Origin: Actinomycetes bacterium
Lineage (GTDB): Bacteria; Actinomycetota; Thermoleophilia; Gaiellales; F1-60-MAGs149
Length of the DNA: 61,566 nucleotides
Reading direction: 5' to 3'
Assembly (NCBI GenBank): GCA_025360225.1
Contig: JANYCN010000010.1
Coordinates: forward strand, 1 to 61,566
The notes under the pieces were generated by a model that made no database searches, was not told where the DNA came from, and saw nothing but the letters and a program-made list of their open reading frames with translations. This document shows positions 1 to 61,566 of the stretch, in pieces. Numbering within the stretch: position 1 is the first letter of the stretch; the number at the start of each line of letters is the position of its first letter. The translations under genes were made by a program, and so were the position numbers.

Positions 1-53
1 CGCTCGCTCCAGACACCCAATGACCATGCCATTTGACAATCAGACCACTAGCT
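1..53 (+). repeat. Right end of dispersed inverted-repeat element (edge copy)
   Basis: These 53 bases are identical to 43891-43943, the right end of the complete element at 43623-43942. They include the terminal repeat ending CAATCAGACCACTAGC. The window opens inside this copy, so its left part is not visible. It is non-coding. Strand is given relative to the complete copy. Confidence 0.85.
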
Positions 54-338
54 GACAAGCGACAGCGAGGGAGCTTGCTGATCGCGGGCGTGCTGGATAG
101 CACGCCCGCTCGCACGCGTGTCAAGGCGTTCGCCTTGACACGCTACGCGACCGTGTGTCAAGGCCGGTCGAAAATTGTCCCCCTTCTGCCGGTTGAGTTC
201 CGACCCCGCTCCGTGCCGGGTGCGTGCGCAGTGGAGCCCGTAGGGCAGAGCGGAGCGCGTGCTCGTCACGACTTGTCGGGCGAGGTTTCAGACGCCGCTC
301 CGCAGCGCTCGAAAGCCACGCACTTTCGAGACGGTGCA
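54..338. repeat. Second repeat segment with two perfect hairpins
   Basis: Directly abutting the edge copy is a segment in the opposite orientation. It carries two perfect palindromes: 84-109 (11-base arms, GCGGGCGTGCT, 4-base loop) and 116-143 (13-base arms, GCGTGTCAAGGCG, 2-base loop). Both hairpins recur at 43798-43857 and 61464-61523, and in degraded form at 27726-27786. Bases 144-338 hold no gene I can support. Around 280-320 they show weak similarity to 27825-27862. The head-to-head arrangement suggests nested insertion or rearrangement of copies. Confidence 0.75.
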
Positions 339-1490
339 CTAGCGCGAACGGGCGACGAGCTCCTCAAACAGGTCAGACCAGAGGGTGATGACGCGCCCGG
401 GCGTGTACGTCGAGGCAACGCCTTCTCTGGCGGCGGCGGCACGTGTCCTCGCCTGTTCCGGGTCGTCAGCGACGCGTTCGAGGGCTGCCGCGAGCGCTGC
501 AGGATCCTGCGGTGGCACGAGCAGGGCGCACTCCTCGTCCGGGACGACCTCAGCGATCCCGCCGACGTTGGTCGAGACGATCGGACAGCCTGCGAGCGCG
601 GCCTCGTGGATCACCAGGGGCGTTCCCTCGTAGTCGGAGCTGAGCGCGAAGGCATCGAATGCCAGCAGCAGCTCCGGAACGTCGCGCCGACGGCCGACGA
701 GCGTCAGCGCGCTCTCGATCCCGAGCTCGCTGGCGAGCAACCTGAGCCGTCCCTCCTCCGGGCCGTCACCGACGATCACCAGGCGGGCGTCGGGGTGTGT
801 CGCCCGGAACAGGGCAAACGCGCGCAGGAGCACATCGAGCGCTTTCTGCGGCCGGAGGTAGGCGACCGTACCCACCGTGAACGCGGTTCCAAGGCCGAGC
901 TCTCCACGGACGGCGGCGCGGTCGCGGGTCGGCACCGGTCGCGGCGTCATCGCGGCGATCGGCATCACCCGCGTCTTCGCCGCCGGCACGCCGACGACGT
1001 CAACGAGGCTGCGTCGGTCAGCCTCCGAGACCGCGACGAACGCGGTCGCCCGCCGGGCGGTGTGATGTCGGTCGATCAGGATGCGCCGGCGGTCGCCCGT
1101 GAACGACCACGTGTGCTCCGTCGCGATGAGGACGGGCACGCGGGCCAGCGGAGCAATCAGCGCGGCCCAGAGGTTGGAGCCGAACTTGTGCGAGTTCACG
1201 ACGTCGACCCGGTTCTCGCGCAGGTACCGCCAGAGCGGTAACCACGCACGGACGTCCAGCTTGCTGCCCGCTCCCCGCCCGAGGCGCACGAGCTCGACGC
1301 CGTGCTTCTCGAGCAGCGCGACGACGTCCGGGTCGTCGCCGTAGCGCGTCGCGCAGACGGCGACGGCGAACCGTTGCCGGTCGAGCCCGGTCGCCAGACC
1401 GATCGCGTACCCCTCGGCGCCGCCGCCGCTGAGCTGGTCGAGCAGCAACAGGACCCTGATGCGCGCGTCGGTCGTGCCTTCGCGAGCCAC
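339..1490 (-). CDS. Glycosyltransferase, family GT4 (GT-B fold)
   Basis: A 383-residue retaining glycosyltransferase, probably cytosolic or membrane-associated, that moves a nucleotide-sugar residue onto a surface glycan or lipid. The N-terminal acceptor domain (about 10-180) opens with a hydrophobic strand followed by SGGGAEGY, the glycine-rich loop typical of GT4. The donor domain (about 200-370) has GTVAYLRPQKALDVLL, VIVGDGPEEGRL and the E-x7-E motif (E288 and E296). It starts at a GTG only 9 bases after the upstream beta-helix gene stops, so the two are probably co-transcribed. Acceptor and sugar cannot be read from the sequence. Confidence 0.85.
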   Translation of the reverse strand: MAREGTTDARIRVLLLLDQLSGGGAEGYAIGLATGLDRQRFAVAVCATRYGDDPDVVALLEKHGVELVRLGRGAGSKLDVRAWLPLWRYLRENRVDVVNSHKFGSNLWAALIAPLARVPVLIATEHTWSFTGDRRRILIDRHHTARRATAFVAVSEADRRSLVDVVGVPAAKTRVMPIAAMTPRPVPTRDRAAVRGELGLGTAFTVGTVAYLRPQKALDVLLRAFALFRATHPDARLVIVGDGPEEGRLRLLASELGIESALTLVGRRRDVPELLLAFDAFALSSDYEGTPLVIHEAALAGCPIVSTNVGGIAEVVPDEECALLVPPQDPAALAAALERVADDPEQARTRAAAAREGVASTYTPGRVITLWSDLFEELVARSR

Positions 1491-1499
1491 GCTTCCAGA

Positions 1500-3068
1500 C
1501 TAGCCGCGCAGGCGGACGACGGTTGCGCTCGAGCGGGAGCCACCATCGCGGCGGGCGAGCATCACCCGCACCGTGTGCGCTCCGGCGCGCAGGCCACGAA
1601 CGCGCACGCGCCCACCACGAGCCGGGACGTGGGCGCGGACGCGGCCATCAACGACCAGCAGGCTTGGCACCCCTCCGGCCGCGACCGAGACGACGAGCCA
1701 GCGTCGCCCGTGCCCGACGATGCGCACCGCCGGCGCGCGAGCGGCGAGCGTCTGCACCGCGATCACCCGGGCGATGGAGGTGCCACCGCCAGCGTTGAGG
1801 GCAGCGACGGAGACGTGCAGGCGGACGCCAGGTCGGAGGTCGCCGAGCCGTGCGGACGTGTCCGTCGTGACGAAGCTCCGCCGCCCGTCGACCGCCACGC
1901 GATAGGCGACGACGTCGCTCGTGTCGGCTGGCGCGAGCCAGCGGATGCTGACGGTCGTGCCGGTCGCACCGGCGACACGGAGCGCGGCCGGCGAGTCGGG
2001 GGCTGCCGGTCCAATGCCCGGGCCCTCGGTCGGCCCGAAGCCGGCGCAGCGGCTCCCAGGCGTGAGCGAAAGGTCGCCTGCAGCAGGGTCAACCAGCTGC
2101 GGGTCAGCGACGACCTGTGGCTCCGTCACGACGAAGCCGACGTGGTCGGCGACGCTCCCGAGCCCGGTGCCGGCGAGGCAGTTGGCGCGCACGAGGTTGC
2201 CGGTTCCGATCGGGTTGCCGTCTGGCCACCACGACTCAACGTCATAGCGCTCTGACCGAGCGATGACGTTCCCCTCGATCACGGCGTCGCTCGTCGCCAT
2301 CCCGTGATCGCCGGAGATGATGATGCCGGTCGAGCTGCCGTAGATGACGTTGTGCGCGATCAGCGTTCCGCGCGCGTCTGGGTAGAGCTGGACTCCGCGG
2401 TCGGCGTTGTCGTAGATCCAGTTGTTCGTGATCCGCGCGTTGATCGACGACTCGTCGTAGATCCCGTGGTCGTGGTTGGTGCGCGGCAACGTGCCGCACG
2501 CGTGGATCCGTGACCGGTCGATCACCGTGTCAACGGCGGTGCCCCAGCCGAGGCTCGAGCCGATGTCGAAGCAGATGCCGGTGTGCTCGTTCGTCACCTC
2601 GTCGTTGATGAACGACACGCGGTCGCCGCTGATTGACGGGCTCGGCAGCCGGGCGTCGTTGCGCCCGTCGAGCACGAGGTGGGTGAACGAGACGTCGTTC
2701 GCGGCGTCGGTGACGTACAGGCGCCCGGCGATCGTCGCCGGTGCCTGCGGGTCCGCCGAGGTGATCGTGATCGGGGCGCCCCGTGTCCCGCCACGATCGA
2801 CGCGCACGTCCTCGGCGAACGTCGCGCCGGCCGCGAGGCAGCCGACCTCGCCAGGCAGAAGACGCGCGACGAGGCCCTGGACGGTGCGCAGCGGAGCGTC
2901 AACGGTTCCGCTCGCGAGGTCGCTGCCGTCCACCGCGACCCACAGGTTGCACGTGGGGAGCGGCGCTGGCTCGGCCGCAACGCTCGTCGAAACGGTCGCC
3001 GCGAGGAGCACCGCGACGAGCGTGGCGGTCCGGGTGAGGCGGTGCAGGAGGCTCGGCGACGACGACAT
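1500..3068 (-). CDS. Secreted right-handed beta-helix protein with Fn3-like domain
   Basis: A 522-residue exported protein. A signal peptide (about 1-31, hydrophobic LVAVLLAATVSTSVAA) is followed by a DUF1565/pectate-lyase-like beta-helix (about 40-320). The helix has repeating turns such as ARITNNWIYDNADRGVQLY and TLIAHNVIYGSSTGIIIS. After a Pro-rich linker comes a fibronectin type III-like domain (about 350-435) and a basic beta-rich tail. Such helices bind or cleave polysaccharide, but no catalytic residues can be assigned. It precedes the GT4 gene by 9 bases, consistent with a role in making or remodelling extracellular glycan. Confidence 0.75.
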   Translation of the reverse strand: MSSSPSLLHRLTRTATLVAVLLAATVSTSVAAEPAPLPTCNLWVAVDGSDLASGTVDAPLRTVQGLVARLLPGEVGCLAAGATFAEDVRVDRGGTRGAPITITSADPQAPATIAGRLYVTDAANDVSFTHLVLDGRNDARLPSPSISGDRVSFINDEVTNEHTGICFDIGSSLGWGTAVDTVIDRSRIHACGTLPRTNHDHGIYDESSINARITNNWIYDNADRGVQLYPDARGTLIAHNVIYGSSTGIIISGDHGMATSDAVIEGNVIARSERYDVESWWPDGNPIGTGNLVRANCLAGTGLGSVADHVGFVVTEPQVVADPQLVDPAAGDLSLTPGSRCAGFGPTEGPGIGPAAPDSPAALRVAGATGTTVSIRWLAPADTSDVVAYRVAVDGRRSFVTTDTSARLGDLRPGVRLHVSVAALNAGGGTSIARVIAVQTLAARAPAVRIVGHGRRWLVVSVAAGGVPSLLVVDGRVRAHVPARGGRVRVRGLRAGAHTVRVMLARRDGGSRSSATVVRLRG

Positions 3069-3168
3069 GGGGAGGGGGCCGCAGGTCCTTCAGGACACGA
3101 GGCTTCCCTCTCTGGATCGGAGCGTGACCCGTCTGGCGACACACCAGCACGGGTGATCTCCACGTCTC

Positions 3169-3813
3169 CTACGCTCGCTGCTCGCCGCTCACGCTGACGC
3201 CGAGGTCGCGGGCGAGGCCGTCGCTCAGCCCGTAGATCCAGCCGTGCACCCGCAGCCGTTGTCCGCGGCGCCAGGCGTCGCGCACCACCGTGGTGGCGGA
3301 CACGTTCGCGACCTGCTCGACGACGTTCAGCTCACAGAGGCGATCAGCGCGGGCGTCCTCCGCGAGCCTCGCGAGCTCGTCGCGATGCTTGGTTGCGACG
3401 TCCTGGACGTGGCGCAGCCAGTTGTCGATCAGGCCGAGCTGACCGTCGTCGAGCGCTGCCTTGATGCCACCACAGCCGTAGTGGCCAACGACGATCACGT
3501 CCTCCACGGCGAGCACGTCGACGGCGTACTGCAGCACGGAGAGGCAGTTCAGGTCGGTGTGGACGACGACGTTCGCGACGTTGCGGTGCACGAACAGCTC
3601 ACCTGGCTCGAGACCAACGACCTCGTTTGCCGGCACGCGGCTGTCCGCGCAGCCGATCCAGAGGTAGCGCGGCGACTGCTGACGCGAAAGGCGTCCGAAG
3701 AAGTCCGGGTCGCGGGCCGACACCGCCGCAGCCCAGGCCTGGTTCCGTGCAAGCAGGTCCGCGACCGACACTGGACGAGATCCTACTGCATCGAACGACG
3801 CCGGACCGGTCAT
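3169..3813 (-). CDS. can: Beta-class carbonic anhydrase
   Basis: A 214-residue enzyme interconverting CO2 and bicarbonate in the cytosol. Zinc ligands are C55, H111 and C114, in the motifs CADSRVP and HYGCGG; the D57-R59 catalytic dyad is present. Length and spacing match bacterial Can proteins. The start chosen is the ATG 39 bases from the divergent NAGPA-like gene, leaving little room for two independent promoters. Bicarbonate supply would suit the biotin-dependent carboxylase at 22882-26258, but no linkage is shown. Confidence 0.92.
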   Translation of the reverse strand: MTGPASFDAVGSRPVSVADLLARNQAWAAAVSARDPDFFGRLSRQQSPRYLWIGCADSRVPANEVVGLEPGELFVHRNVANVVVHTDLNCLSVLQYAVDVLAVEDVIVVGHYGCGGIKAALDDGQLGLIDNWLRHVQDVATKHRDELARLAEDARADRLCELNVVEQVANVSATTVVRDAWRRGQRLRVHGWIYGLSDGLARDLGVSVSGEQRA

Positions 3814-3852
3814 CTCATCCTCGTCTTAGCAACGGCTGGTAGCGTCTCGCTG

Positions 3853-5040
3853 ATGCGACGAGGGCGACCCTCACGAGCGATGACCGCCGTTGGGCGTGGA
3901 CGGTTTCGCCGACGGCGCGTTGTCGCGATCGCGGTCCTCGCGGTCGTCGTGCCGACCGCGTACTCGTACGTGTCGATGCTGATGGCGCCGTCGAGCCTGC
4001 CGATCTGGCCTCGTTCGGTCGAGTGGGTGCGCCAGCACGACGGCAACTGGCTCGTGGACGAGGTGGAGCACTACTACTTCAGCTGGAAGGCGCCGGATCC
4101 AGGTGGGCCGCAGCTGACGACGCTGCCGAGCGTCGGCGTGGCGACCGAGCCGGCTCCAACGACCTCGACTCCGGCGACGCCGCAGCCGGCGCCACAGGCG
4201 CCGCCGACGATCGTCCCCGTGTTCGGCCACCCGCTCGCCGGCGAGGCGGTGTGGCGCTCGACCGGCCCGCTCGTTGCCGGGCGGCCGCCCGTGTTGGTGA
4301 CGACGTTTCGCACCGAGACGCGCTACCCGCGCGTCGTCGCCTACGTCGCCTGGTTCGATCACACGCAGACGGCGCTCGCCTGGTACCCGGGACGGTACGA
4401 GCCGCCGAGCGCGCCGCGCCGCGGACCGATGTCCGTCCCGACCGGGGAGCGTGACCGGCTGCTCGCGACCTTCAACGGCGGGTTCATCTACGACGACGGG
4501 AAGAACGGGTCCTCGATCGGCGGCCGTGCCTACGAGCCGCTCCGCAAGGGGCTCGCGACGGTCCTTACCGACACGTCGGGTAACGTCGACGTTCGCACCT
4601 GGCACGGCGGGCGCGTGGCAGGCACGCAGTACGCCTTCGCTCGACAGAGCCTGCCGCTGATCATCGACAACGGCAAGCTCAACCCCGACCTGAACGACTC
4701 GTCCCAGTGGGGGTACACGCTCGGCAACGCCGTGCGGGTCTGGCGCACCGGCATCGGCATCGACCGGCACGGGAACCTGATCTACGCCGCCGCGGACTGG
4801 CAGACGGTGCGCACGCTCGCGCGGATCCTGCAGCGCGCCGGCGCCGTGCGCGCGATGCAGCTCGACATCAACCCGGAGTGGCCGACGTTGATCACCTACA
4901 GCCACCGCCACGGGCTGCGTCCGGCGCGGATCGTGCCGAACTACCAGCAGCCACCGACGCGGTACCTGACCGCCGACGATCGTGACTTCTTCGCCGTGTA
5001 CCTGCGACCCGTTGGGCCGATCAGCGTCCCGTTTCGCTGA
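3853..5040 (+). CDS. Membrane-anchored phosphodiester glycosidase (NAGPA)-like protein
   Basis: A 395-residue protein with a basic N-terminus and one signal-anchor (about 17-35, VVAIAVLAVVVPTAYSYV). A Pro/Thr/Ala-rich linker (about 95-120) leads to a C-terminal domain (about 150-390) resembling NAGPA/DUF2233. Supporting segments are ATFNGGFIYDDG, SLPLIIDNGKL, RTGIGIDRHGNLIYAAA and the late AMQLDINPEWP. The family acts on glycans outside the membrane, for example removing GlcNAc-phosphodiester caps. ATG 3853 is preferred over ATG 3880 because it keeps the positive residues before the membrane segment. The substrate is unknown. Confidence 0.72.
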   Translation: MRRGRPSRAMTAVGRGRFRRRRVVAIAVLAVVVPTAYSYVSMLMAPSSLPIWPRSVEWVRQHDGNWLVDEVEHYYFSWKAPDPGGPQLTTLPSVGVATEPAPTTSTPATPQPAPQAPPTIVPVFGHPLAGEAVWRSTGPLVAGRPPVLVTTFRTETRYPRVVAYVAWFDHTQTALAWYPGRYEPPSAPRRGPMSVPTGERDRLLATFNGGFIYDDGKNGSSIGGRAYEPLRKGLATVLTDTSGNVDVRTWHGGRVAGTQYAFARQSLPLIIDNGKLNPDLNDSSQWGYTLGNAVRVWRTGIGIDRHGNLIYAAADWQTVRTLARILQRAGAVRAMQLDINPEWPTLITYSHRHGLRPARIVPNYQQPPTRYLTADDRDFFAVYLRPVGPISVPFR

Positions 5041-5058
5041 TCGCCCTGGTGTGGTCGT

Positions 5059-5622
5059 TCACGATGCCGCGTTGGAGAACGCCACCGCGTCGGTCGTGAC
5101 CGTTCCCGCCACACGCCCGGGCGCCGTCTGGTACGTCCAGTAGAGGTTCGTGTGCGCGATCACCTGGTCGGGTGGCGGCGCGCCCCACGCGGACTGGTCC
5201 TCGGTGGTGTGCGCGTCGCTGACGAGGGTCGCGTCGTAGCCGCGGGCGAGCGCACCGTGCAGGGTCGACCGGATGCACGCGTCGGTCTGCGCGCCGACGA
5301 CGACGAGCCGGCCGACGCCGAGCGTGGCGAGCGTCGCTTCGAGCACCGTGTCCTCGAAGGCGTCACCGTACGCCTTGTCGACCACCGGCTCGGACGGGGC
5401 CGGCAACAGCTCGGCGACGATCTCCCACGAGGTGCTACCGCGCTCGAGCCCGTCGTCGGCATGCTGCACCCAGACGACAGGGACGCCGCCCGACCGCGCC
5501 TGCTCGACGAGCCGCGCGATGTTCGCGACGACCCGGTCCCGGTCGTATGCCTCGGCGACGACACCGACCTGGACGTCGACGACGAGGAGCGCGGAGGCAG
5601 GACGGTCGACGAGGGTTGTCAC
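5059..5622 (-). CDS. Isochorismatase-like cysteine hydrolase
   Basis: A 187-residue single-domain hydrolase of the isochorismatase-like superfamily, which includes nicotinamidase, N-carbamoylsarcosine amidase and ureidoacrylate hydrolase. The catalytic triad is visible as D16 (LLVVDVQ), K83 (VVDKAYGDAF) and C116 (QTDACIRST). It starts with GTG and diverges from the arginase-like gene, 22 bases between starts. Neighbouring C-N hydrolases hint at an amide or ureido substrate, but this is inference. Confidence 0.85.
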   Translation of the reverse strand: MTTLVDRPASALLVVDVQVGVVAEAYDRDRVVANIARLVEQARSGGVPVVWVQHADDGLERGSTSWEIVAELLPAPSEPVVDKAYGDAFEDTVLEATLATLGVGRLVVVGAQTDACIRSTLHGALARGYDATLVSDAHTTEDQSAWGAPPPDQVIAHTNLYWTYQTAPGRVAGTVTTDAVAFSNAAS

Positions 5623-5644
5623 CGATGCACTGTACCGTTCGGGC

Positions 5645-6436
5645 GTGACCGCGCCGATCGACGTCGTTCTCGCTCCGTACGCAACGCGCTTTCACGGCCC
5701 GGGGATGGAGGACGGCCCTGACGCCGTCGCCTCGCTGCTCGACGGGTCGACGCACCGGGTCCCGTTCGACCTTGACGCGCCGGTTCCCGAGGCGCTCGCC
5801 GGCGGTCTGCCATCTCTCGCAGACGCCATTGCGGCAGCCACGCGGCCCCTCGCCCTGCTCGGCGAGTGCACGCTCGCGCCCGCCGTTGCGGGCGGCCTGA
5901 TGCGCGTGCACCCTGACCTGACGCTGCTCTGGATCGACGCGCACGGCGACCTGAACACCCCGGCCACGACGCCGAGCGGGTTCCTCGGCGGCATGCCGTT
6001 CGCCATCCTCCTCGGCTGGTGCCACGACGAGGTTCGCCTCGCTGCCGGGCAACGGGCGCCGCTCGCTGAGGAGCGCTGCGCGCTCGTCGGCGCCCGTGAG
6101 CTCGATCCGGGCGAGCGGGCGGCCCTCGACGCGTCGCTGATCGTCGAGTCGCCGGACGTCACCGACGCGCTCGCTCGTCTGCCAGTGGGTCCGATCTGGG
6201 TGCACCTCGACGGCGACGTTCTCGACCCCGACGTGGCGCCCGGCGTCGACTTCCCCGTCGCCGACGGGTGGTCGGTGTCGGATGCGGTCGTCGCGATCGA
6301 TACGGCCGTTGCGACGGGCCGCGTGGTTGGTGTCAGTGCCTGTTGCGGCAACCCGCGCCGTGATCCTGATGGGCGTGGCGCGCGGGCCTACGTCACTGCC
6401 CTCGCCTCGTTCCTCGGCGTTCGGTGCCGCGCATGA
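5645..6436 (+). CDS. Arginase/agmatinase-family protein with Cys at the first metal-ligand position
   Basis: A 263-residue ureohydrolase-fold protein. The binuclear metal motifs DAHGD (D98, H100, D102) and HLDGDVLDPD (D189, D191) are intact. The motif normally reading GGDHS is GECT (73-76), so the usual His ligand is replaced by C75. Cys-bearing relatives occur in bacteria, so a metal-binding enzyme remains plausible, but the substrate (arginine, agmatine, guanidino acid) cannot be assigned. GTG 5645 is chosen because homology begins immediately after it. Its stop overlaps the aldo/keto reductase ATG (ATGA). Confidence 0.78.
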   Translation: MTAPIDVVLAPYATRFHGPGMEDGPDAVASLLDGSTHRVPFDLDAPVPEALAGGLPSLADAIAAATRPLALLGECTLAPAVAGGLMRVHPDLTLLWIDAHGDLNTPATTPSGFLGGMPFAILLGWCHDEVRLAAGQRAPLAEERCALVGARELDPGERAALDASLIVESPDVTDALARLPVGPIWVHLDGDVLDPDVAPGVDFPVADGWSVSDAVVAIDTAVATGRVVGVSACCGNPRRDPDGRGARAYVTALASFLGVRCRA

Positions 6437-7395
6437 CCCTCACGCAACGCTCGATCGGCGCCGCGGGCCAGCAGGTCTCCGCGATCGGTCTTGGCTGCAT
6501 GCCTGCCTCGTGGGGGTACCGGCTCGAGCCGCAGGACGACGCGACGAGCATCGCAACGATCGAACGAGCGCTCGCGCTTGGTGTCACACACCTCGACACG
6601 GCGGCCGTGTACGGGCCTGAGCACAACGAACGGCTCGTTGGCGCTGCTCTGCGTGGCCGGCGCGAGGGCGTGCTCGTTGCCTCGAAGGCCGGTCTGTACG
6701 TGGACGAGCGCCTTACCGTGCAGCGCGACGCGCGCCCGGAGTCGCTCGTTGCCGGCTGCGAGGCGTCGCTGCGTCGTCTCGCGATCGACGTGATCGACCT
6801 CTTCTACCTCCACCGCGTTGACCCGGCCGTGCCCGTCGAGGAGAGCTGGGGTGCCCTTGCTGAGCTTGTGACGGCGGGGAAGGTGCGGTCGATCGGGCTC
6901 TCCGAGTGCAGCGTTGACGAGCTCGCACGCGCCCACGCGATCCATCCGGTCGCGGCGCTGCAGAGCGAGATGTCGCTCTGGACCCGTGACGCGCTCGATG
7001 GTGGACAGCTCGCGTGGTGTGCGGCGAACGGCGTGGCGTTCGTCGCCTTCGGCGTGCTCGGGCGTGGCTACCTGACCGGTGCGCTGCCACCCGGCGTCGT
7101 CTTCCCCGAGCGTGACTTCCGACGCACCAACCCGCGGTTCACGCCGGCGGCGATGGAGGCGAACCGCGTCCACGTCGACGCGGTCGCGGCGGTGGCGCTT
7201 GAGCGCGGCGCCCGGCCCTCGCAGGTGCTGATCGCCTGGGCGCTCGCGCAGGGCCCGCAGGTGCTGGCGATCCCCGGCACCAAGCGCGCCGCCTACGTCG
7301 AGGAGCACGTCGCGGGAGACGGACTCGTGCTCAGCTCCGCCGACCTTGCCCGGCTCGACGCCCTCCCACCGGCCCTCGGTAACCGGTACGCCTGA
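6433..7395 (+). CDS. Aldo/keto reductase
   Basis: A 320-residue TIM-barrel NAD(P)H oxidoreductase reducing aldehydes or ketones. The catalytic tetrad is D55, Y60, K85 and H127 (HLDTAAVYG, VASKAGL, FYLHRVD). The phosphate-binding C-terminal part carries LAIPGTKRAAYVEEH. ATG 6433 overlaps the arginase-like stop as ATGA, which favours it over the GTG nine bases upstream and indicates translational coupling. The substrate is unknown. Confidence 0.9.
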   Translation: MTLTQRSIGAAGQQVSAIGLGCMPASWGYRLEPQDDATSIATIERALALGVTHLDTAAVYGPEHNERLVGAALRGRREGVLVASKAGLYVDERLTVQRDARPESLVAGCEASLRRLAIDVIDLFYLHRVDPAVPVEESWGALAELVTAGKVRSIGLSECSVDELARAHAIHPVAALQSEMSLWTRDALDGGQLAWCAANGVAFVAFGVLGRGYLTGALPPGVVFPERDFRRTNPRFTPAAMEANRVHVDAVAAVALERGARPSQVLIAWALAQGPQVLAIPGTKRAAYVEEHVAGDGLVLSSADLARLDALPPALGNRYA

Positions 7396-7660
7396 GCCCT
7401 GCGCTCGTTGTTCGTGGTCGCCACGACGCGTCCCTACGCGTGCAGCCGTCGACGTTGTGCCCGCCGACAAGAGATGGGCGCGCGGTTGCATGATCCTCAG
7501 CTCGGGCGGTGTCGGGGCGTGGTCTTCGCGGGAACGTCGCTCGCTGCTTGCGCTTGCCCCAGCAACCCCTGCGCGACGCGCAACGCCCCCGCTCGCTTCA
7601 GACACCCGGTGACGCCGCTCTTTGACAATCAGACCACTGGTCGGTGCATCAATCAGGCGC
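7396..7660 (+). repeat. Degenerate copy of the dispersed repeat, hairpins deleted
   Basis: Bases 7519-7642 match the right half of the complete element (43760-43942). They share CTTCGCGGGAACGTCG, CCCTGCGCGACGCGCAACG and the terminal TTTGACAATCAGACCACT at 7621-7638. The two central hairpins (about 85 bases in the complete copy) are replaced by roughly 10 bases. No matching left terminal repeat is evident, so this copy is truncated. Bases 7396-7518 hold nothing else I recognise. Strand is relative to the complete copy. Confidence 0.8.
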
Positions 7661-7968
7661 TTAACTTCGGGGGTGGAGTGAGGCTTACGCGTCGGGTCGA
7701 TATCGGAAACGAGGAAGTGTTCCCATTCCGCTTCTGGCGCACTCGCCCAAAGCCCGGCGATTCATTTCTTTGAGGTGTGGAACATCTCGAAGGGACACAA
7801 AGTCAGCGAAGGAACCAGGGCCTCGTATCCGCATGGGACGTTCACTACTGGGGACGGACGAGGTCGCGCTTCCAGTGGGGAGACATCTTCCAGGTCAGCA
7901 TTTTAGAGGAGTGGTCGGAGCCTTCCTGGAATCCGTTTGTGACCGGTGTCGGGTCAGGCCTCCAGGCA

Positions 7969-8190
7969 ATGCTCCATCGAAGACGCTGCGCACGATTCTC
8001 GGCGCGACCGCCGCGGCGGTGATCAGTGTCGCGGGAGTGCGTGTCATCGTTCGTCCCGTATTGGCCGAACAGGTGACGGGGCCCGATTTCTTTGCTATTT
8101 CAACGATACCGACCGGTCCTCTCTACGGGTGTATCGCGGTCTTCGTGGGAGCCCTCATTTCTGCTCGGTTGGAGGTCTCGATGAAGGAGC
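7969..8190 (+). pseudogene. Decayed small two-helix membrane protein, paralogue of the next gene
   Basis: Frame-3 bases 7983-8190 encode a segment (TLRTILGATAAAVIS to LISARLEVS) that aligns along its length with the protein at 8333-8557. The shared order is RT-GAT, VGVR-IVRP-L, a short loop with ISTI/ATIST, then Y-CIA and a second membrane helix. No ATG, GTG or TTG suits the start in this frame. ATG 7969 lies in another frame, and the reading frame runs on as low-complexity sequence to a TAG at 8331. This fits a copy with frameshifts at both ends. An atypical start is the alternative. Boundaries are approximate. Confidence 0.45.
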
Positions 8191-8332
8191 TGAGGCGTCC
8201 CCGGCGGAACGCTGGGCCCGCGACGTCTTCGCCAAACGTTGCCAGCGTTTCCGCGTCTGCCGCGAGTTCGGCCGCCGTTAGCCGACGGACTGCGTCGGTG
8301 TGTTTGTTACCTTTCGATGGGGTGGGCGCGTA

Positions 8333-8557
8333 GTGGATCGATCGTTAGCGTTCCGTACGGTCGCTGGCGCCACGGTGACGACCGGCATGAGCGCTGTGGG
8401 TGTTCGTCTCATTGTTCGGCCCCTACTTGTGGAGAAGTCGGTGATGGATTCGGGTTTTCCGATCCTCGCCACGATTTCGACAACCCGTGTTTACTGGTGT
8501 ATTGCTGGTTTCGCGGCGGCGTCGTTTCTCTTCGGGCGCCGGTTCCGCGAGGTTTGA
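8333..8557 (+). CDS. Small two-helix membrane protein of unknown function
   Basis: A 74-residue protein with two hydrophobic segments (about 7-30 and 53-68) around the conserved GVRLIVRPLL motif and a basic C-terminus. Its GTG overlaps the TAG ending the upstream paralogue's frame (TAGTG), suggesting coupled translation. The stretch 7660-8560 is visibly less GC-rich and less codon-biased than its surroundings, and it abuts a repeat, so acquisition by transfer is plausible. I do not recognise the family. Confidence 0.5.
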   Translation: MDRSLAFRTVAGATVTTGMSAVGVRLIVRPLLVEKSVMDSGFPILATISTTRVYWCIAGFAAASFLFGRRFREV

Positions 8558-8701
8558 GACGCAGACGGTGTACGATGGGCGTGTGGTGCCGCGTGGGCTG
8601 CCGACGCAGCAGTTCGGGACCGGCTCAGCGATCGCGGCTCCTTGACGGGCCCGACTTCCTGCCCGGCTGGTACGCTCGGTGAAACCCGAGGGGAGTTCGA
8701 C

Positions 8702-9868
8702 GTGTCGTCGACCGTCCGCGAGCGCGCGCTCGAGATCGTTGCTGAGATCGGCCCCGGGTTCCGGGAGCGCGCCGCCGGGTACGACCGCGACGCGCGGTTC
8801 CCGTTCGAGAACTACGCCGACCTCCGCGACGCTGGCCTGCTCGGCCTGTGCGTTCCGGTAGCGCACGGCGGCATGGGGTGCGGGTACCGCGACTACATGC
8901 ACGTCGCCGCCGCGCTCGGGCGATGGTGCCCGATGACGGCGCTGACGTACAACATGCACACGCAGACGGTCCTGTGGACGGGCGTGGTCGCGGACGATCT
9001 CGCGATGGTGCCTGCGACGCGCGAGCGTCATGAGGCGATCCGCGGCGCGCTCTACCGCTCGATCGTCGAGGACGGCGCGATCCAGAGCCAGCCGCTGTCA
9101 GAAGGGATCGCGAAGGGTGCGACAACGGGCGTGACGACCACCGCGACGCCGGTCGAAGGGGGCTGGAGCGTCTCCGGTCGGAAGATCTTCGCGTCGCTGG
9201 CCGGCGCCGCGCACGCGTACAACCTGACGTGTGTCGTGCCGGGCGAGGAGGAGATCCGGTTCCTCTCGGTCGCGGCGGACAACCCGGGGGTGGAGATCGT
9301 CGGTACGTGGGACACGCTCGGCATGCGCGGCACCGACTCGCGCGACCTCGTGTTCCGCGACGCGTTCGTGCCGTACAGCGCGGAGCTCCTGCCGGCCGGC
9401 ATCTACGGGCAGCTTGCTGCGCGTTGGCCCTACGTCTACATGACGCTCACCCCCGCGTACGTCGGCCTCATCGATGCGGTCGTGGAGTTCGTCCAGGGCT
9501 ACCTGCGCGGCGGGGCGCCGCCCGGGATCGTCGCGCGCCGTGATGTTGGGCCGAAGCAGTGGGCGTGGGCCGAGATCCAGATCATGGCGGAGCGGGCAAG
9601 GGCGATCTGGGAGCGTGCCGTCGACGAGGCCGCGGTTGACCCGACGCCGGCGATGCTCCGTCGCGCCTGGGTCGCGTCGTACTCGGTGATGGAGACGGCG
9701 CAGGAGGTCGCCGCGAAGGCGATCCGCGTGTGTGGCGGGACGACGATCATGAAGCGCTTCCCGCTCGAGCAGCACTACCGCGACGCTCGCTGCGGCGCGT
9801 TGATGCTCCCCTGGTCGGCCGAGGTGTGCCTCGACCGGCTTGGGCGCTTCGGGCTGTTCGACGAGTGA
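8702..9868 (+). CDS. Acyl-CoA dehydrogenase family flavoprotein
   Basis: A 388-residue FAD enzyme. The helical N-terminal domain contains DLRDAGLLGLCVPVAHGGMG. The beta domain (about 120-230) has SGRKIFASLAGAAHAY. The C-terminal helical domain ends with KAIRVCGGTTIMKRFPLEQ and a DARCGALMLP segment. GTG 8702 follows a good Shine-Dalgarno (GAGGGG); upstream codons look non-coding. No clear catalytic Glu can be placed without alignment, so it could be a monooxygenase-type relative (DszC-like) rather than a beta-oxidation enzyme. It overlaps the next gene by GTGA. Confidence 0.85.
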   Translation: MSSTVRERALEIVAEIGPGFRERAAGYDRDARFPFENYADLRDAGLLGLCVPVAHGGMGCGYRDYMHVAAALGRWCPMTALTYNMHTQTVLWTGVVADDLAMVPATRERHEAIRGALYRSIVEDGAIQSQPLSEGIAKGATTGVTTTATPVEGGWSVSGRKIFASLAGAAHAYNLTCVVPGEEEIRFLSVAADNPGVEIVGTWDTLGMRGTDSRDLVFRDAFVPYSAELLPAGIYGQLAARWPYVYMTLTPAYVGLIDAVVEFVQGYLRGGAPPGIVARRDVGPKQWAWAEIQIMAERARAIWERAVDEAAVDPTPAMLRRAWVASYSVMETAQEVAAKAIRVCGGTTIMKRFPLEQHYRDARCGALMLPWSAEVCLDRLGRFGLFDE

Positions 9869-10668
9869 GCGGCGTGCTGGTGCGGCGGCTTGCGCTTGCC
9901 GCGGTGTGCGTGATGCCGATCGCGGACCTCGCCCTGTCGGATGCAACGAGCTTGTGGGTGCTGCGCCACGTCGACGGCCTTGTCGGAACGGTCCGGGGCG
10001 GACGGGTGGTGGAGGACGTCGCGGTTGGCTTGTTCATCCTGCTCGAGTCGGTCGTCCTCGCCTACCCGGTGACGCGGATGACGCGGCTGCAGGGCGTCGT
10101 TGACGGCTTCGACGCCTACCAGGAGGCGCGCCACGCGACGATGGCGCCGTGGCGCGCGGCTCTCTCGCGGGCGATCGCAGCGCCGTTCGCGGTGCTTGGC
10201 GCGATCGCCGCCCGTGCCGAACGCGCGGGGGTTGCGATGGCGGACGGCGGCGGCGCGATCCGGGGCGCGCTCGCACGGCTCCTCGTCGACGTCGGCCAGG
10301 TAAACGCGATCGGCACGACCGCAGTGGCGATGCAGGAGACGATCACCCGTGGCGTGCCGGTCCGCCAGACGCGCATCCTGCGCCTGTCGGCGATCATCGC
10401 CGTCTCGTGGCTGACGACGGCCGAGGTCGTTCGCGGGCTGTACGCGATCGCCGGCGTGCTCGGGCCGGCAGGGGCGGTGATCCGCTGGCCGCTTGCCGTG
10501 CTTGGGACGCTGTTTGATCTGCTCAGCGGGATCGATCCGGGCGCGCCGCAGACGACGCCGGTAGCCACGGTGTTCCTCGGCGCCGTCGCCGTCGCGCTCG
10601 CGGTCACTGGCTGGAACGTGGCGCGCTTTCATGAGACGCGAACGACGCCAGAACCTCGATCGGGATGA
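9865..10668 (+). CDS. Membrane protein of unknown function
   Basis: A 267-residue protein with about four hydrophobic segments (near 5-22, 52-70, 172-200 and 238-258). The central region is amphipathic, with VLGAIAARAERAGVAMADGGG. Its GTG overlaps the TGA of the acyl-CoA dehydrogenase gene, so the two are translationally coupled. No conserved motif is recognised. The last 65 bases overlap the 3' end of the convergent DUF2237 gene. Confidence 0.6.
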   Translation: MSGVLVRRLALAAVCVMPIADLALSDATSLWVLRHVDGLVGTVRGGRVVEDVAVGLFILLESVVLAYPVTRMTRLQGVVDGFDAYQEARHATMAPWRAALSRAIAAPFAVLGAIAARAERAGVAMADGGGAIRGALARLLVDVGQVNAIGTTAVAMQETITRGVPVRQTRILRLSAIIAVSWLTTAEVVRGLYAIAGVLGPAGAVIRWPLAVLGTLFDLLSGIDPGAPQTTPVATVFLGAVAVALAVTGWNVARFHETRTTPEPRSG

Positions 10669-10999
10669 TCTCGAGCGCCCGCTCGTGCGTGGCGCCGAGC
10701 ACCACCTGCGGGGCATGACCGGCGTGGTAGGCCTCGAGCCATCGAGAGGCGCACAGGCACCAGCGGTCGCCGGGGCGCAGGCCGACGAACCCGTACGCGG
10801 GACGTGGGGTCGAAAGGTCGTTGCCGGCAGCCTTGCTGAAGGCGAGCGCGTCCTCGGTCATGATCACGCACACGGTGTGGCTGCCGACGTCGTCGGGGCC
10901 GGTGTTGCAGCAGCCGTCGCGGTAGAAGCCTGTCAACGGCGCCGTTGAGCAGGGCGTCAGCTTGCCGCCGACGACGTTCACGTCCGGTTCACGGTGCAT
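10604..10999 (-). CDS. DUF2237 family protein
   Basis: A 131-residue protein matching the strongly conserved DUF2237 pattern: TGFYRDGCCNTGPDDVGSHTVC, then FSKAAGNDLSTPRPAYGF, then PGDRWCLCASRW, then THERALEIIP. The invariant CC, C and CLC cysteines suggest a metal or redox role, but no function is established that I can cite. The ATG at 10999 is chosen because homology begins just after it. The 3' end overlaps the convergent membrane-protein gene by 65 bases, and the terminal residues (ESAPRSSQ) look unconserved. Confidence 0.88.
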   Translation of the reverse strand: MHREPDVNVVGGKLTPCSTAPLTGFYRDGCCNTGPDDVGSHTVCVIMTEDALAFSKAAGNDLSTPRPAYGFVGLRPGDRWCLCASRWLEAYHAGHAPQVVLGATHERALEIIPIEVLASFASHESAPRSSQ

Positions 11000-11038
11000 G
11001 ACGCGGACTCTGCCACGTCGCGGGGCTAGGATGCTGAG

Positions 11039-11992
11039 ATGGCTGATCGTGACGTCCTCTCGAAGTTCAACTTCACCCGCGAGATGCTCGCCGGGCCGAT
11101 CTACCGCAAGTACGAGAAGGCGATCCGCAAGGTGTGGAGCGTCGAGGATCTCGACTTCACCCAGGACGCGCTCGACTGGCACCGCGTTACCCCCGAGCAG
11201 CAGAAGGGGCTGCTCGGCGTCACCGTCCGGTTCCTTGCCGGCGAGCAGTCGGTCACCGACGAGCTCGTGCCGATGCTCGCGGCCGCCCACGCGCTACGCC
11301 GGTTCGACTGGACGATGTTCCTCTCGACCTTCCTGATGGAGGAGGCGAAGCACGCCGAGTTCTTCATGCGCTGGCACGAGAAGGTCGTCGGCATCCTCGA
11401 GCCCGAGGAGGTTGCTGCCCACTTCCTCGTGCGCGGCAAGACGATCGACCCGAGCGGGCGGTTCCAGGTGCGCGACGTGATGTACGAGGCCCTGCCGCAC
11501 TACGGTGGCCTCCTGATGGCAGCGACGCAGGGCGGCAGCGAGGCCGAGATCGAGCGCGCCTTCGTCCAGTTCTCCGCCGCCTATAACGGGTTCGTCGAAG
11601 GCGTTCTGACGATGCCGTCCTACGAGATCGTGATCGACTCGACGGCGGCCTGGAACGCGTTTCCGACGCTGCACCGCGGCTTCAAGCTGATCCTCGCCGA
11701 CGAGGGGCGCCACATCACCTTCGGCACCGAGGCCTGTCGGATCCTGATCGCGAAGGACCCGTCCTACGAGGAGGCCGTTCACGAGGTCTTCGACGCGTAC
11801 CGCGGCAACATCGTCGGTCTCGTCGAGTACCAGAAGGCCGTGCCGGGGCTCGACCTCGGCAAGTACCAGACGATGAAGGTGCGTCACTACCGCAACCGCT
11901 GTCGCGAGATGGGGGTCACGGCGGACGAGACGCTCGTCGAGCAGATCCTCGATCCCACGATCGATTTCGTCGTCGGCGTCGAGGCGGGCTGA
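11039..11992 (+). CDS. R2-like ligand-binding oxidase (R2lox), Mn/Fe protein
   Basis: A 317-residue ferritin-fold protein of the ribonucleotide-reductase R2-like oxidase family. Metal ligands are E69, E102-x2-H105, E187 and E222-x2-H225. V72 and Y182 sit three residues after E69 and five before E187, the positions that form the Val-Tyr ether crosslink in characterised R2lox. No ribonucleotide reductase large subunit is nearby, which fits R2lox rather than a true R2. The family binds a long-chain fatty acid at a Mn/Fe cofactor; its physiological substrate is not settled. DUF1059 follows after 3 bases. Confidence 0.9.
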   Translation: MADRDVLSKFNFTREMLAGPIYRKYEKAIRKVWSVEDLDFTQDALDWHRVTPEQQKGLLGVTVRFLAGEQSVTDELVPMLAAAHALRRFDWTMFLSTFLMEEAKHAEFFMRWHEKVVGILEPEEVAAHFLVRGKTIDPSGRFQVRDVMYEALPHYGGLLMAATQGGSEAEIERAFVQFSAAYNGFVEGVLTMPSYEIVIDSTAAWNAFPTLHRGFKLILADEGRHITFGTEACRILIAKDPSYEEAVHEVFDAYRGNIVGLVEYQKAVPGLDLGKYQTMKVRHYRNRCREMGVTADETLVEQILDPTIDFVVGVEAG

Positions 11993-11995
11993 GCG

Positions 11996-12169
11996 ATGGC
12001 AAAGCGCTGGAGCTGCGTCGAGGCCGGGTGTGAATGGGCGGTCGTCGCCGCAGACGTCGAGGAGATCATCCCGCTCGTGCAGGAGCACATCGAGCAGGCC
12101 CACGCGAGCTTTGAGCTCGAGGAGATGATCGAGGCCGTCCTCGAGGACGCGCCGCCGCCGTCAGCTTGA
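11996..12169 (+). CDS. DUF1059 family small putative metal-binding protein
   Basis: A 57-residue protein, ATG 11996 to TGA 12169. It carries the DUF1059 pattern: C7 and C12 in WSCVEAGCEW, DVEEI, then H31 and H36 in QEHIEQAH. The spacing suggests one zinc-type site. It begins 3 bases after the R2lox stop and is probably co-transcribed with it. Its role is unknown. Confidence 0.8.
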   Translation: MAKRWSCVEAGCEWAVVAADVEEIIPLVQEHIEQAHASFELEEMIEAVLEDAPPPSA

Positions 12170-12178
12170 CGCGATCCG

Positions 12179-12400
12179 TCAGGCGCGGTAGGTGGGGCGC
12201 TGCTGGCGGCCGTGGAGGACGATCGCGCGAAGCGGGCAGTGACCGACGACGCCGGTGACGATCAGGATGAAGGCCATCGTCAGGGGAAGCGTGCCTTTCG
12301 GCGACCCGGCGCCAACCGCGAAGGCGGCGACGAGAAACGCCAGGGGCAGGATTGTGACCCGGAGGAGCCGCTCCACGATGCCGAGGTTGCCGTCTACCAT
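12179..12400 (-). CDS. DUF2892 (YgaP-type) two-helix inner membrane protein
   Basis: A 73-residue protein starting MVDGNLGIVERLLRV, the signature opening of DUF2892. Two membrane segments follow (about 17-33 and 42-58) with GVVGHCPLRAIV, the usual cysteine-containing end of the second helix. An alternative ATG lies four codons upstream. The family is often linked to rhodanese or sulfur-transfer genes; none is adjacent here. Confidence 0.82.
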   Translation of the reverse strand: MVDGNLGIVERLLRVTILPLAFLVAAFAVGAGSPKGTLPLTMAFILIVTGVVGHCPLRAIVLHGRQQRPTYRA

Positions 12401-12501
12401 TACACATCGCACGCTAGGTGACTCGACCGGTCATTTGCATGACGATCAAGGGTCTTTCGCGTCACCTACCTGTCAGAATCCCCCGGAAAGGGTACGAACC
12501 T

Positions 12502-13407
12502 GTGATCGGATTCATCGGGCTCGGGCATCTCGGGCGATTTCTCGCTGCGAGCGTGCTGCGCGCCGGCTTCCCGCTCGTCGTGTACGACCTCAGCCCCGAG
12601 GCCGTTGCGGAGCTTGTCACGAAGGGCGCGAGGGCGGGCGACTCGCCGCGTGGTGTGGGGCGCCTGTGCGACGCGGTGATCACCTGTCTGCCTTCGCCCG
12701 CCGTCGTCACCGGCGTGCTGGAAGGGCCAGACGGGCTCCTCGCGGGCCTGCCGTCGGGGACGACGTGGATCGACATGAGCACGAACGACCGCCACGAGCT
12801 CGAGCGGCTGGCGGCGGTCGCCGCCGCCCAGGGCGTCGCGACGCTCGAGTGTCCGGTAACGGGTGGCGTGCACAAGGCGGCGGCAGGCGAGATCACCGTG
12901 ATCGTCGGCGGTGATGTCGAGGCTTTCGAGCGTCACCGCTCCCTGCTCGAGGCGGTCGGGAGCCCCGTCTACCACGTCGGCGCGCTCGGACAGGCCTCGG
13001 TGATCAAGGTGATCACGAACATGCTCGCGTTCATCCACCTCGTCGCCGCCGGCGAGGCGTTGATGCTCGCAAAGCAGGGCGGGCTCGACCTGCGGACGGC
13101 GTTCGAGGTGATCCGCTCGAGCTCGGGAAACTCGTTCGTCCACGAGACCGAGAGCCAGGTGATCCTGAACGGTTCATACGACATCGGCTTCACCATGGAC
13201 CTCGCGGTCAAGGACCTCGGCTTCGCGACCGACCTAGGGCGCGAGCTTGGCGTGCCGCTTGACCTTGCGTCGCTCGTCGCGGCGACCTTCCTGCGGGCTC
13301 GTGAGGCGTACGGCGGGGACGCCTGGTCGAGCCAGGTCGTGAAGCTCCTTGAGGACGCCGTCGGCGCCGACCTCCGCGCGCCGGGCTTCCCAGCGCGGCT
13401 CCAGTAA
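12502..13407 (+). CDS. Beta-hydroxyacid dehydrogenase (3-hydroxyisobutyrate/tartronate semialdehyde reductase family)
   Basis: A 301-residue NAD(P)-dependent dehydrogenase. The Rossmann domain opens with IGFIGLGHLGRFLA (GxGxxG). The substrate motif is CPVTGGVHKAAAGEIT, and the catalytic Lys lies in GQASVIKVITNML. GTG 12502 directly precedes the first strand and has GGAAAGGG upstream; earlier in-frame ATGs would add a non-homologous extension. The alpha/beta hydrolase begins 10 bases after its stop. The hydroxyacid substrate cannot be told from the motifs. Confidence 0.88.
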   Translation: MIGFIGLGHLGRFLAASVLRAGFPLVVYDLSPEAVAELVTKGARAGDSPRGVGRLCDAVITCLPSPAVVTGVLEGPDGLLAGLPSGTTWIDMSTNDRHELERLAAVAAAQGVATLECPVTGGVHKAAAGEITVIVGGDVEAFERHRSLLEAVGSPVYHVGALGQASVIKVITNMLAFIHLVAAGEALMLAKQGGLDLRTAFEVIRSSSGNSFVHETESQVILNGSYDIGFTMDLAVKDLGFATDLGRELGVPLDLASLVAATFLRAREAYGGDAWSSQVVKLLEDAVGADLRAPGFPARLQ

Positions 13408-13417
13408 CGCGGTGGCC

Positions 13418-14206
13418 ATGGCCGTGCGCGACGTGGAGCTTGACGGCTGGGCCTGGCGCGAGTGCGGCGAGGGTCCGGCGGTGCTCTTCCTGCACGGGCT
13501 CGGCGGCAGCAGGACGTCGTGGGATGCCCAGCTCGCGGTGTTCGACGGATCGTGCCGGTGCGTTGCATGGGACATGCCGGGATACGGCGCCGCGGCGCCC
13601 CTTGCCGGGCCGCTTACCTTCGCTGCGCTCGCCGACGCCGTCATTGGCCTGTGTGACGCAGCGTCGCTCGACCAGCCGCACCTCGTCGGCATCTCGTTTG
13701 GTGGGATGATCGCCCAGCACGCGGTGCTCGCCTATCCTGGTCGCTTCGCCTCGCTAACGCTGCTCGCGACCAGCCCTGCCTTCGGCCTCGATGGCACGCT
13801 CGCCGCTGACTGGCGGGCGGCGCGGCTTGCGCCGCTTGACCGCGGTCTCGAGCCGGCGGACTTCGCCGACGCGGTGCTCCGGTCGATCGCCGGCCCGTCG
13901 ATCACCGACGAGGCGCTGGCCGGCCAGCGCGGTGCGTTCGAGCGGATCTCGGCAGCTGCGTTGCGTCGGTCGATCGACTGCCTCGTGACGCACGACACGC
14001 GCGCTCGGTTGCACGAGATCCGGCTGCCAACGCGGGTGATGGTTGGCGAGCTCGACGCCGAGACGCCCGTCGCCTACGCGCGCGCCCTCGCCGATGCGAT
14101 CCCCGACGCGACGCTCACGATCGTCCCGGGTGCGGGGCACCTGCTCAACGTCGCGCTCGGCGCTTCGCCGATCCTACCGGCAGAACTCGCACGCGACGGC
14201 GGTTAG
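13418..14206 (+). CDS. Alpha/beta-fold hydrolase
   Basis: A 262-residue hydrolase with the oxyanion segment LFLHGLGGSRTSW. The nucleophile is S93 in GISFGG, the acid is D213 in GELDAETPV, and the base is H241 in GAGHLLN. It follows the hydroxyacid dehydrogenase closely and probably shares its transcript. The C-terminus (ILPAELARDGG) overlaps the convergent M20 peptidase gene by 33 bases. Substrate unknown; lactonase, esterase and C-C hydrolase are all possible. Confidence 0.85.
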   Translation: MAVRDVELDGWAWRECGEGPAVLFLHGLGGSRTSWDAQLAVFDGSCRCVAWDMPGYGAAAPLAGPLTFAALADAVIGLCDAASLDQPHLVGISFGGMIAQHAVLAYPGRFASLTLLATSPAFGLDGTLAADWRAARLAPLDRGLEPADFADAVLRSIAGPSITDEALAGQRGAFERISAAALRRSIDCLVTHDTRARLHEIRLPTRVMVGELDAETPVAYARALADAIPDATLTIVPGAGHLLNVALGASPILPAELARDGG

Positions 14207-15253
14207 GACCTCCGCGCAGCGAGCGGTGCTCGACAGGCTCACCCACTCGACGACCGCGTGAGCGCCGTCGCCGTGCGGGCCGAAGAGGACCGTCGGGATG
14301 CCGGCGGCGGCGATGAAGGCCGAGTCGGCCCAGAACGACACCGCTACCGGCTCGTCGGCGACGTGTTGGCGCAGCAGCGCGAGGATCTCCGCGTCGGGCG
14401 GTGTCGCGAACGGGTCGCGGACGAGCGTCGTGCGCTGTCGCACCACCAGCTCAGGATCAGCCGCGCGGCACGCGTCGAGCGCCGCCTCGACCTGTGCCTC
14501 GTGGCCCTCTTGCGTCACGCCGGGAACCGTGCGCCGCTCGAGGACCAGGCGCAGGTGGTCGGGGATCGTCGACTCCTCACGCCCGCCGGTGATCGTCGAC
14601 GCGTGAAACTGCGGATCGATCGTTCCGAGCGCGACGAGCACCGGGCCGGCCTTCATGATCGCGTCGACCCCGAGCTCGGGACGTGAGCCGTGCGCAGCGC
14701 GGCCGACGATCTCGATCTCCGTCCAGATGAAGCCCTTGTGTGACGTTGCGAGCAGCAGCGACGTCGGCTCCGTGACGATCGCCGCGTCGGCGGAGACACC
14801 GCGCAGCACCTCCTGCACGCCGATCGACGAGTGCTCCTCGTCAGCGACGAGCGCGACGACGACCTCGCCGGATACGCCTGCCTGCTCGGCGGCGAGGCAT
14901 GCGGCAAGGGCGGCCACGATGCCCGCCTTCATGTCGTATGCACCCCGCCCGAACAGCCGATCGCCGTCGATGCGAGGCACGAACGGCGACTCCATGCCTT
15001 CGGTTCCGACGACGTCGAGGTGGCCGCAGAGGAGCAACGTCCTTCCGCCGGCGCTCCGTCCGCCGCGAACGAGCACGTTCGGCCGCGCCGGGTTCTCGGC
15101 GACCAGCGTTGCCCGCAGCCCGACGCTGCTCGCCCAGGCGACCAGGTGGTGTGCGATCGCCGCCTCGCCAACCCCACCCTCGACGAGGGAGGGGTTGACG
15201 GAGTCGATCGCGACCAGCTCCGCGAGGAGCTCGATGAGGAGCGTGGCGGCTAT
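14174..15253 (-). CDS. M20 family metallopeptidase/deacylase (ArgE/DapE type), non-canonical start
   Basis: Zinc-dependent amidohydrolase. Metal motifs seen are LLCGHLDVVG, FGRGAYDMKAG, VADEEHSSIG, VTEPTS and a late LFGPHGDGAH. The dimerisation domain lies between about 165 and 275. Family homology (LLIELLAELVAIDSVNPSL and on) continues upstream of GTG 15076, the first standard start codon in frame. The frame is open to the peroxiredoxin stop, where an ATA overlaps TAG as ATAG. I place the start there provisionally. Either a rare start codon is used, or the ATG has mutated, or the product is N-truncated. Confidence 0.75.
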   Translation of the reverse strand: MAATLLIELLAELVAIDSVNPSLVEGGVGEAAIAHHLVAWASSVGLRATLVAENPARPNVLVRGGRSAGGRTLLLCGHLDVVGTEGMESPFVPRIDGDRLFGRGAYDMKAGIVAALAACLAAEQAGVSGEVVVALVADEEHSSIGVQEVLRGVSADAAIVTEPTSLLLATSHKGFIWTEIEIVGRAAHGSRPELGVDAIMKAGPVLVALGTIDPQFHASTITGGREESTIPDHLRLVLERRTVPGVTQEGHEAQVEAALDACRAADPELVVRQRTTLVRDPFATPPDAEILALLRQHVADEPVAVSFWADSAFIAAAGIPTVLFGPHGDGAHAVVEWVSLSSTARCAEVLTAVACEFCR

Positions 15254-15909
15254 TCGGGCTGCGGGACGATGCGGATGTACGGGCGCGGAGCCTTCCAGCC
15301 CTCGGGGTAGATCTCCTTCGCCGCCTCGTCGGAGACCGACCCGGCGATGATCACGTCCTCGCCCGAGCGCCAGTTCACCGGCGTCGCGACCTTATGCTTC
15401 GCGGTCAGCTGCAGCGAGTCGATCACGCGCAGCACCTCGTCGAAGTTGCGGCCCGTGGTCATCGGGTAGACCAGGATCAGCTTGACCTTCTTGTCTGGCC
15501 CGATCACGAACACGTTGCGCACCGTCATGTTCTCGGCTGGTGTTCGCAGGAGCGGGTCGCCGCTCACCGTGCCGGGAAGCATCCCGTACAGCTTCGAGAC
15601 GTTGAAGTCGGCGTCCGCGATCATCGGGTAGTTGACCTCGTGCCCCTGCGTCGCTGCGATGTCGGCCGCCCAGGCTGCGTGGCGCTCGATCGGGTCGACC
15701 GAGAGGCCGATGATCTTGACGTTGCGGCGCTCGAACTCGGGCTTGATCGACGCCAGATAGCCGAGCTCCGTCGTGCAGACGGGGGTGAAGTTCTTCGGGT
15801 GGGAGAAGAGCACTGCCCAGGAGTCGCCGATCCACTCGTGGAAGCTGATCGAGCCCTCGGTGGTCGTGGCCTGAAAGTCGGGTGCGGTGTCGCCGAGCGA
15901 GAGCGCCAT
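15250..15909 (-). CDS. 1-Cys peroxiredoxin (Prx6 type)
   Basis: A 219-residue peroxidase reducing H2O2 and organic hydroperoxides in the cytosol. The peroxidatic cysteine is C45 in FTPVCTTE. The extended C-terminal domain (PVNWRSGEDVIIAG to RPYIRIV) is typical of Prx6. No resolving cysteine in the 2-Cys position is evident. A clear GGAGG lies just upstream of the ATG. The M20 peptidase gene begins at its stop codon, so the two are likely one transcript. Confidence 0.93.
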   Translation of the reverse strand: MALSLGDTAPDFQATTTEGSISFHEWIGDSWAVLFSHPKNFTPVCTTELGYLASIKPEFERRNVKIIGLSVDPIERHAAWAADIAATQGHEVNYPMIADADFNVSKLYGMLPGTVSGDPLLRTPAENMTVRNVFVIGPDKKVKLILVYPMTTGRNFDEVLRVIDSLQLTAKHKVATPVNWRSGEDVIIAGSVSDEAAKEIYPEGWKAPRPYIRIVPQPE

Positions 15910-15955
15910 GGTTCCTCCAACGCGTGTGAGGCGTCAGTCTAGCTGATGGAACCCA

Positions 15956-16696
15956 TTAGCGTTTGCTATGGATGCGCTGGAGGAACCGGCGAGTCTCCTC
16001 GGCCTTTGGATCATCGAGCAGGGTCGACGGCTGACCTGACTCGATGATCGCGCCCTGGTGCAGAAAACAGATCTCGTCTGCGACCTCGCGTGCGAACGCC
16101 ATCTCGTGCGTCGCGATCACCATCGTCATGCCATCGCCCTTTAGCTCGCCGATCAGGTCGAGCACCTCGCCGACGAGCTCGGGGTCGAGCGCGCTCGTCA
16201 CCTCGTCGAGCAGCAGGACGCGCGGGTCGGTCGCGAGCGCTCGGATGATCGCGACCCGCTGCTGCTGGCCACCGGAGAGGCGGTCCGGGTACTCGCGCTC
16301 GCGGCCAGCGAGGCCGAAGCGAGCCAGCAGCTCGCGCGCGCGCGCCTCCGCCGCAGCACGCGGCGTCCCGTGGACGCGGGTCGGCGCGAGCGTGATGTTC
16401 GTGAGCACGTCGAGGTGGGGGAACAGGTTGAACTGCTGGAAGACCATCCCGATCCGTCGCCGAACAGCGTCGACGTTCACCGCCGGATCGCTGATCACCT
16501 CGCCGTCGAGGAGGATGTCGCCATCATCGATCTCCTCAAGCAGGTCGATGCACCGAAGGAGCGTCGACTTGCCCGATCCGGACGCCCCGATCAGCACCAC
16601 CGCCTCGTGCTCAGCGACCGCCAGGTCGATGCCGGCGAGCACCGCGTTGGCGCCGAAGGCCTTCGTTGCGGCGACGACCTGGACGACAGGGGTCAC
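15956..16696 (-). CDS. Polar amino acid ABC transporter, ATP-binding protein
   Basis: A 246-residue ATPase of the GlnQ/HisP class. Walker A is GASGSGKST, Q-loop VFQQFNLFPH, signature LSGGQQQRVAI, Walker B LLLDEVTSALDPE and H-loop ATHEM. GTG 16696 overlaps the permease TGA (GTGA). Together with the permease and lipoprotein upstream it forms a three-gene importer operon. The solute is most likely an amino acid, by family. Confidence 0.93.
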   Translation of the reverse strand: MTPVVQVVAATKAFGANAVLAGIDLAVAEHEAVVLIGASGSGKSTLLRCIDLLEEIDDGDILLDGEVISDPAVNVDAVRRRIGMVFQQFNLFPHLDVLTNITLAPTRVHGTPRAAAEARARELLARFGLAGREREYPDRLSGGQQQRVAIIRALATDPRVLLLDEVTSALDPELVGEVLDLIGELKGDGMTMVIATHEMAFAREVADEICFLHQGAIIESGQPSTLLDDPKAEETRRFLQRIHSKR

Positions 16697-17538
16697 GCCG
16701 CACCGCCGGTTGAGCGGCGAGCGAGCTGGCGATCCTGCAACCGGTCGGTGATGCGCGTCAGCGGGATCGTCACGCACAGGTACAGCGCCGCAGCGCCGAG
16801 CAGCGGGGTGTAGTTGAAGTACTCCGACCCGTAGATCTGCGCCTGGCGGTACGCCTCGACCGGGCCGAGGATGCTGACGAGCGCAACGTCCTTCTGCAGT
16901 GAGATGAAGTCGTTCAGCAACGGCGGCACGACCCGTCGGATGGCCTGTGGCAGGACGACGAAGCGCGTCGTCTGGCCTGCCGTCAGGCCGAGCGCGCGGG
17001 CCCCGGCGCGCTGGCTCGGGTGAACCGACACGATCCCGGCGCGGAAGACCTCGGCGACGTACGCGCTGTAGGAGAGCGTTAGCGCGGTGCACCCGAGGAT
17101 CACCTCGTCGTTCGTCAGCCAGCTGAAGCCGAGCGCGGGGACGCCGAAACCGACACCGAAGATCACCAGGATCGTCGGCACGCCGCGAAAGACGTCGGTG
17201 AAGGCGATCGCCGCAGCGCGGACGGGGAACAGCACCGGCGCGCGCGTCACCCGCACGAGCGCGATCGTGAGCCCGAGGACGAGGACGATCGGCTCGGTCG
17301 CGAGAAACATCCGCACGTCGAGCCAGAAGCCGGTGAGGATGTCCGGGAACGCACGCCGCAGATCATCCCACGACAGGAAGCTCTGCCGCACGCTCGGCCA
17401 GCCGGGAGCGAGCACGACGGCGAGCACGAGCGCCGCAACCACGATGAGGGTGGCCGCGCTCGCCGTTGCCCGGTCTCGTCGCGCTCGGGACCGCCGCGCC
17501 TGCCGGCGCACCTCCTGCCGGTCAGGCGCGGCGCCCAT
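16693..17538 (-). CDS. Polar amino acid ABC transporter, permease
   Basis: A 281-residue HisM/GlnP-family permease. A basic N-terminus precedes about five membrane segments. The EAA-loop region reads RAGARALGLTAGQTTRFVVLPQAIR, and FRGVPTILVIFGVGF matches the family motif before it. Its start lies 6 bases from the stop of the binding-protein gene, and its stop overlaps the ATPase gene, so expression is coupled. Confidence 0.92.
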   Translation of the reverse strand: MGAAPDRQEVRRQARRSRARRDRATASAATLIVVAALVLAVVLAPGWPSVRQSFLSWDDLRRAFPDILTGFWLDVRMFLATEPIVLVLGLTIALVRVTRAPVLFPVRAAAIAFTDVFRGVPTILVIFGVGFGVPALGFSWLTNDEVILGCTALTLSYSAYVAEVFRAGIVSVHPSQRAGARALGLTAGQTTRFVVLPQAIRRVVPPLLNDFISLQKDVALVSILGPVEAYRQAQIYGSEYFNYTPLLGAAALYLCVTIPLTRITDRLQDRQLARRSTGGAA

Positions 17539-17544
17539 CGGCTG

Positions 17545-18459
17545 CTACTTCAGCTCGGCTGCGGTCGACGCGCCCATCCACGTGCTCGTGATCTGGTCGA
17601 GCTCACCGCTCGCCGTGATCGCAGCCAGCGCCTCGTTCACGCAGGAGGTCAGCTTCGAGTCCTTCTCGATCAGAAGGCCCCAGGTATCGCCGCCCGGCGC
17701 CGCGAACTGGCCGAGCACCTTCCCCTTGCTGAGGACCGCGTTCGCGATGTACAGCGCCGATGGAAGGTCGGCGACGATGCCGTCGATCTGCTTGTTCTTC
17801 AGGAGCGCCGTCGCGGCGTCGGTGGTGTCGACGACCTGGGGCGAGACGTGGAGGATGTCCTTCGCGGCTGTCAGGCTCGTCGTGCCGAGCTGCACGCCGA
17901 GCTTGGCGTTCGCAAGGTCGGCGATCGTCGTGGCGTTTGCGATCTTCGAGCCCTCGGTCGTCACGACCGCCTGCGAGGCGGTGTAGTACAGCGTCGAGAA
18001 GTCAACGGCCTTCTTCCGGTCGTCGGTGATCGAGATCTGGTTGATGTCGAAGTCAAACGACTTCGCGCCCGGCTTGTAGGAGGAGTCGAAGGGCACGACC
18101 GCCCAGACCACCTGATCCTTCGTGAGGCCGAGCTTCGCCGCCACCGCGTAGGCGACGGCTGACTCGAAGCCCTTCCCGTTCGACGGCGTGTCGTCGATGA
18201 TGTATGGCGGGTACCCTGGCTTGTCGGTGCCGACGGTCAGCTTGCCGGCGCTCTTCAGAGGGAGCTGGTCGGTGCCGCAGGCTGCAGAGAGGCCGTTGGC
18301 GGCGGTCGTCGGCGTGCTCGCAGGCCCGGGCTGGCTCGACGTCCCTGGCGTGGACGTCGCGGCGGTCGGCGAGGAGCTGCCGCAGGCGGCGGCGACGAGG
18401 GCGACGATCGTGAGCGCGGCGGCGCTCAACGGCGCGCGGGGGAGGGTGAAGGTTCGCAT
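17545..18459 (-). CDS. Polar amino acid ABC transporter, substrate-binding lipoprotein
   Basis: A 304-residue solute-binding lipoprotein. The signal peptide ends in the lipobox VAAAC (C26), followed by a Ser/Thr/Pro linker. The periplasmic-binding-protein type 2 domain begins at KLTVGTDKPGYPPYI. Typical family segments include NGKGFESAVAYAVA, FDFDINQISITDDRKKAVDFS and LANAKLGVQLGTTS. It heads the transporter operon. The leader holds the 109-base inverted repeat at 18549-18657. Confidence 0.9.
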   Translation of the reverse strand: MRTFTLPRAPLSAAALTIVALVAAACGSSSPTAATSTPGTSSQPGPASTPTTAANGLSAACGTDQLPLKSAGKLTVGTDKPGYPPYIIDDTPSNGKGFESAVAYAVAAKLGLTKDQVVWAVVPFDSSYKPGAKSFDFDINQISITDDRKKAVDFSTLYYTASQAVVTTEGSKIANATTIADLANAKLGVQLGTTSLTAAKDILHVSPQVVDTTDAATALLKNKQIDGIVADLPSALYIANAVLSKGKVLGQFAAPGGDTWGLLIEKDSKLTSCVNEALAAITASGELDQITSTWMGASTAAELK

Positions 18460-18548
18460 GATCTGGTGATCCTACCTGGACGGCCGGCTCCGCGTAACCG
18501 CAACGTTCCTCCCAGCGGCCTCCCAGGCTCGCTCTCTACAACTCGATG

Positions 18549-18657
18549 CACCAGGAGCCCGTCAAAACCGGTTGAGTAGAGCGTGCGGGAGCCGCAGCAG
18601 CGGAGGTCTCTCCCATCCGATGCGACAGCTCCCACCGGTTTTGACGGGCTCCTGGTG
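18549..18657. repeat. Long inverted repeat, perfect 24-base arms
   Basis: Arms 18549-18572 and 18634-18657 are perfect inverse complements (core CGTCAAAACCGG / CCGGTTTTGACG). The spacer is 61 bases and holds a nested GGGAGC/GCTCCC pair (18587-18592 and 18628-18633). It lies between the transporter operon and the PepSY-like remnant, about 90 bases before the lipoprotein start. It could be a miniature element, or a leader hairpin of the transporter transcript. No other copy is seen here and no flanking duplication is clear. Confidence 0.8.
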
Positions 18658-18685
18658 GTCTGGAACGACGTAGGAGGAGACCACC

Positions 18686-19096
18686 ATGCGACCATCCACC
18701 ACCACCCGCTCCCGCCGCCGGCATCGTCCTCGGCGCTGCCGGCATCGCCTCTGCCGCGACGTCCGGCTCGTCGACGACCCGACAGCACCGCCGGCTGGCC
18801 CGCCTGCGAACGTCGACCCGGCGAAGGCCGCTCACGGCCCGGGCGAGACGCGCCTCAGCGGGACGTCCACCGAGAAGGCGACGGCGGCCGCGCTGAAGGC
18901 GGTTCGCGGCGCGAGCGTGATCCGCGTCGAGAGCGACGCCCAGGGCGCCGCCTACGAGGCACACCTGCAGAAGGCCGACGGCAGCTACGTCACCGTCAAG
19001 CTCGGGGCGGACCACTCCGTGGCGAGGACGCTCGACGGGTTCGGCGGCGGTCCAGGCGGGCCAGGCACGCCGCCGGTCGGTGCGCCGGCCGCGTAG
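18686..19096 (+). pseudogene. PepSY-like exported protein with frameshifted N-terminus
   Basis: The C-terminal 85 or so codons encode a PepSY-like domain: GETRLSGTSTEKATAAAL, VIRVESDAQGAAYEAHL, KADGSYVTVKL. The sequence ends in a Gly/Pro-rich tail. In this frame the N-terminus is Arg/His-rich and unlike a signal peptide. In the +1 frame, however, bases 18723-18770 read IVLGAAGIASAATSGS, a normal hydrophobic signal core. The exported precursor therefore appears split by one or two small indels. A sequencing error is the alternative. Confidence 0.6.
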
Positions 19097-19099
19097 CGA

Positions 19100-20035
19100 T
19101 CAGCCTTCCCGGATGCGGCGACGCTCGCGCGTCGCTGCATCCGGGAGGCGCACGTCGCGTACGAGTCCGATCCGTTCGAGGCCACGGATCACGAGCCACG
19201 ACGGGTCGACCTGCCACCGCGCGAGCCCGTGTCGCGCAGACGAGGGAAACGCGTGATGGCTGTTGTGCTAGCCTTCGCCGAACACGAGCGCTGCGACGAC
19301 CCAGTTGTTGCGCGACTCGTCGCGCGAGGCGTACTCGCGTCGGCCGAACATGTGGCAGACGGAGTTGACGCTGAACGTCGCGTGCTGGTAGAGGAAGATC
19401 CGCAGAAGCCCGCCCCACATGAACGCCTCGAAGCCGCGCTCCAGCGTCCCGCCGACGGCGTAGCCGACCGCGAAGGGGAGGCCGAGCGAGAGCACGACCC
19501 ACAGCAGGTACAGCCGGTCGATCGTCCGGATCAGCCGGTCGTCGTAGAGATCGCGTCCGTACTCGCGTCCGCGCTCCATCCCGAGGTTACGGAACATCCA
19601 GAACACGTGCGCGTGGAGGAACCCGCGCACCGCTCGGAGCCTGCCGGTGGCGTACCCGGCGTGGGGCGAGTGGGGGTCGCCGGGCCGGTCAGAGAGCGCG
19701 TGGTGCTTGCGATGGTCGGTCACCCACTGCGTGATCGGCCCCTGCATCGTCATGCAGCCGAGGATGCCGAGCGTCGCGACGACGATCGGGTGCGCCGTGA
19801 AACCCTTGTGCGTGAAGTAGCGGTGGAAGCCGACCGTGATGCCAAAGGCACACAGGACGTAGAGGGAGGCGAGGAGCACCGCATCGACGGTGTGAAAGGC
19901 GACGCCCCACAGCAGGCCCATCGCCGAGAACAGCCCGATCGGCGGGACGATCACGGCGACCAGCATCAGCGCCTTTGAGACCGTCCTCGTCCCCGGGCGC
20001 ACCGTCGCGATCGCGTGCTCCGGTTCCGCAGCCAT
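19100..20035 (-). pseudogene. Acyl-CoA/fatty acid delta-9-type desaturase interrupted by an amber codon
   Basis: A membrane di-iron desaturase. Histidine boxes HRYFTH and HRKHHA and four or so membrane segments are present. The conserved segment expected to read GEGWHNNHH instead has TAG (19268-19270) at the Trp position. The same frame then continues as HNSHHAFPSSARHG to a TGA at 19100-19102. The stop removes the third histidine box (iron ligands), so the short product should be inactive. Downstream codons look intact, implying a recent TGG to TAG change, a base-calling error, or readthrough. TAG is an ordinary stop elsewhere in the window. Confidence 0.85.
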
Positions 20036-20064
20036 CTCTGGAGGGTACCGGACGGCGCGGTTTA

Positions 20065-20658
20065 TCAGCGCGGCGCGCGGATCGCGGCGACGCACAGGTC
20101 GGCGTGCATCGTGGCGATCGTCTCCAGCGTGTGCCGGCCGTCGGGGCGGTACCAGCCAGACACCCCCGTGCAGAGGTCGATCAGCGCGATCGCGACGAGG
20201 CGCGTGTCGGCGCAGGCGAACGTCCCGTCACGCACGCCATCGACGATCACGGCTACCCACAACGCCTCGTACGCGTCGCGGAGCGCGAGCATCTCGCCGA
20301 GCAGGTCGCCGGTGAGCGCCCGTAGCTCTGTATCGGCGATCCGCGCCGCGAGCGGTTCCTCGCCGTGCAGGCGCACGTGGGCACGCGCCAGCGCGCGAAG
20401 CCGCACCTCGGGCTGCGTGTCGCTCGTCGCGATCGTCTGGCTGCGCTCGAGAAGCGGCTCCATCAGGCCGCGCATGAGCGACGCCAGGAGGTCCTCCTTG
20501 CAACCCATGTAGCTGTAGAGGGCCGCGCTCGTGATGCCCGCCTCGCGCGCGAGCTGGCGGATGCCCGTCGCCGTGAATCCCTGTGCCGCGAACAGGGCGA
20601 GCGCGGTTGCTTCGACGCGTTGGCGGGTCTCGACACCGGACGCGCCGACGGGCCTCAT
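20065..20658 (-). CDS. TetR-family transcriptional regulator
   Basis: A 197-residue repressor. The N-terminal helix-turn-helix (about 10-55) reads ALALFAAQGFTATGIRQLAREAG and ITSAALYSYMGCKEDLL. The ligand domain has a TetR_C-like WYRPDGRHTLETIA near the end. Its ATG overlaps the AMP-ligase TGA (ATGA), making it the last gene of the hydratase-ligase operon. It very likely controls this operon and the divergent carboxylase genes, perhaps through the palindrome at 22829-22842, with an acyl-CoA as inducer (inference). Confidence 0.88.
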   Translation of the reverse strand: MRPVGASGVETRQRVEATALALFAAQGFTATGIRQLAREAGITSAALYSYMGCKEDLLASLMRGLMEPLLERSQTIATSDTQPEVRLRALARAHVRLHGEEPLAARIADTELRALTGDLLGEMLALRDAYEALWVAVIVDGVRDGTFACADTRLVAIALIDLCTGVSGWYRPDGRHTLETIATMHADLCVAAIRAPR

Positions 20659-22052
20659 GGTCGTTCCCACGTCGTTGATGTGACGCCGCGGCTCGAGAGC
20701 TCGTGCTTTGCCACCTTCTCCGTTGGCGTCTTCGGGAGGGACTCGACGACGTCGATGTAGCGCGGCACCATGAACGGCGCCATCTGCTCCGCACACCACG
20801 CGGCGACCGTCGCCGGCGCGAGCGCGAGACCAGGGCGTGGCACGACCGCGAGCATCACGTCGTCCTCTGAGAGCTCGCTTGGCACCGCGAAGGCTGCGCA
20901 CTCCAGCACTGCCGGGTGCGCACCTGCGGCCTCCTCGATCTCGAACGCCGAGATGTTCTCACCGCGACGGCGGATCACCTCGGCGCGGCGACCGACGAAC
21001 CAGAACCAGCCGTCCTCGTCCTGGCGCAGAAGGTCGCCGGTGTGAAACCAGCCGTCCGGACGGCTCGCCGCCGTCTCCTCTGGCATCCGGTAGTAGCCGT
21101 CGCTCATCACCCCAGGCTCGGTCGCGCGCACGAGCAGCTCGCCGACGTCGCTCAGCCGCACGTCGTACGGGCTCACCGCCTTGCCGCAGGAGCCGAGGCG
21201 CCGCGGCTCGTCGCGCGGGACGAAGATCGGCAGCCCCGCGTCCGTTGACCCGTAGAGCTCGACCAGGGTCACGCCGAAGCGGCGCTCGAAGGCCTCGGCG
21301 CAGGCGGGCATCGGCACGCCCCAACCAAGCCGCGCCGGGTTTCGCGCGTCGTCGGGGTGAGGCGGTTGCTTGTCGAGGATCGCGATCGTCGCTCCCATGA
21401 AGTCGAACACCGTCGCACCGAGCGCGCGCACGTCGTCCCAGAACCGCGAGGCCGAGAACCGCTCGGTGAGCGCCGCGGTCGTGCCGAGCACCAGCGCCGG
21501 CATCACGGTGAGCACGGCGGCGTCGAGATGGTGGAGCGGGAACGGTGAGAACAGCACGTCGGTTTCGCGGAGCGCGAGGTGCTCGATCAGGAGCTCGGCC
21601 TGGCGCAACGCGAAGCGGTGGGAGAGCATGCAGCCCTTCGATCGACCTGTCGTGCCCGACGTGAACAGCAGGAACGCGAGGTCGAGCGGTGCTGAGGCGT
21701 GGGCGTCGACTGCTGCTCCGGCCCCCGTGATCGGGCCGTCAATGATGAGCCGCGGCTCGACGATCGCCAGCGCGTGCTCGCGTGCGGGCCCCTTCATCGC
21801 CCGGTTGAGCGGCGCGTAGACCGCGCCGATGCGACACGTTGCGATCCAGGCGACGACGGCGTCGACGCTGTTCACGAGGAAGCTCGCGACGGTGTCGGTC
21901 GGGCGCACGCCGCGCGCCGCGAGCGCTGCGGAGGACCGCTCAACCCGTTCTTGCACCTCCTTGAAGGTCGCCTCCTCCGTGCGGGTGCGGATGAACACGA
22001 CGTCGGCGTGCGAGGACGCGCGCTGCTCGAGCAGCGCGTGGATCGTCGTCAT
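20655..22052 (-). CDS. AMP-dependent acyl-CoA synthetase/ligase
   Basis: A 465-residue adenylate-forming enzyme that activates a carboxylate to its CoA thioester. Motif A3 is LLFTSGTTGRSKG, A5 VELYGSTDAG, A7 GWFHTGDLL, A8 RRAEVIRRRGENIS and A10 PKTPTEKVAKHEL with the catalytic Lys. It lies between enoyl-CoA hydratase and TetR with ATGA overlaps on both sides. The set resembles a dedicated activation module for an imported or degradation-derived acid; chain type is unknown. Confidence 0.9.
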   Translation of the reverse strand: MTTIHALLEQRASSHADVVFIRTRTEEATFKEVQERVERSSAALAARGVRPTDTVASFLVNSVDAVVAWIATCRIGAVYAPLNRAMKGPAREHALAIVEPRLIIDGPITGAGAAVDAHASAPLDLAFLLFTSGTTGRSKGCMLSHRFALRQAELLIEHLALRETDVLFSPFPLHHLDAAVLTVMPALVLGTTAALTERFSASRFWDDVRALGATVFDFMGATIAILDKQPPHPDDARNPARLGWGVPMPACAEAFERRFGVTLVELYGSTDAGLPIFVPRDEPRRLGSCGKAVSPYDVRLSDVGELLVRATEPGVMSDGYYRMPEETAASRPDGWFHTGDLLRQDEDGWFWFVGRRAEVIRRRGENISAFEIEEAAGAHPAVLECAAFAVPSELSEDDVMLAVVPRPGLALAPATVAAWCAEQMAPFMVPRYIDVVESLPKTPTEKVAKHELSSRGVTSTTWERP

Positions 22053-22801
22053 CGCCGTCGGGACGCGAACGCGTCGAGCCGGTCGCGGCCACCGGGCGCC
22101 GCGAGCGCAGCGCACACGGCATCGGCCTCGGCGCCGATCGTCTCCTCCCACCCTCGCGGGTCGGCGTTCAACAGCTCCTTGGTCAGCCGCACGGGAACGG
22201 GCGGGCGGCTCGCAGCCTGCCGTGCGAGCGCGCGGGCCGCGTCCGCGAGCTCGCCGGGCTCGACGACGTGCGTGACGAGCCCGATCCGCAGCGCGTCGTG
22301 CGCGTCGAGCACCGAGCCGAGCAGCAGCATCTCGCGTGCCCAGCCCTCGCCAACGAGCCGGCGCAGGAGCACCGACGACCCGTTCGAGAGGGTCAGGCTC
22401 CACTCAAGCTCGGGGCAGCAGAACCGGGCGTTTGTGGCGGCGATCCGCACGTCACAGTTGACGGCGATCTCGACGCCGCCGCCGTAGGCCGGGCCGGCGA
22501 TCGCGGCGATCACGACCTTCGGCGCCGTGCGTAACGCCGTCGCGAGGCGCTGGAAGTCGTCGATCTGGCGCCGGAACGCGTCGGTCTCGAGCGCTGCCGC
22601 GCTGACGAGGTCCTCGCCGGTCGTGAAGGCGCGCGTCCCGCCGGTCAGCACGATCGCCCGCACGCGCGGGTCTGCCGAGGCGTCCTGAACGGCGGCGAGG
22701 AGCGCGGTCAGCGCGGCGGGGTCGAGGGCGTTCAACACGGCCGGTCGGCTGATCCGGATCAGCGCAGTCGCGCCATCGTGCTCGACGTCGATCGCTTCCA
22801 T
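22049..22801 (-). CDS. Enoyl-CoA hydratase/isomerase family protein
   Basis: A 250-residue crotonase-fold enzyme. The oxyanion-hole segments are FTTGEDLVSAA and AAIAGPAYGGGVEIAVNCD. Glutamates are kept at both usual catalytic positions (GGGVE and PELEW). It is first in a leftward operon with the ligase and TetR genes. Its start faces the carboxylase operon across an 80-base intergenic region. Hydratase, isomerase and hydrolase activities cannot be separated by eye. Confidence 0.88.
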   Translation of the reverse strand: MEAIDVEHDGATALIRISRPAVLNALDPAALTALLAAVQDASADPRVRAIVLTGGTRAFTTGEDLVSAAALETDAFRRQIDDFQRLATALRTAPKVVIAAIAGPAYGGGVEIAVNCDVRIAATNARFCCPELEWSLTLSNGSSVLLRRLVGEGWAREMLLLGSVLDAHDALRIGLVTHVVEPGELADAARALARQAASRPPVPVRLTKELLNADPRGWEETIGAEADAVCAALAAPGGRDRLDAFASRRR

Positions 22802-22828
22802 CAGGTGCCCTCCTGTGATAGAACTAAC

Positions 22829-22842
22829 TGATCGATCGATTA
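22829..22842. promoter_or_regulatory. Candidate TetR operator in divergent promoter region
   Basis: The near-perfect palindrome TGATCGATCGATTA (one mismatched pair) lies centrally between the divergent starts at 22801 and 22882. TATAGT (22841-22846) could be a rightward -10 element overlapping it. The position is ideal for a repressor of both operons, and a TetR gene ends the leftward one. This is positional inference only. Confidence 0.45.
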
Positions 22843-22881
22843 TAGTGCGTTACCCGGCGTGGGGCTGAGGAGGTCGAGCTG

Positions 22882-24728
<1,847 letters not shown>

Positions 24729-24732
<4 letters not shown>

Positions 24733-26258
24733 CCATCGAGGAGAACCGCGCGCACCAGCTCGCGCTCGTTGCTGACCTGCGGGTGCGCCTTGCCGTCGCT
24801 CACGCGGGTGGCGGCGATCGGGCGCGCGCGCGCCACACCGACCGCGGCAAGCTCCTGCCGCGCGATCGCGTTGATCGGCTGCTCGATCCCGGCTCGCCGT
24901 TCCTCGAGCTCTCGGCGCTCGCCGCGAGCGGCATGTACGACGACGCCGCGCCAGCCGCTGGCATCATCACCGGCGTCGGTCGTGTCGCGGGCCGCGAGTG
25001 CGTCGTGATCGCCAACGACGCGACGGTGAAGGGCGGGACGTACTACCCGATCACGGTGAAGAAGCACCTTCGCGCGCAGGACGTCGCGCGAGAGAACCGG
25101 CTGCCATGCATCGCCCTCGTGGACTCTGGCGGTGCGTTCTTGCCGCTCCAGGACGAGGTGTTTCCTGACCGCGACCACTTCGGGCGGATCTTCTACAACC
25201 AGGCGACGATGTCAGCGGCCGGTATCCCGCAGATCGCCGCCGTGCTCGGGTCGTGCACCGCCGGCGGCGCCTACGTGCCGGCGATGGCCGACGAGAGCGT
25301 GATCGTGCGCGGGCAGGGCACGATCTTCCTCGGTGGCCCGCCGCTCGTCCAGGCGGCGACCGGCGAGGTCGTCACCGCGGAGGAGCTTGGCGGCGGCGAG
25401 CTGCACGCCTCGCGCTCTGGCGTCGTCGATCATCTCGCTGCCGACGACGCCCACGCCCTGGAGATCGTGCGCCGGATCGTCGCGACCCTCGGGCCGCGCG
25501 TGCAGCTGCCGCCGTGGCAGCGGATCGCGACGGTCGCGCCTCTCCATGATCCTGCCTCGATCCTCGACGTCGTGCCGGCCGATCCCCGCCAGCCGTTTCC
25601 GATCCGCGAGGCGATCGCGCGCATCGTCGACGGCCCGGCGCTGCACGAGTTCAAGCCAACCTACGGCGACACGCTCGTCTGCGGCTTCGCGCGCCTGCAC
25701 GGGCACCCAGTGGGCGTGGTCGCGAACGACGGCATCCTCTTCTCCGAGAGCGCGCTGAAGGGAACGCACTTCATCCAGCTGTGCGACCAGCGCGGCATCC
25801 CGCTCGTCTTCCTGCAGAACATCACCGGCTTCATGGTCGGCCGGCACTACGAGGCCGAGGGGATCGCCAAGCATGGCGCGAAGCTCGTCACCGCGGTGTC
25901 GTGCGCGCGGGTGCCGAAGCTGACGGTGATCGTCGGTGGGTCGCACGGTGCCGGCAACTACGCGATGTGCGGGCGAGCGTACGGCCCGCGCTTCCTCTTC
26001 ACCTGGCCTGGCTCGCGCACGTCGGTGATGGGTGGCGAGCAGGCCGCGATCGTGATGACGACCGTCGGCCAGCCGGAGGTGGGGGCGGCGTTACGCGACC
26101 AGTACGAGCGGCAGGGCAGCGCGTACTACGGAACTGCTCGCCTGTGGGATGACGGCGTGATCGACCCGGCGGACACGCGCGACGTCCTTGGACTGGCGCT
26201 GGACGCGTGCGCGAACGCGCCGCTCGCCGACCCGTCGTTTGGCGTGTTCCGCATGTAG
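24729..26258 (+). CDS. Acyl-CoA carboxylase beta subunit (carboxyltransferase)
   Basis: A 509-residue carboxyltransferase with two crotonase-like halves. Visible segments include [66 protein letters not shown] and [19 protein letters not shown]. The [21 protein letters not shown] type of segment and overall length are closest to methylcrotonyl-CoA carboxylase beta subunits rather than PccB. Leucine or isoprenoid catabolism is therefore favoured, as inference. It is translationally coupled to the alpha subunit. Confidence 0.92.
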
Positions 26259-26272
26259 GGGTGACCAGGCTT

Positions 26273-27607
26273 CTACCGGACGCGGACGGCGGCTGAGGTT
26301 GATGTCCCCGATCCGCTGATGCCGGTCGCGGTGCTCCGGCAGGAGAGCCGACGGCCCCGCCAGCTCCGTGGCACCAGCGAACGGGTCGTCGGCCGTCCGT
26401 TGACGAGCAGCGTCGTCGTCACAGCGGTCGCGTCGGCGAACGTGGCCGGGATGCAGGCGACACGCTTGCCGGTGCGTGCGACGCCTCTCAGCCGTGGGAG
26501 GAGGGTGGCGGTCGGGGGTCGGGGAATGGCGACCGTCACCGGTGCGCTGCGGCTTGTGCCGACGTCGTTCGCGGCCTCGACGAACCAGCTGATCGTCTGG
26601 CCGGGCACGAGCGGTCGGGAGAACACGTGCGCCGATCCGGTGATCGGGGTATCAGCAGTTGCCGTCTCGACGCCGCTCGCGACGGTCGTCAGGTGCAACC
26701 TGGAGCGGTCGTCGGGCGCGATCACCGTCGTCGCGACGTTCAGGGTGGCGGGCCGTGTCAGCGCGCCGGTCGCGGCGAGGACGATCGGCGGCTCGGCGGC
26801 GAGAGCGTCGGCGCGCCACAGGTAGCCGACGTGCGTCGTGCCGCTGGCCCCGGCAACGAGGGTGAAGCTGTGCGCGCCGGCAGGGGCGGACACGACGAGC
26901 GGCGAGACGCAGGCACTGGCGGGTCCACCGTCGAGGCTGCAGGTCGTCGGTACGCCGACCGTTGCCTGCCAGGAAAACGTCGCCGTTCCGGGCACGCTCG
27001 CCGTCGCCGGGACTGCCGTGATCTCGGCAAGGGCATCTCCCGTTCCCGTGACGATCGTCCACTGCTCCGTCACCGCGACCGACGCGCCGCCCGTTGCCGT
27101 CGAGGCGCGGACGGTCACCTGGTGCGGGCCGAGGGCGAGCGCTGTCGTCGTGAACGTGTCGGTGCACGGCGTGGGGGTCGCCGCGTCGACCGCACACTCG
27201 ACGATGGCGCTCGCCGTGGCGTTGAACAGGTGCCAACGCAGCGTCCCGGTTGGCAGGACCGTTGTTGGTGGCGGCCTGCCGTCGATCACGACGATCGGAG
27301 GGGACGCCGGGTCGACGACCAACCAGGTGGCGGTGCGCTCGGAGACGCCGGTCGTGCTCGACGTCGTGATCGTCAGCCGATGTGGGCCAGCGGAGAGGCT
27401 CGGGAGCGTCAACGGCGACGCGCAGGCGACGGCCGCGGCCCGGTCGATGACGCACGTCGTCGTTTCGGGCGCGCTCGCCGTCGTCCACGTGAGCGAGCCG
27501 CTGGTGGTCGTCGTCAGAGGCTCGGGCGCCGACACGATCGTGATCGTCGGAGGGCCAGCGCTCAGGGCGCTCGCGACGATCGCGAGCAGAGATGGGAGGA
27601 GGCGCAC
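26273..27607 (-). CDS. Secreted Ig-like repeat protein
   Basis: A 444-residue exported protein starting at GTG 27607 with a signal peptide (LLPSLLAIVASALSAG). Three or more Ig-like modules of about 85 residues follow. Several contain a short Cys-Cys hairpin: C-VIDRAAAVA-C, C-AVDAATPTP-C and C-SLDGGPASA-C, each followed by SP or TF and then an AGPH- or LGPHQ-type turn. The C-terminus is a basic, cysteine-containing beta domain. It is Thr/Ser/Ala-rich and probably cell-surface or adhesive; no catalytic motif is seen. Confidence 0.7.
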   Translation of the reverse strand: MRLLPSLLAIVASALSAGPPTITIVSAPEPLTTTTSGSLTWTTASAPETTTCVIDRAAAVACASPLTLPSLSAGPHRLTITTSSTTGVSERTATWLVVDPASPPIVVIDGRPPPTTVLPTGTLRWHLFNATASAIVECAVDAATPTPCTDTFTTTALALGPHQVTVRASTATGGASVAVTEQWTIVTGTGDALAEITAVPATASVPGTATFSWQATVGVPTTCSLDGGPASACVSPLVVSAPAGAHSFTLVAGASGTTHVGYLWRADALAAEPPIVLAATGALTRPATLNVATTVIAPDDRSRLHLTTVASGVETATADTPITGSAHVFSRPLVPGQTISWFVEAANDVGTSRSAPVTVAIPRPPTATLLPRLRGVARTGKRVACIPATFADATAVTTTLLVNGRPTTRSLVPRSWRGRRLSCRSTATGISGSGTSTSAAVRVR

Positions 27608-27717
27608 CGTCTCATCATCGTCCCTCCTAGACTCGACTAGCAGGGTAGTGTCGCGCGTCCGATGGTCGTTCACGGCTGTCGGCGAGAGCGAGTGTGGCCA
27701 GTGACGGCGACCGAGCT

Positions 27718-27890
27718 TGCTGATCGCGGGCGTGCTGGACCGCAACGCCCGCTCGCACGCGTGTCAAGGCGTTCGCCTTGGCACGCTCCGTGAGGGAGCC
27801 GGAACGCAGCCCGCCCGGCCGCGCTCGGGCGGGGTTCCAGACGACGCTTCGCAGCCCCGCGAAGGTCGACGAGTATCGGACGCGCGCACG
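27718..27890 (-). repeat. Degraded copy of the dispersed hairpin repeat
   Basis: Bases 27718-27786 match 78-143 (CTTGCTGATCGCGGGCGTGCTGG and on). The first hairpin is mutated, with GACCGCAA in the loop side. The second (27759-27786) keeps 12 of 13 pairs. Bases 27825-27862 resemble 282-318. No intact terminal repeats are seen. The whole 27608-27913 stretch holds no gene I can support. Strand is relative to the complete copy. Confidence 0.7.
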
Positions 27891-27913
27891 AGCGTCGCGT
27901 CGTGGGGAAGAAG

Positions 27914-30877
27914 CTACCAGCCTGTTGTGAGGACGTGGTCGAGCGTGTCGACGAAGTGGTCGGCGGAGGAGCGGGTGATGCAGAGCGGTGGCTTGATCTT
28001 CAACACGTTCATGCCGTCGGAGGTCGGCTGCACGATGATGCCGAGCTCGAGCAGGCGGTCGCAGATCGCGTATGCCTCCTCGCCTGCGGGCTCAAGCGTC
28101 TCCCGGTCGCGCACGAGCTCGAGCCCGAGGTAGAGGCCCATCCCGTGCACCGTGCCGCAGATCGCGTGGCGCGTGCACAGCTCTGCGAGACGACCCTTCA
28201 GGTGCGCGCCGACGACGCGCGCGTTCTCCTGGAGGCCCTCGGCTTCGAGCGCGTCGAGCACGGCGATCGCGGCAGCACAGCTCGCCGGGCTGCCACCCGT
28301 CGAGGAGAAGAACGCCCCTTCGCGGGCGAACCGTTCCGCGATCGCCCGCGTCGTGAGCACGGCGCCAACAGGAAAGCCGTTGCCGGTCGCCTTCGCGATC
28401 GTGATGACGTCCGGCACGACGCCCTGCTGCTCGAATCCCCAGAAGTGCTCGCCGAGCCGGCCGTAGCCGACCTGCACCTCGTCGGCGATACAGAGCCCGC
28501 CGGCCGCTCTGACCGCTCCGTACACCTCTGCGAGGTAGCCGGCAGGAAGCGGGATACCGCCCGCGTTGCCGTACACCGTCTCGGCGATGAACCCCGCGAC
28601 GGGCGTCCCCTCCGCGGCGAGGTCTTGAAGGATCCGGCGTGCGTCGGCGGCGTACCGCTCGCCGGCGTCTGCACCACGAAACCGCCCGCGGTAGGTGTTT
28701 GGGCTCTCGATCGGGTGGATCCACGCCGGTCGCCTCTCCGCGGCGAGCGGGTTGTCGAAGACCGCCGTCGACACCTCGTCGGTCGCGAGCGTCCAGCCGT
28801 GATAGGCGCTCTGTACGGTGAGAACGTCGCGTGCGCCGGTCGCGCAGCGGATCAGTCGCAGCGCCACGTCGTTCGCCTCGGATCCCGACCCGACCCAGAA
28901 CACCTGGTCGAGCCCGGCTGGTGCGCGCTCCGTCAGCCGCTCGGAGGCGCGCGTGAGCAGCTCGTAGTTGAAGCGCGAGTTCGTGTTCAGCAGCGTCAGC
29001 TGCCGGCTCACGGCCGCCCCCACGCCGGGGTGGCCGTGGCCGAGGATCGCGACGTTGTTCACCATGTCGAGGTAGGCGCGACCGTCGGTTGAGTACAGGT
29101 GATGGCGCCAGCCCCGCTCGATCTGGGGAGGGCGGGCGTAGTAGTGCTCCTGCACCCGTGCGACCACCGTGTCCCGGCGCGCGACGAGCCCGGCCGGGTC
29201 CTCGGCGGGGGCGGCGGCGGCGACGCCGAGGAGCGCTGACGGATCGGGCGAGAGCGCGCGCCAGCCAGCGGCGAGCGCGGGCAGGCTTAGCCGCGGTGCG
29301 TCCAGCTCGACGTCGACCACCGCCTGCAGGTGCACGTGTGCCGGCAGCGGGGAGGAGGCGGAGGGCGGCCCGAGCTCGCCGATCGCCTGACCGGCCGCGA
29401 CGCGCACGCCGACCCCGACCGACGGGGTCACACCGTACAGGCGCAGCGCGACGCCGTCGGCGTCCAGCACGACCTCGCGCGCGGCGATCGCGGCGACCGT
29501 CCCGGCCACCGGCGCGACGACGATCGTCCCCTCTGGCGCGATCAGATCGATCCCGAGGTGGTGTGCGGGGGAGGGCTCTCGCACGTCGGCCTTCGCGTTC
29601 GTGATCCGCGCCTCGCCCCAACGGCCGACTCCGCCCGCGAGCGCGGTTGCCGCTCTCGTCGCCGCCATGTCGTTCCACACCCCGCTCGTGAGGCCGGTGG
29701 TGCGGAGCGTGAGGTCGATATTCTCGGAGCGTGCGAGCGGCACCGGCGGTGTCGCGGTAGCAGCGAGCGTCACGATGCGCTCAGCCGTGCGCCGACCTGC
29801 CGCAGACGGCCCGAGCCCGATCGTTGCGCGCAGCGACTCGTGGGCGAGCGCGGGCGGGATCGCCTCGAGGCCGTCGAAGACCGTCCACGCGGCAGCCACC
29901 GCCTTGACGACGTACGGGTTCTGTGGGTCGAGGAGGGCGAGGTGCTCCTCGCTGACGGCGTCGACCGCCGCGCGTGCGAGCACCAGCGGCCAGATCGCCT
30001 CGGCCTCGTCCTCGCGCAGGGCGACGATCTCGTGGAACCCGCGCACGACGGTCATGGCGATCTCGAGCGCGTGGCTCGGGTCGTGCAGCGCCAGCGATGG
30101 GATGCCAACGCCGAGGTCGGAGATCCGCCAGGTGCGCATCAGGTCGCCGAGGTCGATCAGGCCCGATGGCAGCCATCTACCGGCCCGGTCACGCTCTGCA
30201 ATCACGTTGTAGTCGGTGATGTCGGCGTGCACCGCGTGCTGGGGCAGCGTCGCCGCGACGGGGGCGAGCAACGCCTCCGCCCGGCGCACGACGCGGAGCG
30301 CCTGGTCGCGGCGGGCGGCGTCGGGCACGTGCTTGGCGAGCGCGTCGACGACCTGGCCGGCGCGGCGGAGGTCCCACTGGATCACCCGCTCCAGTCCGGG
30401 GTGGTCGAACGAGGCGAGCGCGCGCACCGTCTCGCCGGCGAGACGGCCGTACGCGTGCAGCGCGCGCGTCGACCGGTAGGAGACGTCCTGGAGGGGCGTG
30501 CCCTCGACGTACGTCGTCAGACGCAGCGGGTAGGTGGCGCCATCCCGTTCGTACCGGACGATCTCCTCGCCGCCCGCCGTCGGGCGCACGACGGGCGTCG
30601 CGAACGGCAACACCGCCTCGGACAGGTGCGTCATCGCGGCGTTCTGGGCCTCGAGCGCGACGATCCCCCATCCCGGGTTCGCGACCTTCAGCACGAGACG
30701 CTCGGTGCCCGTGTCGATGCGGAAGTTGCGGTCCTGGTTCGAGCCGAGCTCCTTCACCGTTCCCTCGACACCGAACACGTCGCGCGCCAGCTCGACGGCG
30801 TCGGCGGTCGTGAACGGCGGCGGCACGAGGTCGAGGCGATCGAAGGGGTTCTCGGGCACCGTCATGGCAGAGATCAT
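27914..30877 (-). CDS. Triple fusion: APH-type kinase, M23-like domain, class III aminotransferase/phospho-lyase
   Basis: A 987-residue fusion. Residues 1-370 are an aminoglycoside/hydroxylysine-kinase fold, with catalytic HADITDYN (H217, D219, N224) and metal Asp D242 in LIDLGD. Residues 430-525 resemble a LytM/M23 beta-barrel and keep H440-x3-D444 and H514-x-H516. Residues 560-987 are a PLP class III aminotransferase with GSGSEAND, D799 and Lys K829, closest in style to AGXT2L phospho-lyases. In those pathways a kinase phosphorylates a hydroxyl of an amino compound and the lyase eliminates phosphate and ammonia. No signal peptide is seen. A Rieske oxygenase diverges 25 bases away. Confidence 0.85.
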   Translation of the reverse strand: MISAMTVPENPFDRLDLVPPPFTTADAVELARDVFGVEGTVKELGSNQDRNFRIDTGTERLVLKVANPGWGIVALEAQNAAMTHLSEAVLPFATPVVRPTAGGEEIVRYERDGATYPLRLTTYVEGTPLQDVSYRSTRALHAYGRLAGETVRALASFDHPGLERVIQWDLRRAGQVVDALAKHVPDAARRDQALRVVRRAEALLAPVAATLPQHAVHADITDYNVIAERDRAGRWLPSGLIDLGDLMRTWRISDLGVGIPSLALHDPSHALEIAMTVVRGFHEIVALREDEAEAIWPLVLARAAVDAVSEEHLALLDPQNPYVVKAVAAAWTVFDGLEAIPPALAHESLRATIGLGPSAAGRRTAERIVTLAATATPPVPLARSENIDLTLRTTGLTSGVWNDMAATRAATALAGGVGRWGEARITNAKADVREPSPAHHLGIDLIAPEGTIVVAPVAGTVAAIAAREVVLDADGVALRLYGVTPSVGVGVRVAAGQAIGELGPPSASSPLPAHVHLQAVVDVELDAPRLSLPALAAGWRALSPDPSALLGVAAAAPAEDPAGLVARRDTVVARVQEHYYARPPQIERGWRHHLYSTDGRAYLDMVNNVAILGHGHPGVGAAVSRQLTLLNTNSRFNYELLTRASERLTERAPAGLDQVFWVGSGSEANDVALRLIRCATGARDVLTVQSAYHGWTLATDEVSTAVFDNPLAAERRPAWIHPIESPNTYRGRFRGADAGERYAADARRILQDLAAEGTPVAGFIAETVYGNAGGIPLPAGYLAEVYGAVRAAGGLCIADEVQVGYGRLGEHFWGFEQQGVVPDVITIAKATGNGFPVGAVLTTRAIAERFAREGAFFSSTGGSPASCAAAIAVLDALEAEGLQENARVVGAHLKGRLAELCTRHAICGTVHGMGLYLGLELVRDRETLEPAGEEAYAICDRLLELGIIVQPTSDGMNVLKIKPPLCITRSSADHFVDTLDHVLTTGW

Positions 30878-30902
30878 CGCACGAACGCGTTAGGATGGTC
30901 GC

Positions 30903-32183
30903 GTGTCGTCGAAGCTGATCGTCAACCCGCCGCGACCCGTGCCGGCGGCGGCGTTCGCGCGTCAGGAGACGTACGCAGCGACGAGGCTACCCGTCGATCT
31001 CGCCTCGACGCTGATCCCCGACGCGTATACCTCGCCGGAGTTCTTCGCGCTCGAGCGCGACCGCGTGTTCGCCCACGGCTGGGTGCCGGTGTGCGTCCTC
31101 GACGAGGTGGCTGAGCCCGGGGCGTTCGTCACCGTCGAGGTCGCCGGCACGTCGGTGATCGTCTGCCGCACGAAGGCGGGCGAGCTGCGAGCACACCACA
31201 ACGTCTGTCGTCACCGGGGCGCCCGCCTGTGCGCTGAGGCCTCCGGTCGGGTGGCGCGGTTCTTCCAGTGCCCCTACCACGCCTGGGCGTACGACCTGGA
31301 GGGCCGCTGCCTCGGCACGCCGTTGTTCACGCCTGAGGCGGGGATCCCCGAGGAGCAGCGTCACCTGTTCGACATGGAGGCGGTGAAGGCGTTCGACATC
31401 GCTGACCACGGCCTGCACCCGGTGCGTGTGGCGGTCTTCGGCTGCCTCGTCTTCGTCTGCCTCGACCCGGACACGCCGGCGCTCGAGAGCCAGCTCGGCG
31501 ACCTCGGCGAGCGGCTTGCCGGGTATCGGATCGGCACGCACCGGCTCGTCCACCGCGCGTCGTACGAGATTGCCGCGAACTGGAAGCTCGTCGCCGAGAA
31601 CTACATGGAGTACTACCATCTGCCATGGGTGCATCCGGGCCTCGTCAAGGTGTCACCGATGGCCGACCACCACCGTTGGCAGGGGCCGGGGAAGTACGTC
31701 GGCTTCTGCACGTCGCCGATCGCGGCGAACACCGACGACGGTGGGTGGAAGGGGTTGCCGGACATGCCGGGGCTCGAGGGCGCCGACGCCTACAGCGCGC
31801 GCTTCGCCTGGCTGTTCCCGAACATCGCCGTCAACGCCCTCCCGAACCACACGGTGCTGCTCATGACGTTCCCGGTCAGCCCGACGCACACCCGTGAGGT
31901 GCTGTACATGCTCGCCGATCCCGGCTCGCTCGAGGCCGCCGGTCAGCTCGCTGACGAGCAGGTCGCAAACCTCGTGGCGTTCTGGGACGACGTCAACCGT
32001 GAGGACATCGCCATCGTCGAGCGCGTCCAGCGCGGTCTCGCAGACCCCGCCTACACCGGTGGGCGGCTCTGCTACCGGTTCGAGGAGTCCGTGCACCGGT
32101 TCCAGAACATGCTGATCGATCAGGTGCTCGGCATCGTTCGCGTTCCCGGTGGCGACGGTTCGGAGCTCGTCGTCAGCTCGTAG
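30903..32183 (+). CDS. Rieske non-heme iron oxygenase, alpha subunit (CntA/GbcA-like)
   Basis: A 426-residue oxygenase. The Rieske [2Fe-2S] ligands are C102-x-H104 and C123-x2-H126. Mononuclear iron ligands H239 and H244 lie in ENYMEYYHLPWVHP, with a late Asp in WDDVNREDIA. The bridging residue is Glu (E236) rather than the Asp of aromatic dioxygenases, a feature of quaternary-amine enzymes such as carnitine oxygenase CntA. No reductase partner is in the window. GTG 30903 diverges from the kinase-lyase fusion with 25 bases between starts, so the two are probably co-regulated. Confidence 0.88.
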   Translation: MSSKLIVNPPRPVPAAAFARQETYAATRLPVDLASTLIPDAYTSPEFFALERDRVFAHGWVPVCVLDEVAEPGAFVTVEVAGTSVIVCRTKAGELRAHHNVCRHRGARLCAEASGRVARFFQCPYHAWAYDLEGRCLGTPLFTPEAGIPEEQRHLFDMEAVKAFDIADHGLHPVRVAVFGCLVFVCLDPDTPALESQLGDLGERLAGYRIGTHRLVHRASYEIAANWKLVAENYMEYYHLPWVHPGLVKVSPMADHHRWQGPGKYVGFCTSPIAANTDDGGWKGLPDMPGLEGADAYSARFAWLFPNIAVNALPNHTVLLMTFPVSPTHTREVLYMLADPGSLEAAGQLADEQVANLVAFWDDVNREDIAIVERVQRGLADPAYTGGRLCYRFEESVHRFQNMLIDQVLGIVRVPGGDGSELVVSS

Positions 32184-32235
32184 CAGGACCTGTTGGGGGG
32201 CTGCGGCAGGCGCGTCGACGCTGCTGCCCGAGCGA

Positions 32236-33426
32236 TCAGGTCGGGTCGGCGATGTACTGCGGCGCGAGGTGCAGCTCGTCGTTCGTGCAGGCGTAGCGCA
32301 GCGCCACCGCCTCGTTTAGCTCGACGCCGAGGCCGGGCGCCGTCGGTGGGATCACGTGTCCATCGACGAGCTCGATCGGCGTGTGCAGCAGCTCGGCGTG
32401 GATGCCGTCCCATCGGCCGATCCCCTCGAGGATGAGGAAGTTCGGCGTGCACGTCGCCAGCTGAAGGTTCGCGGCGCCGACGATCGGTCCGCAGTAGAGG
32501 TGCGGCGCGATCTGGGCGTAGCGCGTCTCCGCCATCGCTGCGATCTTCTTCCCCTCGAGGATGCCGCCGACCCGTCCGAGGTTCATCTGCAGGATCGATG
32601 CAGCGCCCGTGTCGAGCACCCGTGCGAACTCGTACTTCGTCGTCAATCGCTCGCCGGTCGCGATCGGGATCGACGTCGCCCGTGCGACGCGTGCCATCTC
32701 CTCCGGCATCTCCGGCGGCACCGGCTCCTCGAACCAGAGCGGGTCGAACCGTTCGAGCCGCCGCGCGAGACGGATCGCACCGCTCACCGTGAACTGTCCG
32801 TGCGTGCCGAAGAGGAGGTCTGCCTTCGTGCCGACGGCGTCGCGGATCGCCGCGGTGTAGCGCTCGCATCGGTCGAGCTCGGCGAGGTTCGGCGTGCGCG
32901 GGTCGAGCGAGCTGTACCGGTCGGCCGGGTCGAACTTCAGCGCCGTGAACCCGCGCGCGACGTACTCCACCGCTCGCTCGGCCGCAAGATCGGCATCAAG
33001 GTACACGTCGACGGTGTCCGTCGGCTCGGCGTACAGGTAGGTGTATGCCCGCACGCGGTCACGAACGCGGCCGCCGAGCAGCTCGTAGACGGGCTTGCCG
33101 ACCGCCTTGCCGACGATGTCCCACATCGCCATCTCGATGCCGGAGAGCACGCCGACGAGCGTCGGGTCGGGGCGCAGCGCGAAGCCGGAGGCATACACGT
33201 CGCGCCACGTCGCCTCGATGTGGAACGGCTCTCGGCCGACGACGTGGCGCGCGACGACGTCCTCGACCATCGCCATCACGATCCGCGGCGCGGTGGTCGC
33301 GACGTAGCACTCGCCGACGCCCTCGATGCCGGCGTCGGTCTCAAGCTTGAGGAACAGGAACGTGCTCCCACCGTAGCCGGGGGTCGGGTTCGAGACGGGG
33401 TAGGTGCGGACGCCGGTGATCCTCAT
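32236..33426 (-). CDS. Enolase-superfamily sugar-acid dehydratase/racemase (MR family)
   Basis: A 396-residue enzyme with an alpha+beta capping domain (1-120) and a modified TIM barrel. Barrel motifs are FTALKFD, LWFEEP (metal Glu), ATGERL (metal Glu) and APHLYCGPI. At the first metal position the usual Asp appears as Gly in LFGTHGQF, so metal geometry must differ or use the nearby His. The family dehydrates aldonic acids or epimerises acids. It is the last gene of the Dpp-type transporter operon and overlaps the alcohol dehydrogenase gene (ATGA), which points to sugar-acid catabolism. Confidence 0.83.
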   Translation of the reverse strand: MRITGVRTYPVSNPTPGYGGSTFLFLKLETDAGIEGVGECYVATTAPRIVMAMVEDVVARHVVGREPFHIEATWRDVYASGFALRPDPTLVGVLSGIEMAMWDIVGKAVGKPVYELLGGRVRDRVRAYTYLYAEPTDTVDVYLDADLAAERAVEYVARGFTALKFDPADRYSSLDPRTPNLAELDRCERYTAAIRDAVGTKADLLFGTHGQFTVSGAIRLARRLERFDPLWFEEPVPPEMPEEMARVARATSIPIATGERLTTKYEFARVLDTGAASILQMNLGRVGGILEGKKIAAMAETRYAQIAPHLYCGPIVGAANLQLATCTPNFLILEGIGRWDGIHAELLHTPIELVDGHVIPPTAPGLGVELNEAVALRYACTNDELHLAPQYIADPT

Positions 33427-34535
33427 GACGCCAGGTCGAGGATCGCGCGGCGGCTCTCCCCGGCCCGCATCAGGTTGAACGCGTCGTTCACGCCGTCGAG
33501 CGGCAACCGGTGGGAGATCAGGCGATCGAGCGGCAGACGCCCGCGGCGGTGCTGGTCGAGGATCCGCGCGAAGTCGCGGTCGGGACGCGCCGAGCCGTAC
33601 TCGCAGCCCAGCACGCGTCGCTCCATGCGGAAGAAGGGGAGCGCAGGGAACGCGACGTCGGCGCCCTCGTGGGCGATGCCGATCAGCACCGTTGCGCCGC
33701 GCGTGCGGGTCGAGAGGAACGCCGCCCGCGTGACCTCGGCGCGACCGGTGACCTCGAACGCGTAGTCGACACCGCCGCCAGACGCACGCTGTACCTCCTC
33801 GGCCACCTCCTCTGCCGAGCCCGCCGCCCGCACGGCGTGGGTCGCGCCCAGCTCGAGCGCGTCCGCGAGCTTTGCGTCGCTCACGTCGACGGCGACGATC
33901 GGCCCGGCGCCCGCCGCGACCGCGCCGATGATCGCCGACAGGCCGACACCGCCGCAGCCAAACACCGCGACGCGCTCGCTCGGTCGAACCGCCGCCGTCC
34001 ACCAGACGGCGCCGATGCCGGTCGTCACGGCACAGCCGACGAGCGCTGCGACGTCGAACGGCACGTCGCGCGCGATCGGTACACAACACGCCTCCGGCAC
34101 GACGGTTGCCGTCGCGAACGTCGACAGAAACGAGTAGTGGAACACCTCGTCACCGGCGCGTGAGAGCCGGCCGGTGTCGTCCATCAGCTTCCCGGCACCC
34201 ATCGCCGGCCAGGCAGCGCTGCACAGGTGCGTGAGCTCGCGCAGGCACTCGTCGCAGCGGCCGCAGTACGGCACCCAGGAGAGCGCGACGTGGTCGCCGA
34301 CGCCAACGCGGCTGACGCCGGGGCCGACGGCCGCGACGACGCCGGCGCCCTCGTGTCCGAGCACCGTCGGGAACGGTGCGCGCGCGACGCCGTCGATGAC
34401 GTTCAGGTCGGAGCGGCAGACGCCGCTCGCGCGCAGGTCGACGAGGACCTCGTTCGCGCGTGGCGGCGCGAGCTCCAGCTCGTCGATCGTCAGTGGGCTG
34501 CCCGCGCCGGTCGCGATCGCGGCGCGGATCCTCAT
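33423..34535 (-). CDS. Zinc-dependent alcohol dehydrogenase (MDR family)
   Basis: A 370-residue medium-chain dehydrogenase. Catalytic zinc ligands lie in GVCRSDLNVIDG and GHEGAGVVAAVG. The structural zinc site is CGRCDECLRELTHLC. The Rossmann motif is VFGCGGVGLSAIIG. The layout is closest to class III or benzyl-alcohol-type enzymes. ATGA overlaps link it to the ABC ATPase upstream and the dehydratase downstream, so it probably oxidises the imported solute or a derivative. Confidence 0.9.
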   Translation of the reverse strand: MRIRAAIATGAGSPLTIDELELAPPRANEVLVDLRASGVCRSDLNVIDGVARAPFPTVLGHEGAGVVAAVGPGVSRVGVGDHVALSWVPYCGRCDECLRELTHLCSAAWPAMGAGKLMDDTGRLSRAGDEVFHYSFLSTFATATVVPEACCVPIARDVPFDVAALVGCAVTTGIGAVWWTAAVRPSERVAVFGCGGVGLSAIIGAVAAGAGPIVAVDVSDAKLADALELGATHAVRAAGSAEEVAEEVQRASGGGVDYAFEVTGRAEVTRAAFLSTRTRGATVLIGIAHEGADVAFPALPFFRMERRVLGCEYGSARPDRDFARILDQHRRGRLPLDRLISHRLPLDGVNDAFNLMRAGESRRAILDLAS

Positions 34536-36541
34536 CGCGGGCTCGCCTGCAGCGTGCGCAGCTGGTCGAGCGGGATGTGGCAGCGCATCAGGTGGCCGTC
34601 CGCGATCTCGACGAGCGGCGGCTCGGTCGTGTCGCAGACGTCGCCGAGCCTGCGTGGGCAGCGCGTGTGAAACACGCAGCCGGTCGGTGGCTTCGCGGCG
34701 CTCGGGATATCGCCTTCGAGGCGGATCCGGTCTCGTCCGCCGCCGTCGATCGTCGGCACGGCGGAGAGCAGCGCCTCGGTGTACGGGTGATGCGGCCCGT
34801 CGAAGACGACCTCCGCTGGCCCGAGCTCCATCAGTCGCCCGAGGTACAGCACGGCGATGCGGTCGGAGACGTACCGCACGACGCCAAGGTCGTGGGAGAT
34901 GAAGATGTAGGAGACGCCCTCCTTCGCCTGCAGCTCGACGAGGAGGTTGAGGATCGCGGCCTGCACCGACACGTCAAGCGCCGAGGTGGGCTCGTCGCAG
35001 ACGACGAGACGCGGCTCACCGGCGAACGAGCGGGCGATCGCGAGGCGTTGTTTCAACCCGCCGGAGAGCTGGCTTGGCCGGGCCGAGACGTAGCGCTCGG
35101 ACAGCCGAACGGACGTCATCAGCTCGGTCATCCGGGCGTCGGCCGCCTTGCCGGAGAGGCGCGCGAGCTTCCGCAGCGAGCGGCGCAGGATCCGCCGGAC
35201 GGTGTGCCGTCGGTTGAGCGCCGAGTCGGGGTTCTGGAAGACGATCTGGAGCGCACGCACCTCCTCGCGCGAGCGCCGTGTCATCCGTCCGCCGAGCTTC
35301 TTCCCCTCAAGCAGCATCGCGCCGCTCGTCGGCTCGAGGATCCCGAGCAGCGTGCGGGCGAGGGTGGTCTTGCCGGAACCGGACTCGCCGACGAGGCCGA
35401 GCGTCTCGCCCGGCCAGACGGACGCGGAGACTCCGACGAGGGCGTGGATGTCGTTGCCGTGCTGGCGGAACACCTTGCCGAGCTCGTCGAATGCGAGGAG
35501 CGGCGGTGCCGATCGATCGACCGGCGTCAGCTCGAGGTCAGCCGCCTCGAGCCGCGGCAGGGTCTGGGCCGTCTCGTGGAAGTGGCAGAGGCTGACGTGC
35601 TGCTCGCCGATCGCGTGAGCGGTCGGTGGCTCGGTGTGACAGCGATCCTGGGCGAGGGCGCACCGGTCGGCGAAGACGCAGCCGGGGAGGTCGTCGCCGA
35701 GGTTCGGCAGGAAACCGGGGATCGTGTCGAGGCGACCGTGGTCCTTGCGCACGCCGCCGCGTGGGACGCAGCGCAGGAGCCCGACGGTGTACGGGTGGCG
35801 AGGGTCGTGCAGCACCTCCTCGACCGGGCCCTCCTCGACGAGGCGACCGGCGTAGAGCACGCCGACGCGCGCACACATCTTCGAGATCACGCCGAGGTTG
35901 TGGCTGATGAACAGCACCGACGTGTGCAGGCTCGACTGGAGACCCGCGACGAGGTCAAGCACCTCTGCCTCGACCGTTGCGTCGAGGCCGGTCGTCGGCT
36001 CGTCGAGGATCAGGAGCGCCGGGTCCTTCGCCAGGGCCATCGCGATGATCACGCGCTGCTGCATGCCGCCTGATAGCTGGTGTGGGTAGCGCTGAAGCAC
36101 CGATGCCGGGTCGGCGATCTGTACCAGCTTGAGCGCCTCCAGCGCTCGCTCGCGCGCCTCGCCGCTGCCGACGCCCTGGACGGTGAACACCTCCGCGACC
36201 TGTCTACCGACGCGGATCGATGGGTTCAGCGCGGTACCGGGGTTCTGGTACACCATGCCGACGTCGCTCGCGCGCCAGCGGCGCAGGTCGCGGCGACCGA
36301 GCTCCATCACGTTCGCTCCGGCGACCTCGATCGAGCCGCCACGCACCCGGCCGTTGGCAGGCAGGTAGCGCATCACCGCCATCGCAGCGGTCGACTTGCC
36401 GCAGCCGGACTCGCCGACGAGGCCGTACGCCTCACCGCGGGCCACCTGCAGCGTGACGCCGCGCAGGACCTGGCGGTCCTTGCCGCGGACGCTGTAGGCG
36501 ACGTCGAGGTCGCGGATGTCAAGCGCGGGCGCGTCCGTCAT
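34532..36541 (-). CDS. Dpp/Opp-type ABC transporter, fused double ATP-binding protein
   Basis: A 669-residue fusion of DppD- and DppF-like ATPases. Domain 1 (about 5-325) has Walker A GESGCGKST, signature LSGGMQQRVI and Walker B LLILDEPTTGLD. It ends with the oligopeptide-family Cys-rich tail (GCVFADRCALAQDRC). Domain 2 (about 345-665) repeats the plan with GESGSGKTT, LSGGLKQRLAI, VVCDEPTSALD and GCVFHTRCPRR. One polypeptide thus supplies both nucleotide-binding sites, an arrangement common for carbohydrate and glutathione (GsiA-like) importers. Overlaps on both sides show operon membership. Confidence 0.93.
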   Translation of the reverse strand: MTDAPALDIRDLDVAYSVRGKDRQVLRGVTLQVARGEAYGLVGESGCGKSTAAMAVMRYLPANGRVRGGSIEVAGANVMELGRRDLRRWRASDVGMVYQNPGTALNPSIRVGRQVAEVFTVQGVGSGEARERALEALKLVQIADPASVLQRYPHQLSGGMQQRVIIAMALAKDPALLILDEPTTGLDATVEAEVLDLVAGLQSSLHTSVLFISHNLGVISKMCARVGVLYAGRLVEEGPVEEVLHDPRHPYTVGLLRCVPRGGVRKDHGRLDTIPGFLPNLGDDLPGCVFADRCALAQDRCHTEPPTAHAIGEQHVSLCHFHETAQTLPRLEAADLELTPVDRSAPPLLAFDELGKVFRQHGNDIHALVGVSASVWPGETLGLVGESGSGKTTLARTLLGILEPTSGAMLLEGKKLGGRMTRRSREEVRALQIVFQNPDSALNRRHTVRRILRRSLRKLARLSGKAADARMTELMTSVRLSERYVSARPSQLSGGLKQRLAIARSFAGEPRLVVCDEPTSALDVSVQAAILNLLVELQAKEGVSYIFISHDLGVVRYVSDRIAVLYLGRLMELGPAEVVFDGPHHPYTEALLSAVPTIDGGGRDRIRLEGDIPSAAKPPTGCVFHTRCPRRLGDVCDTTEPPLVEIADGHLMRCHIPLDQLRTLQASPR

Positions 36542-37428
36542 CGGTCGAGCGTCTCCTGGAGGCCATCAGCGATCAGGTTGACGCCGACGACGAGCGAGGC
36601 GATCGCGAGCGCCGGCGGCAGCACCGTCCAGGCGAAGTCGCCCTGGACGAGGAGCGTGAAGTTGTCGGCCACCTGGAGCGACCAGTCGGGTGAGGGTGGC
36701 TGGACGCCGAAGCCGAGGAACGTCAGCGCGGCGACGGTGAAGATCGCGTAGCCGAGGCGCACCGTTGCCTCGACGATGATCGGCCCCATGATGTTTGGCA
36801 GGATCTCGACGAAGAGGATGTACGGCGCGCGTTCGCCGCGCAGCTGTGCCGCCTGGATGTAGTCGAGATCGCGCTCCGCGAGCACCGCAGCGCGCACCGT
36901 GCGCGACACCGTGAGCGAGAAGGCGAAGCCGATCACGAGCACGAGCGTGCGGTTCGAGTGGCCGAGGCCGGTGAGCGCGGTGATCGCGACGATCAGGAGC
37001 GGTAGCGCGAGGAACGCGTCGATCGCGCGGCCGAGAACGTCGTCGAGCCAGCCGCGGAAGTAGCCCATCAAGAGCCCGAGGACCGTGCCGCCGACGATGC
37101 CGACGAGGGTCGCCGCTGGTGCGATGCGCAGGGTGTCCGTCGCGCCGGTGAGCACGCGGGAGAGGACGTCGCGACCGAGCTGGTCGGTGCCGAAGAGGAA
37201 GTGCACGTGACGGTCGTCGACGCTCGTCGAGCCGGGCGGCACCGTGATGTCGTTGTCGTACTGGACGAGCGGGTCGTACGGCGCGAGCTTCGAGCCGTAG
37301 AACGCGCAGAAGATCCAGAAGCCGACGATCAGCGTGCCGACGAGGAACGTGGGGGAGCGCAGGAGGCGCCACAGCGTCTCGCGCCGCGCCTGCGAGCGGA
37401 CTCCCTGAGCGGCAGCGACCGCGCTCAT
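36538..37428 (-). CDS. Dpp/Opp-type ABC transporter, permease (DppC-like)
   Basis: A 296-residue permease with an N-terminal OppC segment, about six helices and the family signature HFLFGTDQLGRDVLSRVL. The coupling-loop region is RDLDYIQAAQLRGERAPYILFVEILPNI. Its ATG overlaps the stop of the DppB-like gene, and its own stop overlaps the ATPase gene. Confidence 0.92.
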   Translation of the reverse strand: MSAVAAAQGVRSQARRETLWRLLRSPTFLVGTLIVGFWIFCAFYGSKLAPYDPLVQYDNDITVPPGSTSVDDRHVHFLFGTDQLGRDVLSRVLTGATDTLRIAPAATLVGIVGGTVLGLLMGYFRGWLDDVLGRAIDAFLALPLLIVAITALTGLGHSNRTLVLVIGFAFSLTVSRTVRAAVLAERDLDYIQAAQLRGERAPYILFVEILPNIMGPIIVEATVRLGYAIFTVAALTFLGFGVQPPSPDWSLQVADNFTLLVQGDFAWTVLPPALAIASLVVGVNLIADGLQETLDR

Positions 37429-38378
37429 GATGCGCCACCCTGCCGGATACGTGGGTTGAGCAGCGAGTAGAGCAGGTCGGCGATCAGCGTTGCTGTGAGG
37501 TACACCACGCCGACGATCAGCACGCCGCCCTGCAGCAGGGTGATGTCGTTGTTGTACGCGGCCTCCTTGATGTGCTTGCCGATGCCGTCGTAGTTGAACA
37601 TCACCTCGATCACGACGAGGCCGCCGATCAGGTAGCCGGTCTGCGTTGCGACGACGGCGATCGTCGGCAGCAGCGCGTTGCGCAGCACGTGGCGCACGAG
37701 CACGGTGCGTCCCCTCACGCCCTTCAGTCGAGCGGTGCGCGTGTAGTCGGCCTCGAGCGCCTCGATCACGCCGGCCCGCGTGATCCGCGCGATGTAGCCG
37801 AACAGCACCGCGACGAGCGCGAGGCTCGGGAGCAGCAGGTAGGTCAGAAGCGTGCGAAAGGAGTAGTCGTCGGGCGTCGTCGCGCTGATCGGCAGCCAGT
37901 GCTTCCAGATGCCGAACGTGACGATCAGGACGATCGATGTGACGAACTCGGGCATCGCCGTCAGGGAGAGGCCGGTGACGGTGATGAACCGGTCGAGCAG
38001 TCGGCCGCGCCGGAGGGCTGCGAGCGTTCCGCCGAGGATCGAGAGCGGCACGACGATGACGAACGCCATCGCCGCGAGCTTGAGCGAGTTCTTCATGGCC
38101 GGGAACAGCAGGTTGCCGACCGGCTCCTGGGACGCGAGCGACGTGCCGAGGTCGCCGTGCGCGAGCTTCTTCACCCACGCCCAGTACTGCAGGTAGACCG
38201 GCTGGTCGAGCCCGAGGTGGTGGCGCAGCGTGGCGACCTCGGCCGGGCTCGCGAGGTTGCCGAGCACGTTTCGCGCCACGTCGGTCGGGATCACCGCCGT
38301 GAGCGCGAACACGAGCACGCTCATCAGGACGAGGGTGACGAGGGCGAGAGCGAGCCGGCGGAGGAGGAAGCGGAGCAA
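37425..38378 (-). CDS. Dpp/Opp-type ABC transporter, permease (DppB-like)
   Basis: A 317-residue permease beginning LLRFLLRRLALALVTL, with the DppB features HLGLDQPVYLQYWAWV, HGDLGTSL and the coupling loop DYTRTARLKGVRGRTVLVRHVLRNALLP. No ATG or GTG fits the start; TTG 38378 is the best candidate and has only weak ribosome-binding sequence. Translation may therefore be modest. A strong hairpin lies just upstream in the transcript (38389-38426). Confidence 0.88.
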   Translation of the reverse strand: MLRFLLRRLALALVTLVLMSVLVFALTAVIPTDVARNVLGNLASPAEVATLRHHLGLDQPVYLQYWAWVKKLAHGDLGTSLASQEPVGNLLFPAMKNSLKLAAMAFVIVVPLSILGGTLAALRRGRLLDRFITVTGLSLTAMPEFVTSIVLIVTFGIWKHWLPISATTPDDYSFRTLLTYLLLPSLALVAVLFGYIARITRAGVIEALEADYTRTARLKGVRGRTVLVRHVLRNALLPTIAVVATQTGYLIGGLVVIEVMFNYDGIGKHIKEAAYNNDITLLQGGVLIVGVVYLTATLIADLLYSLLNPRIRQGGAS

Positions 38379-38388
38379 TGGAAACCGA

Positions 38389-38426
38389 TCGGGGGGGCTG
38401 GCCGACGTGCCGGCCAGCCCCCCCGA
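38389..38426 (-). terminator. Intercistronic hairpin between binding-protein and permease genes
   Basis: A 16-base perfect stem (GGGGGGGCTGGCC against its complement, extended by flanking pairs) closes a 6-base loop. It lies in the 62-base gap after the binding-protein stop and 10 bases before the permease TTG. No U-tract follows on the minus strand, so it is better read as a partial terminator or RNA-stabilising or processing element. That would raise binding protein over membrane components. Confidence 0.65.
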
Positions 38427-38440
38427 GGAGTGGCGTCGAG

Positions 38441-40198
38441 CTAGCTGAGCGACGTTCCGGCGAGGTACAGGTGCGTCGACGGGTCTGCCTTGAAGCCCTT
38501 CAGGCTCTTCGCGCCGAGCAGCACCCAGTTGAAGAAGAAGGGGATCACGACCGGCGTGTCCGCCAGCAGGATCGTCGCCATCTGCTTTTCGTACTTGCGC
38601 TGGTCGCTGATGGACGCCGACTTCAGGAACGACGCGGCTGCGGTGTCGAACTTCGGGTTCGCGTAGTCCGCCTCGTTCCACTTGCCCTGCGTGCCATCGC
38701 CGTTGGGCTTGACGAACTTCGGCGACATGAAGGCCGACGTGATGAACACGTTCGGCACCGGGCGGTGGTTCCAGTCGGTCAGGCTGAGCGGCGCGTTCAG
38801 CCACGGCGTCGTGCCGTGACCGGTCGGGCCACCCGTGTAGGTGGGGCCGTAGTACGAGTCGCCGGTGCCGATGTCGAGCGAGATGTTGATGCCGATCTTC
38901 TTCACCTGCGCCTGCACCTTCTGGGCGAGGGCCGGAAGGTCGGCGTAGTTGTAGGTCGACAGCTTGACGCTGAAACCCTTCGGGTAGCCGGCCTTCGCCA
39001 GCAGCTGCTTTGCGAGCGTCAGGTTGAGCTTGCGCTGCGGCACGCTGCCGTCCGTCGCGGCAAAGCCGGGCACGAACGGCGAGTCGTTGCCGATGTCGCC
39101 GTAGCCGTTGTAGAGGCTCTTCAAGAGGGCCGGGCGGTCGATTGCGAGGGCGAAGGCCTTGCGGACGTCGGCGTTCTTGAACGCCTTGTGTGCCTGCGTC
39201 GTGCGGGTGAGCATGGCGATGTCACGGTGACCCGCGCTCTTCGTGCGGAACACCTGCAGGGCCGGCGAGGTGAAGAGGTTGCGTGCGCTCGCGAAGTTGA
39301 CCTGCGAGACGATGTGGACCCCGCCGGTGACGAGCGCGCCGATCATCGGCGCCTCATCGGCGTAGTACTTGACGTCGACGCCGTCGAGGTAGATCTTCCT
39401 CCCTGCCGAGAGCCCCCACCACTTCGGGTTCTTCTGGTAGGTCGCCGAGACGCCTTCCTTGTAGTTCGTCAGCGAGAAGGCCCCGGTGGTGACCCCCCTG
39501 CCGGCCTTGAAGTCGCCCTCCACGTAGTTCGCCGGCAGGATCATCGCCTGGTAGGTCGTCTGGCAGACGAGGAACGGGAAGCTCGCCGTCGGCACGTCGA
39601 GGTGGAACTCGACGGTGTAGAGGCCCTTCGCCTTGATGTTCCCCGACGAGAGGACGCCGCCGAAGGCCGAGAGGGCAGCCGAGTTACCCGAGGTGAGGCG
39701 GTTGTAGGTCGCGACGACGTCAGCCGAGGTCATCGTCTGGCCGTTGGCGAACTTCACGCCCTGTCGCAGCTGGAACGTCCACACCTTCAGCGCTGGGTCG
39801 TGCGACCATTTGGTCGCCAGCTCGGGCGCGAGCGACATGTCCTGCTGCGCGCGGAGGAGCCACTCGCCGGTGATCGAGCCGGTGATCAGCGTGTAGTGGT
39901 CGGCGAACAGGTGGGGCTCCATCGGCACGCCGGTGTTCGGCTGCACGCCGACCTTCAGGCGCCCGCCCTTCTTCTGCGCCAGGTGCGGCGTCGAGCCGAA
40001 CGCCGGTGCAGCCGAGCCGAGGCTGCCGAGGATCGTGCCCATCATTCCGGCGCCGATACCGAGCGTCGAGGCGCGGCGGATGAAGTCGCCGCGGGTGATG
40101 TCGCCCGCGGCGAGGTTGTCGATCAGGTCGTTCTCGTGCTCGCCGGCCTGGTCAAGCCGGTAGCCGTCCATGATCCGTCGTAGCTCGTCGTTCGCCAT
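38441..40198 (-). CDS. Dpp/Opp-type ABC transporter, solute-binding protein (SBP family 5)
   Basis: A 585-residue extracellular binding protein. The N-terminal 35 residues are polar and precede ITRGDFIRRASTLGIGAG, a Tat-like twin-arginine signal; there is no lipobox. The SBP_bac_5 domain spans about 75-585, with WTFQLRQGVKFANGQTMTSADVV, VRKAFALAIDRPALL and NWVLLGAKSLKGF. A clear AGGAGG precedes the ATG. It leads a six-gene leftward operon ending in sugar-acid-type enzymes, so the solute may be a saccharide or aldonate rather than a peptide. Confidence 0.9.
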   Translation of the reverse strand: MANDELRRIMDGYRLDQAGEHENDLIDNLAAGDITRGDFIRRASTLGIGAGMMGTILGSLGSAAPAFGSTPHLAQKKGGRLKVGVQPNTGVPMEPHLFADHYTLITGSITGEWLLRAQQDMSLAPELATKWSHDPALKVWTFQLRQGVKFANGQTMTSADVVATYNRLTSGNSAALSAFGGVLSSGNIKAKGLYTVEFHLDVPTASFPFLVCQTTYQAMILPANYVEGDFKAGRGVTTGAFSLTNYKEGVSATYQKNPKWWGLSAGRKIYLDGVDVKYYADEAPMIGALVTGGVHIVSQVNFASARNLFTSPALQVFRTKSAGHRDIAMLTRTTQAHKAFKNADVRKAFALAIDRPALLKSLYNGYGDIGNDSPFVPGFAATDGSVPQRKLNLTLAKQLLAKAGYPKGFSVKLSTYNYADLPALAQKVQAQVKKIGINISLDIGTGDSYYGPTYTGGPTGHGTTPWLNAPLSLTDWNHRPVPNVFITSAFMSPKFVKPNGDGTQGKWNEADYANPKFDTAAASFLKSASISDQRKYEKQMATILLADTPVVIPFFFNWVLLGAKSLKGFKADPSTHLYLAGTSLS

Positions 40199-40275
40199 GC
40201 GCGATCCTCCTGGGATTTCCGAACCGATGAGGGGTGTTATCGCACACCTTGCAGCGAGCGTCAACCCGCCACGGG

Positions 40276-41304
40276 TTAGGAAATTGTGAGGACGCCGTCG
40301 CGAACGACGTCGTCGCCGTCGAGCTTCACGGTGTGCCCGAGCAGTGGCAGGTCGAAGTGGCCGGCGCTGAACCGCCCCGCGTGCTCGTTCGCGCCGGTCG
40401 AGTAGAGGACGTTGCCGGCGACGGCCCGCGCCTCGCTGCCGTTCGTGTCGGAGCGGTCATAGAGCTGCAGCGCCTCATGGCGCGCGGCGCGGTTCAGGCC
40501 GAACCCAACGTGGCTTGTCGCCCGCGCCTCCCGGTCACCGAACGCCTCGAGGTAGCAGCGAAAGAGCCGCGCGTCGACGCCGTCGCCACCGATCTCGACG
40601 AGATGGTCGTCGGCGATCTCGAGGGTCACCGGGCTCTCGACGTAGCGCTTGAAGGTCAGGTTCAGATCGCCAGGCGCCAGCACGAGCCGGCCCTCGACGC
40701 TGTGGGCGGCCGGGAAGGCGGCGACGAGGCCGCCCGGCCAGTGCGCGACCGACCCTGGGCCGGCGGTGAGCCCGGTCGAGCCGGCGATGACCGCCCCGGC
40801 GAGCTGCACCCGCAGGTTGCTGCCCGCAGCGCTCGTGACGTGCATCACCGTCGCCCTGCGTACGCGCGCCGCCGCCTCCTCGACCCGCCTCGCGAGGTCG
40901 GGATCAGTGCGGAAGCGCTCGAAGGTCTCCGGGTGCTCGTTCGACACCATCAGCAGGCGAGCGCCGCCGGCGAGGATCGCGCCGAGCTCGGGGGCGTGCA
41001 GCATCCCCTCGACGGTGCAGTCGATCACGAGGTCGGCCGCGGCCAGGGCAGCGACCGCCGCCCGGTTTCCCTGCAACGCGATCGAGGCGCCGGTCGAGCG
41101 GATCGGTACCCGCTGTGCGTTCGCCGGGGTTGGGAGGACGACGTCGAGCACCTGTCCACCACCGAGCTGGGCCGCGAGACGGGCGGTGTCAACGAGCACG
41201 CGCCGGCTGGCCGACTCGCTGAGGATCGCCACGACCTCGCCGGCGACCATCCCGCACCGCAGGAGATGGTCGGCGAAGAGGGTGATCCAGCGATGCTCGG
41301 TCAT
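40276..41304 (-). CDS. 2,5-dihydroxypyridine 5,6-dioxygenase (NicX)-like / M29-fold protein
   Basis: A 342-residue protein. His 265 (SHVGFGLN) and the later H316-x-D318 (AGHFDLPLLGHT) match the HxxD-type iron ligands of NicX, a ring-cleaving Fe(II) dioxygenase related in fold to M29 aminopeptidases. Other NicX-style segments are VIDCTVEGMLHAPE and WPGGLVAAFPA. It stops about 80 bases before the start of the transporter operon (same strand) and diverges from the urease-like genes by about 20 bases. Ring cleavage of a hydroxypyridine or similar heterocycle is a hypothesis; the class also has members of unknown activity. Confidence 0.68.
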   Translation of the reverse strand: MTEHRWITLFADHLLRCGMVAGEVVAILSESASRRVLVDTARLAAQLGGGQVLDVVLPTPANAQRVPIRSTGASIALQGNRAAVAALAAADLVIDCTVEGMLHAPELGAILAGGARLLMVSNEHPETFERFRTDPDLARRVEEAAARVRRATVMHVTSAAGSNLRVQLAGAVIAGSTGLTAGPGSVAHWPGGLVAAFPAAHSVEGRLVLAPGDLNLTFKRYVESPVTLEIADDHLVEIGGDGVDARLFRCYLEAFGDREARATSHVGFGLNRAARHEALQLYDRSDTNGSEARAVAGNVLYSTGANEHAGRFSAGHFDLPLLGHTVKLDGDDVVRDGVLTIS

Positions 41305-41323
41305 GGGCGTATCATTGCGTGTC

Positions 41324-41989
41324 GTGCGCCTTCTTCCTCGCGAGATCGACCGGCTCCTCGTCTTCCAGGCGGCAGAGCTGGCGCGCCGACGCCGGTCGCG
41401 CGGCCTGTTGTTGAACCAGGCAGAGGCGATGGCACTGATCAGCGACGAGACGCTCGAGGCGGCGCGGGACGGGCTGGTCTTCGCCGCCGTCGAGCAGGCC
41501 GGCTACACGGTCCTCGGGCCAGAGGACGTGCTCCCTGAGGTGGCGGCGATCGTCACGCGGATCGAGCTCGAGCCGCTGTTCGGCGACGGGCCGCGGCTCG
41601 TCGTGCTGCACGAGCCGATCATGCGCAGCGCACCGCCATCCCTGGAGGGCGCCGCGGTCGAGCCGACCTGGATCGCCGATGGTGTTGCGCTCGTCCTGAC
41701 CAACCGTGCTGAGGTGCCGGTCGCCATCACCTCCCACTTTCACCTGTTCGAGGTCAACCGTGACGTCGAGCTCGACCGGTCCGCGGCGTGGGGCATGCGG
41801 CTTGCGTTGCCAGCCGGCGCGAAGCTCGTGCTCGAGCCTGGCGCAAGCGCGACGGCGCGAGCGATGCCGATCGCAGGGCTCCGGGTTGTGCGTGGCCATG
41901 GGCCGCTCGTCGACGGCGCCCTCGACGCGCCGGGAGCTCGTGACGCCGCGCTCGCACGGGCCCGCGATCAGGGGTATCGCGGTGCCTGA
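41324..41989 (+). CDS. ureAB: Urease gamma-beta fusion subunit (UreAB-like)
   Basis: A 221-residue fusion. Residues 1-100 match urease gamma: LLPREIDRLLVFQAAELARRRR, LNQAEAMALISDETLEAARDG, then LVVLHEPI. Residues 115-205 match urease beta: VALVLTNRAEVPVAITSHFHLFEVN and GMRLALPAG. GTG 41324 aligns with the usual start of UreA; an in-frame ATG at 41303 would overlap the divergent NicX-like start. Its stop overlaps the UreC-like start by 8 bases. Gamma/beta fusion occurs in some bacteria. Confidence 0.88.
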   Translation: MRLLPREIDRLLVFQAAELARRRRSRGLLLNQAEAMALISDETLEAARDGLVFAAVEQAGYTVLGPEDVLPEVAAIVTRIELEPLFGDGPRLVVLHEPIMRSAPPSLEGAAVEPTWIADGVALVLTNRAEVPVAITSHFHLFEVNRDVELDRSAAWGMRLALPAGAKLVLEPGASATARAMPIAGLRVVRGHGPLVDGALDAPGARDAALARARDQGYRGA

Positions 41990-43607
41990 CGACGACCTCG
42001 TACGACTCGCTGACAGCTCGTTGCTGATCGATCCGGGACCGGACGAGCAGGGCCACGACGAGATCGCTGCCGGCTGGGGTGGGACGATGCGCGATGGCCT
42101 CGCGGTGCGTGCCGAGCGAGGCGGCGTCGAGATCGCGATCACCGGCGCGATCGTCATCGACCCGATGCTCGGGATCCGGCGCTGCGCGATCGGCATCACC
42201 GACGGGCGGATCGTCGCGATCGGCAAGGCCGGCAACCCCGACACGATGGACGGCGTCGAGGTGGTGCTCGACACCGCGACGGCGGTCTTCGATGCGCGCG
42301 GCTGGATCGCGACGCCGGGTGGGATCGACACCCACGTGCACCTGCTCTCACCGCAGGTCGTCGACGCCGCTCTTGCTGGCGGCATCACGTCGCTCGTGAT
42401 CCAGGACTTCGGGCCGGTGTGGAACCTCGGCTCGAACCCGCCCGAGGCGATGGCTGCGACGTGGGGATCGTTCGAGGCGCACCCGGTGAACGTCGCGCTG
42501 CTGGTGCGTGGCTCGTCTGCTCGCCCTGGCCCGGTCGAGCGAGCGCTTGCGGCAGGCGGTGCCGGCCTGAAGATCCACGAGGACGTCGGCGCCGGAGTCC
42601 CTCAGATCCGCTGCGCGCTCGATGTCGCAGAGCGCCACGACGTGCAGCTGGCGATCCACACCGACGGCCTGAACGAGTCTGCCGGGCTCGCCGACACGCT
42701 CGCCGCGATCGACGGACGCACGATCCACGCGTTCCACATCGAGGGCGCCGGTGGCGGGCACGCTCCGAACGTGTTCGAGCTCGCGGGGCGCAGCCACGTG
42801 CTGACCTCCTCGACGACGCCGACCGTTCCGTACGGCGTGTCGACCGTTGCCGAGCACCGCGCGATGGTCGCCGCGGTGCACGTGCTTGAGCCGGGGCGGC
42901 GCCACGGTGACAGCGCCATCCTCAACCACCGCGTGCGACGCGCGACGATGGCCGCCGAGCCCGTGCTGCACGACCTCGGCGTGATCCACATGATGAGCTC
43001 CGACTCCCAGGGGATGGGGCGCATCGGCGAGATCACCTCGCGCACCTTCCAGTGCGCCTCTGCGATGCGCGAGGAACGCGGTGGCGAGGGCGGGCGCCAC
43101 GACAACGAGCGGGTGCTGCGCTACCTGGCGAAGCTGACGATCAACCCGGCGATCGCGCACGGCATGGCGCGCCACGTCGGCTCGCTCGAGCTAGGGAAGC
43201 TTGCCGACGTCGTCTTCTGGCGCCCCGACATGTTCGCCGTGCGCCCAGAGCTGGTGCTGAAGGCAGGCCTGCCGGTGTGGGGCGCGTCGGGGTCGGGGAA
43301 CGCTTCTACCGCGATGACCGAGCCCGTCTCCGTGCAGCGCCAGGTCGCCGCCTACGGCACCGCGCCAGGGCGTGTCAGCCTCGCGTTCCTCGCCGGCTCG
43401 GCCCTCGCCGCCGACCTGCCGATCACGCGACCCCGTGCTCGTGTCGAGGGCTGCCGCGGCCTGACGGCGGCCGACATGGTGCGCAACACCCGCACGGGCG
43501 TGGTACGGGTCGATGCCGTGCGTGACGTCGTCACCCTGGACGGCGAGGTCGTCGCCGCCGAGCCGGTCTCCCGCGTCGCCTTCTCTGGCACCTACCTGCT
43601 CGGGTAG
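41982..43607 (+). CDS. ureC: Urease alpha subunit-like amidohydrolase (divergent UreC)
   Basis: A 541-residue amidohydrolase. The nickel-site residues of urease are present: H118-x-H120, carbamylated Lys K197 in GLKIHED, H226, H252, D341 in SSDSQGMGR, and the flap His H300. But the flap motif usually reading MVCHHLDP is MVAAVHVLEP, so the conserved Cys is V299. The glycine-rich GGGTGP loop is replaced by IQDFGPVWN. No ureD, E, F or G gene is in the window. It is paired by overlap with UreAB. It may be a true but atypical urease, or a urease-fold enzyme for another amide or guanidine. Confidence 0.85.
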   Translation: MPDDDLVRLADSSLLIDPGPDEQGHDEIAAGWGGTMRDGLAVRAERGGVEIAITGAIVIDPMLGIRRCAIGITDGRIVAIGKAGNPDTMDGVEVVLDTATAVFDARGWIATPGGIDTHVHLLSPQVVDAALAGGITSLVIQDFGPVWNLGSNPPEAMAATWGSFEAHPVNVALLVRGSSARPGPVERALAAGGAGLKIHEDVGAGVPQIRCALDVAERHDVQLAIHTDGLNESAGLADTLAAIDGRTIHAFHIEGAGGGHAPNVFELAGRSHVLTSSTTPTVPYGVSTVAEHRAMVAAVHVLEPGRRHGDSAILNHRVRRATMAAEPVLHDLGVIHMMSSDSQGMGRIGEITSRTFQCASAMREERGGEGGRHDNERVLRYLAKLTINPAIAHGMARHVGSLELGKLADVVFWRPDMFAVRPELVLKAGLPVWGASGSGNASTAMTEPVSVQRQVAAYGTAPGRVSLAFLAGSALAADLPITRPRARVEGCRGLTAADMVRNTRTGVVRVDAVRDVVTLDGEVVAAEPVSRVAFSGTYLLG

Positions 43608-43622
43608 TGCCTTCAGGCGGTC

Positions 43623-43942
43623 GCTAGTGGTCTGATTGTGAGATGGCGTGGTCATCCGACTGCCTGGATCGTCCTGCGCTTGTCGGCTCTGCCACCCGTC
43701 GGGTGGCTACGCCGCTCAGCTCCGGCGACCGCGATCCGGCCCGCTCTGCGTGCCGGATCGTGGGCTTCGCGGGAACGTCGCGCGCCGCTTGCACTTAGCG
43801 TGTCAAGGCGAACCGCCTTGACACGCGTGCGAGCGGGCGTGCTACCAGCACGCCCGCGATCGGCAAGCCCTGCGCGACGCGCAACGCTCCCGCTCGCTCC
43901 AGACACCCAATGACCATGCCATTTGACAATCAGACCACTAGC
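43623..43942 (+). mobile_element. Complete MITE-like element with 32-base terminal inverted repeats
   Basis: The termini 43623-43654 and 43911-43942 are inverted repeats matching at 29 of 32 positions; the outer 17 bases (GCTAGTGGTCTGATTGT) match perfectly. Inside are at least four hairpins: 43691-43707, 43732-43760, 43798-43826 and 43833-43857. It encodes no protein. CTAG at each end leaves TA or CTAG as a possible target duplication, as in IS630-type miniature elements (inference). Related copies lie at 1-143, 7519-7642, 27718-27890 and 61382-61566. It separates the urease-like genes from agmatine deiminase. Confidence 0.85.
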
Positions 43943-44021
43943 TAGCTCGATCAGGTGCCCGCCGCTTGGCTCAGGCCCGCCCCCCGCCGCCGCGAGCTGG
44001 CTGCACTACCCTTCGGTGACG

Positions 44022-45038
44022 ATGGTCGAGTTGAGCCGGACGCCGACGCGGATGCCCGCCGAGTGGGAGCCACACCAGCGCTGCTTCATCGCCTGGCCGT
44101 CGGCGGCGGCGTGGAGCGACGACCTCGCGGGTGTCGAGCGCGACGTCGTCGCCGTCGCCCGCGCGGTTCGCGCCTTCGAGCCCGTGACGGTGATCGTCGA
44201 CCCTGCCGATGCGCGCCATGCAGGAAGCGTCCTCGGGGGCGACTTCGACCTCTGGGAGGCGCCGATCGATGACGCCTGGTTCCGTGACTGCGGCCCGACC
44301 TTCGTCGAGCGCGCTGCCGGGCAGGCCGGCGTCTGCTGGCGGTTCAACGGGTGGGGGATGGCGAGCACCGAGTACGCGCGCGACGCGCTGCTCGCTCGCG
44401 ACCTCCTCGCTGGTCTGGGGGTCGAGGTCGTCCACTCGGCGCTTGCCGTCGAGGGCGGTGGGCTCGCGGTCGACGGTGCTGGCACGCTCCTGACGACCGA
44501 GAGCGTCGTCCTGAACGCGAACCGCAACCCCGGGATCCTCCACCACCAGGCCGAGGCCGAGCTGGCGCGCACGCTCGGCATCCGGAAGACGATCTGGCTG
44601 CCGGGGAACCCGCACGTGTTCGGCACGAACGGACACATCGACGGCCTCGCCTGCTTCGTGCGACCCGGCGTCGTTCTCTTCCAGCGCTGCGTCGACGATG
44701 GCGGTCAGCGCCTTGCCGTGAACGAGGCGAACCGCGCCGCGCTCGACGGGGCCAGCGACGCCGACGGCCGGTTGCTCGAGGTTCTCGAGATCCGTGAGGC
44801 ACCAGCGGTCGGCCGTGGTGGCCCGTCCGAGTGGACGTACTCGCGCTCGTACATCAACTTCTACGTCGCGAACGGCGGGATCGTGATGCCGCGCTTCGGG
44901 CTTGGCGCGACGGACGACGAGGCGCGCGACGTGCTCGCCGCCGCGTTCCCCGATCGTGCGATCACCCAGGTCGACATCTCCCGCCTCGCCGTCGGCGGCG
45001 GTGGGATCCACTGCATCACCCAGCAGCAGCCCGCCTGA
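44022..45038 (+). CDS. aguA: Agmatine deiminase
   Basis: A 338-residue guanidino-modifying enzyme converting agmatine to N-carbamoylputrescine and ammonia. Motifs are MPAEWEPHQRCFIAWP, DAWFRDCGPTF, VEGGGLAVDGAGTLLTTE, LPGNPHVFGTNGHIDGLACF and the catalytic-Cys GGGGIHCITQQQP. ATG 44022 is chosen because homology starts within ten residues. The leader back to 43943 follows the MITE-like element directly. Upstream urease-like and distant arginase-like genes suggest guanidine or amine nitrogen use. Confidence 0.93.
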   Translation: MVELSRTPTRMPAEWEPHQRCFIAWPSAAAWSDDLAGVERDVVAVARAVRAFEPVTVIVDPADARHAGSVLGGDFDLWEAPIDDAWFRDCGPTFVERAAGQAGVCWRFNGWGMASTEYARDALLARDLLAGLGVEVVHSALAVEGGGLAVDGAGTLLTTESVVLNANRNPGILHHQAEAELARTLGIRKTIWLPGNPHVFGTNGHIDGLACFVRPGVVLFQRCVDDGGQRLAVNEANRAALDGASDADGRLLEVLEIREAPAVGRGGPSEWTYSRSYINFYVANGGIVMPRFGLGATDDEARDVLAAAFPDRAITQVDISRLAVGGGGIHCITQQQPA

Positions 45039-45062
45039 CCGGGGGCGCGGCGGCGGCGGAAG

Positions 45063-46238
45063 TCAGGTTGCTCGGCCGGCGACGATGGCGGCGACGATCG
45101 CTGCCAGCACCGTTCCGGTGCCGGCGAAGGCGAGCGTGAGGTGATGGTCGATCACCGGTCCCAGCGCGAGCGGCGTTCCGAGCGCGGCGACCGCCCAGAC
45201 GGCGTTCATCAGCGCTGCGATCGCGTGCGCGTGCTCGCCGCCGGAGCGGCCGTTCGACGCGAGGACGTACACCCAGGTGTTCAAGAGCGCCCGACCGGTG
45301 CCGGAGAGCAGGAGGAGGACGACGATCGCCGCCGCTGAGGTCGTCGTGACGGGGATGAGCCACGCGATCGCTACCGTTGCACCGGCGACGGCGACGGCGC
45401 GGACGCCGACCCGTGTGTCGCGGGCGCGGCCCGCGAGCCAGGCCCAGCCGATCCAGACGAAGGCGGCGGCGGCAAAGCAGGCTCCGATCGCGCCAGCGGA
45501 GAGGTGGTCACGGTCGAGAGCGAACGGCGCGAGCAGGCTTGTCGCGCCAGCCGCGATGCCAAGCACGACCATGCCGAGCACGCCGCCGCGTACCGCCGGG
45601 TCGCGCAGCGCTGCCTCCAGTGCTGGTCGAAGCCACGCGTCCCGGGCCTGCTGCGCTTCCGACCCGGCGCTCTTCCGACCGCTTGCCGCGAGAAGGATCC
45701 CAGGAGCGCCGGCGAGGGCCAACGCGACCATCGCCGACCTCATGCCGGCCGCGTCTGCAACCAGTCCGGCGACGGCGGGCCCGACGAGCCAGCCGAGCCC
45801 GGCGATGGCGATCAGCGCGCTCATTCCCGCCGCGCGCCGCTCGCTGCGCGAGATCGTTGCTGGCGCGATCGTCCAGAGCGCGGCTGAGGCGATGCCGCTG
45901 AGGACGCGGCTGCCGACAAGCGCCGTGTAGCTGGTTGGCGCGATCGCTCCGAACAGGAGCCCCGCCGGTGCGGCAACGGCGGCCGCGAGGACGATCCGGT
46001 CGCTCCCGAGGCGGCGAGCGAGCGCGCCGATCGGGATCGCGGCCACCAGCATCACCGCGGTCGGGAGCGCGACGAGCACCGCGACCGCGAGCGCGCCGAG
46101 GGCCGCGCGGTGGCGGATCATCGGCAGCAGCGGCACGAGCGCCGACTCGCTGAGGCAGGCGGCGAACGCGACCGTCACGCTTCGGACGACCGGTTCGCTG
46201 AGGTTGGTCAAGCGCGAGAGCGCGCGTGCGAGATCCAC
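45063..46238 (-). CDS. MFS transporter
   Basis: A 391-residue protein with about 12 hydrophobic helices. The MFS loop 2-3 motif appears as PIGALARRLGSDRIVLAA and the TM4 region as GSRVLSGIASAALWTIAP. The GTG start at 46238 has no strong ribosome-binding sequence, so the true start could be a little downstream. It is convergent with agmatine deiminase (24 bases) and divergent from the Asp-box gene. Drug or metabolite efflux is likely; no substrate can be named. Confidence 0.85.
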   Translation of the reverse strand: MDLARALSRLTNLSEPVVRSVTVAFAACLSESALVPLLPMIRHRAALGALAVAVLVALPTAVMLVAAIPIGALARRLGSDRIVLAAAVAAPAGLLFGAIAPTSYTALVGSRVLSGIASAALWTIAPATISRSERRAAGMSALIAIAGLGWLVGPAVAGLVADAAGMRSAMVALALAGAPGILLAASGRKSAGSEAQQARDAWLRPALEAALRDPAVRGGVLGMVVLGIAAGATSLLAPFALDRDHLSAGAIGACFAAAAFVWIGWAWLAGRARDTRVGVRAVAVAGATVAIAWLIPVTTTSAAAIVVLLLLSGTGRALLNTWVYVLASNGRSGGEHAHAIAALMNAVWAVAALGTPLALGPVIDHHLTLAFAGTGTVLAAIVAAIVAGRAT

Positions 46239-46317
46239 GCCGGGAGGCTACACACCGCGGCTGCGTACCGACAGCACTGCGGAGTATGCTGCCGCCATCG
46301 AGCGTGGAGGTCGTCCC

Positions 46318-48519
46318 GTGCGTTCTCGCCTGTCATTCCTTCTCCTGAGCGTGGGCCTTGCGGCGCTTGCCGCGCCCTCCTCGGCTCTTGCCGGTCTGAA
46401 CGCGTGGACCGTCGGATCACAGAGCGGCGGCACGCCGACCCGGGCGGTGCTCTCCGGTAACGTCGGCATGGTCATCGTCGACCGGGCGCTGTTCCGGACC
46501 GCCGACGGCGGCGCGACCTGGTCGCGGGCCACGGGCTTCGGCGATCACCAGGCGGTTGCCGTAGCGATCGATCCCGCCGCCGGGCAGCCGTGGTATGCAG
46601 CAACGGGCTCCGGGATGTTTCGCTCGTTCGACGGCGGTGCGTCGTGGTCGGAGATCGCGGGCGCCGGGGACGGTCGCGGCTTCCGGTACGGCGACGTTGC
46701 GATCGACCGTGGCCGCGCGGGGGTCGCGTTCTTCGTGCGCGGCGGCGGGGGCGTCTGGCGATCGGAGAACGGCGGCGCGGGGTTCTGGACCGACGTCAGC
46801 GCTGGTCTCGGCACGCACTCGAACCTCGACGGGATCGTCGTCGAGCCGTTCACCCACGTCGCCTGGGGCTGGCGCTACGGCGGTGGCGTCTTCACGCTCG
46901 CTGATGGACAGACGACCTGGACGGCGGTGAACGGCTCCCTGCCGAGCCTGGACGTGATCGGCGTGACGATCGACCCGGTTTCGGGCCGTGTCCTTGCGGG
47001 AACCACGGCCGGCCCGGCGACGCTCACCGGTGGCTCAACGACATGGTCGCCGGTGAGCGACGGTCTGACGAGCACCTATGCGCTGTCGATCTCGACCGAT
47101 GGCGCCGGTGTGACCTTCATGGCGACGATCGACCGGAAGGTGTGGCGCCTGCCGAGCGGCGGCCCGTCGTGGGAGAGGACGTCGGGCTGGTCGCCGCCCG
47201 GCGTGACGCCGCGCATCGTCGCCGACGCGACGCTCGGCGGGCACGCGCTCGCGCTCGCGGCGAACGCGTTCCTCTGGCCCGTGAACGGCGCTGGCCCGGT
47301 GTGGCGCACCACCGACAGCGGCCTCTCGTGGGCGGTCGCGAGCGGGATCGCCGCTCCGAGCATCGTTGCCGTCGCCGCCTCGCCGACGGTACGTGGGCTC
47401 GTCCTCGCCACGACCACGAGCGACGGCGTGCTGCGCTCGACGGACGGTGGAGCCTCCTGGACGGCGGTCGGTGCGGGTGTGATCCCCGACGGTCGGCTTT
47501 TCGGGATCGCCTTCGATCCGGCGAGCGCTTCAACGGCGTTCGTCGGGACGAGCGCTTCCGGCATCTTCCGCTCGACCGATGGCGGGGTGACCTGGTCCGC
47601 CTACGGCGCCGGCGGCCCCGGCTACGCGACGCGGATTCTCGTCGACCCGCTCGCCCCCAGAACGATCTGGGCCGGTGCTGGGGGTGGCGGGCTCGTCCAC
47701 AGCACGGACGGCGGGCTCACCTGGACACCCGTCGGGTTTGCTGGCATCAACCAGCAGTACTTCATGCCGAACGCGATCGCCGTTGACCCGTCACACCCTG
47801 GCGGCCTCTACGTCGCCGGCAACGGCGGCGTGTTTCACCTCGACCCTGGGGCGAGCCTCTGGACGGCCGTCGGCGTCGGGCTCGGAACGCTCAGCGTCAC
47901 GGACATTGCGATCGATCCTAAGGCGCCTGCGCGGATGCTCGTGACGGCGTGGAACGGCGGCATCTACCGGTCGATCGACGCCGGGGCGCACTGGGCGCCC
48001 GCGGTGCCGGGCCTTGCTGAGCCGTTCGTCGGGAGCATCGCGTTCGACGCCGTCGGCAACGCGTACGCCGCCGCACCGACGGACGTGTGGCGCTCAGCCG
48101 ATGGTGGCGTGACCTGGGGGCCGATCGGCGGTGGTCTCATCGTCGACGGTGCGAGCGGCCTCGCGTTCGACGCCGACGGGCACACGGTGTACGCCGCCAC
48201 CTCCTCCCTCGGCGTCGTCGCGCGTTCACAGGGCGTCGCACCCGGTGGTGGGACGCCAGCGGTGAGCGGGAAGGCGAAGGTCGGCTCGACCCTGGCCGTT
48301 GTCGTTGCCTCCGGCGCCTTCCCAGCACCGACGGTGACGGTGGTGTGGCAGCGCTGCGACGCGAAGGGCTCGAGGTGCAAGGCCATCGCCGGTGCCCGAG
48401 GCACCTCCTACAAGGTTGCCAAGGCCGATCGGGGCAAGCGTCTGCGCGTCACGGTGACGACGACGAACCAGCTCGGCAGCACGACGCGCACCAGCTCGCT
48501 CGGCGCCGTCGTGCGGTAA
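46318..48519 (+). CDS. Secreted Asp-box (BNR/sortilin-like) beta-propeller protein
   Basis: A 733-residue exported protein. Signal peptide 1-25 is LSFLLLSVGLAALAAPSSALA. About a dozen Asp-box turns follow, such as RTADGGATWSR, RSFDGGASWSE, RSTDGGVTWSA and HSTDGGLTWTP, forming one or two propellers (about 30-640). The C-terminal 90 residues are an Ig-like module (GTPAVSGKAKVGSTLAVVV to LRVTVTTTNQLGST). GTG 46318 follows TGGAGG. Such propellers occur in glycosidases and photosystem-assembly-like proteins; no sialidase Arg triad is evident. Confidence 0.82.
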   Translation: MRSRLSFLLLSVGLAALAAPSSALAGLNAWTVGSQSGGTPTRAVLSGNVGMVIVDRALFRTADGGATWSRATGFGDHQAVAVAIDPAAGQPWYAATGSGMFRSFDGGASWSEIAGAGDGRGFRYGDVAIDRGRAGVAFFVRGGGGVWRSENGGAGFWTDVSAGLGTHSNLDGIVVEPFTHVAWGWRYGGGVFTLADGQTTWTAVNGSLPSLDVIGVTIDPVSGRVLAGTTAGPATLTGGSTTWSPVSDGLTSTYALSISTDGAGVTFMATIDRKVWRLPSGGPSWERTSGWSPPGVTPRIVADATLGGHALALAANAFLWPVNGAGPVWRTTDSGLSWAVASGIAAPSIVAVAASPTVRGLVLATTTSDGVLRSTDGGASWTAVGAGVIPDGRLFGIAFDPASASTAFVGTSASGIFRSTDGGVTWSAYGAGGPGYATRILVDPLAPRTIWAGAGGGGLVHSTDGGLTWTPVGFAGINQQYFMPNAIAVDPSHPGGLYVAGNGGVFHLDPGASLWTAVGVGLGTLSVTDIAIDPKAPARMLVTAWNGGIYRSIDAGAHWAPAVPGLAEPFVGSIAFDAVGNAYAAAPTDVWRSADGGVTWGPIGGGLIVDGASGLAFDADGHTVYAATSSLGVVARSQGVAPGGGTPAVSGKAKVGSTLAVVVASGAFPAPTVTVVWQRCDAKGSRCKAIAGARGTSYKVAKADRGKRLRVTVTTTNQLGSTTRTSSLGAVVR

Positions 48520-48532
48520 CGCGCGGCGCCGG

Positions 48533-50206
48533 CTACCCGGCGTCGCGCGGCGACAGCCAGACCGTCGTGTCGGGCGACAGCCAGACCGTCGTGTCGGGCG
48601 GCAGCCAGACCGTCGTGTCGGGCGGCAGCCAGATGCCGTCCAGCGGACCAGAGGCGAGCACCACCGTCGTGCCGGTCGGTAGAAGGACGCTCTCCGGTCC
48701 GAGGTTCGTCAGCACGGAGAACCCGACCTCCCGCTCGACGTGCAGCACGTCGGGCGCTGACTCGACCCACGAGAAGCGTTCGCCGGCGAGCCCCGGATGG
48801 CTGCGCCGCAGGCGGAGGGCGGCTCGGTGCAGCGCGAGCGTCGAGCTTGGATCGTCCTCCTGCGCCTCCGCCGTCAGCGCCGCCCAGGTGGACGGCTGCG
48901 GCAGCCACGGGCTGGTGGCGCCATCCGCGTTGAAGCCGAACGGCGGCTCCGTGCCGCTCCATGGCAGCGGTACGCGGCAGCCGTCGCGGCCCACCAGCGT
49001 CCCGCCCGACCGGTGGAAGATCGGGTCCTGGCGCGCGTCTGCGGGAAGGTCCTCGCACTCCGGCAGGCCGAGCTCGTCACCCTGGTAGATGTAGGCGCCG
49101 CCTGGCAGCCCGAGCATCAGCAGCGTCGCCGCTCGGGCGCGCCGCGCGCCGCGGGTCGCGTCTCCATCTGCATGGCGCGATGTGACGCGGGGAAGGTCGT
49201 GGTTGCCGAGCACCCAGCTCGGCGCGGCGCCGACCGCCGCGAACGCGCGCACGGTCTCGTCGATGATCGAGCGCAGGGTTGCAGCGTCCCACCGCGCCTT
49301 GATGAAGGGGAAGTTGAACGCCTGCTGCAGCCCGCCCGGGCGGGTGTAGCGCGCGTACCGATCGATCGCTCCGACCTCGGCCTCAGCGACGAACGCCACC
49401 TCGGGATAGGTGGCGGACAGCGCGCGCCACGAGCGGTAGATCTCGTGCAGGCCCTCCTGGTCCCAGTGCGGGTGCGGGAAGACGTCCCACACGAAGGCGA
49501 CGGCGTTGTCGTCGAGGTCGAGCGAGGCGTAGCCGACGTCGGGCAGGCCTGGCGCCTTGACCATGCCGTGCGCGACGTCGACGCGGAAGCCGTCGACGCC
49601 GCGCCCGAGCCAGAACTCGAGCACCGCGAGAAGCTCCGCGCGGACGTCGTCGTTCGACCAGTCGAGGTCGGGCTGCTCCGGCGTGAACAGGTGCAGGTAC
49701 CACTGTCCCGGCGTCCCGTCCGCGGCTGTTGTCCGGGTCCACGCCGGCCCGGTGAAGCAGCTGCGCCAGTCGTTTGGCGGCTCGTCGCCGTTGTCGCCGC
49801 GACCGTTGCGGAACAGGTAGCGCGCGCGTTCCCGGGAGCCGGGCGGGGCGGCGAGCGCTGCCTGGAACCAGTCGTGGCGGTCAGACGTGTGGTTTGGCAC
49901 GATGTCGAGCAGCACCCGAAGACCATGCTCGTGCGCCTCGCTGATCAACGCCTCGGCCTCGGCGAGCGTGCCGAACAGCGGCTCGATCGCGCGGTAGTCG
50001 GCGACGTCGTACCCGGCATCCGCCATCGGCGACAGGTACCACGGGTTGATCCAGATCGCGTCCACGCCGAGTTCGCGCAGGTAGCGGAGCCGCGTCCGGA
50101 CGCCGGCGATGTCGCCGATGCCGTCGCCGTTCCCGTCCGCAAAGCTGCGGATGTAGACCTGGTACGTGACCGCCGAACGCCACCAGCCGTGCGTGGCTGG
50201 GCTCAT
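48533..50206 (-). CDS. Alpha-glucosidase/alpha-amylase family glycoside hydrolase (GH13)
   Basis: A 557-residue TIM-barrel enzyme, cytosolic as no signal is seen. GH13 regions are DIVPNH, GFRVDVAHG (nucleophile Asp), FVAEAEV (acid/base Glu) and LGNHDLPR (third Asp). The QVYIRSFADGNGDGIGDIAG opening is typical of the oligo-1,6-glucosidase/alpha-glucosidase subfamily. The extreme C-terminus is a tandem repeat of eight residues (WLPPDTTV type). Its ATG overlaps the stop of the luciferase-like gene upstream. Confidence 0.92.
   Translation of the reverse strand: MSPATHGWWRSAVTYQVYIRSFADGNGDGIGDIAGVRTRLRYLRELGVDAIWINPWYLSPMADAGYDVADYRAIEPLFGTLAEAEALISEAHEHGLRVLLDIVPNHTSDRHDWFQAALAAPPGSRERARYLFRNGRGDNGDEPPNDWRSCFTGPAWTRTTAADGTPGQWYLHLFTPEQPDLDWSNDDVRAELLAVLEFWLGRGVDGFRVDVAHGMVKAPGLPDVGYASLDLDDNAVAFVWDVFPHPHWDQEGLHEIYRSWRALSATYPEVAFVAEAEVGAIDRYARYTRPGGLQQAFNFPFIKARWDAATLRSIIDETVRAFAAVGAAPSWVLGNHDLPRVTSRHADGDATRGARRARAATLLMLGLPGGAYIYQGDELGLPECEDLPADARQDPIFHRSGGTLVGRDGCRVPLPWSGTEPPFGFNADGATSPWLPQPSTWAALTAEAQEDDPSSTLALHRAALRLRRSHPGLAGERFSWVESAPDVLHVEREVGFSVLTNLGPESVLLPTGTTVVLASGPLDGIWLPPDTTVWLPPDTTVWLSPDTTVWLSPRDAG
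48549..48635. repeat. 24-base tandem repeat at the 3' end of the GH13 gene
   Basis: Three full 24-base units (48549-48572, 48573-48596, 48597-48620) and a 15-base partial unit follow head to tail. The first two are identical and the third differs by one base. On the coding strand each unit adds eight residues of the form LPPDTTVW or LSPDTTVW just before the stop. Unit length is a multiple of three, so copy-number change would keep the frame. Confidence 0.95.
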
Positions 50207-51243
50207 GAAGCGAACGCCGGCATGACCTCGTCGATGAACAGCTGGAGCATCCGCCGCTTCTCCTCGTAGCTCGTTGTGTTGTCGAGCCAGAGGCCGTACT
50301 GGTCGACGCCGAGCTCCTCGTACCAGCGGAGCCGCGCGATCACCTCGGCCGGCGTGCCGATCACCTGGTTGGCGCGCACCGTCTGCGGCTCGTAGATCGC
50401 CTTCGTCGACATCTGCGCCTCGTCGAGCGGCTCCATGTAGCCCTCGACCGCCGAGCCGTCGTTCTGGATCCAGTGCTCGAAGTAGGCGTAGAACCGGCGC
50501 ACCGCGTCGACGGCGGCCGGAACCTCCTCCTCGGACGACACGACGTAGGTGTGGCGCAGGAGGTGAAAGCGTGGGCGCGGCATGCCCGGATGGCTCGCGA
50601 GCGCGGACTCGAACTTCGCCATCAGGTCGCTGACCTCGGCGTCGTCCTTGCCGAGCGGCGTGACCATGACGTTGCAGCCGTTCGCGATCGCGAACTCGTG
50701 CGAGGAGATGTCGCGGGCGGCGATCCACACCGGCGGGTGGGGATCCTGGAGCGGCCGTGGGACGCTCGCCACCGCGGGCCACTGCCAGAGCTCGCCGTCG
50801 TGCGCGTGATCGCCCTGCCAGACCTTGATCATCGCCGGGACGAGCTCGCGCAGGTGCTTGCCTCCCGCAACCGCCGGCATGCCGTTCAACAGCCGGTCGA
50901 ACTCGTACTGGTAGGCGCCGCGGGCGATCCCTATCTCGAGCCGACCGCCGGTCATGATGTCCACCGCCGCCGCCTCACACGCGAGCTTCACCGGATGCCA
51001 GAACGGCGCGATCAGCACTCCAGCGCCGAGCCGGATCCGTCGTGTCCGTTGCGCCAGGTAGGCGATCGTCGAGAGCGGGTTCGGTGCCGCGGTGTACTGC
51101 GTCCCGTAGTGCTCGCCGATCCACGCCGTCTCGAATCCTCCCTCCTCGGCCAGCTCGATCAGCTTGCAGGACTCCTCGAACAGCTCCTCCCATTGCTTCT
51201 CCTGGTCGTAGCGCTCGACGTGTGCGAACAGCGAGAACTTCAT
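50203..51243 (-). CDS. LLM-class flavin-dependent monooxygenase
   Basis: A 346-residue luciferase-like (alpha/beta)8 enzyme that uses reduced flavin from a separate reductase. It starts MKFSLFAHVERYD; family segments are TAWIGEHYGT, RRIRLGAGVLIAPFWHPV and GRLEIGIARGAYQYE. It lies directly after, and overlaps by ATGA, a broken flavin-reductase fragment, so its original partner has been lost here. It sits divergently beside a GntR-controlled catabolic operon and probably acts in the same pathway. Confidence 0.88.
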   Translation of the reverse strand: MKFSLFAHVERYDQEKQWEELFEESCKLIELAEEGGFETAWIGEHYGTQYTAAPNPLSTIAYLAQRTRRIRLGAGVLIAPFWHPVKLACEAAAVDIMTGGRLEIGIARGAYQYEFDRLLNGMPAVAGGKHLRELVPAMIKVWQGDHAHDGELWQWPAVASVPRPLQDPHPPVWIAARDISSHEFAIANGCNVMVTPLGKDDAEVSDLMAKFESALASHPGMPRPRFHLLRHTYVVSSEEEVPAAVDAVRRFYAYFEHWIQNDGSAVEGYMEPLDEAQMSTKAIYEPQTVRANQVIGTPAEVIARLRWYEELGVDQYGLWLDNTTSYEEKRRMLQLFIDEVMPAFAS

Positions 51244-51430
51244 CCTTCGCCTCCGAGAGTGTGGAACGCGCCGCGGTAGAAGAGCAGGGGCTCCGCGTCT
51301 CTCGCCTGTACCGCGGCGACGAGGCCGGTGAAGGTCACGTGGTCACCGCCGGGCAGCAGGCTCGCGACGTGCAGTCGAGGAACGCCGCGCGGTGCTCGTC
51401 CGCCGGGTGGTGTTCGTCGTCGCGCATCGA
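51240..51430 (-). pseudogene. Flavin reductase remnant (C-terminal fragment, frameshifted)
   Basis: The frame ending at 51240 encodes HVASLLPGGDHVTFTGLVAA and then AEPLLFYRGAFHTLGG, the characteristic end of flavin-reductase-like (FMN-binding split barrel) proteins. Just upstream the matching HPADEHRAAFLDC lies in a different frame (about 51375-51425). The N-terminal 100 or so residues are absent, and the fragment runs into the GntR promoter region. A deletion plus frameshift has destroyed the reductase, while the ATGA overlap with the monooxygenase gene survives. Confidence 0.7.
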
Positions 51431-51501
51431 TGATGCATGGTACATGAAGGGTTCCTGTTTCCAATTTGCGCGTGATCCCTGAAGCGGGTAGACTCTCTTG
51501 C

Positions 51502-52146
51502 ATGGCAGATAGCCTCGTTGCCGTTGTTGCTGATCACGTCCGCGAGGGCATCGTCTCCGGCTCCTACCAGGCGGGGTTCGCGCTCTCCGAGGTCGCGCTT
51601 GCTGCCGAGCTCGTCGTATCGCGCACGCCGGTGCGTGAGGCCCTGAAGCAGCTTGAGACCGAGGGGCTCGTTCGGATCGTGCCGCGCGTCGGCACGTTCG
51701 TTGCCGCGCCGTCGCGACGGGACGTCGTCGAGCTGCACGAGCTGAAGGAGGTCTTCGAGGGGCTTGCCGCTCGTCTGCTGGCGCAGCGCGGGGCGGTGCC
51801 GGAGCTCGCCGCGCTTGAGCGCAACACCGAGGCGGCGGAGGCTGCTCTACGCCGAGGCGACGTCGTCGCCTGCGTCGCGCTCGTGCGCATGTTCCCCGAC
51901 CTCGTCGTCGACGGCGCCGACTCGGGCAAGCTCGCGTTGACCTATCGCTGGCACATGAACCAGCTCGCGCACGACCGGCACGGCGTGACGGCCCTGGCGA
52001 TTCCGGGCCGTGCGGCCGCCTCGGTGACCGAGCAGCGGCGGATCGTCGAACGCATTGCGGCCAAGGACGCCCATGGCGCGGAACAGGCGACGCGAGCGCA
52101 CGTCCGGGCATCGCTGCAGGCGATGATGGAGGCGGACGCGGCATGA
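51502..52146 (+). CDS. GntR-family transcriptional regulator (FadR/FCD type)
   Basis: A 214-residue regulator. The N-terminal winged helix has ALSEVALAAELVVSRTPVREALKQLETEGLVRIVPRVGTFV. The C-terminal all-helical FCD domain follows, with LHELKEVFEGLAARLLA and paired His residues that often bind a metal and an organic acid. It is first in a rightward operon and divergent from the monooxygenase locus, so it probably controls both. Confidence 0.9.
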   Translation: MADSLVAVVADHVREGIVSGSYQAGFALSEVALAAELVVSRTPVREALKQLETEGLVRIVPRVGTFVAAPSRRDVVELHELKEVFEGLAARLLAQRGAVPELAALERNTEAAEAALRRGDVVACVALVRMFPDLVVDGADSGKLALTYRWHMNQLAHDRHGVTALAIPGRAAASVTEQRRIVERIAAKDAHGAEQATRAHVRASLQAMMEADAA

Positions 52147-52352
52147 GGTTCTCGATCTTTCGCAACCTCGGCGCACCCGGTCGGCTCAGCCGGTACGGAC
52201 AGGTCCCCGGGCTGCGGAACGAGCTATCGCTCGAGCTCCTGCTGCTGAGGACGACCCACTCGGAGCTCGAGCATCGCGCCGCGACGCGCGGTGTCGAGCT
52301 GTTCGCGACGGACGTCATGGCGCAGCTCGCAGACGCGGGGCGGACGACGTGA
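52143..52352 (+). pseudogene. Probable LLM-class monooxygenase remnant with internal deletion
   Basis: A 69-codon frame linked by ATGA to the regulator and by GTGA to the next gene. The first 15 residues (MRFSIFRNLGAPGR) resemble the N-terminus of luciferase-like monooxygenases. The last 25 (RGVELFATDVMAQL) resemble their C-terminus. The roughly 270-residue barrel between is missing. The junction is in frame, so coupling to the downstream genes is kept. It could instead be a genuine small protein. Confidence 0.45.
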
Positions 52353-52933
52353 TCCGACGGATCGTGACGGTGGTTGAGGAGACGGTCACCGAGCCAGGCG
52401 TCGCGGCCGCCCACCCGACCCGCCGCGCCGGCGCGGCGGCGGTGATCGCGAACCCGTGGGTCGGGCGCGGCCTCGTCGACGACCTACAGCCCGAGGTCGA
52501 GCGGCTCGCGCCCGGCATCGCCCTGGCGCTGTGCGATCGGCTGCTCGCCGTGCTGGGTGGCGTCGAGCAGGTCGAGGCGTTCGGAAAGGCGGCGATCGTC
52601 GGCGTTGACGGCGAGGTCGAGCACGGCGCCGCCCTGATCCACACGCCGTTCTTCGGCGACGTCGTGCGCGAGGCGCTCGGCGGAACGTCGATCATCGCGT
52701 TTGCAGACACGCGCGGGCCGGCGGGGACGAGCGTTGCTGTTCCCGTGTGGCATCGCACCGCCGCGGCCACCCGCAGCCACTACCAGACGATCGACGTCCG
52801 GGTTGCCGACGCGCCGGCCGCCGGCGAGATCGTCGTCATCGTTGCCGCGTCCACCGGCCCGCGTCCGAACGCGCGCATCGGCGACCGGAGGACGGACGCT
52901 GCGACCATCACCATCGAGGAGCTGCGCCAGTGA
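52349..52933 (+). CDS. Amino acid synthesis family protein (PF06684/DUF1185), copy 1
   Basis: A 194-residue protein of the AA_synth (DUF1185) family: RRIVTVVEETVTEPG, ANPWVGRG, AFGKAAIVGVDGEVEHGAALIHT and a C-terminal SHYQTIDVRVADAP. Despite the name, the biochemical function is not established to my knowledge; members often sit in catabolic operons. GTG overlaps the preceding stop, and its own stop overlaps copy 2. The two copies are clear paralogues. Confidence 0.85.
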   Translation: MIRRIVTVVEETVTEPGVAAAHPTRRAGAAAVIANPWVGRGLVDDLQPEVERLAPGIALALCDRLLAVLGGVEQVEAFGKAAIVGVDGEVEHGAALIHTPFFGDVVREALGGTSIIAFADTRGPAGTSVAVPVWHRTAAATRSHYQTIDVRVADAPAAGEIVVIVAASTGPRPNARIGDRRTDAATITIEELRQ

Positions 52934-53484
52934 GGCTGCGGAAGATCATCACCACCGTCGAGGAGACGCTCGTCGAGGGCGGCGAGGCGGTCTCGCCCGT
53001 CCATCGTGTCGCGATCGTGATCGCGGTGATCGGGAACCCGTGGTCCGGGAAGGGGTACGTCGATGACCTCGGTCCTGGCATCGACGCCGTCGCGTCCGCT
53101 CTCGGTGCGCTCCTTGCCCCCCGTGTCGTCGCTGCGCTCGGCGCGCCGGTCGAGGCGTACGGCAAGGCGGCGATCGTCGGGCTTGATGGCGAGATCGAGC
53201 ACGCCTCCGCGCTGATCCACACCCTCAAGTTCGGCAACCACTTTCGCGAGGCTGCCTCGGCAACGACCCTCCTGCCCGCGGTGGAGAAGCGCGCGGGTGC
53301 GGGTGCGACCTTTGACATCCCGCTCAAGCACATCACCGACGCGACGGTCCGCTCGCACCACCAGAGCGTCGAGGCGCGCGTCGCTGACGGACCGCGGGCG
53401 GACGAGATCCTCGTTGGCCTTGCGGCCGCCAGTTCCGGGCGTCCGAAGCAGCGGTTGCGCGCGTTCAGCGCGACGGAGCGATGA
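52930..53484 (+). CDS. Amino acid synthesis family protein (PF06684/DUF1185), copy 2
   Basis: A 184-residue paralogue of copy 1: RKIITTVEETLVEGG, GNPWSGKGYVDDL, AYGKAAIVGLDGEIEHASALIHT and RSHHQSVEARVADGP. The conserved core is closer to typical family members than copy 1. The two may form a heteromer, as tandem pairs in coupled operons often do (inference). ATGA links it to the hydrolase gene. Confidence 0.87.
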   Translation: MRLRKIITTVEETLVEGGEAVSPVHRVAIVIAVIGNPWSGKGYVDDLGPGIDAVASALGALLAPRVVAALGAPVEAYGKAAIVGLDGEIEHASALIHTLKFGNHFREAASATTLLPAVEKRAGAGATFDIPLKHITDATVRSHHQSVEARVADGPRADEILVGLAAASSGRPKQRLRAFSATER

Positions 53485-54176
53485 CCGCCGAGCGGGTCAT
53501 GCTCCTGCACGGCGTCGGCCTCGATCGGACGTGCTGGGACGCCGTCCGGCCGTTGCTGGACGGGCTCATCGTCGAGGTGCCAGACCTCGCCGGTCACGGC
53601 GGCGACCGGATCGGCGGGCACGTGACGTTGCGCGACCTCGCGCCGAGCCTGGAGGAGCCCGTGCACCTCGTCGGCTTCTCGCTCGGTGGGCTCGTCGCGA
53701 TCCAGCTCGCAGCCGATGCTCCGGACCTCGTTCGCTCGCTGACCCTGGTCGCGACCGTCGCCCGTCGTACCGCGGCCGAGTCCGCCGCCGTACGCGGCCG
53801 GCTCGCTGCAGCGCGGGTCGACTTCCACGCCTCCGCGGCTGCGGCGATCGAGCGCTGGGGGCGCGACGACGTGCGCGACGTGCTGCTCGCCAACGACGTC
53901 GCGAGCTACCTGGCGTGCTACCGCACGTTCGCCGAGGACGCCGACGCGGCCTTCGACCTGCTCGCAGGGTTGTCGATGCCGGTGCTCGCGATCACCGGCG
54001 CCAACGACGGAGGCTCGACACCGGCGATGAGCGAGGCGATCGCCGCAGCGGCTCCACACGGGGAGCTCGAGATCGTCGACGGAGCTCGTCACCTGCTCCC
54101 GCTTGACGCGCCGGCCGCCGTCGCGCGGGGGATCATCCGCACCATCGGGAGGTCGCATGGCCACGCTCGCTCCTAA
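53481..54176 (+). CDS. Alpha/beta-fold hydrolase
   Basis: A 231-residue hydrolase: LLHGVGLDRTCWD, nucleophile Ser in GFSLGG, acid Asp in TGANDGG and His in DGARHLLPLD. It lies in the GntR operon, overlapping both neighbours (4 and 20 bases). It may hydrolyse an ester or lactone made by the flavin monooxygenase (Baeyer-Villiger-type logic), but the substrate is unknown. Confidence 0.86.
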   Translation: MTAERVMLLHGVGLDRTCWDAVRPLLDGLIVEVPDLAGHGGDRIGGHVTLRDLAPSLEEPVHLVGFSLGGLVAIQLAADAPDLVRSLTLVATVARRTAAESAAVRGRLAAARVDFHASAAAAIERWGRDDVRDVLLANDVASYLACYRTFAEDADAAFDLLAGLSMPVLAITGANDGGSTPAMSEAIAAAAPHGELEIVDGARHLLPLDAPAAVARGIIRTIGRSHGHARS

Positions 54177-55656
54177 GCGCTACCAGCTCGCGATCGGCGG
54201 CGAGTGGGTCGATTCCGCCGAGCAGGAGACGTTCGCAAGCCTGAACCCGTCGACCGGTCAACCCTGGTACGAGGCGGCGCGCGGTACGGCCGAGGACGTG
54301 CGACGCGCTGTCGCGGCGGCGAAGGCCGCGTTCGAACGGCCGACCTGGCGTGACATGACGCAGACGGCGCGCGGCAAGCTGCTGCGACGCCTCGGCGACC
54401 TGATCGCGGAGAACGCCGAGTTGCTTGCGGTCGCCGAAGCGACGGACAACGGCAAGCTGATCCGCGAGATGCGCGGCCAGCTCGCCGTGCTGCCGGAGTA
54501 CTACTACTACTTCGCCGGGCTCGCCGACAAGCTGCATGGCGAGACGATCCCGGCGCTCCGGCGCGAGATCCTCAACTACACCCTGCGCGAGCCGGTTGGC
54601 GTCGTCGGTGCGATCACGCCGTGGAACTCGCCGCTGCTCCTGACGTCGCTGAAGATCGCGCCGGCGCTCGCCGCGGGCTGCACGCTGGTCATCAAGCCCA
54701 GCGAGCACACGTCCGCGTCGCTCCTCGAGATGATGCCGTTGTTCGAGCAGGCGGGCTATCCGGCGGGCGTCGTGAACGTCGTCACCGGGTTCGGACATGA
54801 CGCCGGCGCCGCGCTCGTCGCGCACCCGGACGTGACGAAGCTCGCCTTCACCGGGTCGTCTGAGACCGGGAGCAGGATCGCCGCGCAGGCGGGGGCCCGG
54901 CTCGCGCGGGTGACGCTCGAGCTGGGTGGCAAGAGCCCGCAGGTCGTGTTCGCTGACGCCGATCCGCACAGCGCCGCGATGGGGATCGTTGCCGGCGTGT
55001 TCGCCGCCGCCGGTCAGACGTGCGTCGCTGGCTCGCGCGTCCTCTGCCAGGACGCGGTCTACGACGAGGTGCTCGAGCGCGTCCGCGAGCGTGCAGCGCG
55101 GATCAAGATCGGCGATCCGCTCGATCCGGACACCGAGCTTGGTCCGCTCGCTCTGCGCGAGCAGCTTGAGAAGGTGCGCTCGTACGTCCGCATCGGCCGC
55201 GACGAGGACCGCGCGACGCTCGTGCTCGGCGGCGGCGTCCCGGAGATCGCAGCGCGCACTGGCGGCTGGTACTTCGAGCCGACGATCTTCGCCGACGGGC
55301 GAAACGACATGCGCGTGTGCCAGGAGGAGATCTTCGGTCCCGTCGTGACGTTCCTGCGCTTCCGCGACGAGGACGAGGCGGTGCGCCTGGCGAACGACAC
55401 CCGGTTTGGCCTTGCCGCCGGCGTCTGGACGCGAGACATGGCGCGTGCCCACCGCGTTGCGTCGCGGCTCGACGCCGGCACCGTCTGGCTGAACACGTAC
55501 CGCGCGATGTCGCCGATGTCGCCGCTCGGCGGGTTCAAGGACTCCGGCTTCGGCAAGGAGAACGGCTTCGAGGTGATGCGCGAGTACACCCGCCTGAAGA
55601 GCGTCTGGGTGAACACCTCGGACGAGCCGACCGCGGATCCGTTCGTGCTGCGGTAA
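54157..55656 (+). CDS. NAD(P)-dependent aldehyde dehydrogenase
   Basis: A 499-residue aldehyde dehydrogenase. Active-site Cys is in AAGQTCVAGS and the general-base Glu in TLELGGKSP. Other motifs are ITPWNSPLLL, VIKPSEHTS, FTGSSETG and EEIFGPVV. It closes the GntR operon and would oxidise an aldehyde released by the hydrolase or monooxygenase to an acid. Confidence 0.93.
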   Translation: MATLAPKRYQLAIGGEWVDSAEQETFASLNPSTGQPWYEAARGTAEDVRRAVAAAKAAFERPTWRDMTQTARGKLLRRLGDLIAENAELLAVAEATDNGKLIREMRGQLAVLPEYYYYFAGLADKLHGETIPALRREILNYTLREPVGVVGAITPWNSPLLLTSLKIAPALAAGCTLVIKPSEHTSASLLEMMPLFEQAGYPAGVVNVVTGFGHDAGAALVAHPDVTKLAFTGSSETGSRIAAQAGARLARVTLELGGKSPQVVFADADPHSAAMGIVAGVFAAAGQTCVAGSRVLCQDAVYDEVLERVRERAARIKIGDPLDPDTELGPLALREQLEKVRSYVRIGRDEDRATLVLGGGVPEIAARTGGWYFEPTIFADGRNDMRVCQEEIFGPVVTFLRFRDEDEAVRLANDTRFGLAAGVWTRDMARAHRVASRLDAGTVWLNTYRAMSPMSPLGGFKDSGFGKENGFEVMREYTRLKSVWVNTSDEPTADPFVLR

Positions 55657-55675
55657 GCCTGCGCGCTCGCGAAGG

Positions 55676-56338
55676 TCAGCCTCGGATCGTGCGGAGGCTG
55701 TTCCAGCTGATCCGGAGGATCGCAACGGTGATCGCGAGCCCGATCAGCGGGTCGGCGAGGCCGAAACCGGCCGCCGTCGCCACCGCGGAGCCAACGACGG
55801 CGAGGCTCACCAGCCCGTCGATCCGCGCGTGGTTGCCGTCGGCGATCAGCGCCGCGCTTGCCAGCCTGCGCCCTGCGCTGAGCCGGATCCGGGCGGCGAT
55901 CTCGTTGCCGGCGAGGCCGATTAGACCGGCCGCGGCTAGCACCGCCGTGTGGCTGATCGTCTGGGGGTGCACGAGCCGGTCGACGGTCGCGAACGCCGCG
56001 AACGCGGCACTGATGAGGATCGTGCAGACGACGAGGTACCCCGCGCGGCGCTCCGCCACGGTCGATCGGAGCAGGAACGCGACGCCCAGGGGGATCGCCG
56101 TCAGCGCGTCGCCGAAGTTGTGCACGAGGTCAGCGAGCAGCGCGACGCTCCCGGTGCTCGCGAAGATCGCTGCCTGGGCGAGCGCGGTCACGAGGAGCAC
56201 GGCGAGGCTCGCAAGCACCGCCCGCAGCCCTTCCCGCGAACGGGTGATCGAGCGGTCGATCAGCCCGTGGCTATGCCCGTGGCCGTGCCCGTGCTCGTGC
56301 TCGTGGCTGCGCTGGTCGGGGTGATCGCTCCCGCTCAT
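55676..56338 (-). CDS. Cation diffusion facilitator, short form lacking the C-terminal domain
   Basis: A 220-residue CDF (SLC30-like) metal efflux protein. The N-terminus is His-rich (HEHEHGHGHGHSHG), then about six helices. Transport-site residues appear in LLADLVHNFGDAL and ALIADGNHARIDGL. The protein ends soon after TM6 (LADPLIGLAITVAILRISWNS), lacking the roughly 80-residue cytosolic domain of YiiP-type members. CTD-less CDFs are known, and no leftover domain follows in frame. It overlaps the sulfatase-fold gene downstream by 4 bases and shares its transcript. Confidence 0.87.
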   Translation of the reverse strand: MSGSDHPDQRSHEHEHGHGHGHSHGLIDRSITRSREGLRAVLASLAVLLVTALAQAAIFASTGSVALLADLVHNFGDALTAIPLGVAFLLRSTVAERRAGYLVVCTILISAAFAAFATVDRLVHPQTISHTAVLAAAGLIGLAGNEIAARIRLSAGRRLASAALIADGNHARIDGLVSLAVVGSAVATAAGFGLADPLIGLAITVAILRISWNSLRTIRG

Positions 56339-58452
56339 CGTGGTATCCGCCGGAGGGTCGGGCTCGCCGTCGGACCGGTGACGAGGTAGAACGCGAGGTC
56401 TGCAGGACGCCCCGCCGCGCGCCAGTCGACGACGCCCTCGATGCGCACCGTCCGCGCACGATCGGGTCCGGTTCCACCAAGGAACCCGACGACCGCGCCA
56501 CCGGAGACGACGACGATCGACCCGTCGACGAGCGTGCTACCGGGCGGGCGGGCGAGGTCGGCGACGACGAGTGCCGTAGAGGCGGCGGGGCCCGAGGCGG
56601 TGCTCGTCGGCAGCGCTAGCGTGATCCGGTAGCCTGGCGCATCGCTGGCTCCGGTCGGCAGCGGCTGGCCAAGGAGCGCGTGGTAGGCGCCACGGCTGAA
56701 CACGCGGCGCCAGCCGCCGGTAACGCCCGGGAACCACCTCGAGTACGTGGCGACGCGAGAGGCGATCGTCCCCGTGCCGCTCTCGAAGCTTCGACCGTTG
56801 CCGCCGGCCCAGACCGTGCGCGCTCGCGCTAACGGGACGGTGCCGGTGAGGTCCAGCCCCGCCGCGTGCGACAGCGGCGGTGCGCCGAGGACGCCAAGCA
56901 ACGTTGGCAAAAGGTCCGCCGTCGACGATGGCACGTCGGACACCGTCCCAACGTCCTGGCCTGGCGTGTGAATGATCATTGGAACCCGGTAGAGCTCGTC
57001 CAACGTGCCGTTCTGCGCCGGGAGCCGGGCGAACGAGCCGGGTGCGAGGTTGATCCCGTGATCTGCCGTGAGGATCATCGTCGTCGAGCTCCAGAGACCC
57101 TGGTCGCGCAGACGCTGGACGATCTCGCCGATCACCGCGTCCATCCCGCCGGCCTGCAGCGCGAACCGGGCAGCCTCGTCCTGTGCGCGCCAGAGATCCG
57201 CTGGCTCGGTGTACTGCGGCTCGGCGCCGGCGATCGCGTCGCTGTACGTCGTGAGGTCGGGCAGGATCTGCCACGGGCGGTGCGGCAGCAACAGGTGCAG
57301 GAAGTGCAGGGTCGGCCGCTCGGCGCCGTCGATCCGCCGGATGAACTGGCGCGCGACGCCGACCTGCTGCAGCGGGCCGTGCTCGAAGCGGGCGAACTTC
57401 GCCAGGCTGTCCTCCTTCGCCGCGGCGGCTGCGCCCTGTGTCGCCGGCGCTGCGCTCGTCGACGTAAACCCGCCCCAGGCGTCGCTGATGCTGGGAAGCT
57501 GGCTCGCGAACGTTGAGGGCAGCACCATCCGCCCGTACACGACCGCGGTGTCCTCGAGGAAGCTCTTCAGGCGTCGCGCGCCCGTCATCGAGTTGGCGAG
57601 GCACGTGCGTGCAACGCACAGGTCGGTGACCGGCTCGAACGCGTCGATCCGGTAGGAGCCAGCGAGCAATGCAAAGACGTTGCGCGGGTAGTCGGCCGGC
57701 GTTGGCCAGGCGATGCCCGAGCCGTCGCGGCTTGCGAGCATTCCCGGGACGGCGCGCGGGGTGAAGCTGTCGATGCCGGTCGCGTTGCGGTACCAGGTCG
57801 ACGTTGCTGCGAGCGCCGAGAGGTTCGGGTAGCGCTCGGCGTCGATCTGGCCGGCGTCGTTCAGCAGCATCCCGAGGTTCGTCTCGTCGAGAACCAGCCA
57901 GACGATCGTCGGCTTGTGGAGGATCTTCGCCGCCGGGATCGCGACGTCAGCGCCAGGCGGCGACCATGTGATGTGCGCTACCGACGAGCTCAGGAGAAAC
58001 AACGCGACAGCGAGGGGCAGCAGGAGCCCCATGAGCGAGGCAACGGCGCGAACGGGACGCTTTCGGTCGTAGAGGAGCGCGATGGCGCCGACGATCGCGA
58101 GCCCTACCGGTGCGCTCAGCCTCGCAGAGACGTCGTGTTGGCGGGCGACGATCAGGAGCGCGGCCGCGGCGCCGGTACCGATCGGCACCGCCCGCCAGAC
58201 GCGGAAAAGGCCTCGGAAGCGCGCGAGCGCCAGCGCGATGACGAGCCAGATTGCCGGGCCGCCGAGGGCCACGAGAAGCGCGAACTCGACGGTGCGGGTA
58301 GCGTCGAGCTTCGCTGCGGAGAACAGCGTGGCGTTCTTGCCATAGAGGTCGAGGAGCGGCTGTGCGACCCCCGCGGCCCACGCCGCGGCGATGCCAGCGA
58401 GCGACGTTCCGATCTCCCGCGGGCCTACACGTCTCGTCGCCGGGGAGGGCAT
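56335..58452 (-). CDS. Membrane-anchored sulfatase/alkaline-phosphatase superfamily protein
   Basis: A 705-residue protein. Five or so membrane helices (about 15-165) precede an extracytoplasmic sulfatase-fold domain (about 178-560). Metal-binding segments are VWLVLDETN, nucleophile Thr in SFTPRAVPGM, and LTADHGINLAPGSF. The plan resembles LtaS-like glycerophosphate or phosphoethanolamine transferases rather than soluble sulfatases. A beta-rich tail follows. It lies between the NoeA-like methyltransferase and CDF genes in one leftward operon, so it probably modifies a surface polymer. Confidence 0.83.
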   Translation of the reverse strand: MPSPATRRVGPREIGTSLAGIAAAWAAGVAQPLLDLYGKNATLFSAAKLDATRTVEFALLVALGGPAIWLVIALALARFRGLFRVWRAVPIGTGAAAALLIVARQHDVSARLSAPVGLAIVGAIALLYDRKRPVRAVASLMGLLLPLAVALFLLSSSVAHITWSPPGADVAIPAAKILHKPTIVWLVLDETNLGMLLNDAGQIDAERYPNLSALAATSTWYRNATGIDSFTPRAVPGMLASRDGSGIAWPTPADYPRNVFALLAGSYRIDAFEPVTDLCVARTCLANSMTGARRLKSFLEDTAVVYGRMVLPSTFASQLPSISDAWGGFTSTSAAPATQGAAAAAKEDSLAKFARFEHGPLQQVGVARQFIRRIDGAERPTLHFLHLLLPHRPWQILPDLTTYSDAIAGAEPQYTEPADLWRAQDEAARFALQAGGMDAVIGEIVQRLRDQGLWSSTTMILTADHGINLAPGSFARLPAQNGTLDELYRVPMIIHTPGQDVGTVSDVPSSTADLLPTLLGVLGAPPLSHAAGLDLTGTVPLARARTVWAGGNGRSFESGTGTIASRVATYSRWFPGVTGGWRRVFSRGAYHALLGQPLPTGASDAPGYRITLALPTSTASGPAASTALVVADLARPPGSTLVDGSIVVVSGGAVVGFLGGTGPDRARTVRIEGVVDWRAAGRPADLAFYLVTGPTASPTLRRIPR

Positions 58453-59843
58453 CAGCTGCGCGGCGAGAGGTGGTACAGGACGCGCGTGCCGCCGTCGAGG
58501 ACCTCGCGCGTGCGCACGTCGAACCGCTCGGCGACCGCCGCATCGGTGCTCTCGACCCGGTAGGTGTCGAACAGGCCCGTGCGCTTCGCGAGCAGCAGCT
58601 CGCGCACCTTCGGGTCGTCCTCCGTCGGGAACTCGAACACGACCTCGGCCTTGAGGCTGGCGAGCTGGTCGAGCTGCAGCGCGACGGGAACGTTGCGGCC
58701 GATCGCGAGGTGGTGCACGACGGCGAGGTACAGCACCAGGTCGGGGCGGGCGCGATCGGCAAAGGAAGATCGCTCGACCCCGCCCCAGCCGAGGCCGGGC
58801 GACGGGTCGGCGAGGTCGATCGTCAACGGCTGGATGCGCTGCTCCCCCTGGGAGCGCAGCTCGCGGTACAGGCGGTCGACGACGAGACGATCGGCATCAG
58901 CGGCGACGACGTAGGCCGCGTGTTCAGCGGCGATGCGTGAGAACCGGCCGTCGTTCGCGCCGAGGTCGTACACGAGGGCTCGTTGGCGGCTGGCAGCGAC
59001 CGTGCCGACGAAACGCTCCTTTGCTGCGAGCTCGGCGTCGGCGTAGTGCCCGCGTGCGCCGTAGTCGCTCCAGACGCTGCGCGCTTCCTTCCACTCGAGG
59101 CGACCAACGAGCCGTTCGAGCGCGCGCCACTGGGTGAGGAGGAGCTCGCGCGTCAGGCCGCTGCGCTTCGTCTCTGCCTCGACTCCCTCGGTGCGTGTCC
59201 GCAGCCGGCGGGCGGCGGCGGCGTTTGCCTTCACGTGCACGAGCCGGCCGCGGCGGCGCTGCGTGAGGCGCGTGCCGCCAAGCACGCCATCGAGCTCGGG
59301 TGCGGTGATGCCCTCGAGCGATCCGCGCAGCCACGGCTGGAAGGCCGCGCCGGCGTAGGCCTGCAGCATCAGCGGGTAGAGGAACATCTGCAGGAACTGC
59401 TGCCGGCCAAACCACGGGTCAGACGCCGCTGCCGGCTCGAACGACCCGACGTCGATGAAGACGGGACGCGCGCCGTGGAACTGCACGTTGTATGGCGTCG
59501 CATCCTTCAGCGACACGCCATCCACGGCCGTCTCGCGCAGCAGCCGTAGCGTCAGGAGCGCGGCGTCCTGGAGCATTGCGAACGTCCACTCGTACGGGTA
59601 GGCGATGAACGGCAGCCGTGGGTGCTCGAGCGCGCCGCCGGCGCTCGCACCGATCGAGGATGGATCGATCCAGGCGCTCGCAACGACGTCGCCGCGCTCG
59701 GTCGCAGCGGTGACGCTTGGCGTGCCGATCGCGGTGCGGGCATCGCCTGCGCCGCGATCGCTGAGGAGGCGGATGATCCGGCCATCGACCGACCCGACGT
59801 GGCCAGTCGGGTCACGGAACGAGCCGGGATCCGGGGTGATCAA
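58452..59843 (-). CDS. NoeA-like SAM-dependent methyltransferase
   Basis: A 463-residue protein. The N-terminal half has the NoeA-type segments FRDPTGHVGSVDGRIIR, AYPYEWTFAMLQDAALL, LKDATPYNVQFHGARPVFIDVGSFE. The C-terminal half is a Rossmann methyltransferase with YDLGANDGRFSRIAA and VLYLAVVHHL. Rhizobial NoeA is a host-specific nodulation protein; relatives elsewhere lie in surface-glycan clusters. It overlaps both the 63-residue membrane protein upstream and the sulfatase-fold gene downstream. Confidence 0.82.
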   Translation of the reverse strand: MITPDPGSFRDPTGHVGSVDGRIIRLLSDRGAGDARTAIGTPSVTAATERGDVVASAWIDPSSIGASAGGALEHPRLPFIAYPYEWTFAMLQDAALLTLRLLRETAVDGVSLKDATPYNVQFHGARPVFIDVGSFEPAAASDPWFGRQQFLQMFLYPLMLQAYAGAAFQPWLRGSLEGITAPELDGVLGGTRLTQRRRGRLVHVKANAAAARRLRTRTEGVEAETKRSGLTRELLLTQWRALERLVGRLEWKEARSVWSDYGARGHYADAELAAKERFVGTVAASRQRALVYDLGANDGRFSRIAAEHAAYVVAADADRLVVDRLYRELRSQGEQRIQPLTIDLADPSPGLGWGGVERSSFADRARPDLVLYLAVVHHLAIGRNVPVALQLDQLASLKAEVVFEFPTEDDPKVRELLLAKRTGLFDTYRVESTDAAVAERFDVRTREVLDGGTRVLYHLSPRS

Positions 59844-60031
59844 CCCTGGTCGGCGCCGGAAACGTCCGCGGTCGACACGTCCGTCGCGTCGACCGGGCGT
59901 CGCAGGACGCGGCGCTTGAGCCCGCGTACGTGGCTCTTGACGTAGACCGCGAGGCCCGCCGCGCCGCCGGCGATCGCGGTGAGCGCGACGCTGACGGAGC
60001 CGGCATCGAGGTAGGCAAGGGTGATGCGCAT
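59840..60031 (-). CDS. Small single-span membrane protein
   Basis: A 63-residue protein with one membrane helix (about 13-31) followed by a basic stretch (KSHVRGLKRRVLRRP). Its stop overlaps the methyltransferase start, so it heads that operon. Function unknown; its position before a NoeA-like gene suggests a membrane tether or accessory subunit. Confidence 0.65.
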   Translation of the reverse strand: MRITLAYLDAGSVSVALTAIAGGAAGLAVYVKSHVRGLKRRVLRRPVDATDVSTADVSGADQG

Positions 60032-60120
60032 GAGTGCGAGTTTACCATGTCGTTACCGGACCGTGGCCGGACCGTGCCATCGATCGCGTGGTCTCGGTCG
60101 CCGCGGTAGGATCCCGCACG

Positions 60121-61332
60121 GTGAGTGAATCGATTCACAAGGCGGGTCGCGGTGATGCACGGATCGTCGCCCTCGGGCGGCTGATCTCGCTTGCCGGCTC
60201 GAGCGCCGCGGGGATCGCGCTCGCCGCAGTCCTCTGGCGGCGCACGCACGATCCGGCGTGGGTTGCTGCCGGCGCGCTGTCCTCCTCCCTCGTCGCGGGA
60301 CTGGTCACGCCGCTCGTCGGGCCGTTCGCCGACCGGTTTGACCGGCGTCGGCTGATGGTCGGCTCGGACGTCGCAGCGGCGATCGCCTTCTCGGTGCTGG
60401 CTGCGCTCGTGGCGATGGAGGCGCAACCGTTGCTGATCGTCCTCATGGGCGCCGTCGCGGCGGTGTGCGAGACGCCGTTCATCCCGGCGTCGCGCGCCGC
60501 GTTGCCGAACCTTGTCGACGACGATGACCTCCCGTGGGCGAATGGCCTCATCGGACAGGTGATGGGTCTGTCGTTCACCGTTGGCCCGGTCCTCGGCGGG
60601 GTCGTCACCGGCGTCCTCGGCGCGCCGGCGGCGCTGCTCCTGAACGCGGTGTCGTTCGCGGCTTCCGCCGTGCTCGTCCGCCGGATCCGCGGATCGTTCC
60701 GACGAGGCGGGGATGCCGTCGTCGGTCGCGAGAAGGGCGCCGTCCGTGCAGGGTTCCGCTTCGTTGCGTCCGATCGGTTGTTGCGCGCGACGATCTTCTC
60801 CGGCTTCGTCGCGTTCATCGGCGTCGGGTTCATGATCGCCACGAACCCGTCGTTCGCCGATCACAACGGTGCCGGGGCTCTCGGGCTCGGCGTGCTCTGG
60901 ACCGGCTGGGGCGTCGGCTCGATCGTCGGGGCACGCCTCTCTACCCGGGTTCTTCGGCACGGACGTGAGGCGCTCGTTGCCGTCGTCGGGTTCGCCCTGC
61001 AGGCGAGCGCGATCCTCCTCGCGTCGGCGCTGCCGTTCTGGGTCGTTGCCGCCGCCCTCTCGCTGGGCGGCGTCGGCTCGGGGATCGCCGATCCCGCGCG
61101 TCAGACCCTGGTCATGCGCCGCTCGCCCGACGCGATCCGCGGCCGGGTGTTCGCCACGATGGAGGCTGTGGGCTGGACCAGCTTCGCGATCTCGCTGGTC
61201 GCCGCCGGCGCGCTCGTCGCGCGGCTCGGCGATCGTCCGTCGTACCTGATCGCCGGCCTGCTGTTCGTCGTCGGAACCGTGCAGATGGTCGTCATGGTCG
61301 GCCCGCACCGGTTGCGTAGCGCGGTCGCCTGA
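60121..61332 (+). CDS. MFS transporter (DHA3/enterobactin-exporter-like)
   Basis: A 403-residue permease with about 12 helices. The family loop motif appears as PFADRFDRRRLMVGSDVAAA. Other segments are ETPFIPASRAALPNLVDDDDLPWANGL and PDAIRGRVFATMEAVGWTSFA, typical of DHA3-type exporters. GTG 60121 lies just after a plausible -10 (GTAGGAT), and a 14-base palindrome overlaps the first codons. It diverges from the surface-modification operon. Confidence 0.87.
   Translation: MSESIHKAGRGDARIVALGRLISLAGSSAAGIALAAVLWRRTHDPAWVAAGALSSSLVAGLVTPLVGPFADRFDRRRLMVGSDVAAAIAFSVLAALVAMEAQPLLIVLMGAVAAVCETPFIPASRAALPNLVDDDDLPWANGLIGQVMGLSFTVGPVLGGVVTGVLGAPAALLLNAVSFAASAVLVRRIRGSFRRGGDAVVGREKGAVRAGFRFVASDRLLRATIFSGFVAFIGVGFMIATNPSFADHNGAGALGLGVLWTGWGVGSIVGARLSTRVLRHGREALVAVVGFALQASAILLASALPFWVVAAALSLGGVGSGIADPARQTLVMRRSPDAIRGRVFATMEAVGWTSFAISLVAAGALVARLGDRPSYLIAGLLFVVGTVQMVVMVGPHRLRSAVA
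60125..60138. promoter_or_regulatory. Perfect 14-base palindrome at the MFS start codon
   Basis: GTGAATCGATTCAC is a perfect palindrome four bases into the MFS coding sequence and just below a likely promoter. It could be a repressor site, but no regulator gene is adjacent, and one perfect 14-mer may be chance. Confidence 0.3.
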
Positions 61333-61381
61333 CCGCTTCCAGCTCGGCCGGCTACCTGGAGGCACGCTCGAGCGGGCAACG

Positions 61382-61566
61382 GGTGGTGCGATTGTCAAAG
61401 GGCATCGTCATCGGGTGTCTGGAGCGAGCGGGAGCGTTGCGCGTCGCGCAGGGCTTGCTGATCGCGGGCGTGCTGGATAGCACGCCCGCTCGCACGCGTG
61501 TCAAGGCGAAGGCCTTGACACGCTAGGTGCAAGCGGCGCACGATGTTCCTGCGAAGCCCACGTTCC
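61382..61566 (-). repeat. Edge copy of the dispersed hairpin repeat
   Basis: This is the reverse complement of the right part of the complete element (43756-43942). It begins at a diverged terminal repeat (GTGGTGCGATTGTCAAAG) and includes both perfect hairpins at 61464-61489 and 61496-61523. The window ends inside it. Bases 61333-61381 hold nothing recognisable. Confidence 0.85.

Follow-up and report, generated by a model that had tools for sequence, protein, structure and literature searches.

A CTAG-flanked MITE family with a stop-codon niche in an actinobacterial genome

IS630 itself prefers the TA in CTAG, and REPIN/REP repeats are defined by paired short palindromes together with a resident TnpA-REP (Y1) transposase. 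The use of CTAG by MITEs is not new either. The nearest precedent for the element described here, in both target and size class, is MITEPsy1 of Pseudomonas syringae, a 100-bp element with ends GGAAGGTCTG... that is present in six copies in 1448A, occurs in other transposons as well as intergenically, and has been proposed to derive from ISPsy2 of the IS5 family, an assignment in which the family is doubtful (PMC3189936). Elements of the IS630/Tc1-mariner type, such as ISY100, insert almost exclusively into TA, which is duplicated, and their non-autonomous derivatives are common (PMC2170065). Members of the IS701 family are summarized in a passage of PMC8024623, citing Siguier 2015, as having direct repeats of 4–5 bp. 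As with MITEPsy1, the element that we report is short, non-coding, and bounded by terminal inverted repeats; it differs in its length of about 320 bp, in its ends CTAGTGGTCTGATTGT, in its copy number, which is well over a hundred in one actinobacterial genome, and in the location of many copies exactly at stop codons. The kind, a MITE, is known; the family is new, and it has an unusually clear stop-codon niche. A first-pass annotation of this DNA had recognized no named family, and we likewise found none; a literature search, with most subscription journals outside its reach, returned no report of a MITE or IS family concentrated at stop codons or of a MITE linked to IS701.

The window, by which we mean the whole stretch of 61,566 nucleotides analyzed, is one complete contig (C46) of a 3.24 Mb source genome in 89 contigs (G000), the single genome by which its genus is represented. 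Within it, a complete copy of 318 bp, or 310 bp without the CTAG at either end, is flanked by ureC (urease alpha), which runs to 43607, and by an agmatine-deiminase-like gene (Pfam PAD_porph). The first-pass annotation had called this element at 43623–43942, which is accurate except for one flanking base too many on each side (exact limits in Table 1). Its description of 32-bp terminal inverted repeats with CTAG at both ends and no transposase inside agrees with the sequence, and several internal hairpins lie between the repeats. The whole element folds with a predicted energy of −208 kcal/mol (z = −15.3 on the plus strand and −14.4 on the minus strand), and no Rfam family matches it. A conserved overlapping protein frame, which had been named as an argument against a MITE, was looked for in the alignment of copies; none was found, and the alignment exhibits gaps and substitutions instead. 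This particular copy is intergenic and is not at a stop codon, the ureC stop being 16 bp upstream.

Table 1. Coordinates of the MITE copies, their parts, and the related repeats within the window
Feature	Position	Strand	Basis or detail
Complete MITE copy	43624..43941	+	same boundaries in 60 complete copies; genome search
Left terminal inverted repeat, CTAGTGGTCTGATTGTGAGATGGCGTGGTCAT	43624..43655	+	sequence; terminus search, 242 vs control 0
Right terminal inverted repeat, inverted reading CTAGTGGTCTGATTGTCAAATGGCATGGTCAT	43910..43941	-	29/32 identical to left
Left-end CTAG, inferred target-site copy	43624..43627	.	frame test; 4-bp YTAR flanks of IS701 relatives
Right-end CTAG	43938..43941	.	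second CTAG abuts at 43942-43945
Twin-hairpin block, insert relative to the 253-262-bp form	43798..43857	+	arms 43798-43810/43814-43826 and 43833-43843/43847-43857
Right end of another copy, cut by contig start	1..51	+	100% identity, element positions 269-320
Family-B repeat, outer end CTAGTGCACCGTCTCG, own twin-hairpin block 73-145	48..342	-	locus alignment; sequence
Degenerate right half of a copy, end ...GACCACTGG	7509..7641	+	blastn, 85-87% identity
Twin-hairpin block with imperfect arms, inside a family-B repeat (about 27640-27900), outside any MITE	27715..27787	-	
Copy including the twin-hairpin block, cut by contig end	61380..61566	-	91% identity, element positions 133-316

A search of the source genome with the terminus TMGTGGTSTGATTGT, allowing at most one mismatch, gives 242 matches spread over most contigs, and the reversed-pattern control gives 0. 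Because of this difference and the z-scores of the fold, the element is not attributable to chance. Another 398 genomes of the class were searched for this terminus without a match. When the whole element was used as the query, 123 matching stretches were returned, many of them overlapping inverted hits; the first search of the genome scored 40 places, the best of which has 97% identity over the full length. Complete copies were delimited by paired termini within 1.74 of the 3.24 Mb, read in stretches, which yielded 60 copies of 75–338 bp with size peaks at 310–319, 250–259, and 70–79 bp. All 60 end alike, in keeping with the original reading of a MITE with fixed boundaries. The repeat is found at 53 of the 111 contig ends examined, i.e., about half. 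Adjacent elements use one common CTAG at several loci (L011, L094, and L155), and in the window the copy at the contig start and the neighboring family-B repeat have the CTAG at 48–51 in common. At one further locus (L059 6936–8034, G000:C47), a gene that reads in translation as a winged-helix type lies between two MITE ends; it is possibly cargo, or the ends may represent two separate insertions.

Outside the source genome, a scan of the genome collection with the core found a match in VFJZ01 (Actinomycetota bacterium Bin_62_12, G015) alone, the source genome itself possibly not being visible in that scan. This sister-genus genome carries a diverged family with CTAG ends and other termini. 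The two families have a common core (CTGGAGCGAGCGGGAG..GTCGCGCAGGGCTTGC and CGCAGGACGATCCAGG), and the relative also sits at stop codons, e.g., that of a citrate synthase gene (L150). They differ in the terminal repeat, which is CTAGTGGTTCGACACGGAAATGGC (also given as CTAGTGGTTCGACACGG) in the relative and CTAGTGGTCTGATTGTGAAATGGC in the MITE, and, unlike the 318-bp MITE, those copies of the relative that were read have no twin-hairpin block.

CTAG is rare in this GC-rich genome, with a density of 0.33 per kb in the sampled DNA, and its TAG is often a stop. We scored the frame at the CTAG for flanks that are coding-like by GC3 and open into the element, the frames being GC3-based calls. Of 46 cases in which a gene reads into a CTAG end, 40 have the TAG as the stop of that gene (frames 40:3:3), as opposed to 127 (stop frame):161:122 at CTAGs without a MITE (Fisher p = 1e-13). 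Stop-codon CTAGs in the sampled DNA therefore comprise 40 with a copy and 127 without, and in two copies (L139 10825–10943; L076 2030–2259) convergent genes stop in both CTAGs. Comparison with NCBIfam models shows that genes terminating in the element have a complete C-terminus: IF-2 reaches 585/587, DisA 356/357, thiol peroxidase (Tpx) 165/167, and ketol-acid reductoisomerase (IlvC) 333/337. The idea that the element truncates genes and merely lends them a stop is rejected because these genes are complete. The excess of stop frames, the completeness of the genes, and the CTAGs common to adjacent elements are all expected if the element inserts at CTAG, with one CTAG remaining on either side, and if intragenic insertions are lost. 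As to the proposed check for a TA or CTAG duplication, CTAG is indeed present on both sides, and no longer duplication was found (up to 10 bp, at several offsets); since CTAG is its own reverse complement, 4-bp and 2-bp (TA) duplications leave the same flanks. The frame test supports CTAG as the target, and the CTAGs of the MITE would probably be a 4-bp target duplication.

The reading that we consider probable is that of a lineage-specific MITE family, mobilized in trans, most likely by an IS701 transposase, that inserts at CTAG and whose surviving copies are intergenic or at stops. The terminal repeats would be bound and cut by a DDE transposase that is encoded outside the element and most likely belongs to the IS701 family; this enzyme would insert the element into CTAG, with a CTAG left on each side. 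Selection would then purge insertions inside genes, which we infer to be the fate of intragenic copies, and the survivors would be those in intergenic CTAGs and in CTAGs whose TAG is a stop codon, the latter because the duplicated site would restore the stop on either side. A short target motif can thus make insertion harmless, and the counts given above put numbers to this: when the site is duplicated, the stop codon is preserved. It is conceivable, and we offer this only tentatively, that stop codons are the main safe harbor of the element, that housekeeping genes such as infB, ilvC, and disA owe to it a functional TAG stop and a strong hairpin at the 3′ end, and that some copies perhaps serve the host as bidirectional transcription ends. 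As a separate observation, further CTAGs crowd the MITE ends, with 19 found within 14 bp compared with 0.7 expected, for example CTAGCTAG at 43938–43945; these are possibly traces of repeated insertion or excision.

About a quarter of the ends in the 60 complete copies depart from CTAG, 17 left ends being CTCG and 13 right ends CGAG. These variants avoid positions that serve as stop codons: a stop-frame gene is present at 40 of 116 CTAG ends and at 2 of 35 CTCG ends (p = 0.0005). The mirror-image arrangement of CTCG and CGAG fits a terminal repeat and tells against a direct duplication, in which CTCG would stand at either end. It is plausible that the CTCG variant passes from copy to copy through gene conversion at ends that no gene needs as its stop.

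The first-pass annotation had suggested movement in trans, which is supported; the element itself has no transposase. No pair of termini 0.4–4.5 kb apart encloses a transposase in the 1.74 Mb, and the search for an enzyme gene with matching termini was therefore negative there; a 1.1-kb interval on C47 was rejected as an autonomous copy, having an ordinary gene inside. The source genome does contain an IS701-type transposase (PF13546 at C35), which has 71% identity over 199 aa to one in the sister genus. The reading frame on C35, the one long IS701 frame in this genome, has a stop in it and runs off the contig. The left ends of the IS701 copies at C22, C25, and C35 read CTAG followed by TAGTGCTTTGTTGG (the start is also given as CTAG followed by TAGTGCTTTGT), and the copy at C25 starts at the CTAG where the upstream reading frame stops. 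Relatives in other actinobacteria (43–44% identity) are flanked by CTAG/CTAG (L175 and L176) or TTAG/TTAG (L174); the direct orientation of the latter indicates a 4-bp YTAR duplication for the IS701 relatives. These relatives begin with T-A-G... and resemble the MITE in target and flanks; for the MITE itself CTAG alone was seen, which is compatible with a YTAR target. Ends of the IS701 type are found on the MITE core in a few chimeric copies. In chimera L156 the 3′ end of an IS701 element is joined to a MITE core, L157 has an IS701-type end on a MITE core, and L158 has one MITE end and one of the IS701 type; L155 holds a 44-bp element with hybrid ends intermediate between the two types. The differences are that the MITE encodes nothing and that its main terminus is distinct: TGGTCTGATTGTG is loosely like the IS701 terminus TAGTGCTTTGTTG of the same genome, with about half of the positions differing, and no IS701 copy was found that is both intact and bounded by exactly the MITE termini (e.g., TGGTCTGATTGTGA). 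Given how loose this similarity is, the assignment of the mover to an IS701-family transposase, made from sequence comparison, is likely, not proven. It gives an orphan MITE a testable link to the IS701 family.

The same flanks could have been produced by an IS630/Tc1-type transposase inserting into the TA of CTAG and duplicating TA alone, in which case the MITE would begin with the G of CTAG. Insertion and duplication of this kind are known from ISY100 (PMC2170065) and are compatible with CTAG, the flanks cannot tell TA from CTAG duplication, and a MITE copy in the sister genus has an IS630-type transposase gene as its immediate neighbor (L037, G015:C34). That element, however, starts with TGTCCTGTCGC, unlike the MITE termini; no DDE_3 domain was detected in the source genome, as against three in G015, and the chimeras bear IS701 ends and none of the IS630 type. 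The IS630 element is accordingly rejected as the partner, its ends being different and its domain undetected in G000, and we regard an IS630-type mover as unlikely. Taken by itself, the position of the L037 element, which abuts the CTAG end of a MITE relative, suggests that other elements seeking CTAG use MITE ends as targets. A mover of the IS5 family, as proposed for MITEPsy1 with duplication of CTAG or YTAA, has in its favor the nearest precedent in the literature for the target (PMC3189936) and the IS5-like transposase fragments present in the source genome. We consider it improbable, since the IS5-like element at C26 (L102 1–616) is nested in a MITE copy and has an end, GAGTCCGTTTC, that is unrelated to the MITE termini, and no chimeras with IS5 ends were seen. 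Its location inside a MITE copy also led us to reject that element as the partner.

The perfect twin hairpins that drew the attention of the first-pass annotation consist of GCGTGTCAAGGCG-AAC-CGCCTTGACACGC (43798–43826) and GCGGGCGTGCT-ACC-AGCACGCCCGC (43833–43857). Their arms are indeed perfect at three places in the window (at 43.8 kb, 73–145, and 61449–61528), the fourth copy being imperfect (Table 1), and the loops do differ among copies (AAC, CTTC, and GAAG). The view of the pair as the conserved heart of the family does not hold: it is an extra block of ∼70 bp present in 24 of the 60 complete copies, and the 253–262-bp form is colinear with the 318-bp form, with a short hairpin loop in place of the block. 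Recent spread and selection on structure had both been put forward for the perfect arms. The folding and the analysis of compensatory changes called for at that point were carried out on 22 aligned copies, in which both arms of both hairpins are nearly invariant. Compensatory change is seen in 4 of 105 predicted pairs, almost none, and three of the four are in the terminal repeats; the covariation term is +1.22, slightly unfavorable. We therefore favor recent spread as the source of the perfect arms over structural selection, which these pairs do not demonstrate. The element could instead be of the REP/REPIN type, or a functional RNA hairpin maintained for its structure, and not derive from a transposon. 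This would suit the very stable fold of each strand (z about −15) and the many copies at gene 3′ ends, but it is very improbable given the fixed ends, long 32-bp inverted repeats where REPIN/REP has short palindromes, the target motif, a size series of 75–338 bp with unchanged ends, the empty Rfam search, the 4 of 105 pairs, and the fact that the inverted repeats alone account for much of the fold.

Beyond the MITE family, the twin-hairpin block has a second home. At least eight loci carry it outside the MITE, as part of what we call family B, a CTAG-ended hairpin-array repeat defined from an alignment of eight loci, whose better-preserved copies start with CTAGTGCACCGTCTCG and end with ...CGGTACACTAG. 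The case also shows hairpin blocks swapped between CTAG-ended repeat families. Further family-B loci are present at L094 2000–2250, L100 6100–6350, and L125 10400–10650, the last of which starts with CTAGCGTCCCGGGTCGG. Among loci L001–L025, most copies have the loop CTTC, and L010 has GAAG; the two are reverse complements, as though the hairpin had been inverted in place.
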